From an uncultured Verrucomicrobiota bacterium (GTDB lineage Bacteria > Verrucomicrobiota > Verrucomicrobiia > Limisphaerales > UBA9464), in assembly GCA_903939515.1 (NCBI GenBank), contig CAJAHH010000058.1:1-32786 (forward strand): a stretch of 32,786 nucleotides of DNA, in the 5' to 3' direction. A program made the translations under genes and the position numbers. Every line of letters starts with the position of its first letter. Positions within the stretch are counted from its first letter, which is position 1. Of this stretch, positions 1-32,786 are shown one piece after another. The notes beneath the pieces were generated by a model. It was not told the origin of the DNA. It did not search any database and was given only the letters and a program-made list of their open reading frames with translations.

Positions 1-162
1 GTCATCGGCTCCCGCAGCTTCATCGAATCCATCGCGCTCCATCACCAGAATTGGCTCCAACGAAAACGCCAACCCACCCCTCATCCAGTGCCCGACTTGG
101 GAAAAATCATGATCTTCAGCCTCCGCCCGTTGCGGGGTATGTCCGGCACCGCCAGAGGTTAG
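1..162 (+). pseudogene. C-terminal remnant, possibly of a RAYT-like transposase (partial)
   Basis: An open frame enters from the left edge and ends at a TAG at 160-162, giving 53 residues. It begins VIGSRSFIES and carries FSLRPLRG near its end. The partial RAYT-like protein at the right edge of the window has the same landmarks: a GS-(R/K)-x-F-(I/V)-(E/D) motif and, 37 versus 38 residues later, an LR-x-LR motif. That spacing match is the main reason for suggesting the same family. The middle of the protein (LHQNWLQRKRQPTP) does not resemble the arginine-rich FGPRRRSGAR stretch of the other copy, so this could be a diverged or frameshifted remnant. It lies just outside the insertion sequence. 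An unrelated protein tail cannot be excluded. Confidence 0.35.
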
Positions 163-172
163 CGAAGTCGCC

Positions 173-195
173 GTGCGCCAGAACTAACTGTTACC
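173..195 (+). repeat. IS left outer binding-site-like repeat
   Basis: This is the most diverged of the four terminal repeats. It keeps TGCGCCA at 174-180 and TGTTACC at 189-195 but has one extra base in the spacer. Confidence 0.5.
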
Positions 196-220
196 CGTTG
201 CTGCCCGGCACCCGGATTCG

Positions 221-242
221 TTGCGCCAAAACGGGTGTTACC
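221..242 (+). repeat. IS left inner terminal repeat
   Basis: The sequence starts TTGCGCCAAAA and ends TGTTACC. It matches the reverse complement of 1627-1648 at 19 of 22 positions and that of 1570-1591 at 18 of 22. Confidence 0.75.
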
Positions 243-306
243 CGAGGCGGTGTAATCCAGTAGGGTAAGATGTGCTATGGTGATGCCCGGCGGCTCGCCT
301 ATTTTA

Positions 307-389
307 CCCACCCTCAGGGTGGTGGAGCGAAGCTTGGGATGGCTGCGAAGCAGCCGCCCCAAGCGTAGCGGAGCCGCCCTGAGGGTGGG
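307..389. repeat. Nested hairpin inside the IS
   Basis: A perfect 13-base inverted repeat (307-319 against 377-389, arm CCCACCCTCAGGG) encloses a second stem. The inner stem pairs GCTTGGG (332-338) with CCCAAGC (358-364), and GGCTGC (341-346) with GCAGCC (350-355) around a GAA loop. It lies seven bases beyond the transposase stop codon. It could terminate or stabilise the transposase transcript, or be a REP-like palindrome. There is no T-tract on the minus strand, so a simple Rho-independent terminator is not supported. Confidence 0.6.
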
Positions 390-396
390 CCTCCGT

Positions 397-1560
397 TCAG
401 GCGTCCAATCGCCGCATCCGTGCAATCTGTTTAAGCCCTGACTCTATCTCCTGCTTCAACGCAAACGGGTTCAGCCGTTCCTTCTCCACCAACAGCTGTC
501 CCTTCGTTTCCAATGACACCTGTGCACTCTCCAACACCCTTGCCAGCGGTGTCCGGGGTACCCCGTAAATCCTCACCAGCCTCTCTTTCCGCCTCTCCTT
601 GCCCTCCAACTTCAGGCACGCGTGGTAGTAGTTGAGCAGCTGCCGGTACGGCCCACGCGTCAGCGCATTGATCCGCTCCACCACCTCGGGGTTGTCGTAA
701 CGCTCGTACCCGAACCATTGCCGGATGTGTGTCCAGTTCTTCTGCTCTACGTGAGCGTTGTCGTCTTTCTTGTACGGTCGGCTTCGCGTCATGAACACGG
801 GCCTTTCCCGCTTCTGCAGCCATCCAAGAACATGGTAGTTCAGGAACTCTCCCCCGTTGTCGCTGTCCAGACCCAGCAAGGGGAACGGAAGCCGATTCTC
901 CACGTCCTTCAGCGCTTCCAGTGTCCCGGCCTGGCCCCGTCCCCACATCGCTCGCACCTCCACCCATCCCGTCGCGTAATCCACGCCATCGAGCATCCAC
1001 ACGAACTCCCCGCTCACGCTGCCCCCGCACAACGCCACCGTGTCTACCTCCAGCCAGCCCGCTTTGTTTTCTTCCCACAGGCTCCCCCGAATCGGGATCT
1101 GCTGCCGCAACAGCCAACCAGGACGCGTCAACGAGCGTCGTGAGGCTTGTCCACGCAACGGCTCAAGCAACCTGTCCAGCGTCCGCGCGCTGGCCAGTAG
1201 CAAGCGCTCTCGCACCTCTCTGGGCATGCTCCGCTCATGCGCCTCGAAGGCTGGGATCCACTCCGGCAGCATCGCAGCCAACCGCCGGCTACAGGCATAG
1301 TCGGTCGCCTGCCATATCGGCTTCAACCACGGTATCAAGGTCCGGGCATCATACCGCGCCGGCCGCCCTGTATTGGTCCGCCTTCCCGGTTCCGCCTCTA
1401 CCGAACTCAGCGCCCGGATCGCAGACTTTCGGTGGTAGCCCAGCAGTTCAACCGCCTGATCGATGAGCTTCCTGCGATGCTCGGCCCCTGCACCTTGGTA
1501 GCCCCTTCGCAGCTTCCCCAACACCTCCTGTCGCGTCCCAGAACTCATCAATTTGTCCAT
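397..1560 (-). CDS. IS transposase, integrase-core (rve) DDE family
   Basis: This 387-residue protein should catalyse cut or strand transfer of the surrounding insertion sequence. Residues 1-60 look like a DNA-binding helical region, and residues 165-300 are an rve/RNase H-fold core. The likely catalytic triad is D173 (in WLEVDTVALC), D234 (in LDSDNGGEFLN) and E272 (in DDNAHVEQKNW), a D-x37-E spacing typical of retroviral-type integrases. The reading frame is intact, so the element may be active. Start is the ATG at 1560. The inner right repeat (1570-1591) lies only about ten bases upstream, so transposase binding there could repress its own expression; this is an inference. The family is probably an IS481/ISNCY-like group, but I cannot assign it exactly. 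Confidence 0.9.
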   Translation of the reverse strand: MDKLMSSGTRQEVLGKLRRGYQGAGAEHRRKLIDQAVELLGYHRKSAIRALSSVEAEPGRRTNTGRPARYDARTLIPWLKPIWQATDYACSRRLAAMLPEWIPAFEAHERSMPREVRERLLLASARTLDRLLEPLRGQASRRSLTRPGWLLRQQIPIRGSLWEENKAGWLEVDTVALCGGSVSGEFVWMLDGVDYATGWVEVRAMWGRGQAGTLEALKDVENRLPFPLLGLDSDNGGEFLNYHVLGWLQKRERPVFMTRSRPYKKDDNAHVEQKNWTHIRQWFGYERYDNPEVVERINALTRGPYRQLLNYYHACLKLEGKERRKERLVRIYGVPRTPLARVLESAQVSLETKGQLLVEKERLNPFALKQEIESGLKQIARMRRLDA

Positions 1561-1569
1561 GTTGGCGAC

Positions 1570-1591
1570 GGTAACAGGACTTTTGGCGCAA
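1570..1591 (-). repeat. IS right inner terminal repeat
   Basis: The sequence starts GGTAACA and ends TTTTGGCGCAA. It is an inverted copy of 221-242, located directly upstream of the transposase start codon. Confidence 0.75.
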
Positions 1592-1626
1592 CGACCCTTT
1601 CAGACCCTCAGTCCCAACCCCTCGCC

Positions 1627-1648
1627 GGTAACAAACATTTTGGCGCAA
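1627..1648 (-). repeat. IS right outer terminal repeat
   Basis: The sequence starts GGTAACA and ends TTTTGGCGCAA. It is inverted relative to 221-242 with 19 of 22 matches, and lies 57 bases from the inner copy. It marks the right end of the element. Confidence 0.75.
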
Positions 1649-1730
1649 TTCGGAAGTTTGCAGATCTCCAAAATTCACCACTTCATGTGTCGATTGATCG
1701 TAGGCCAACACATACTATACATCCATTCAG

Positions 1731-1740
1731 AGCCTGTCCC
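1731..1740 (+). repeat. AGCCTGTCCC dispersed word
   Basis: This exact copy of the ten-base word lies between the IS right end and purD, in the context AGAGCCTGTCCCTTGG. Confidence 0.6.
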
Positions 1741-1796
1741 TTGGTTCAGAAATCGGCTTTCTTGGTGAAGGGGGTGCTGGTTGACTCTGCGTACGG

Positions 1797-3089
1797 ATGA
1801 AGGTTCTTGTCGTTGGTTCAGGGGGCCGTGAGCATGCTCTGGTTTGGAAACTTGCAAAATCACCGCATGTCACAGAGTTAATCTGCGCACCGGGAAATGC
1901 AGGCACCTCCTGTGTCCTTCTCAGGTCAGGAAATCCGGCAACGAATATTCCGATTGCCGCAGATGCATTGGACGCTCTTCGCGACCATGCGGTCCGACAT
2001 AAGATCGATCTCACCGTCGTCGGACCAGACAGCCCGCTCGCCTTGGGTATCGTCGACCACTTTCAGGCTGCAGGTCTCCGAATCTGGGGGCCAAACCGCC
2101 GCGCAGCGCAATTCGAGTCTTCCAAGGCGTTTTCCCAACACTTCATGCTGCGTCATAAAATTCCGACTGCCCGGTCCGGCGTTTTTACAGACGCCTTTGC
2201 GGCACGACGATTTGCTGCAGAACTCGATGGTCGCTGTGCGGTCAAAGCGGATGGGTTGGCTCTTGGTAAGGGAGTTTTGCTGACTCACAGCGTCTCGGAA
2301 GCCGAAAAGGCGGTGGATGACATGATGCTCCATGGCAGCTTTGGGGAAGCAGGTTCGCGGGTGGTCATTCAGGAACTCCTTGAGGGTATCGAGATCTCCC
2401 TCCACGCGCTGTGCGACGGAAAAACTGCACGCCTATTTCCCACTGCCCAAGATCACAAGCGAATCTCCGATAACGATCAGGGTCTCAATACCGGAGGCAT
2501 GGGAGCCTACTCCCCCTCTCCGTTTCTCAATGATGCTGACTTGGAGCGGGTTGGGCAGGCGATCCTGGGGCCATGGCTGGAGGGTTGCGCCGAAGAGGGT
2601 ATCGACTTCAAGGGCCTACTATACCCAGGAGTCATGCTAACGGCTTCAGGCCCCAAAGTCCTGGAGTTCAATGCTCGGTTCGGGGATCCGGAGACTCAGG
2701 CTTACTTGCCTCGACTAGAAAACGACCTCGTAGAATTACTCAGTGCAAGTATCGATGGAACTTTGAACACAACCCCCATCCGATGGTCGCCCCTCAGCAG
2801 TCTTTGCGTGGTGATCGCCAGCGCAGGCTATCCGGGCCCCAGTCCCAAGGGCTATCCAATCCATGGACTCAAGGATCTATCGGGGCATCCCCAACTTGAA
2901 ATCTTCCACGCGGGCACGGCGCTCAAGGATGGCGAAGTGGTCACCGCTGGTGGACGCGTGCTGGGAGTCACTGCCTGGGCCCAAACGCTGCACGAAGCCC
3001 AGCAGGCGGCGTACGCTGCATGCGATCGCATCTGCTTCGATGGAATGCAGTTCCGACGCGACATCGGAGCCAAGGGTCTGCGCCACTGA
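1797..3089 (+). CDS. purD: Phosphoribosylamine-glycine ligase (GAR synthetase)
   Basis: This enzyme joins glycine to 5-phosphoribosylamine using ATP, the second step of de novo purine synthesis, in the cytoplasm. The 430 residues are the usual family length. The N-terminal Rossmann-like motif [14 protein letters not shown] (2-15) is followed by the ATP-grasp region, with [12 protein letters not shown] (149-160), [10 protein letters not shown] (231-240) and the metal/ATP-binding [12 protein letters not shown] (290-301). The C-terminal domain after about 320 is complete. The start is the ATG at 1797, giving the canonical [10 protein letters not shown] beginning; no clear SD is seen. No other purine genes are in the window. 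The spacer upstream contains the IS end and one copy of the dispersed AGCCTGTCCC word, so the native promoter may have been displaced or replaced. Confidence 0.96.
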
Positions 3090-3404
3090 CCGGGCCCCTC
3101 TCCAAGCATCTAGTTCGGTGACCTATCTCGAGATCAGCCGATTCCGAGACCTCGGCACCGAAAGGAATGTTAGGTACCCCGACACTGGCTGGTGCTACTC
3201 CTCAACGAGGCAAACGAGCAACGGGACTCCACCCTGTTTCTGTCTGCTGCCGGCCTCCATCTGTCCCTTCCGTCTGTCCACAACCAGCGGCACCTACCTA
3301 GCCTGTCCCTCAAACGGACACCTTCATCGCTCAGACGCTGAATCCGCCACCTTAACAAAACCCGGGACGATATTGATCGATCGCCAAGTTGCCGGACTAT
3401 CGTT
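3090..3404. other. Spacer between convergent purD and lpxI
   Basis: No gene is supported in these 315 bases. They contain a 7-base inverted repeat (TTCGGTG near 3115 with CACCGAA near 3153) that might serve as a purD terminator but lacks a T-run. They also hold one exact copy of the AGCCTGTCCC word at 3300. Confidence 0.5.
3300..3309 (+). repeat. AGCCTGTCCC dispersed word
   Basis: This exact copy lies in the purD-lpxI spacer, in the context CTAGCCTGTCCCTCAA. A partial variant (ATCTGTCCCTT) lies about 40 bases upstream. Confidence 0.6.
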
Positions 3405-4217
3405 TCAAGGCGACTGGGATGTTGCCGACACCAACGATACCGAGGCAATCCGGGCTTTTTCCTCAAGCTCTTCTTGATCGATCAGCAAGGTCATTCCCGC
3501 CTCGAAAGCCAAAACCCGGATTCCGTTTTGAGAACAGATGTCAATGGTTCGAGGTCCGATACAGGGGATGTCGAATCTCAAATCATGACCTGCCCGAGCA
3601 AGCTTGACCGCCACCGCGCCTCCAGATTTCCCGGCAAGCTTTCCTCCCCGTTCCAAACAGGCATCCGTTCCTTCAAAGCCTTCCACTGCTAGGGTAGTCC
3701 CTTCCTTGACGACCACTGTCTGACCAATCTCCAGGCGGGCAATTTCCTTCGCGATCCTGAAACCAAACCGGATGTCTTCCAGCGTCTTGGTTGGCAGGCT
3801 GGCTCCAGCGACATAACCCGGGCTGGGCATCCAGAATGACAACCAGGGCACCGCCGGAACCAATTCCACCCCGTCCTTGGCAAGCTCTTCGCCAATCGCT
3901 CCAAACAAGGTGTGGGCATTCTTCTCCTTGAGTCGCAATAAAAGGCTCATGGCGCGGAGATCCGGACGAACATCGAACAAGTTTCTGGGGGCTATCTGCC
4001 CCAGCATCACACACCGATTAACACCCCGTGAGGTGAAGGCGCGGATCATTCGGGACAATTGGCCTACTTTAACCCAATCGAGCGAGGAGACCTCCTTCTC
4101 CAGCGCCGGATCGGTCTCCCCCTCAAAACCAACGGCCACGACGGTCTCACCACGACGACGAGCCTCTCGGGCGAACAGGAACGGCAGGGACTTGCTTCCG
4201 GCAATCAGGCCAATCAC
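3405..4217 (-). CDS. lpxI: UDP-2,3-diacylglucosamine pyrophosphatase LpxI-like (DUF1009)
   Basis: LpxI hydrolyses UDP-2,3-diacylglucosamine to lipid X and UMP in lipid A synthesis, replacing LpxH in many non-enteric Gram-negative bacteria. The 270-residue protein has the family layout: an N-terminal domain opening MIGLIAGSKSLP, and a C-terminal domain with TLAVEGFEGTDACLERGG (175-192), FDIPCIGPRTI (215-225) and VLAFEAGMTLLID (235-247). The aspartate in FDIPCIGP (D216) is in the region of the known catalytic aspartate. The start is the ATG at 4217. It is convergent with purD and has no other lipid A gene beside it. Its presence indicates an outer membrane with lipid A-type lipids. Confidence 0.92.
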   Translation of the reverse strand: MIGLIAGSKSLPFLFAREARRRGETVVAVGFEGETDPALEKEVSSLDWVKVGQLSRMIRAFTSRGVNRCVMLGQIAPRNLFDVRPDLRAMSLLLRLKEKNAHTLFGAIGEELAKDGVELVPAVPWLSFWMPSPGYVAGASLPTKTLEDIRFGFRIAKEIARLEIGQTVVVKEGTTLAVEGFEGTDACLERGGKLAGKSGGAVAVKLARAGHDLRFDIPCIGPRTIDICSQNGIRVLAFEAGMTLLIDQEELEEKARIASVSLVSATSQSP

Positions 4218-4304
4218 GAAGTCAGTCTGCGCAAAATATCCCCGTTGGGAAAGTCAGGGCTCGAAGCTTGGATTGCATGGCCCATTAGCAGTAACAGGGA
4301 AATC

Positions 4305-4337
4305 AAGCCTGTCCCCATCGAAAGCCTGTCCCCATCG
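4305..4337 (+). repeat. Tandem pair of the AGCCTGTCCC word
   Basis: A 16-base unit AAGCCTGTCCCCATCG occurs at 4305-4320 and again at 4322-4337, separated by one base. Each unit contains the exact ten-base word (4306-4315 and 4323-4332). The pair lies upstream of lpxI on its 5' side. Confidence 0.65.
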
Positions 4338-4393
4338 CAAACGCTCGGAATCCAGCTAAATGTTAAACACGATTTAAGGAACATTATTTAAGG

Positions 4394-4403
4394 AGCCTGT
4401 CCC
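4394..4403 (+). repeat. AGCCTGTCCC dispersed word
   Basis: This exact copy lies in the spacer between lpxI and the barrel-protein gene, in the context GGAGCCTGTCCCTCTTGG, about 110 bases beyond the stop of the latter. Confidence 0.6.
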
Positions 4404-4515
4404 TCTTGGACGGACTCCGGGGCCTTTGTAAGAGGCGTCTCCACTTTTGGGCGACACCCTCAAAACACGTAGGTCTCGCCTCAGACAGGAGCGATCCCTC
4501 TGATAGGTCCTTCGG

Positions 4516-5496
4516 CTAAGCGAAGGCTTGGCGGAGCTTCCGGAAACTCTTTGGAACAGCGGTCTCGGACGGTTCCTTACCCTCCATCTCCAGGGAGACC
4601 CACCCTCGAAATCCCGCCTCGCGAAGGATTCCCGCGATACGGCGGTAGTCGAGGTCGAGGGTGTACCACTCACCTCCGCCAGGATAATCCTTGGCTTGGA
4701 CCATGACTGTCCGAGGCGCAATCCGACGAAGCCTCTCGTAGGGATTCTCCAGAAAGTTGCCCGTATCCATCAACAAACCGAAATAGGGGGAATCGATGGC
4801 TTCGGCTATCCGGAGCATCCCTTCCACGGTTCTGGTCAAACCCCAGTGGTTCTCAACGGCAAGGGTTACGCCTGCAGCAGCTGCATGAGGCAGGCATTGC
4901 TCAAGGCACTCGATGCACCATTGGAAACCCTGCTTCTCGGTATACCCCGGAAGTACTGGTTCCTCCCCGCGCGCCTTCATCAGGTCATCGAACGAAGCGA
5001 TGGTGTTCCACCGGCCGGAGTTGATGCGGACACAGGAAACTCCGAGCAATGCGGCAATATCAATGCACTTGATCGTGTGTTCGACTTGTCTGCGTCGGAC
5101 AGCCGAATCGGGATCGACAAAATCCTGATGAATGGAGAGGCATACCAGCGAGACGCCGTATCGGAAGGCATGCTTTTTGAGGTCGGCCAAATAGGTCCGG
5201 TGCTGTGCGGTAAGCGGCTCCTTTTCGGGGATATCCATTTGACGGTGCAGGATATCCACCCCTTCAGCACCCAAGGCGGCAGCCCGTTCGATGACTTGAT
5301 GAATAGTCACTTTGGGATCTCGAAAATGCCAATAGGAGTAGGAGGCAATAGCCAGTCGAATCCGGGGCCCTATCGCCACCGGGGAAGCACCTTCAACCGG
5401 GGTAGAAATGGCTGCTAATCCCGCCAGAGCGGCAGCGCTGGCACCGGTTGATCCCAGAAAACCACGCCTGGAGAGCGCTGAGAGCGAGGGGTTCAT
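4516..5496 (-). CDS. Tat-exported xylose isomerase-like TIM barrel protein
   Basis: This 326-residue protein belongs to the sugar phosphate isomerase/epimerase (AP endonuclease 2-like) superfamily. Its N-terminus has a twin-arginine signal, LSRRGFLGSTGAS, followed by an alanine-rich hydrophobic stretch, so it is probably exported folded by the Tat system, whose tatA and tatC genes are in this window. The barrel starts near residue 45 (IRLAIASYSYWHF). Likely metal ligands are the acidic residues in AVENHWG, LLMDTGN and SLEMEG. The ATG at 5496 (MNPSLSALSRRG) is preferred over an upstream in-frame start at 5532, because that extension runs through a copy of the dispersed repeat and displaces the signal peptide. 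The substrate is unknown; relatives often act on inositols, keto-sugars or glycoside-derived sugars. Confidence 0.88.
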   Translation of the reverse strand: MNPSLSALSRRGFLGSTGASAAALAGLAAISTPVEGASPVAIGPRIRLAIASYSYWHFRDPKVTIHQVIERAAALGAEGVDILHRQMDIPEKEPLTAQHRTYLADLKKHAFRYGVSLVCLSIHQDFVDPDSAVRRRQVEHTIKCIDIAALLGVSCVRINSGRWNTIASFDDLMKARGEEPVLPGYTEKQGFQWCIECLEQCLPHAAAAGVTLAVENHWGLTRTVEGMLRIAEAIDSPYFGLLMDTGNFLENPYERLRRIAPRTVMVQAKDYPGGGEWYTLDLDYRRIAGILREAGFRGWVSLEMEGKEPSETAVPKSFRKLRQAFA

Positions 5497-5512
5497 GGAG
5501 GGGAAGTTGCCG

Positions 5513-5522
5513 AGCCTGTCCC
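5513..5522 (+). repeat. AGCCTGTCCC dispersed word
   Basis: This exact copy lies 17 bases upstream of the ATG of the Tat-exported barrel protein, on the strand opposite to that gene. It is inside its probable 5' untranslated or promoter region. Confidence 0.6.
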
Positions 5523-5574
5523 TAGAGAGCAATCGGGAATAAGACGACCTCTTGAGAGTCTCTTAGAGACGGTA

Positions 5575-5584
5575 AGCCTGTCCC
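5575..5584 (+). repeat. AGCCTGTCCC dispersed word
   Basis: This exact copy is in the context GTAAGCCTGTCCCTCGGG, 62 bases from the copy at 5513 and in the same orientation. Confidence 0.6.
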
Positions 5585-5742
5585 TCGGGATGAGACCTGA
5601 AATCGGCTTCCGATGGCTGGTTGCCTGAGTTTTTCGCGGCGAACGTGCTCTCTGAGTCCCCTCTGGACACTCAGAACCCTCAGAACCGATGACAGCGACG
5701 GAGGCGGAGCGATCCCGAAATGCCCCATCAAACCCACCCAGG

Positions 5743-5752
5743 AGCCTGTCCC
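5743..5752 (+). repeat. AGCCTGTCCC dispersed word
   Basis: This exact copy is in the context GGAGCCTGTCCCTGAG. Like the copy at 4394, it is followed within about 20 bases by CGGACTCC, hinting that the repeated unit may be longer than the core word. Confidence 0.6.
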
Positions 5753-5939
5753 TGAGATTGTCGGACTCCCGGAATCACTACAAAGTCCATCCAGAAAAGG
5801 TATCCGGCCGGTTCGCTTTCAGAGAGGTCGGTAACGACACTTTGTCTTACTCCCGACTGCGCCAAATAGGCAGCCAGAAGGAGCCAGAAGGAGCTTCACC
5901 ACACCCAATCACGGGCTCCTTGATGAAGATCAGAAGAGG

Positions 5940-5971
5940 GTGAGGATGCCGATTTATCGGAACACCCTCAC
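5940..5971 (-). terminator. Possible terminator of the gspE-D operon
   Basis: On the minus strand, GTGAGG...CCGAT pairs with ATCGG...CCTCAC across an asymmetric internal loop, 26 bases beyond the gspD stop. It is followed by a pyrimidine-rich CCTCTTCTG rather than a clean T-run, so the call is weak. Confidence 0.3.
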
Positions 5972-5996
5972 CTCTGGGGGGGCTGAACCCGGGCGC

Positions 5997-8456
5997 TTAT
6001 TCCTTAAGCTGGCGCTTGGCTTTACGGGCCTCGGCCTTCTCGTTGTTCTCGAATTCTTTCTCGGCCACCCGAACACCCGGCAACCTCTGACGTTCCTGAT
6101 CGGCCACCTCACCCGCATCGGCCGGCGTCGCCAAGATACTCGGACGGATGAGAATCATCAGCTCAGTGCGTGAACTGCTCTGACTGCGCTTAGAAAACGC
6201 TGCCCCGAGGTAAGGGATATCTTTGAGAAGGGGAACCCCCGACTTCTGCTTGTCGGTGCTGGTGGTGATATAACCACCGAGCAAGACGGCATCCTTATCG
6301 CGCACCGTCACAAATGAACTCGCCGTCCGCGTCTGCGTGGTGGGCGCACTCAGTCCGTTGCCGAGGTCCAGATTAGCACCCAGGTTATCCACCGTCTGAT
6401 CGATTTGCATGACAACAAGGTTGTCCGGGGTGATGAAGGGAGTGACATTCAATCCGACGCCCACTTGTTGTCGGGTGATTGATTGGCTGTTGCCGAAGCT
6501 GCCGCCGCCAAAAAAGGATCCGGAAACAAAGGGCACCTCGGAACCGACAAAGAAACTACCCGCGGTGGCATGGGAGGTGATGACACGTGGTCGCTGGATC
6601 ACATTAACCCGGGCGTCGGCAGCAATGGCATTGATGGCTATATCCCAATTCTGACCGATCTGAGCAAAGTAGGAGAGCCCCGACCCCGAGGTTGCCGGAA
6701 TGCCGTTGACGACGTTGGTTCCGACGGATCCTCCAGTCGATCGTCCCAATTGCTTGAGGAACTCTGAACCCGTTCCCAACGGTGCGCCCGAGGGATTATT
6801 GATCACGCCGCCGCCTCGGTTGTTGGCATTGTCTCCAAACTGCGCCGTCCGTTGAGCCGCGCTGATGCCGTAATTCCAACCAGCGCTGAGGTTGACCTCC
6901 ATGATAATGGCCTCGACCAGTACCTGAGGCAGAAGGGTATCCACCTTCACCAGCACTTCACGCAGCTTGGCGATGTCTTTCTTGTTGCCGTAAACGATGA
7001 GCGAGTTGGATCGCTGATCCGCCGTGATGCTGACCGTCTGTAACAATTCAGAGAGCCCGCCATAGCCCGAGCCACCCCCGGCTCCACCTCGACCCATGGC
7101 ATTGAATCGGTTCTGGAAGCTACCCGTGTTGACGGCCGATCCCGGTTGGTTAATGCCACCGCCCAGCTGCTGACCTCCCAAACGTCCAGTATTGCCCAGG
7201 CGACCGCCGCCACCTGACTGGTTCATCCCACCACCGAACTGCCCACCGCCGCCAAACTGATTGCCGCCCATACCACCCATGCCGCTCATACCGCCTATAC
7301 CTCCACGGCGTCCCGCCATACCGCCTCCCATACCACCTCCACCGCCGGCCCCCGCCATACCTCCGCCCGGGGTTCCGCTAATACCACCCCCGCCGATAAC
7401 ACTCGTGAGGGTCGCATAGATTTCGTCCACCTTGCCGTACTTGATGGGAATAACCTCGAGCTGAAAGTCCTCTTCTACTTCGATATCGACCTTCGCCAAA
7501 ATCTCGAGCATCCGCTTCACGTTGATAGCGTAGTCACGCAACACCAGCGTCTTGGTGCTCGCCAGAGCCACGATGCCATTGGCGTTCTTAGCAAATGGGG
7601 TAATCGTCGGAACGGCTTCTTCGATGGCCACATGTTTCAGTTGGACCACATGGGTTACAAACTGGCTGGCTTCAGCATACTGATCGGCCGGCTTGTCCGA
7701 AAACTTGGCTCCCTCTTGCAACGCTTGAGCCACCGGCACTGCAGTCACGAACTTTTCACCCTGAGGAATCATGGTGATGCCATTGAGGGCCAACACCGTG
7801 TCCCACATCTGAACTTCTTCGCTTTCAGTGAGGGTGGTCTGAGTGTCGATGCTGATCTTAACCTGGGGCAGACCCTGCGCCCGAAGGACCGTCCGCTTGA
7901 CCAGAGGACCATAGACCTGGTCCAAAAAGACATTCAGATCCTGATCCTTGAAAACGATCGAATCGCCCGGCTGATTGGTTCCGCGACTCTCACGCAACGC
8001 TTTTAGTGTGGCGTCGTTCATTGCCTGATCCTCCTCTGAGGGTTGACCGGCAGCAGCAGCACCTGGCTTGGCCGCCGACTTACCCGCGCCCGCTGAACCG
8101 GCCTTAGATCCACCGGCCGCCGAAGAGGCTCCTATCGGCGCAGACGGAGCCGGGGACGCGGGACGTGGGAAGGCCCGCGGCAGGGCCGACGGAAAATTGG
8201 TCGAAACTGCCGGGGCCGGGGCGGCCGCGTTAGTCGCCTTCCTCAAACGCGACGGAGGCTCAGGGAACGCCGGGAAGGCCGTGCCAGCGGTCGCCGAAGA
8301 CGCAGGAGTGGCCGGGGCCACCGTGGTCGCGGGGAAAGTGATGGCCGTCGGGGCCAATGGGGCTCCCGGGGCAGCAGGGGCGGCCGGAGCCTGTCCGCAA
8401 AGCCGGCCCGCGGTGATGGCCGCAACGACCGCGAGATGGATGAGACGCGTGTTCAC
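5997..8456 (-). CDS. Type II secretion/type IV pilus-like secretin (GspD-like)
   Basis: This 819-residue protein should form the outer membrane ring channel of a type II secretion or pilus-like machine. A signal peptide (1-26) leads into an Ala/Pro-rich low-complexity stretch (to about 140). N-domain modules follow at about 165-345 and 470-510, interrupted by a Gly/Met-rich insert at about 355-467. The secretin core lies at about 510-775, with VPFVSGSFFGG, VGVGLNVTPFI and LLGGYITTSTDKQKSGVPLL, ending SSSRTELMILIRPSIL. A charged tail closes the protein. It starts with GTG at 8456, six bases after the stop of the gspM-like gene, and is the last gene of the operon. GspD, PilQ and lineage-specific secretins are hard to tell apart here, so no symbol is given. 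Confidence 0.93.
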   Translation of the reverse strand: MNTRLIHLAVVAAITAGRLCGQAPAAPAAPGAPLAPTAITFPATTVAPATPASSATAGTAFPAFPEPPSRLRKATNAAAPAPAVSTNFPSALPRAFPRPASPAPSAPIGASSAAGGSKAGSAGAGKSAAKPGAAAAGQPSEEDQAMNDATLKALRESRGTNQPGDSIVFKDQDLNVFLDQVYGPLVKRTVLRAQGLPQVKISIDTQTTLTESEEVQMWDTVLALNGITMIPQGEKFVTAVPVAQALQEGAKFSDKPADQYAEASQFVTHVVQLKHVAIEEAVPTITPFAKNANGIVALASTKTLVLRDYAINVKRMLEILAKVDIEVEEDFQLEVIPIKYGKVDEIYATLTSVIGGGGISGTPGGGMAGAGGGGGMGGGMAGRRGGIGGMSGMGGMGGNQFGGGGQFGGGMNQSGGGGRLGNTGRLGGQQLGGGINQPGSAVNTGSFQNRFNAMGRGGAGGGSGYGGLSELLQTVSITADQRSNSLIVYGNKKDIAKLREVLVKVDTLLPQVLVEAIIMEVNLSAGWNYGISAAQRTAQFGDNANNRGGGVINNPSGAPLGTGSEFLKQLGRSTGGSVGTNVVNGIPATSGSGLSYFAQIGQNWDIAINAIAADARVNVIQRPRVITSHATAGSFFVGSEVPFVSGSFFGGGSFGNSQSITRQQVGVGLNVTPFITPDNLVVMQIDQTVDNLGANLDLGNGLSAPTTQTRTASSFVTVRDKDAVLLGGYITTSTDKQKSGVPLLKDIPYLGAAFSKRSQSSSRTELMILIRPSILATPADAGEVADQERQRLPGVRVAEKEFENNEKAEARKAKRQLKE
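7056..7394 (-). repeat. Gly/Met-rich coding repeat tract in the secretin
   Basis: This tract encodes roughly residues 355-467 of the secretin, dominated by GGM, GGMG and FGGG units made from near-repeated codons. It lies where secretins have a flexible loop between N-domain strands. It is coding and in frame. Confidence 0.75.
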
Positions 8457-8462
8457 AATCGG

Positions 8463-9218
8463 TTACTTCTTAGTTGGCGCGTTGGTTCCGGTGACGCGCG
8501 ACGTGGCTGCTGCGTTGGTGGAAGTCTTGGGCTTGCTGGATGCGGTCGACCCCGGGGCCGATGCAGTGCCGCCCGAGGCCTTGGATCCAAGGCCGGGAGA
8601 AGCTGTCTTGGGACTCAAGCCTCCAGAGCTGAGGCCTCCAGCACCCAACGCTTTGGGTTTTTTCTGGAAACTGGCGACGAACGTCACCGAAGCACTCAGA
8701 TTTTGGCCGCTGTTGTCGAGGCGCAGCCGACTCATGTCCCGGACACGAATCATCGAATCACTCGAACCCAGCGCGTAGAGGAAATTGACAAACCCGTCCT
8801 CCTTCGCCGTCAGGTCCACAATGACGATTTGTTCGTCGAAAAAGTTGGTGTCTTTAGAGGAGCTCATCCGCAACGAAGCCACTTGAGGCGACACACGCCC
8901 CAAATTAACTAAATTAGTCGCAGCCGCAGCCGTGATCCCCTGCTGCACACGATTGGCCTGTTCCTCGGGGAGTACCTGGCCGCCCGCACCTTCCAACTCT
9001 TTGAGAAGCTTCTCGTAAGAGGACTTCTTTGAAACCTCCTTAAAGAAAATCTGCTTCTGGCCTTCCTGTTTGGTGCGTTCGCGAACCATCACGTCCCATT
9101 CGGCAAAGTAGGGCCAAATGAACCAGTAATTAAACAAGAGGCCCATTACGCAAAGGCCCACGATGGCCATGCGTCGCTCCGTTGGAGCCAGATTTAATCG
9201 GTCAAACCAGCGAGTCAT
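8463..9218 (-). CDS. GspM/PilO-like inner membrane assembly protein
   Basis: This 251-residue bitopic protein is probably an inner membrane platform subunit. One transmembrane helix (about 18-36, IVGLCVMGLLFNYWFIW) is followed by a charged helical segment (about 45-75) and a ferredoxin-like domain (about 85-190, including DEQIVIVDLTAKEDGFVNFLYAL). This is the PilO/GspM arrangement. The last 55 residues are a Ser/Thr/Ala/Gly-rich disordered tail, unusual for the family. The gene starts four bases inside the upstream gene (overlap 9215-9218), a sign of translational coupling. The assignment rests on topology and operon position more than on sequence motifs. Confidence 0.75.
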   Translation of the reverse strand: MTRWFDRLNLAPTERRMAIVGLCVMGLLFNYWFIWPYFAEWDVMVRERTKQEGQKQIFFKEVSKKSSYEKLLKELEGAGGQVLPEEQANRVQQGITAAAATNLVNLGRVSPQVASLRMSSSKDTNFFDEQIVIVDLTAKEDGFVNFLYALGSSDSMIRVRDMSRLRLDNSGQNLSASVTFVASFQKKPKALGAGGLSSGGLSPKTASPGLGSKASGGTASAPGSTASSKPKTSTNAAATSRVTGTNAPTKK

Positions 9219-10594
9219 GGCGATACACCCTCCTCCCGGCGCAATTCCGCCTCAAAAGACCATGACAAAAGGGGGCCGCGCGGTGTCATGGTCGCGGGCT
9301 TGACCTCGGAGAACAGGGGCTTGCCCTCAGCGCTCACGGCGCGCAGCAAATCGTTATACCGGGTCACTTCAGCCCGATCTCCCTCCGACGCGTTGCCATT
9401 GATAACCAGTGTCCGACCATTCTTGAAATCCAACTGAACAAGGGTGAGCGCCTCGGGCAATTTTTCCACCACGGCATTCCAGCAATCGAGGGCAGCAAAG
9501 CGCAAGGCGACCTGCTCCTGAAGCACCCGGACCCGGGCCTTGAGCTGGAGGGTGTTGGTGTACTGCAACGCCATTGAGCGGGTCTCGCCCTGGAGTGTCT
9601 CGACCGCGGACTTCTGGTAAGTGAGCACGGCCAGATAGACGAACACGCCGGCCAAATAGGTCGTAGCCAGTGCGGTGAGCCCCTTGACCCACAGCGAATC
9701 GACATACTGACGCCGCTGACGAGTTCGGACCTCTTCCGGGATCAGCGATGCCGGGGAGGGCAGCAAAGCATGGCTGGCCGTAAGACGGGCCAAGTCTGGC
9801 TCTGCTCCCGGTGGCTCGACCGAGACGGGCCGAGCGCACCACCCCTGAAGCGCTTCGAGGAGAGGGGCCGCCTCAGCTTCGTCGGCAACGACGGTCACGG
9901 GCGGCAACGCTGCGAGCCACCCATCCAGCTCGGCCGCCCATGCGGTCCCGTTCAACTGAGCCAACAGCAGCTGCGCCGCACCCTGAACGGGCAGGCGAAT
10001 CATCGAGACATCCCGAAGCACGCTGTCGGTCCACCATCCCAAAAGTGCCACCTGTTGAGCTCCGGACCCATCGAGCACGATTCGCAGCAACTCTCCCTGG
10101 ACCGGCTTTGCCAGCAATCGGCGGACCATCGGCAATTCAATCCGATCGACCATGTACCCGCCCTGCTCCAATTTCTCGACGAACGCCTCCACGGCGGATC
10201 GGGCGGCGATCGTCACCAACGCCGTTTGCTGCGTGGCATCCGGATGCGCCACGCTTTCGACGGTCCACACCACCTGGGCCGGCGGCATTGGAGAAAGTTT
10301 CTCGAGCTGAAATTCGATCATCCCGGCCAATTCGGCGGGCGCACAGGCCGGGAGTTGGACGGCCCGGAGAAACACCGATTCCGGCGGCATCCAGGCGATG
10401 TCCAGACGGGAGCGAATGAGGAGGCGCCAATCCCGCGAGACCACATTGGCCGGCAAGGGCTTGTCTGCGGCAACCTCCCATTGGCCGGCCGGCACCGCGC
10501 TGCTCTTGTTGACGGCAAAGTGGTAAAGGTGTCGCTCGCCATTTCGGAGCGACAGCACATTGCAGGCATGGGGAATGGGAGCGGCGTTGCTCAT
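9215..10594 (-). CDS. GspL/PilM-PilN-like assembly protein
   Basis: This 459-residue protein combines a cytoplasmic actin-like or PilM/GspL-like domain (about 1-285), a single transmembrane helix (about 305-325, ALATTYLAGVFVYLAVL), and a periplasmic coiled coil plus ferredoxin-like domain (about 330-455). In type II secretion GspL recruits the GspE ATPase to the membrane and partners GspM. The neighbours here are exactly these two genes. It overlaps the end of the ATPase gene by four bases (ATGA type) and the start of the gspM-like gene by four bases. The sequence is divergent, so this could equally be described as a PilM-PilN fusion. Confidence 0.75.
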   Translation of the reverse strand: MSNAAPIPHACNVLSLRNGERHLYHFAVNKSSAVPAGQWEVAADKPLPANVVSRDWRLLIRSRLDIAWMPPESVFLRAVQLPACAPAELAGMIEFQLEKLSPMPPAQVVWTVESVAHPDATQQTALVTIAARSAVEAFVEKLEQGGYMVDRIELPMVRRLLAKPVQGELLRIVLDGSGAQQVALLGWWTDSVLRDVSMIRLPVQGAAQLLLAQLNGTAWAAELDGWLAALPPVTVVADEAEAAPLLEALQGWCARPVSVEPPGAEPDLARLTASHALLPSPASLIPEEVRTRQRRQYVDSLWVKGLTALATTYLAGVFVYLAVLTYQKSAVETLQGETRSMALQYTNTLQLKARVRVLQEQVALRFAALDCWNAVVEKLPEALTLVQLDFKNGRTLVINGNASEGDRAEVTRYNDLLRAVSAEGKPLFSEVKPATMTPRGPLLSWSFEAELRREEGVSP

Positions 10595-12336
10595 TCCGGA
10601 ATGCCTCCGTGATTCCCGGCGAGGGTCTTCACATGTTCCTCGTTCTGCGTGACGCGCAGCACCTCTTCGATCGTCGTGACACCCGCCTTCACCTTAGTCC
10701 ATCCATCATGACGGAGGGTTCGCATCCCTTGCTTGCGGGCGATGTCTGCCAAAGTCGCAGCCGAGACTCGGTTCATGACCAGAGGCCGGATCGCCTCGGT
10801 GACCACCAGCAGCTCATGGATTCCGGTGCGTCCCTGATACCCCAACTGACGACATGCCTCACAACCCACTCCCTTACGGAAGACGGTGGAATCAATTTCG
10901 TCTTCCGGAAAACCCACCTTGAGGAGGTAGTCCCGGTCGACCTTCTGCGGCTGGGAACAACTCTGGCAAATCGTTCGGACGAGGCGCTGGGCCATGATGG
11001 CCTCCACCGAGGAAGCCACCAAAAAGGGCTCTATCCCCATGTCGATCAACCGGGTGAAGGCGCTGGCCGCATCGTTGGTGTGCAGGGTGCTGAACACCAA
11101 GTGACCCGTTAGCGAGGCACGAATGGCGATTTCGGCGGTCTCGGTGTCGCGAATTTCGCCGACCATGACCACGTTGGGGTCTTGGCGGAGAATGTGGCGC
11201 AACCCCACCGCAAAGGTCAGACCGATGTCCGAACGGACCGGAATCTGATTGATGCCCTTGAGTTCATACTCCACCGGTTCCTCGATGGTGATGATGCGCT
11301 TGGTGACCGAGTTGATGGTGGAGAGGAATGCGTAGAGGGACGTCGATTTGCCGGACCCCGTGGGCCCGGTCACCAGGATGATGCCGTGTGGCTTGACGAT
11401 GAGCTCGCGGATCAACGCGTCTTCCTCCGGGGCGAACCCCAGCTTCTCGAGGCTGAAGAAGATCTTGCCGCGCAACAGCAGACGCAGGGAAACCGATTCG
11501 CCCCACACCGTCGGCACCGTGGACACGCGGATGTCGATTTCCTCGCCCTTGATGCGGACATTGATGCGACCGTCCTGCGGGAGACGCTTCTCGGCGATGT
11601 TCATCCCGGCCATCACCTTGATGCGTGAAATCAGCGCTGCCTGGTAGCGCTTGATTTGGGGAGGCAGAGGCGTCTGATGAAGAATACCGTCGATGCGGTA
11701 ACGGATGCGCAACTCATCTTCCGACGGCTCGAAATGAATGTCAGTCGCCCGGTCCTTGAAGGCTTCCCAAATGACTTGGTTGACGAACTTGATGACGCTG
11801 GCGTCCTGATCATCGCCGGTGATTTCACGCCCGCCGTCGATCTCTAGTTCAATGGCGTCGTCGTCTTCGGCCATTTCGTCGAGCGTCTCGGCACCGACGC
11901 CGTAGTACTTCTTGAGCGCCTTCTCGATTTCACTGCGGGTGGCCAGCGCATAACGAACAGCCCCACCCACATCGAACTGAACACTCGCCAACATGGCCGC
12001 GTCGAAGGGATCGGCCGCAGCCACTACCAGCACCCCTGCCTCATCTAAAAAGGGAATGATCGAGAACTGGAAAGCCACCTTGGTGCTGATGCGCTTGCGA
12101 ACTTCCGGAGCGATGCTGAGCTTGGCCAGGTCGACAAATTCGAGGGACAAGGCTGAAGCCAACTTTTGAAGAAAGGCCTCCTCGGCCAAACCGGCCTCCC
12201 GCGCAAAGAACGCCAGTCGGGGCTCGGTTCCGCCACTCTCGACCGATCGCCGCCAAGCCTCCGACCACCGATCACACTGAGCAGGCGTCAGAAGCCCTGC
12301 CTGGTTCAAAATGGATTTCAGTGGCGTGTACGACAT
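10591..12336 (-). CDS. GspE/PilB-type secretion or pilus ATPase
   Basis: This 581-residue cytoplasmic hexameric ATPase powers pseudopilus or pilus assembly. An N-terminal MshE/GspE-N-like domain (about 1-150) precedes the catalytic domain, with Walker A GPTGSGKST (324-332), Walker B-like DPNVVMVGEIRD (386-397), and a His box in STLHTND (416-422). A zinc-binding four-cysteine cluster (C457, C460, C492, C495) follows, typical of the GspE/PilB branch rather than PilT. An ATG at 12336, with AGGAAAG about 9-15 bases upstream, is preferred to a TTG at 12369. It is the first gene of the operon. No gspF, gspG or other pseudopilin gene is present in the window, so the machine must be completed elsewhere. 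Confidence 0.94.
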   Translation of the reverse strand: MSYTPLKSILNQAGLLTPAQCDRWSEAWRRSVESGGTEPRLAFFAREAGLAEEAFLQKLASALSLEFVDLAKLSIAPEVRKRISTKVAFQFSIIPFLDEAGVLVVAAADPFDAAMLASVQFDVGGAVRYALATRSEIEKALKKYYGVGAETLDEMAEDDDAIELEIDGGREITGDDQDASVIKFVNQVIWEAFKDRATDIHFEPSEDELRIRYRIDGILHQTPLPPQIKRYQAALISRIKVMAGMNIAEKRLPQDGRINVRIKGEEIDIRVSTVPTVWGESVSLRLLLRGKIFFSLEKLGFAPEEDALIRELIVKPHGIILVTGPTGSGKSTSLYAFLSTINSVTKRIITIEEPVEYELKGINQIPVRSDIGLTFAVGLRHILRQDPNVVMVGEIRDTETAEIAIRASLTGHLVFSTLHTNDAASAFTRLIDMGIEPFLVASSVEAIMAQRLVRTICQSCSQPQKVDRDYLLKVGFPEDEIDSTVFRKGVGCEACRQLGYQGRTGIHELLVVTEAIRPLVMNRVSAATLADIARKQGMRTLRHDGWTKVKAGVTTIEEVLRVTQNEEHVKTLAGNHGGIPE

Positions 12337-12517
12337 GCGAAACGACTTTCCTGCAACAGCGACCGGCAAGAAAAGTTGCGGGAGAAGTTCTAATCCAACG
12401 CTGCAAACGCACCTCTGGATAGACCGCTACTGACCGTACCGGCCGATACCGAAACCGAAGAACGCCTCCGAGGAAACGCTTTTCCTGAATTCTTCCTCAG
12501 GTTCTGATGCGCCGTAG
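12337..12517. promoter_or_regulatory. Divergent intergenic region between gspE-like and radical SAM genes
   Basis: The two genes are transcribed away from each other across about 180 bases, so promoters for both should lie here. I do not see confident -35/-10 boxes. Confidence 0.35.
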
Positions 12518-13489
12518 TTGAACCGCACCTCCAATCTTGATCCCTATCCCGACAGTCGTGGCGCACGGGACGCTTGGATTCTAGCCCGTCGAGCGGGCAT
12601 TGCCCGGACCGACAAACTCCATCCCCGACGTCCTTCGCATTGGCTACGAGAATCGGAACCCGATCCGGCTGGGGGACAGGCTTCCATCCTGACGGTGTTC
12701 CTGACTAACAAGGAATGTCCCTGGCGATGCCTGATGTGCGACTTGTGGCGACACACGCTGGAGGAAACGGTGCCAGTCGGCGCCATTCCAGAGCAGTTGG
12801 AGATGGCTTTGGCCGCGGACCAGGTTGAGCACCCACGTCGAGCCCAATGGTTAAAACTCTACAATGCCGGATCGTTCTTCGATTCCCAGGCCATTCCCGC
12901 GGCCGATTGGCCGAAATTGGCCCTCAAGGCGCAGTCCTTTGAACGCCTGGTGGTCGAATGCCACCCGAAGCTCATCCGGGAAGACCGAATCCTCCCTTTC
13001 CAACGCCTGCTCGGCTCCGGAACACGACTGGAATTGGCCCTGGGTCTGGAAACAGCACACCCAGAGGTTCTTGAACGTCTCAACAAGGGCATCGATCGGG
13101 AGTCCTTCCAGCGTTCCGCGCACTGGATCCGGATTCACGACATGGATCTGAGAGTGTTCGTCTTGGTCAAGCCGCCCTTTCTCAACGAATCCGAGGCTCT
13201 GGAATGGGCCTGCCGATCCATCGATTTCGCCTTCGACTGCGGTGCGAACACGATTTCGCTCATTCCAACCCGATCGGGCAATGGCGCGTTGGAGTCGTTG
13301 TCGGCCCGAGGGGAATTCGCCCCACCGCGTCCCGAGACCTTGGAATCGGCACTGGCTTATGGGATCCAGTTGGGTCGCGGGCGAGTCTTTGCTGATACTT
13401 GGGATCTGGAGAAACTTGAACCGGATGCGATCCGTTGCTCCTCACTTCGAGCCCGACTGGAGCAGGCAAACCAAATGCAGCGCATATAG
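12518..13489 (+). CDS. Radical SAM protein, RaSEA/TIGR01210-like
   Basis: This 323-residue protein has a radical SAM iron-sulfur motif, C67-x3-C71-x2-C74 (KECPWRCLMCDLW), and should cleave S-adenosylmethionine to start a radical reaction. The layout (TVFLTNKECPWRCLMCDLW then an IPEQLEMAL segment, later LALGLETAHPEVLERLNKG, then LIPTRSGNG) resembles the Elp3/archaeosine synthase RaSEA-type group, as I recall it. A tRNA or other RNA-modification role is possible but not shown. The start is a TTG at 12518, immediately after an in-frame TAG; the next in-frame Met lies inside the cysteine motif, so a non-ATG start seems required. It stands alone and is convergent with fabH. Confidence 0.82.
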   Translation: MNRTSNLDPYPDSRGARDAWILARRAGIARTDKLHPRRPSHWLRESEPDPAGGQASILTVFLTNKECPWRCLMCDLWRHTLEETVPVGAIPEQLEMALAADQVEHPRRAQWLKLYNAGSFFDSQAIPAADWPKLALKAQSFERLVVECHPKLIREDRILPFQRLLGSGTRLELALGLETAHPEVLERLNKGIDRESFQRSAHWIRIHDMDLRVFVLVKPPFLNESEALEWACRSIDFAFDCGANTISLIPTRSGNGALESLSARGEFAPPRPETLESALAYGIQLGRGRVFADTWDLEKLEPDAIRCSSLRARLEQANQMQRI

Positions 13490-13537
13490 AGCCCCAACGA
13501 AAACTGGGCCAATGGGTGAAGTTCCGACTAATCCCAA

Positions 13538-14548
13538 TTAAAACTCCACAATGGCCGCACCCCAGGTGAGGCCGGCACCAAAAACAACGAGTAGAACGAG
13601 GTCTCCCGGTTGGATTCGTCCCTCGCGAACCGCTTCGTCCATAGCGATACCCACACTGGCCGCGCTGGTGTTGCCGTAGCGATCCACATTAACGAAGACC
13701 TGCTCGGCGGTGGCGCCCAACCGTTCACCGACAGCACTGAGGATGCGCTGATTGGCCTGATGCGGGATCACGCAGCGAATCTGCTCAATGGATAGGCCGC
13801 ACCGCTCCAGCACCTCATTCGAAGCGGAGACCATGGCTTGGACCGCGTTCTTGAAGGTCTCCTTGCCATCCATACGCAGGAAGTGCCGTCGATCGGCCAC
13901 CGACTCCGCCGTCGCCGGACAGGCACTGCCGCCGCCGGGAAGCTCCAGCAAGCTGGCTTTCGAGCCATCCGATCCGAGGCACGTCGTCAGAAGACCACGG
14001 GCACCCGGCCGATGCTTCAAGATGGCAGCACCAGCACCGTCACCGAAGAGAACGCACGTGTTGCGGTCGGTCCAATCCACCACGGAACTCATCTTTTCGG
14101 CACCGATGATGAGCACTGTCTCATGCGCACTGGCCTCGACGAATCGGGCACCAATATCCAAGGCATAGACAAACCCACTGCAGGCGGCCTCAATGTCAAA
14201 TGCCACGGCCCGGTGAGCGCCCAATTTCTGCTGCACCAAGCAGGCGGTGCTTGGGAACGGCATGTCCGGGGTGATGGTGGCGACGATAATCAGATCGATA
14301 TCGGCGGCTGTGACCCCGGCGGCAGTCATCGCCCGACGGGCCGCCTCCAATGCCATGTCCGAAGTTGTTTCGTTGGCTCCAGCGATACGACGCTCGCGGA
14401 TACCGGTGCGACTGGTGATCCACTCATCCGAAGTCTCCACCATCCGCTCCAGCTCAGCATTGGTCATCACCCGTTCGGGCACATAGGAACCGAGACCCAC
14501 GATGGAGGCAGAGCGAAGCGGTGCGCGATGGGTTCGGGGATGGTTCAA
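13538..14548 (-). CDS. fabH: 3-oxoacyl-ACP synthase III (FabH)
   Basis: FabH condenses acetyl-CoA with malonyl-ACP to start type II fatty acid synthesis. The 336-residue protein has the complete thiolase-fold catalytic triad: C123 in IEAACSGFVYAL, H263 in IPHQANQR, and N293 in RYGNTSAAS. The N-terminus after residue 13 (SASIVGLGSYVPERVMTN) is typical. The longest start is a TTG at 14548, 15 bases after the plsX stop; no ATG is available near it, so TTG is accepted with some doubt. It is the last gene of the yceD-rpmF-plsX-fabH run, the arrangement known from many bacteria, and is probably co-transcribed with plsX. Confidence 0.95.
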   Translation of the reverse strand: MNHPRTHRAPLRSASIVGLGSYVPERVMTNAELERMVETSDEWITSRTGIRERRIAGANETTSDMALEAARRAMTAAGVTAADIDLIIVATITPDMPFPSTACLVQQKLGAHRAVAFDIEAACSGFVYALDIGARFVEASAHETVLIIGAEKMSSVVDWTDRNTCVLFGDGAGAAILKHRPGARGLLTTCLGSDGSKASLLELPGGGSACPATAESVADRRHFLRMDGKETFKNAVQAMVSASNEVLERCGLSIEQIRCVIPHQANQRILSAVGERLGATAEQVFVNVDRYGNTSAASVGIAMDEAVREGRIQPGDLVLLVVFGAGLTWGAAIVEF

Positions 14549-14563
14549 GAGATTCTCTAAAAA

Positions 14564-15646
14564 TCAGGGGGTCTGGGTCGGAGTTGCAGGAGGCACAGGC
14601 CCCGGAGAATTGGACACAGGCAAGTCGGGCGAGGTCAATGCAACAGCCGAGGCCGCTTGGGCAATGGCCGAAACCAAGGTCTCGTTGAGCCCCAGCCTCA
14701 CAAACCGAACCGCCTGACTCATGGCGTGCCCGACATTCGAGCGTTTGGCACTGCCGTGGATCTTGATCACACAACCGTGGACTCCCAAGAGTGGCGCCCC
14801 GCCGTACGCCTCGGGGTTCATCCGCGTACGGATGCCCTGCAATCCCCCACGGGCGATGGCGGCTCCGAGCATTCGCCATGGGTTGGCCGTCAACTCCTCG
14901 CGAAGCATGGCTCCCACCGCCTTGCCGAGACTCTCGGCCGACTTCAGAACAATATTCCCAACGAACCCATCACAGACGCAGACATCCACGCCATCCATGA
15001 AGAGGTCGTAGCCTTCGCAGTATCCGGTGGAGTTGAGCCCTGAAGCCCGGATCAAGGGCAACGCAGCGCGGGTCAGGTCCGTCCCCTTGGACTCTTCGGT
15101 GCCATTGCTGAGAACACCCACGCGGGGACTCTGCTTTCCCAACATAGCTCGCGAGTAGGCAGATCCCATCACCGCGAACTGAAGCAGGTTTTCGGGGGTG
15201 CACTCCGGATTAGCTCCGCCATCTACCAAGACCCACGCCCCCGTTTTGGAGGGCATGATACAGGCGATGGTGGGGCGCTCGATGCCCTCCAGTGTTCGCA
15301 GACGAATGGTGGCTGCTGCGACGATTCCTCCAGTATTGCCCGAAGAGATCACCGCATCGGCCTTGCCATCCCTAACCAACTCGACGGCCCGAAGGATTGA
15401 ACAGTCTTTCTTCTTGCGAAGACCTTGGACCGGCTTGTCCTCCATGGTCAGCACCTCGGAGGCCGGATGGATTGCTAGGCGCGGATCAGAGCAACCGGTG
15501 CTTCGAAGCAGTGGCTCCAAGACGGACGGTGGCCCGACCACATAGAGGCGAGAGATCGACGGATCAGCCGCCAACCCAAGCTTCACGCCCTGGAGGAGTT
15601 CCTCCGGACCGTGGTCGCCGCCCATGACGTCCACTGCCAGGCGCAT
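14564..15646 (-). CDS. plsX: Phosphate acyltransferase PlsX
   Basis: PlsX makes acyl-phosphate from acyl-ACP, feeding PlsY in phospholipid synthesis at the membrane surface. The 360-residue protein starts MRLAVDVMGGDHGPEE, the family hallmark, and contains SSGNTGGIVAAAT, VDGGANPECTPENL, VGVLSNGTEESKG and CDGFVGNIVLKS. A proline-rich extension of about 15 residues ends the protein. The ATG at 15646 is chosen over a TTG at 15670 because the canonical motif follows directly and the extension falls inside a hairpin. That hairpin lies between rpmF and plsX and ends eight bases before the ATG, suggesting attenuation or transcript processing between the ribosomal and lipid genes. No SD is visible. 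Confidence 0.95.
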   Translation of the reverse strand: MRLAVDVMGGDHGPEELLQGVKLGLAADPSISRLYVVGPPSVLEPLLRSTGCSDPRLAIHPASEVLTMEDKPVQGLRKKKDCSILRAVELVRDGKADAVISSGNTGGIVAAATIRLRTLEGIERPTIACIMPSKTGAWVLVDGGANPECTPENLLQFAVMGSAYSRAMLGKQSPRVGVLSNGTEESKGTDLTRAALPLIRASGLNSTGYCEGYDLFMDGVDVCVCDGFVGNIVLKSAESLGKAVGAMLREELTANPWRMLGAAIARGGLQGIRTRMNPEAYGGAPLLGVHGCVIKIHGSAKRSNVGHAMSQAVRFVRLGLNETLVSAIAQAASAVALTSPDLPVSNSPGPVPPATPTQTP

Positions 15647-15650
15647 AAGC

Positions 15651-15686
15651 AAAACGCGCCGGTCCGTCAAAAACGGACACGGCGCG
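15651..15686 (-). terminator. Attenuator-like hairpin between rpmF and plsX
   Basis: On the minus strand a GC-rich stem pairs 15686-15673 with 15667-15655 (about 13 base pairs, one bulge) around a T-rich loop. It is followed by GTTTTGCTT and then the plsX ATG. It begins 10 bases after the rpmF stop. The shape is that of a Rho-independent terminator with a short U-run. Confidence 0.6.
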
Positions 15687-15696
15687 CCTAGAAAAC

Positions 15697-15885
15697 TTAG
15701 GCTGCGACGCCGACGTTAATCACCTGGCGACCATCGTAGAAACCACACTCGGGGCAAACCCGGTGAGGCAGCGACGGAGAAGCGCACTGGGTGCAGACAG
15801 CCAGCTTCGGCAGGGTGAGGACACTGTTGTAGGCTCGGCGCATGCGTTGACGGCTGCGCGACGGTTTGCGTTTCGGGACGCCCAT
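15697..15885 (-). CDS. rpmF: 50S ribosomal protein L32
   Basis: This 62-residue protein of the large ribosomal subunit starts MGVPKRKPSRSRQRMRRA, the usual basic L32 start. It carries the zinc-binding form of the C-terminal half, with C31, C34, C44 and C47. It lies 11 bases downstream of the DUF177 gene and upstream of plsX, the standard yceD-rpmF-plsX order. Zinc-type L32 can be replaced by a cysteine-free paralogue under zinc limitation in some bacteria; no paralogue is in this window. Confidence 0.97.
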   Translation of the reverse strand: MGVPKRKPSRSRQRMRRAYNSVLTLPKLAVCTQCASPSLPHRVCPECGFYDGRQVINVGVAA

Positions 15886-15896
15886 ATTCGGTTCGG

Positions 15897-16376
15897 TTAC
15901 AATTTCAGATTATCGAGGGCACTCCACGCCGAATTCGGCTCAGCCTGCTCCCTCACTTGCAGTTCGCGGGACTGGCCTTTCGGCTTCAACCCACGACAGT
16001 CAGGTCCACACAACGGATTCGTTGGCAGAGAAAGTAAAATGTCCTCTCGGACCGCAGGGGTCAAGTCTGCAAAATCTCCATCCACTGATAGAGCCTCCTC
16101 ACCCTCTAGTGGTGAGAGGACGGAAAACTCGTCCACTTGCAGCGAAAGCACGAAGGATTTGAGGCATCGGGAACACTCGCAATCCACATGGGTCCGCAGG
16201 CTTCCGGTCACCAATAAACTTTCGGACTGGCGATCCACCGTCAGCTCGTATTCCACCGGATGCGACAAGCGCATCAATTCATCATGGAAATCTGGGGCCA
16301 GTTCGGATCCCAGAATATCCCCATCGAGTTGGATAGACTCCTTCTCCAAGAGACGAAGATTCACCTTGAGCGACAT
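15897..16376 (-). CDS. YceD/DUF177 family protein
   Basis: This 159-residue protein belongs to the family linked to 23S rRNA accumulation in bacteria and plants. The family's cysteine signatures are visible: CECSRCLKSF (C66, C68, C71) and PLCGPDCRGL (C123, C127), with the typical terminal SAWSALDNLKL. The start is the ATG at 16376. It directly precedes rpmF and almost certainly shares a transcript with it. The exact biochemical activity of the family is not settled. Confidence 0.93.
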   Translation of the reverse strand: MSLKVNLRLLEKESIQLDGDILGSELAPDFHDELMRLSHPVEYELTVDRQSESLLVTGSLRTHVDCECSRCLKSFVLSLQVDEFSVLSPLEGEEALSVDGDFADLTPAVREDILLSLPTNPLCGPDCRGLKPKGQSRELQVREQAEPNSAWSALDNLKL

Positions 16377-16458
16377 GCCGATAGGATCGGCAGGTCGAGA
16401 GGCGGATGCAACTGGCGGATTGATCCCATGGACCGATAGCGAGAGATCCGGGTACAGA

Positions 16459-16496
16459 AACGCGGGCGGCCCCGTGTTTCAGGAACCGCCCGCGTT
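16459..16496 (-). terminator. Terminator-like hairpin after the MFS gene
   Basis: A perfect 11-base-pair stem (AACGCGGGCGG at 16459-16469 against CCGCCCGCGTT at 16486-16496) with a 16-base loop lies 22 bases beyond the MFS stop. On the minus strand it is followed by TTTCTG, a short T-run. Confidence 0.65.
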
Positions 16497-16517
16497 GGAG
16501 AATTAAGAACGAAAGCC

Positions 16518-18092
16518 TCAGGCCTTGCCGGCATCGGCAATACTCACCGGGCGGTAACCGCCGATGGCCTTGAAGTAGAGGAAGAGCAATAGGTAGATCG
16601 CAGCCATGGTTGCCGGGATGAACGAGTCGGCCTTGAGGGTCTGACGGTCACCCTGAATGCTCGCTTCCACGACCACCTTTTGTTCGGCGGTCTTGTTGCC
16701 AGCGGTCTGAGCGGCCGAGAGCTTCGTACCATCCAAACCATTGGCCGGAGCCAGGAACAGGAAGGTGCTCTGCTTCTCCGCCTTGTAGGTGGAATAAATC
16801 GCCGCGTCTTGCTTCTGCAGCGCCTCGCCTGCGAAACGATCCTTGGCATAACCCAGACCTGCGGAGCCCAGCAAACCCGCCGACATCATTCCGACGCCGC
16901 CCATGATAGAAATGGCGATCGCACCCGTGCGCGGGAAGCGATCGCTGACCACAGCGAGCATCGTGGGCCAGAAGAAGGTCTTGCCCAACGCATAGACCGA
17001 CAGCGCGAGGATGGCGCTGATGAAGGTCGTGATACCGCTCACCAAGTTCAAACCAATGCAGGCTAGGACTGCGCAAATGAATAGCAGTCCCACCGGGGAA
17101 ATCTTGAGGTTTTTCTCAATGAAATGCGCACAAAAGCGCAAGGCGAACATGAATATCGAGGTGTACACGAAGAGGATCTTACCTTCCTTCGGGGTGAGGA
17201 TGTTGCCGGTAATGTTCTGAATCCATCCGTCGGTTCCCAACTCGACAGCGCCCACGAGTGCGTGGGTCACGAAGAGAACGAAGAGTAACCAAGCTCCGAT
17301 GGAGAAACCGGTAATGACCGCCACCGCTCCGAGGATCACAGCGCCCATGGCGTAGGAGACCGCCGGAGAAAGCTGAAGGGCGGTCTGGAAGAAAAGAACC
17401 AATAGATAGCAGGCAACGGCCGCTCCCAAAATACCGACATCCTTGAGCATTTCGCCCACGCTCAAACCCTTGGCCGAGGCTTCGGACTTCGGAAAGGTCT
17501 GGCCCATGAACAGGAATCCGTAGAGCACGGTCGGCACCAAGAACAAGGCCAACTGCACCTTCCAGCTCATGGCATCGGGACCTTCACCGAGGAACCAACC
17601 CACCAAACCACCGAGCACCAGACCTGCCGGCCAGCTCGCGTGGAGGATGTTCAAATAGTGGGTGCGGTTCTTGGGGAACAGCGTGGCCACCAGCGGGTTG
17701 GCCACCGCCTCCAGTGTTCCATTGGCTAAAGCGAAAATGAAGGTACCCCAGTAGAGGTAGGTAAAGGCGGCTGATTGGGACTGTCCCTTGCTCGCAGCAA
17801 AGGTCACGAAGGCTGACAGCACGTGGAAGAGGAATGCAGCGACGACAAGCTTGCCGTACCCGATCTTATCGACCACCACACCGCCGATAATGATGCCGAA
17901 GCAGAAGCCGGTGAATCCCGCTCCACCGATGTCACCCAACTGAGCGGCGGTGAAACCGAAATCAGCCGCCCAATTGGCGAGAATGCCGCCACGGATGCCG
18001 AAGCCGATACCGGCCGCAAGGATCGCCATGAAGCCTGCAAACAGCAGCCGCTTTGCATTGGGGGCTATGCCCTCGTTACTTCCATTACTCAT
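16518..18092 (-). CDS. MFS transporter, sugar-porter-like (FHS/FucP-like)
   Basis: This 524-residue inner membrane protein has about twelve hydrophobic helices starting near residue 16 ([18 protein letters not shown]). The segment [17 protein letters not shown] (124-140) followed by [17 protein letters not shown] (147-163) resembles the fucose/glucose-galactose MFS branch, so a sugar or sugar derivative is a plausible substrate, but this is an inference. Between the last two helices there is an unusual polar insert of about 80 residues (413-492). The ATG at 18092 (MSNGSNEG) is chosen over an in-frame upstream start at 18251, because the 53 added residues are polar, Arg/Pro-rich and unlike a transporter N-terminus. 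It appears monocistronic. Confidence 0.88.
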
Positions 18093-18295
18093 AGGGGGTA
18101 CGTGTGTTGATACTGTGTTGAAACAAGTCGGACGTGGAACGGCAGGATTTACCGACACCATCGGCCGCCTGTCCATTCCTTGCTTTGGGTTTCTGCGATT
18201 TATCTCTCGAAACCCAGGCCTGGAGACTCTGAATCGGCTCATCCGGCGCAATTCCGCGCCGACTTCACACCGATGGATCCTGAGCTGCGAAACGC

Positions 18296-19501
18296 TCAGG
18301 ATTCCGGGGCTAGGTTTTCGGCCACCGGGTTGCTGTAGGCCTTGATCGCCGGGAGAACCCCAGCCAAAGCACCCAGCACCACCAACGCCAGCGGGGCAAT
18401 GATCAGGACGGGATCCCAGGCCCAGGGATCGAGAACCACACCGGTCTGGGCTCGAATGACAGCCGACACAGCCCCCATGATGAGGGCATACAACCCCCAG
18501 GCCAGAACCATCCCGAAGGCGGCAATCGAAGACGCCTCGAGGATGATGGAAGCGAAAACGAGGATCCGACGCGCACCGAGTGCCCTCAAAATGGCCAAGT
18601 CGCGACGGCGGGCGCTCAAAGAATTGTAAATGCTGGCCAGCACGGAACCCGCAGCCACCAGCGCCACGAGGTAGGCTACCAACTCCAGGACCTGATCAAA
18701 CCACCCCATCTTATCGAACAACTGAGCCAAGACCGTTCCTAGCGGCCAGGCGAAGGTCAACCGGTCGCCCTGCTTGTTGTAGAGCATGTCCAACTGCTGG
18801 CCCGCCACCGCACTGCGTAGCTTCACCAGTACCGCACTCACATCGCTCGCCGTGGCTGCCGCATGGCCGGACATGTTCTGGAGTCCCGCCAGCGGAATCC
18901 AAAGCACTCGGTCGGCTGGGGTGTTGGAAGGTTCCAAAATGCCGGTGACTACGTATTCGTCCTCATGCTGCTCCTTGGGATTAAAGTTGAGGCCATGGTA
19001 CGGCTTGAAGGTGTCACCTGGCTTCAACCCCAGGCGTTGGGCGACGAAAGACCCCACCACCGCCTCGCGATAGCCGTCTTCGAACCAGCGCCCACCGGCC
19101 ACCAACCGAAAACGCCGCCCTGGAGCCGCCTCAGCCTCGGTGAAGAGGTTGGTCAGCGTACCCACAATGCGATAACCCAAATAATTATCACCGACCGCGA
19201 TCGGAACCGCTAAAGCCACCAACCGGTTGGAGGACAGCGTCTGAAAATCGGAAAACGCGACATTCCCGGGCGAAGCCTCCAGGTGGAAAAGAGCATTAAG
19301 CACCAATTGCAGCTTCGCCCCGCGGGCCCCCAAGACGGCATCCCACGCACCGGTCTGCCCAGTGAAGGTCGCACGAGCCTGACGTTTGACCACCCAGACT
19401 GACATGAGCAATCCGCCAGCCAGAGCCAGAGAAAGAGCCGTCACCACGGTTGAGAGCAGGTGTTGCCGCAGGCTGCGGCGAACCAAAAGCCACAAGATCA
19501 C
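18296..19501 (-). CDS. ABC transporter permease, FtsX/MacB-like
   Basis: This 401-residue inner membrane protein has the FtsX/MacB/LolC layout: one N-terminal helix (about 17-38), a large periplasmic domain (about 40-270), and three C-terminal helices including [20 protein letters not shown] and [21 protein letters not shown]. Such permeases move lipoproteins, peptides or drugs, or drive mechanotransmission. It starts with GTG at 19501, overlapping the ATPase stop by four bases (GTGA). The SD is exceptional: GGAGGTGATC (19513 down to 19504) is fully complementary to the conserved 16S rRNA 3' tail and lies inside the ATPase reading frame. The ATPase-permease pair forms one transporter; no membrane fusion protein is adjacent. 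Confidence 0.9.
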
Positions 19502-20181
19502 AAGATCACCTCCGTCCTCGAAGCCTGATTGAGAGTGGCCAGAGATTCCCGGCGCGGGAACGACGCCAGAACCGCCGGATCATGACTCACCAAGAGCAGC
19601 GCCGAGCCCTGCTCCGCGCATAATTCCCGGATCAGAGCCAAGGCCTGGGCGGCATTGGTCGGGTCCAGGTTACCCGTGGGTTCATCGGCCAAGACCAACT
19701 TTGGTCGATTAGCTAAAGCTCGAGCCACGGCCACGCGCTGTTGTTGGCCGGTCGAAAGCTGCCGCGGAAAATAATCCAGTCGATCGCCCAATCCGACCCG
19801 GTCCAACAGCGACCGAGCATGGACCCGATCCGCACCCGGCCCGAAGGACATCCCCAAGAGAACATTCTCCAGACAGGTAAAGCCCTGAAGCAAATTGAAG
19901 GTCTGGAAAATGTATCCGATCACCGCAGCCCGGTGACGGTCCCGATCCGGTTCCGACAACGTGGTCATATTTTGACCATCCAAGACAATGCGCCCGGAGT
20001 CTCCCGTCAGAATACCCGCAATAAGGTTTAGAAAAGTGGTCTTACCGGTACCGCTAGGACCACTCAACGCCACCTGCTCTCCCGCATTAAGGCGGAACCC
20101 CGGGACATCCACCACCGGCAAGAGTTGCCCGCAAGGTGTTCGGAAGCTTTTCCGAAGGTTTTCGATCTCAAGCAGCGCCAT
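19498..20181 (-). CDS. ABC transporter ATP-binding protein, LolD/MacB-like
   Basis: This 227-residue ATPase powers the partner permease. It has Walker [10 protein letters not shown] (41-49), a Q-loop near IFQTFN (91-96), signature [15 protein letters not shown] (142-156), Walker [13 protein letters not shown] (162-173), and the switch histidine H200. The signature reads LSTGQ instead of the commoner LSGGQ. It belongs to the lipoprotein-release/macrolide-export (3.A.1.125/122-type) ATPases by sequence feel. The ATG at 20181 is preferred; a TTG at 20211 would extend into a copy of the dispersed AGCCTGTCCC repeat. That repeat ends seven bases before the ATG, where an SD would be expected but is absent. 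Confidence 0.93.
19504..19513 (-). promoter_or_regulatory. Perfect extended Shine-Dalgarno of the permease gene
   Basis: The minus strand reads GGAGGTGATC, complementary over ten bases to the conserved GATCACCTCC end of 16S rRNA. The GGAGG core is seven bases before the GTG start. Most other genes here have little or no SD. Confidence 0.75.
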
Positions 20182-20197
20182 GGACAAGGGACAGGCT
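20182..20197 (-). repeat. AGCCTGTCCC word abutting an ABC ATPase start
   Basis: The minus strand reads AGCCTGTCCCTTGTCC and runs directly into the ATG of the ABC ATPase gene. The exact ten-base word is at 20188-20197. Confidence 0.65.
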
Positions 20198-20255
20198 GCA
20201 TGGAGCAGCAAAACTTGGCCATCGACTTTTATAAAACGCTTGGAGAGACGCCTCG

Positions 20256-20271
20256 GGACAAGGGACAGGCT
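20256..20271 (-). repeat. Second AGCCTGTCCC word upstream of the ABC ATPase
   Basis: This is a 16-base copy identical to 20182-20197, 74 bases further upstream in the same orientation. The exact ten-base word is at 20262-20271. Confidence 0.65.
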
Positions 20272-20322
20272 CCTCGGCGGCTAGAAAGGGGTGCTGATGG
20301 GTGGAAGCTCTAAGATGAAGGC

Positions 20323-21090
20323 TCAGCCTTTGGGGAACATTCCAGCGGTCCAACCTCCGTCTACCGGCAGTGCGACGCCGGTGATGAAGGCTGCGGCATC
20401 AGAGGCTAGAAACAGGGCAGCATTGGCAATTTCCTGAGGCTGCCCCATGCGACCCATGGCCTGGGTCGAAGCCATTTCACGGGCTGCCGCTGCTGGATCC
20501 GGATATTCAGCGATGCGGGCCAGTACGAACGGTGTTTCGACCCGTCCCGGACACAGGCAATTGATGCGAACGCCGCTGCGCGCATGGTCGAGGGCCGCTG
20601 AGCGTGTGATGCCCACCACAGCGTGTTTGCTGACACTGTAGGCAAAGCGGTCCACCAATCCTTCCAGACCGGCCGTGGATGCCAGATTAACCACCGAACC
20701 GGACCCGCGCGAAACCATTCCCGGCAACCAGGCTTTCATGGTATTGAACACCCCGCGAACGTTGACGGCCATGACGCGATCAAAGTCCGCACCGCTCGTG
20801 GTCAGGAGGGTCCCCACGTGACCGATGCCGGCGTTGCACACCAGCACGTCCACTACCGGATGACGGGCTGCTGCAGCCAATACGTCAGATTCTGAAGTCA
20901 CATCCAGTGCCACAGACTCGGCGCGTCCTCCGGCTTCACGGATCCTCTGTACCGTTGCTTCACCGGCCTCGACCCGGAGTTCAGCGACAATCACCCGGGC
21001 ACCGGCTCGGGCAAAGGTTTCAGCGATGCACTGACCGATGCCGGATCCGGCACCCGTCACTAGAGCTGTCTTGCCATCGAGACGAATCAT
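20323..21090 (-). CDS. Short-chain dehydrogenase/reductase (SDR)
   Basis: This 255-residue classical SDR has a cofactor motif TGAGSGIG (12-19), NAG (86-88), and catalytic S138, Y151 and K155 (YSVSK). The C-terminal GVALPVDGGWTAG is typical of FabG-like oxidoreductases. An acidic/neutral residue pattern after strand 2 (AELRVE) suggests NAD rather than NADP, but this is only an inference. The ATG at 21090 (MIRLDGKTALVTG) is preferred to an upstream start at 21138 that adds an atypical leader. The substrate cannot be read from the sequence. It sits between ispE and the ABC genes without evident functional link. Confidence 0.92.
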   Translation of the reverse strand: MIRLDGKTALVTGAGSGIGQCIAETFARAGARVIVAELRVEAGEATVQRIREAGGRAESVALDVTSESDVLAAAARHPVVDVLVCNAGIGHVGTLLTTSGADFDRVMAVNVRGVFNTMKAWLPGMVSRGSGSVVNLASTAGLEGLVDRFAYSVSKHAVVGITRSAALDHARSGVRINCLCPGRVETPFVLARIAEYPDPAAAAREMASTQAMGRMGQPQEIANAALFLASDAAAFITGVALPVDGGWTAGMFPKG

Positions 21091-21276
21091 AGAAGTCTTT
21101 GTGAGGGGGTTGAAAACTGACGAGATTCCGACACACATCCCCCTTCAAGGCGAGAAAAAGGCCGTCGCGATCCGTTGGCTTGGGTTTTCACACCAACTTT
21201 CAGCCCCATTCGGACGCCTCGGAACCACAATCCGAACAAACATCCGCATTAAAAAGAGTCTGAACCAGAGGGATGA

Positions 21277-22155
21277 CTACAGGCTGACTACCTGCATCCA
21301 GCCTTCCGCCCCAAAACGTGCTTCAAAGGGCGCAACCGCCGCCTGGGCGATTACCACGTCTGGGAAGAGCGCAAACGTGGTGGAACCACTCCCAGACATC
21401 AGCGCCGCCCAAGCCCCGTGCTCGCGAAAGAAACTCTGGTACAACTCCAGAACGGGATACTTGTGTAAGGCCGGAGCCTCCAGAGAGTTATAGAAGTGCT
21501 TCCCTGCTTCGGTGAGATCGCCCGATCTCAGGGCTCGCTCCAAGTCTTCAACACGACCCGGTCTGCCTTTCAGCGCTTCTGGATACTGAGCCAGCTCTCG
21601 ATAGGCCCAGGCCGTGGAGATACCAAAGCCCGGATGATACAAAATCATACCTCGACCACGGAGCGACTCAAACGAGGCCATGGGCTCGACTTGTTCTCCG
21701 CGGCCGGTGGCTCGGGCCGGTTGGTCCTGGAGGAAGAAGTTCACATCCGAACCGAGAGTGGCTGCTAATCGATCCAGCCGGTCGTTTCCCAGCGGTCGGC
21801 CCAACAAATCGTTCATCCCGACGAGTGTTTGGGCGGCATTAGAGCTACCGCCGCCCAACCCAGCAGCCAAGGGGATGCGTTTGGCCAAGTGGATCCGAAC
21901 CCCCCGCCCTGTCCATTGGGCTTCGGCCAAAAACTGCTCTGCAGCCCTCACCACGAGGTTACTACGATCAGTCGGCAATTCCGGATGATCGCAGGTGAAC
22001 TGGATTCCCGAATTCGAGTCCGTTTCAAAGGTCAACTCATCGCAAAGCGGCACCGGATGAAACAGGGTTTCTAGGTCATGAAACCCGTCCGGCCGCCGGC
22101 CCAGAATATTGAGCAGCAAGTTGACCTTGCAGGGAGAGGATCGAATCAGCGGCAT
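21277..22155 (-). CDS. ispE: 4-diphosphocytidyl-2-C-methyl-D-erythritol kinase
   Basis: IspE phosphorylates CDP-methylerythritol in the MEP pathway for isoprenoid precursors, and thus for undecaprenyl lipid carriers. The 292-residue GHMP kinase has the family start RSSPCKVNLLLNILGRRPDGFH (5-26), including K10, the glycine-rich ATP loop PLAAGLGGGSSNA (95-107), and D137 in LGSDVNFF. The C-terminal MSGSGSTTFALF is the third GHMP motif. The ATG at 22155 immediately follows the six-T tail of a strong terminator-like hairpin. An in-frame TTG at 22245 would read through the hairpin and give 30 extra residues, but the family usually begins near the chosen ATG. How this gene is transcribed is therefore an open question. 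Confidence 0.94.
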   Translation of the reverse strand: MPLIRSSPCKVNLLLNILGRRPDGFHDLETLFHPVPLCDELTFETDSNSGIQFTCDHPELPTDRSNLVVRAAEQFLAEAQWTGRGVRIHLAKRIPLAAGLGGGSSNAAQTLVGMNDLLGRPLGNDRLDRLAATLGSDVNFFLQDQPARATGRGEQVEPMASFESLRGRGMILYHPGFGISTAWAYRELAQYPEALKGRPGRVEDLERALRSGDLTEAGKHFYNSLEAPALHKYPVLELYQSFFREHGAWAALMSGSGSTTFALFPDVVIAQAAVAPFEARFGAEGWMQVVSL

Positions 22156-22188
22156 AAAAAAGCGCTCCCGCAGAATCTGCAGGAGCGC
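22156..22188 (-). terminator. Strong terminator-like hairpin abutting the ispE start
   Basis: A 12-base stem (22188-22177 with 22173-22162, eleven pairs and one mismatch) with a three-base loop is followed on the minus strand by six Ts and then directly by ATG. It lies 50 bases after the stop of the lipoprotein gene and fits a Rho-independent terminator for it. Confidence 0.8.
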
Positions 22189-22237
22189 GGAAGGAAGTTG
22201 GAAATGGGGCGACCCGTTAACGGCTAACCCCAGATCA

Positions 22238-22663
22238 TCAGTCAATGACGCGGAAGCGGCTGCCCGGGATCACAGGAGCCACATCGGACGCCTCGAATCC
22301 GAGGGAACTGTCAGTGGACGTCACGGTGGACTTACCTAGAGCTCCCGGCTTGTAGCTATCCGGATACACCTTGTAGTCCGGCTTGATGTACGGCTCGCTG
22401 GGGATCGGGAAACTTAAGACCTCCACGGCACCCACGACCGTGCGACCAATGGTGCGATTGACACCGCGGACCACGCCCACAGTGCCGCCATGAGTGCCAC
22501 CGAAGAGAGCACCCTGCTCGTAGCTGCGCTGGAGTTCACCGAGGCGAAAAGGCTCCGACAAATTGTCGAGGCCACGACCGAGTTTCTGCTCGGCGCTGGT
22601 GCATCCGACGAGCACCGCGGCCACGGTCACAAGGAGACTCACCGACTTGAGAAGGGAACGCAT
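22238..22663 (-). CDS. Exosortase system-associated lipoprotein, TIGR04073-like
   Basis: This 141-residue protein has a lipoprotein signal peptide (LLVTVAAVLVGC, lipobox cysteine C21). The region after it (KLGRGLDNLSEPFRLGEL, about 27-44) and the glycine-rich GTHGGTVGVVRGVNRTIGR (about 57-75) recall TIGR04073 proteins, which occur in genomes with an exosortase/PEP-CTERM-type sorting system. No exosortase or PEP-CTERM protein is visible here. It ends at a strong terminator. The family assignment is from memory of the motif and should be checked. Confidence 0.72.
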   Translation of the reverse strand: MRSLLKSVSLLVTVAAVLVGCTSAEQKLGRGLDNLSEPFRLGELQRSYEQGALFGGTHGGTVGVVRGVNRTIGRTVVGAVEVLSFPIPSEPYIKPDYKVYPDSYKPGALGKSTVTSTDSSLGFEASDVAPVIPGSRFRVID

Positions 22664-22744
22664 AGTGTTGGAAAATATGGTTGGAGGTTATAGGCGGAAC
22701 AGGTGGGTGCAAGCGCGGACTTCAATCGATGGAAAATGAATTGA

Positions 22745-23791
22745 TCACGCACGGTCCTCAGGCGACGCGATCGCCGCCTTAGCCGCCTTCCGACCCCACC
22801 ACCAGGCAATCACCAAGCTGATCTCATAGAGCAGATGGAGCGGCAGGAACAGCAGGAGCATGTTCAAAGGGTTGCCATCGGGCGTGATGAAGGCCGCGAT
22901 CACCAACCCGGCCACCACCCAATAGGAGCGGAACTTGGAGAGCTTGGCAGCGTCAAGGATGCCGATCTTGACCAACGTCAACAGGACCAATGGCAACTGG
23001 AAGGCGATGCCCATTCCCAGCATGAACCAACAGACAAAACTAATGTACTCATCGGCTTTCCATTCATCGGCGGCAAAGCCCAGCCAATTGGAGAAACTCA
23101 CTGTGGTGCTGAGGCAAATCACCAGCAAAACGAAGTAACAGAAGGCCACTCCGAGTAGAAAGAGAAAGGTTGCCCACCCGCTCACCTTGTACACGAAGGA
23201 CTTCTCGTGATGGTGCAGCGCCGGCAGGATGAACTGGGCGATGAAGAATAAGACAAAGGGAATCGAAACGGTGATACCGCCAAACATGGCGATCTGCATC
23301 ACCACGCTGAACGCAGTCACCGGCCCCAGCGTCTTGAGTTGCACATCGAACGAACGCGTCGCGCTGGCTGGAGGATTGGTTTCCTCCTGAACAGTCATGA
23401 CAAAATTTGTGCCGATCTGCCTCGGCGACAACCGGAAGACCGTGTCTCGGTTGGTAGCCACCCCGGGGATGCCGCTATCTTGCGGTGTCATGCGGGTGAG
23501 CACATTAGTTCCGAGCATGTACACCACTCGACCCTCCGTGGAGTGCCGCATGCCCTCGGCCACCATGAGGGGCCACTTAAGAAACTGGATCACCACATTG
23601 CTGCCGCTCAGACAGAGGATGAATCCCAGAAATACCGCTACCGCACACTTGATGAGTGTCCAACGCAGGTCCTCGAGGTGCTCCAAGAAGGTCTTCACCG
23701 GCCCACCACCCTCCGACTCCGAGTCAGAATCCAACGAATCGGAACTTGGGGGCAGCGAGGGGGTCAGGGAGTAATCAGGATCGTCAGCCAT
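22745..23791 (-). CDS. tatC: Sec-independent translocase TatC, with extended first periplasmic loop
   Basis: TatC is the receptor for twin-arginine signal peptides in the inner membrane. The 348-residue protein is longer than the usual roughly 250. An acidic Ser/Asp-rich N-terminus (1-30) precedes the family FLEHLEDLRWTLIK motif. The six-helix core is recognisable, with ILPALHHHEKSF (188-199, E196 at the position of the functionally important E. coli glutamate) and FITPDGNPLNMLLLFLPLHLLYE (301-323). Between helices 1 and 2 there is an extra periplasmic segment of about 60 residues (roughly 85-150). It lies upstream of the lipoprotein gene and downstream of tatA, a normal tatA-tatC order. Confidence 0.95.
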   Translation of the reverse strand: MADDPDYSLTPSLPPSSDSLDSDSESEGGGPVKTFLEHLEDLRWTLIKCAVAVFLGFILCLSGSNVVIQFLKWPLMVAEGMRHSTEGRVVYMLGTNVLTRMTPQDSGIPGVATNRDTVFRLSPRQIGTNFVMTVQEETNPPASATRSFDVQLKTLGPVTAFSVVMQIAMFGGITVSIPFVLFFIAQFILPALHHHEKSFVYKVSGWATFLFLLGVAFCYFVLLVICLSTTVSFSNWLGFAADEWKADEYISFVCWFMLGMGIAFQLPLVLLTLVKIGILDAAKLSKFRSYWVVAGLVIAAFITPDGNPLNMLLLFLPLHLLYEISLVIAWWWGRKAAKAAIASPEDRA

Positions 23792-23941
23792 GCGCGCTCA
23801 AATCGGGCCATCCAGACAAACTGTAACTTGGGACTGAAGGAAGCCCGCCCACGTCACTGTGTCTACCGAGGTCCGTCTCCGCCCCGGAAACGGCCAGACA
23901 TCAGATGATTGAGCAAAGGGGCCTTCCATCACGGCCCTGGA

Positions 23942-24211
23942 TCAGGCCTTTGGGCTGTGGGAAATAGTGTCCGAGGACGGCCGCACGGGCGAGGTCGACG
24001 ATGAAGGCGGCGGAGATGGGCGCTCCGGCTCATCCATCACGCGCTGCACCTCATCTTGGACATCCTTAGACGCCTTCTTAAACTCACGAATGCCGGTGCC
24101 CACGCCCTTCATGAGTTCGGGGACCTTCTTGGCACCGAATAGGACCAAAACCACAATGGCTATCCACATGATTTCGGTTCCACCAATAAACGCCAGCATC
24201 GAAGTATCCAT
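23942..24211 (-). CDS. tatA: Sec-independent translocase TatA/TatE
   Basis: TatA forms the translocation pore or membrane-weakening assembly of the Tat system. The 89-residue protein has the short N-terminal helix ([22 protein letters not shown]), including the FGAKKVPEL hinge, then an amphipathic helix ([14 protein letters not shown]) and a Pro/Ser-rich tail. The ATG at 24211 is used; a GTG at 24226 would add five residues. It is followed by tatC after about 150 bases, and a Tat substrate (barrel protein at 4.5-5.5 kb) is present in the window. No tatB is adjacent, which suggests a TatAC-type system or a tatB elsewhere. Confidence 0.94.
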
Positions 24212-24325
24212 AGGATTTTCGTTCACGTGTTCTGAAATCTAGGCCCTGCCCCGCGCCCGCACAAGCCCACAAACACCCAAGAACTTTCCAGTACCGGCTG
24301 TTTGAACCACCCAATAAGGGGCCTT

Positions 24326-25708
24326 TCACTTAGCCCCGGCACCGGAGAAGACGGCTGGGACGGTCAGCAGGAGAATTTTAAGGTCGAGCCAGATGGACCA
24401 GTTGTCGATGTAGTGGAGGTCGAGTCGGACCCACTCCTTGAAATCGGTCACATTGTTTCGGCCACTCACTTGCCAGAGACAGGTCAGGCCCGGCTTCACG
24501 CTCAGGCGTCGGCGGTGGGCCATGTCGTCAAAGCGCGCTACCTCGTCGACCGGCAATGGGCGTGGGCCCACCAGGCTCATCTCTCCGCGGAAAACATTCC
24601 AAAGCTGCGGCAGCTCGTCGACCGACCACTTGCGCAAGAACCGACCAATCGGAGTCACTCGAGGATCATTGGTGACCTTAAACACTGGCCCGCTCATCTC
24701 GTTGAGCTTGGCCAGCTCGTGCTTGAGCTGCTCGGCGTTGGTTACCATCGTCCGAAACTTCAGCATGGTGAATGGATGCCCATTAAGCCCAGCCCGCCGC
24801 TGCCTGAAGAGCACCGGCCCCGGAGACGACACTCGCACCGCCAAGGCCGCTGCCAGAAACAACGGTGAGGTGGCCACTAAGAGCGCCAGCGAGCCCAGAA
24901 AATCGATCACCCCTTTGGCCATGGACTGCCATGTCTGGTCGGGACCCGTCCGAAAAACCAGCACGGGATGCCCCGCCAATTCGTCCACAGTGGTCTGCGA
25001 AACCCGGGTCTGGAAGAAATCGGCATGTAGCCAAACTTCGACACCCTCGAGTTCGCAGACCTGGATAATTTTCTCGATCTGGCCGAAGAGAAATTGTTTC
25101 GGAGCTACCAGAACGGCATTGGCTGCGTGCGAGTGCAATAAATCCGTCAGGACCGAGACAGAGAACTGGCCGGGGTCGAGGCGGGCAGCTACGGAAATCT
25201 CGCCCCGAGCATTCTGTTTCAACGCCTCATCGAGACGGTTCATTTCGCGGTCGCCGCCAATCAAAATAACCCGTCGGCGCGCTTCCTGACCCGCCATTCG
25301 AGACCGGATCCACAAACGCATGAGCTCTTCTTTAAAGACCATCGCGCTGACGATCATCGGTAAGAATAGTGAGACCACGCCTCGCGCGACCTCTTGCTTG
25401 GTGAAAAACATCGCGACGATAATCGCCAACGAGACCCATGCCGACCCACGGAGTATCTGAGCCAAGGATTGCCGCCGGGACGCCAGACCCGCGCGGTGGT
25501 AAAACCCTTGCAACTCAAGCAATGGGGGGGTCAGCGGCACCACCACCAGCAGCAGCCACTGGTACTTTTGAAATCCACCGATGACAGCATCGGGATCCAG
25601 CTGGGGCAGTGAGCGGATGAAATGAGCCATCCAAAAGACGGCGCCAAACAACGTCGCATCGATGAGTGCGTGGACTTTGTTTAGGAGCTGGCGCTGACGG
25701 AGCAACAT
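24326..25708 (-). CDS. Polyprenyl-phosphate glycosyl-1-phosphate transferase (WcaJ/WbaP-like)
   Basis: This 460-residue membrane enzyme should start exopolysaccharide, capsule or O-antigen repeat units by moving a sugar-1-phosphate to undecaprenyl phosphate. The N-terminal part has several hydrophobic helices and a Rossmann-like domain (about 145-250). The C-terminal bacterial sugar transferase domain (about 260-460) has LKFRTMVTNAEQLK, DPRVTPIGRFLRKWSVDELPQLWNV, GEMSLVGPRPLP and PGLTCLWQVSGRN. The start is the ATG at 25708. It is divergent from pgi with about 150 bases between starts. No other polysaccharide cluster genes flank it. The donor sugar (glucose or galactose, for example) cannot be told. 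Confidence 0.93.
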   Translation of the reverse strand: MLLRQRQLLNKVHALIDATLFGAVFWMAHFIRSLPQLDPDAVIGGFQKYQWLLLVVVPLTPPLLELQGFYHRAGLASRRQSLAQILRGSAWVSLAIIVAMFFTKQEVARGVVSLFLPMIVSAMVFKEELMRLWIRSRMAGQEARRRVILIGGDREMNRLDEALKQNARGEISVAARLDPGQFSVSVLTDLLHSHAANAVLVAPKQFLFGQIEKIIQVCELEGVEVWLHADFFQTRVSQTTVDELAGHPVLVFRTGPDQTWQSMAKGVIDFLGSLALLVATSPLFLAAALAVRVSSPGPVLFRQRRAGLNGHPFTMLKFRTMVTNAEQLKHELAKLNEMSGPVFKVTNDPRVTPIGRFLRKWSVDELPQLWNVFRGEMSLVGPRPLPVDEVARFDDMAHRRRLSVKPGLTCLWQVSGRNNVTDFKEWVRLDLHYIDNWSIWLDLKILLLTVPAVFSGAGAK

Positions 25709-25861
25709 GCGGGGGCGTTACGGATAACCTTCAAAACCAACTTTGTTAAGTGAATGTTGAGTCACGCCCACCAGGCAACCAAGCCACGGGAGAGTCATTC
25801 CATCCGGAGCAACATTTTACTCCTTGGCAGGCCTGATCCAGTTCCTAGCGTCCGGACTGCG

Positions 25862-27451
25862 ATGATTGCAACCCCAGCGATTCTTTGGTCCCGCTTCCAA
25901 CGTCATTATCTCGATTGTCCCGCCATCGGGCTGGGTCTGGACATCAGCCGAGTTCCCTTTCCGGATGATTTTCACTCCAAGATGGAGCGACCCATTCAGA
26001 AGGCCTTGAGCGCAATGGCGGAACTGGAGCGGGGAGCCATCGCCAACCCCGACGAACAGCGGATGGTGGGTCATTATTGGCTGCGCAACCCGGCGCTGGC
26101 TCCGACGCCGGCCCTCTCCCAGGCCATCGAATCCACCCTAGCGGCGATCCACTCGTTCACCGCACAGGTCCATCGCGGGGAACTAACCGGGACCTCAGGT
26201 GTGTTTCAAAACGTGTTGGTCATCGGGATCGGGGGATCGGCACTCGGGCCGCAATTCGTGGCCAAGGCCCTAGGCCATTCGCATTCCGACAAGCTGACGC
26301 CCTATTTCTTCGACAACACCGATCCCGATGGCATGGACCAGGTCCTCGGCACCCTGGCAGGCAAGTTGGGGCAAACCCTGGCACTGGTCATCTCCAAGTC
26401 CGGCGGCACCCCGGAAACCCGCAACGGAATGGTCGAGGCCCGTGCCGCCTACGAGCGGGCGGGTCTGCGCTTCGCAGCTCATGCGGTGGCCATCACGGGA
26501 GAAGGCAGCGCCCTGCACAAAACAGCCATCGCCGATGGCTGGATCCGAACCTTCCCGATGTGGGACTGGGTGGGTGGGCGCACTAGCGAATTGAGCGCAG
26601 TAGGGCTGTTGCCTGCCGCGTTGCAAGGCTTGGATATTCAGGGGCTTCTCGCCGGCGCCAAGGCCTGCGACGAAGCCACCCGCAATTCGGTCGTCCGTGA
26701 CAATCCGGCCGCGCAACTCGCGTTGATGTGGTATTTCCTTGGAGAAGGCCGCGGTGCGAAAGACATGGTGGTGTTGCCCTACAAAGACCGCTTCGAACTC
26801 TTTTCCAAGTACCTCCAGCAACTCGTCATGGAGTCGTTGGGCAAGGAACTGGACCTGGATGGAAAGGTCGTCCACCAAGGACTGGCTGTGTACGGGAACA
26901 AGGGCTCGACCGACCAGCATGCCTATGTGCAGCAATTGCGAGATGGCGTGGCTAACTTCTTCGCCGTGTTCATCGAGGTATTGAAGGACCGCAACGGGGC
27001 CAGCCTCGAGGTGGAGTCGGGCGCCACCAGCGGTGACTTCCTGAGCGGGTTTTTTCTGGGCACGCGATCTGCCCTCTACGAGTCGGGCCGTGCAAGTCTG
27101 ACCCTCACCGTCCCGGATGCCTCAGCCTTCACAGTGGGAATGCTCATCGCCCTGTTCGAGCGAGCCGTGGGACTTTACGCATCGCTGATCCACGTCAACG
27201 CCTACCACCAACCCGGCGTCGAGGCGGGTAAGAAGGCCGCTGCCAGCGTGCTGGAAATTCAGCGTCAAGCCGTGGCTCACCTGGCCGCCAACCCGGAGAA
27301 GGCCTATTCGGCCGATGCACTGGCCACCGCGGTAGGACAACCCGACGCAGCCGAGATGGTCTTCAAAATCTGCACCCACTTGGCCGCCAACCAGCGGAGG
27401 GTCAAGAACGCCTCCGGCACTGGCTTGAAGGCGACCTTCCAGGCGCTGTAA
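25862..27451 (+). CDS. pgi: Glucose-6-phosphate isomerase
   Basis: This enzyme interconverts glucose 6-phosphate and fructose 6-phosphate in glycolysis and provides hexose phosphates for envelope sugars. The 529-residue protein contains [14 protein letters not shown] (about 120-133), [13 protein letters not shown] (about 176-188), [13 protein letters not shown], and [16 protein letters not shown] near the catalytic histidine. The ATG at 25862 ([15 protein letters not shown]) fits the family N-terminus better than an in-frame ATG at 25754, which adds 36 polar residues of no family character. It is divergent from the sugar transferase gene. No SD is seen. Confidence 0.95.
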
Positions 27452-27548
27452 ACACCGAACCCGATTCAGTCTCCGGGCTCAAAGACACAATCGCGATCTG
27501 CGCTTGTCCAGAGCCCAACCAGATTCCAGCCTACCTACTCACCATTCA

Positions 27549-27938
27549 ATGAAACCTCTGATGATCATTGGGGCGCTGCTCTTCGCCCTCACCTTCCCTG
27601 CTATGTCTGACACCACCGCATCTTCCAAAAACCACGGTCACCTCCGCCACGTTGTTGCCTTCAAGTTCAAGGACACCGCCAGCCCCGCGGAGGTGAAGAA
27701 GGTCGAGACAGCCTTCCGCGCTCTGAAGTCGAAGATCCCCCAAATCGCCACCCTCGAAGCGGGCACCAATAACAGCCCTGAGAATCTCAACAAGGGCTGC
27801 ACTCACGGTTGGATCCTGACCTTCACCTCCGAGAAGGACCGCGATGCCTACCTCGTTCATCCTGATCATCAAGAATTCGGTAAACTGGTGCGCCCTCTAG
27901 TCGCCGATGTGTTCGTGATAGATTTCTGGGCGAAGTGA
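27549..27938 (+). CDS. Secreted Dabb-family (stress-responsive A/B barrel) protein
   Basis: This 129-residue protein has a signal peptide (MKPLMIIGALLFALTFPAMS) and a Dabb alpha/beta-barrel domain. The domain starts HLRHVVAFKFKDTASPAEVKKVE and includes FTSEKDRDAYLVHPDHQEF and FVIDFWAK, the typical family landmarks. Dabb proteins form dimeric ferredoxin-like barrels; most have no known activity, so none is claimed. The ATG at 27549 gives the clean signal peptide; an upstream in-frame start at 27504 would bury it. It is probably co-transcribed with the epimerase gene 42 bases downstream. Confidence 0.88.
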   Translation: MKPLMIIGALLFALTFPAMSDTTASSKNHGHLRHVVAFKFKDTASPAEVKKVETAFRALKSKIPQIATLEAGTNNSPENLNKGCTHGWILTFTSEKDRDAYLVHPDHQEFGKLVRPLVADVFVIDFWAK

Positions 27939-27980
27939 GTTTGCTCCGGGGTGGATCCGAAAATCAGTCCCTCTGCCGCC

Positions 27981-28991
27981 ATGCGTTGTTTTGTCACCGG
28001 TGCCTCCGGTTTTGTCGGAGCCAATCTGGTCCATGCACTGAATGCCCGCGGGCATTCGGTCCGAGCGCTGCTGCGCCCGGGGGCGGATGTCCGAGGGCTC
28101 GTTGGCAGCGATTACGAAACGGTTCCCGGGGACCTCACCAACGATATACCCACCCTCGCCCGGGCGATTTCCGGGTGTGACTGGTGCTTCCACGTGGCCG
28201 CCAGCTATTCGCTGTGGTTACCCGATTATGCACCCATGTTCCGAGCTAATGTGGACGGGACCCGGAACATTCTGAACGCGGCCCATCAGGCCGGATGCTC
28301 ACGCATCGTATACACCAGCACCGTCGGCTGCATCGGGCTGCCAAAGCCCAACCCCGACGGTTCCATCATCCCGACCGATGAATCCGCGCCGGTCAGCGAG
28401 TCTCAGATGTCCAATCCCTACAAGCTCTCCAAATGGCGGGCCGAGGTGGTGGCCCGAGAACTCGCCGTGGCCGGCCTGCCGGTGGTCATCGTCAACCCCA
28501 GCGCCCCAATTGGACCGCGGGATGTAAAACCCACTCCCACCGGACAGGTGATCGTCGATTTCCTCCGTCGGGCGATGCCCGCCTACCTAGACACCGGACT
28601 CAACTGGGTTCATGTGCAGGATGTCGTCGCGGGTCACATCTTGGCTGCCGAGAAAGGGCGGGTGGGAGAGCGCTACATTCTGGGACATGCCCAAGGCAAT
28701 TGGACCATGAAACAAGCACTCGACACCCTTTCAAGTCTGACAGGCATCCCAGCCCCTCGATTCCAGGTGCCCCACGCGGTGGCTTTGGGTGCGGCGCATG
28801 TAGACGAGTGGATTGCTCGTTGGACTGGAAAACCTCCGAAGGCACCACTGGCCGGGGTTCGCATGGCTGCCTACAAAATGTGGTTCAACCCCGCCAAAGC
28901 CATCCAAGAACTCGGGTTGCCGCAGACTCCACCCGAGCAGGCCCTGACCGATGCCGTGGAGTGGTTTCGATCCCACGGTGACGCACCTTGA
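27981..28991 (+). CDS. NAD-dependent sugar epimerase, HpnA-like
   Basis: This 336-residue extended SDR has the nucleotide motif TGASGFVG (6-13) and the catalytic Y147-x3-K151 (PYKLSKW). The sequence, including FHVAASYSLWLPDY, RIVYTSTVGCIGLP and IVNPSAPIGPRDVKPTPTGQ, closely fits the hopanoid-associated sugar epimerase family HpnA. HpnA acts in making hopanoid side chains in some bacteria, but no squalene or hopanoid gene lies here, so the function is not certain. The ATG at 27981 (MRCFVTG) is preferred to a GTG at 27951. Its stop is only 11 bases from the stop of the convergent ThuA-like gene. Confidence 0.88.
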   Translation: MRCFVTGASGFVGANLVHALNARGHSVRALLRPGADVRGLVGSDYETVPGDLTNDIPTLARAISGCDWCFHVAASYSLWLPDYAPMFRANVDGTRNILNAAHQAGCSRIVYTSTVGCIGLPKPNPDGSIIPTDESAPVSESQMSNPYKLSKWRAEVVARELAVAGLPVVIVNPSAPIGPRDVKPTPTGQVIVDFLRRAMPAYLDTGLNWVHVQDVVAGHILAAEKGRVGERYILGHAQGNWTMKQALDTLSSLTGIPAPRFQVPHAVALGAAHVDEWIARWTGKPPKAPLAGVRMAAYKMWFNPAKAIQELGLPQTPPEQALTDAVEWFRSHGDAP

Positions 28992-29002
28992 TCTGGGTGC
29001 GT

Positions 29003-29839
29003 CTAGGGTTTCACTGGGATCGTGACCGGTGATGTGGAGCGGATCGGTGGCGACGGAGTGATCGACCTGAGGTGTTGGGCATCCAGGCGATCGCAGGCCC
29101 AGAGGATTCCACGCGTCACCAGATCCAGATAGCGTTCGTCGCTCACCGTCTCGTTGAAATGCCCCAGAGAAGTGCTGAACACCCGGGTGGATCCATAGCG
29201 ATTAACCCAAGTTATGGCGCAATCGTCGTCACCCTGGGCTCCGCGTTGAAGCACGGTGGCTGAGGGAAACACCTTCACGTTGTTGTAGAGTTCTTCGTTG
29301 CCCGTCAGCCAATCCTGCCAACCCAGTCCCCGAATGATGGGGTGCTGTTTCTCCACCGTGCGAATCAAGATGGGTGTGGCCTTGCCATGCTTCATGGAGC
29401 GAAGGCCTAAGTATTCCTGCCAAAGATCGCCGGGCGCGGCGCGGTAGCTATGGACGGCACAATGCAAGTTCACTCCCGGCAGGCCAGCCCGGTGTGGGGC
29501 GAGAATGTGCGAAATCCAGTTAGTGTCGGCGACCGCACCGAAACACTCGTCATGGATCACCACATCGTAGCCCTTAGCCCAGTCGCGGTTTGCGTACAGA
29601 GGAATCTGACTCTCTTTCGAGACACCCCCTTGCTGGACCGTGTCGACGATCACCCGGGCCCGAGCCTCGATGCCTCGTTTCAGCACATCCTTCTGGACTG
29701 GGTAGTCGTGACAGCATCCCCCACAGACCAGCAGCGCACGGAGCGGCCACAACTCAGCGGCGGACACCTCAACCATCAGTCCCAGCATCCAGAAACAGTG
29801 GAGCAGCCACCCCAGTCGGTATTGATTTTTCATAAACAT
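29003..29839 (-). CDS. Exported ThuA-like domain protein
   Basis: This 278-residue protein has an N-terminal signal peptide (to about residue 30) and a ThuA-like (trehalose utilisation, glutamine amidotransferase-like) fold. Visible segments include LLVCGGCCHDYPVQKDVLK, VVIHDECFGAV, GVNLHCAVHSYR and RVFSTSLGHFNETV. ThuA-type proteins oxidise or handle 3-keto sugars in rhizobia and are abundant in Planctomycetes and Verrucomicrobia, often near DUF1080 proteins, as here. The ATG at 29839 is chosen because GAGGTG lies six bases upstream; an ATG at 29833 is also possible. It is downstream of the DUF1080 gene with 49 bases between, so they may be one operon. Confidence 0.87.
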   Translation of the reverse strand: MFMKNQYRLGWLLHCFWMLGLMVEVSAAELWPLRALLVCGGCCHDYPVQKDVLKRGIEARARVIVDTVQQGGVSKESQIPLYANRDWAKGYDVVIHDECFGAVADTNWISHILAPHRAGLPGVNLHCAVHSYRAAPGDLWQEYLGLRSMKHGKATPILIRTVEKQHPIIRGLGWQDWLTGNEELYNNVKVFPSATVLQRGAQGDDDCAITWVNRYGSTRVFSTSLGHFNETVSDERYLDLVTRGILWACDRLDAQHLRSITPSPPIRSTSPVTIPVKP

Positions 29840-29888
29840 GCCACCCACCTCGGCGTTTCTGGGTCAAAACGGAAACCTTCGGATTGGA

Positions 29889-30599
29889 TCAGTCCAGCTT
29901 GCGGACCCAGATGTTGCGATAGCGCACTGGATTGCCGTGGTCTTGAAGGAGCAGCGGCCCCGTGGGAGTCGCCCCAGAAAACTTGGCCGAAACCGAGGCA
30001 TCACCTTGGATTGGAATATGGTCCTGAACCAGCACGCCGTTATGCAGCACCGTGAACGAGCCCGGTTGAACTTTGCCCTCGGCTCCCGGCGTGGGCGGAT
30101 GGAACACAATGTCGTACGTTTGCCACTCACCGGGCTTACGGGAGGTATTCACCAAGGGTGCATTGTGGCCATAAAACGAGGCTGCCTGACCGTTGAAATA
30201 GGTTTTGTTCTGATGGGAATCGAGCACCTGGATCTCGTAGCGCCCCTGAAAGTAGACACCGCTGTTGCCCCTTCCCTGTCCTTCACCCTTCACTACAGCG
30301 GGTGAGGCCCATTCCAGATGCAGCTGGATTGCGCCGAATTCCTGGCGGCTCATCAAGCCCTTGCCGCGCACCTCCATGTGGCCGTTCTCCAACTTCCACT
30401 TCGGCTCGCTACCATCGTCACTCTTCCAGGCAGAGAGATCCTTGCCATCGAACAGCACCACCGCATCCGACGGAGGCGAACCGGCGGTGCCCGGTGTGAC
30501 AACGGCCGGTTCTCGGTCGCCGGCGGGAGCGGCGGCAAAGGATACGAGTGCCATGGAGGCAGCGGCGATTCGAAGCAGACGGATTGCACGAGTTTTCAT
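29889..30599 (-). CDS. Exported DUF1080 (3-keto-disaccharide hydrolase-type) protein
   Basis: This 236-residue protein has a signal peptide (MKTRAIRLLRIAAASMALVSFAAA) and a concanavalin-like DUF1080 domain. Landmarks are VVLFDGKDLSAWKS, FGAIQLHLEWASP, RGNSGVYFQGRYEIQVLDS and GPLLLQDHGNPVRYRNIWVR, all typical. Members hydrolyse 3-keto-glycosides in some bacteria, with the ThuA-type neighbour possibly acting in the same route; that joint role is an inference. The ATG at 30599 gives the signal peptide and is preferred to an earlier in-frame start at 30659. Confidence 0.92.
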   Translation of the reverse strand: MKTRAIRLLRIAAASMALVSFAAAPAGDREPAVVTPGTAGSPPSDAVVLFDGKDLSAWKSDDGSEPKWKLENGHMEVRGKGLMSRQEFGAIQLHLEWASPAVVKGEGQGRGNSGVYFQGRYEIQVLDSHQNKTYFNGQAASFYGHNAPLVNTSRKPGEWQTYDIVFHPPTPGAEGKVQPGSFTVLHNGVLVQDHIPIQGDASVSAKFSGATPTGPLLLQDHGNPVRYRNIWVRKLD

Positions 30600-30738
30600 G
30601 AGAATCGATAAATGGGTGGGCGCTGTTACGAATCCTTGCGGGAAGCGCTTCTCGGTCAAGGATTCGTCAAAGGTTTCAACAACTCCTGAAGTTTGGCCTT
30701 TGAACCCGACTCAGAGACTTTGATAACACTTTGCAACC

Positions 30739-31626
30739 GTGAGTGCCTTTGCGCCCAGCCTATTACTGCTCATCCCCGCCTACAACGAGGAGAACCGTAT
30801 CGGGCCCGTCTTGGAAGACTACGCCGACTACTTCGGCCGGCACTATGCCGGTAAGTTTCGTCTGGTGGTCGTGCTCAACGGATGTCGAGACAACACCTTG
30901 GGAGTGGTTCAGTTGGCTGAAAAACGTCATCCTTGCATCACACACAGCGAGTTTGCCGGAGCCATCGGCAAGGGAGGGGCCCTCATTGAAGGACTCAAGC
31001 TGGCGCCCTTGGCGGACCTCATTGGCTACGTGGACGCCGACGGAGCAACGCCGCCCAAAGCCTTCCACGACCTGGTGCGTTCATTGGAAGCCCCCTCTGT
31101 TGCCTGCGCCATCGCCTCCCGTTGGATTCCTGGTGCCATCGTCCATCATTTCCAACCGGAGAACCGTCGATTCGCCAGCCGACTGTTCCATCTCTTTGTC
31201 GAACTCTTCTTCAGGATGCGCATCTTGGACACCCAATGTGGGGCCAAGGTCATACGCCGCCATGCCGTCGAGACCATCCATGAGCGTCTCACATTAGCGG
31301 ACCTCGCTTTCGACGTGAACCTGCTTTACTCGCTCAAGCAGGCGGGATTTGCGATCCGAGAAATCGCGACGGAGTGGTCCGACAAGAGTGGTTCCAAGGT
31401 GGTTTTTAATCTGCGGACAAGTCTCAACATGCTGCTGTCCTTGATCCGCTTGAGACTGATTTACTCACCATTTTACCGGTGGCTCGGGCCCCTCCGTCCC
31501 GCAGAGGCTTGGCTCTATAGTCAACTCCGCGCCCCACAACCAATTTGGCACGACAAGCACACCGGTGCAGGGGCCCAGGCGGGAGTGGAATCAAAGCCAG
31601 ATCCCACAACCTCACGCTCACAGTGA
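30739..31626 (+). CDS. Family 2 glycosyltransferase, polyprenyl-phosphate sugar synthase-like
   Basis: This 295-residue GT-A enzyme should transfer a sugar from a nucleotide donor, perhaps to a polyprenyl phosphate. It has the GT2 start LIPAYNEENRI (11-21), VVLNGCRDNT, a metal-binding YVDADGATPP (97-106), and an ASRWIPGA segment typical of dolichyl-phosphate mannose synthase relatives. There is no long C-terminal membrane domain, so it is probably cytoplasmic or membrane-associated. The start is a GTG at 30739. Its last nine bases overlap the end of the convergent STAS gene. Confidence 0.9.
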   Translation: MSAFAPSLLLLIPAYNEENRIGPVLEDYADYFGRHYAGKFRLVVVLNGCRDNTLGVVQLAEKRHPCITHSEFAGAIGKGGALIEGLKLAPLADLIGYVDADGATPPKAFHDLVRSLEAPSVACAIASRWIPGAIVHHFQPENRRFASRLFHLFVELFFRMRILDTQCGAKVIRRHAVETIHERLTLADLAFDVNLLYSLKQAGFAIREIATEWSDKSGSKVVFNLRTSLNMLLSLIRLRLIYSPFYRWLGPLRPAEAWLYSQLRAPQPIWHDKHTGAGAQAGVESKPDPTTSRSQ

Positions 31627-32142
31627 GCGGGCGGGATCTGTGGCCGAACCGAGAAGCTTGTCAGACTCCCGGCTGAGGAACCGCTCGACCGCCTCAAACT
31701 TGGCCACATTCTCGGGCTTCAAAGCCATCAGAGCACGATGAGCATCCAGGCAGCACTTCAAGACCTCTGCTTTTGAAGCAGCTTCAAGGACAACCTGTTC
31801 TGTTTTCGGCAGCGAGTCGGGCAAGCGATCGGCAGTCAGCAAGGAAACTTGATTGAGGACCCCATGATCCTCCAAACCATCGAGAATGCGTTGCGGAGCC
31901 TCATACAAGGTGAAGGCTGCTCCAGTGGACCCCACCAAGCGGGACAACGTGCCTGAGAAACCGCTATCCATCATCAAGGCTCGCGACAAATCCAACACCA
32001 CACTGCCGACCCCTTGATCTTTAAGCCGAGCAACGAGCTTTTCGAACGCGGGCGCTGATTCAGCAGCAGCCCGACCCTCGAGACGAACAAACGCCTGAGG
32101 GCCATCCAGACTCACCGAGATGGAGCAACCTGGCAGCGGCAT
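31618..32142 (-). CDS. STAS-domain protein (anti-sigma factor antagonist-like)
   Basis: This 174-residue cytoplasmic protein has an N-terminal STAS domain (about 5-110), with the family strand SVVLDLSRALMMDSGFSGTLSRL (47-69), and a C-terminal helical segment (about 120-174) of unknown role. STAS proteins of the SpoIIAA type regulate sigma factors or phosphorelay modules by reversible serine phosphorylation. Here the usual D-S-S-G motif reads D59-S60-G61-F62, so the classic phosphoserine seems to be missing. No anti-sigma kinase is adjacent. The start is the ATG at 32142. The gene is convergent with and overlaps the GT2 gene end by nine bases. Confidence 0.8.
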   Translation of the reverse strand: MPLPGCSISVSLDGPQAFVRLEGRAAAESAPAFEKLVARLKDQGVGSVVLDLSRALMMDSGFSGTLSRLVGSTGAAFTLYEAPQRILDGLEDHGVLNQVSLLTADRLPDSLPKTEQVVLEAASKAEVLKCCLDAHRALMALKPENVAKFEAVERFLSRESDKLLGSATDPARSL

Positions 32143-32630
32143 GAGGTCACTATCTCCACCGAGAATTTGGGGGTCAAGACATGGCCGAGCTGATGATATC
32201 AGTCGGGATTTGTCGGTACCGTTTCGAAAACCACAGAAAGGGCCGGTTTGAAAACGGTGCGATCACCGCCTTGTGAGGGAAGCTTCTTCGCCAAGGAAGA
32301 TCGGACCATCTTCATTGGATTGAGGCTATGAACGCATTCAAGGCCTGCCTGTAGAACGGTGATTATTTTTCACGCGGAGAAGGATAATTTTCGTTCAACA
32401 CCTGCCCCACAGATGAAAGACGCAGCAGCACAACCTACTGATCACGAATGCCAAGCTCACCCAACAGGAGCGCTGCATGCGGCCGCAGTTTTCAAACTGG
32501 CAGATTTCCCCGGTTTTCATGCCGTCGCTGACATCTGTCTGGATGGGGCAGTACTTTACCAAGTGCACGGGACTAAACCCTTTGTCTGTGGGACACTTCG
32601 TTAATCCCGCCTTCCTTTAAACGGAGGGTT
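32143..32630. other. Gene-poor spacer
   Basis: No recognised gene is seen in these 488 bases. An open frame from a GTG at 32359 to 32604 (+, 81 codons) matches no family I know and is probably not coding. A short stem (CCTTC/GGAGG) with GTTTTATC after it lies just behind that frame, near 32610-32635, and might be a weak terminator in either direction. Confidence 0.45.
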
Positions 32631-32786
32631 TTATCCGACGACATCGACACGGAGGTCACGCAGAGACATGAGGCCTGGCAGAGGCACTGCACGAATCGGA
32701 CGAGCCCCGCTTCGACGGCGCGGGCCAAATCGTTCCCGATACCGCTCGAACACCTCGTCCACGAACCCCTTCGACCCCAGCACCAC
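32631..32786 (-). CDS. RAYT-like REP-associated transposase, C-terminal part
   Basis: A frame running in from the right edge on the minus strand ends with TAA at 32633-32631, giving 51 residues. It reads LGSKGFVDEVFERYRERFG, RRRSGARPIR and SLRDLRVDVVG. This agrees with the C-terminus of a transposase (IS200-like/REP-associated tyrosine transposase) family common in Verrucomicrobia and Planctomycetes, in which a GS-x-x-FV segment precedes a basic linker and an LRDLR motif. The catalytic HUH domain would lie beyond the window. The family call is from memory and rests on the C-terminal motif alone. Confidence 0.6.
   Translation of the reverse strand: MVLGSKGFVDEVFERYRERFGPRRRSGARPIRAVPLPGLMSLRDLRVDVVG

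Follow-up and report, generated by a model that had tools for sequence, protein, structure and literature searches.

Among the closest described arrangements is the rpsU-dnaG-rpoD operon of Escherichia coli, where a terminator between rpsU and dnaG reduces the expression of dnaG. As proposed below for ispE in an uncultured member of the Limisphaerales, that terminator separates a small gene with high expression from an essential gene required at a low dose, which is fed by read-through. However, the rpsU-dnaG spacer is 110 nt long and its likely stem, located by eye, ends ~34 nt before dnaG, whereas in the locus studied here the U-tract runs directly into the start codon. Our scan found no T-tailed hairpin in the E. 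coli spacer at its cut-off, and the operon was therefore dropped as a benchmark for the scan; the comparison is one made by eye.

Operon-internal termination is also described for Methanococcus maripaludis, where internal sites (ioTTS) lower the expression of the downstream gene, and mutation of such sites raised it (PMC10450193). This is an archaeal case with a different termination machinery that was demonstrated by experiment, whereas ours is inferred from sequence. In Mycobacterium tuberculosis, ispE itself lies downstream of an intrinsic terminator, the read-through of which feeds the rpfB-ksgA-ispE operon (PMC6009663). However, the M. tuberculosis terminator sits in the rpfB 5' leader, which can adopt an alternative fold, and a weak start site belonging to ispE lies 37 bp upstream of it, whereas none was recognized at the ispE examined here. 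Our literature search found no paper on TIGR04073, on transcript termination in Limisphaerales, or on leaderless start sites in Verrucomicrobia.

The window, i.e., the whole stretch of 32,786 nucleotides that was analyzed (contig CAJAHH010000058.1), carries on its minus strand tatC (22745–23791; PF00902, E 9e-52), followed by a lipoprotein-like gene of 141 amino acids (22238–22663) and by ispE, encoding 4-diphosphocytidyl-2-C-methyl-D-erythritol kinase of 292 amino acids (21277–22155; TIGR00154, 196.5 bits vs. a cut-off of 138.7). The lipoprotein-like gene belongs to the exosortase system-associated family TIGR04073 (60.2 bits vs. a cut-off of 50), and the label "lipoprotein" is based on its N-terminal sequence as read by eye. 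The gap of 82 nt between this gene and ispE contains a hairpin and a run of six T. On the minus strand, positions 22188–22162 read GCGCTCCTGCAG-ATT-CTGCGGGAGCGC, forming 12 pairs, including one G-U, around a 3-nt loop; the stem begins 49 nt behind the lipoprotein stop codon, and it is followed by TTTTTT (22161–22156) and immediately by the ispE ATG (22155–22153). This succession of a strong stem, a three-base loop, a T-tract and a start codon had been pointed out in the initial annotation, and both the sequence and the fold confirm it. Folded alone, the hairpin has a free energy of −24.1 kcal/mol (z −5.6), and none of 200 shuffles was equally stable. The two hallmarks of an intrinsic terminator are thus present: a GC-rich stem of 12 bp with a loop of 3 nt, with its pairing kept among relatives, and a U-rich tract right after the stem, T6 in the window and T-rich in the relatives, among which L013 has a tail weak in T (TTGGTTCA). 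In a window-wide terminator scan this hairpin ranks first (12 pairs, 9 of them GC). The scan returned 27 terminator-like sites vs. 19.4 (sd 3.8) in shuffled sequences, and many of the weaker sites are due to chance. The hairpin at the ispE junction is beyond chance, since it is found at the same junction in relatives and shows compensatory pair changes.

We surveyed 59 genomes, including 19 from the genus of the window (its own genome among them). Genes for ispE were present in 57 of these genomes and 56 loci were readable; genome G039, in which ispE is split over two contigs, was left out. A TIGR04073 gene lies upstream of ispE in 54 of the 56 loci. When the hairpin was compared among these orthologous loci, as the initial annotation had suggested, a T-tailed hairpin was present in the gap of all 54 (52 by the scan; L022 and L056 by eye). 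The ispE start codon lies 6–13 nt behind the stem in 46 of 52 loci, and the six exceptions have distances of 23–205 nt. This tight spacing is found in all 19 loci of the window's own genus and in 16 of the 23 represented families, as counted by hand from the tables, like all family counts.

The ATG at 22155–22153 is very likely the true start of ispE, since it places the motif SPCKVNL at residues 7–13, the usual distance from the N-terminus in solved IspE proteins. The ispE frame of the window is open upstream through the hairpin as far as a TTG at 22245, and the hairpin might accordingly be part of the ispE coding sequence, with the start further upstream, or the start might be misassigned. 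We find this scarcely credible, as the ATG yields a normal IspE N-terminal length, which also speaks against a start located elsewhere, a possibility raised in the initial annotation. In addition, the distances from stem end to start fall into all three frames (25, 15, and 12 of the 52 loci), and the hairpin is therefore not a conserved coding extension.

The stem is maintained by paired changes. In alignment A1, standard pairs fill 94.7% of 489 cells and 7 of the 10 pairs have changed on both sides, vs. 4.4 in shuffles; the observed values were reached by none of 500 shuffles, and sliding the registers by 1–3 columns reduced the pairing to 29–50%. The tail positions T30–T33 are nearly invariant, and the stem sequence differs even within the window's own genus while its pairing is kept. 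Terminators at other genes of the same group are similar in kind. For example, T-tailed hairpins follow the pyruvate phosphate dikinase gene in 27 of 30 loci and the peroxiredoxin gene in 25 of 30, each control being read in the 30 closest of the 59 genomes and thus in fewer families. Like the hairpin at the ispE junction, these controls combine a fixed position with changing stems, and therefore a conserved terminator alone is not special to this junction. We also considered exceptional conservation of the ispE hairpin: its arms share a mean of 7.6 nt (33 loci outside the genus) vs. 6.1 (17 loci) and 4.9 (11 loci) for the controls, a difference that is if anything understated since the control loci come from closer relatives, and we read it as stronger conservation of the same kind. 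The mean terminator score was 31.9 in the window's own genus and 22.9 elsewhere, vs. 29.5 and 10.5 for the controls. A weakened terminator tuned to leak was likewise discarded as an explanation, since the mean U-tract score is above that of both controls, the controls being taken at a hairpin score of at least 29 and the ispE loci at 22 or higher.

The exact palindrome GCGCCAACN2-10GTTGGCGC is present in 23 of the 59 surveyed relatives, although none of the 19 own-genus genomes, the window's among them, has it. Across the order it was found in 78 of 196 genomes, 72 of which have a single copy. A reversed control pattern matched one of the 59 and 12 of the 196 genomes. Among 31 palindrome sites inspected, 27 lie in loci with both the lipoprotein gene and ispE, unlike the remaining 4. 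Given the single copies, the rarity of the reversed control and the 27 of 31 sites at the junction, we rejected a genome-wide repeat or a generic terminator word. On the basis of the 31 inspected sites, the palindrome is nearly specific to the ispE junction, which is more than a simple terminator requires; a possible explanation is that a constrained, paired stem changes only slowly. Copies away from ispE were seen at L189, L190, L193, and L196.

The hairpin looks from the sequences as if it belongs to the lipoprotein gene, since both are absent together in the two readable ispE loci without TIGR04073 (L041 and L054, from genomes G041 and G058): in these loci the end of tatC is closely followed by ispE, in front of which no hairpin was found. 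Of the loci with a long gap to ispE, L032, L043, L045, and L056 retain the hairpin close to the lipoprotein stop codon, whereas L042 and L048 do not. Against this model, a distance of 62–131 nt separates that stop codon from the hairpin in L012, L013, L029, L042, and L048, and in the first three of these the hairpin is nearer to ispE than to the stop.

Loci from named collections, many of which repeat surveyed genomes, were left out of the counts. Nine named loci that look additional were read (L116, L117, L120, L123–L127, and L129), all with the lipoprotein gene. A T-tailed hairpin is present in L116, L117, L120, L123 (weak, 24.5), and L129, with some 50–60 nt between the stem and the ispE start in L116, L117, and L120. 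At the cut-off of the scan, no T-tailed hairpin was found in L124–L127, which have TIGR04073 upstream, and these loci count against the model; by eye, they have a long imperfect hairpin with a T-poor tail before ispE. Eight more distant loci (L130–L136 and L143, mostly Verrucomicrobia by title) lack both a recognizable lipoprotein gene and a hairpin at ispE. In other lineages, 30 TIGR04073 loci were read, none of them with ispE within the stretch read, and by eye no genome outside the order has TIGR04073 and ispE within 1 kb (74 TIGR04073 genomes, of which three have no listed ispE). In 15 of 17 loci of genus g113, which belongs to another order and is presumably Akkermansia, a T-tailed hairpin follows the TIGR04073 gene with ispE not adjacent. 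The 13 TIGR04073 loci of the remaining lineages yielded one weak hairpin only (score 22), which counts against the model.

Upstream of the lipoprotein gene lies a promoter-like element, TTGCAC-N16-TAACCT (22685–22712, minus strand), which ends 21 nt before the ATG. In 45 of 51 genomes, the region ahead of the lipoprotein gene contains a TTTACA-like or TTGCAC-like hexamer followed by N16 and TANNNT, vs. a shuffle expectation of 0.16 that is too favorable since the pattern was picked after viewing these upstream regions; the count omits L023, where the contig ends too close, and eight loci of genomes already counted. The six misses look by eye like variants, five with hexamers 17–18 nt apart and one with a variant first hexamer. 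The pattern TTTACA-N16-TANNNT was seen ahead of TIGR04073 genes of relatives (e.g., L072, L089, and L096) and could seed a promoter model for the order. A general promoter scan of the window missed the TTGCAC-N16-TAACCT copy.

Given the conserved promoter-like element and the terminator hairpin, the lipoprotein gene looks like a complete transcription unit of promoter-like element, open reading frame and terminator. Alternatively, the hairpin might act mainly as a 3' stabilizer or processing site within a longer tatC-lipoprotein-ispE message, with segments of unequal stability and little termination. The three genes are co-directional, the stem is stable, and an identical anatomy would fit both roles. 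However, a pure stabilizer would not need the conserved T-rich tail at the base of the stem (T30–T33), and the lipoprotein gene has a promoter-like element of its own; we consider little termination at this hairpin improbable.

The ispE gene is co-directional with the lipoprotein gene. Unlike for the latter, no sigma70-like promoter was recognized before ispE with a matrix and a consensus built from the lipoprotein upstream regions, which favor the lipoprotein gene and could miss other kinds of promoters. The best matrix score in the 150 nt before ispE had a median of 0.0, vs. 16.2 for the lipoprotein gene and 1.4 for shuffles. Three of 54 ispE upstream regions score above the lipoprotein minimum of 7.2 (L003, 8.2; L042, 7.8; L053, 7.4), and none of the 54 reaches the lipoprotein median minus 4. 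A consensus similar to that of the lipoprotein gene was found in the last 100 nt before ispE in none of the 46 tight loci, with 1.2 expected. The idea that ispE gains a promoter of its own where the gap is long was also rejected, the consensus being present in none of nine such loci, of which L042 scores 7.8 by the matrix.

As the initial annotation had stated, the start abutting the U-tract leaves no room for a 5' leader of ispE's own, and it had therefore considered a leaderless ispE or a promoter inside the stem. In such an arrangement the ispE promoter would overlap the hairpin, the mRNA would be leaderless or nearly so, and the terminator would merely insulate two units. A start 6–13 nt behind the stem is what a leaderless gene would need, and these genomes barely use Shine-Dalgarno (SD) sequences; some Verrucomicrobia, including Akkermansia muciniphila, are named among SD-scarce organisms (PMC10783764). 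However, if transcription began at the ATG, its −10 element would have to lie within the GC-rich 3' arm. A −10 motif is expected about 7–12 nt before the start of a leaderless gene, and only 1 of 52 loci has TANNNT within the 20 nt that precede ispE. With the −10 constrained to end at −18 to −3 of ispE, the best score had a median of −2.2 and a maximum of 7.0, below the minimum of the lipoprotein gene (7.2; median 16.2), from which the matrix was built. In samples from two genomes, TANNNT also showed no clear enrichment directly ahead of ATGs, the −20 to −11 bin being the highest in one of them (14 of 66 hits). With no good promoter match, we regard a separate ispE promoter as unlikely, and the suggestion of a leaderless start or of a promoter in the stem is not borne out.

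The initial annotation had also treated the lack of an SD sequence as a problem for ispE. Its absence is of little consequence, as SD-like 4-mers barely exceed the control level here: they were found before 10 of 100 ATG-started genes in a sample of the window's own genome vs. 6 in the control window, and before 16 of 106 vs. 11 in one relative. An SD-like 4-mer falls within the 3' arm of the stem in 12 of the 19 own-genus loci, and in 1 of 37 loci outside the genus one lies in the corresponding stretch.

Taken together, we consider it probable that the hairpin and U-tract form an intrinsic (Rho-independent) terminator of the lipoprotein gene and that ispE is transcribed by read-through. The hairpin, the U-tract, their order-wide recurrence and covariation, the linkage to the lipoprotein gene, the promoter-like element of that gene and the lack of a recognizable promoter at ispE are established from the sequence; from the start right behind the U-tract and this lack we infer that ispE RNA would arise from polymerases that pass the hairpin, at which transcription would otherwise terminate. 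RNA polymerase would start at the lipoprotein promoter-like element and mostly halt at the U-tract, while a read-through fraction, postulated by elimination, would carry on into ispE. A steady, presumably constitutive leak would set a low dose of IspE relative to the lipoprotein, and translation would start without an SD at the AUG beside the hairpin.

Two points count against the proposed read-through. With a strong predicted terminator, ispE RNA would be scarce unless transcription of the lipoprotein gene is high, and on the read-through RNA a hairpin of about −20 kcal/mol only ~7 nt ahead of the AUG should make it harder for ribosomes to load. It is also conceivable, with a rather low probability, that the order feeds ispE only by leak through a strong terminator and that cleavage at the base of the hairpin makes the read-through RNA translatable by generating an mRNA starting with U6-AUG or AUG, which would be leaderless by processing, with the dose of IspE tied to the output of an envelope lipoprotein gene.

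The initial annotation had combined termination of the upstream lipoprotein transcript with read-through that might be regulated, and had raised attenuation tied to isoprenoid supply. The hairpin does look like a terminator and read-through is probable by elimination; it is the regulated part that finds no support. A regulated attenuator would link ispE to isoprenoid or envelope status via an antiterminator or a binding protein. The unusual abutment of terminator and start codon would suit such a device, as would the exact palindrome at the junction in 27 of the 31 inspected loci. In the window and nine close relatives, moreover, 47–49 nt separate the lipoprotein stop from the stem, and in this space a second, weaker hairpin is predicted (22205–22232, minus strand), in the alignment of which 2 of 8 pairs show both-side changes. 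A riboswitch or leader attenuator has a sensor or a competing helix upstream. None was found, although in the window some space for one is left by the 49 nt with their second hairpin: the window's fold contains no antiterminator helix that competes with the terminator, the second hairpin lying clear of it without overlap. In 34 of 52 loci, the stop-to-stem distance is 13–25 nt, into which a sensor or an antiterminator would hardly fit. A search of Rfam at gathering scores gave no match for the window and five relatives' loci, and a known RNA family was set aside on this basis. A sensor is disfavored by the short space before the stem, by stems that vary in sequence within the window's own genus with pairing kept, by the lack of an Rfam match in these six sources, and by the loss of the hairpin together with the lipoprotein gene in two loci; nor does the terminator score as weak. 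Isoprenoid-coupled regulation of ispE thus has no positive support in the sequences, and we regard an attenuator as very unlikely.

If read-through feeds ispE, the junction would be a conserved natural case in which leak through a terminator sets the dosage of an enzyme that is probably essential. It would also provide a test of how bacteria with scarcely any use of SD sequences start translation at an AUG beside a stable hairpin. More generally, a terminator between two genes is no proof of two independent units.

The unusual part of the junction is the start codon abutting the terminator, about as close to it as possible. In 735 kb of two genomes, we found 59 strong hairpins, 22 of them behind a gene stop; 10 of the 22 have a co-directional next gene, and 2 of these 10 genes start within 20 nt, one being the ispE of the window. 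These counts are rough, as genes were called by longest open reading frame, which missed the ispE of the second genome, G130, because the opposite strand was chosen. Abutting terminators may recur in the window's genome: on another of its contigs (C9, L256:5217–5255), a terminator-like stem lies behind a pilin-like gene and 7 nt before the ATG of an EamA-type-transporter-like gene, both names being assigned by eye.
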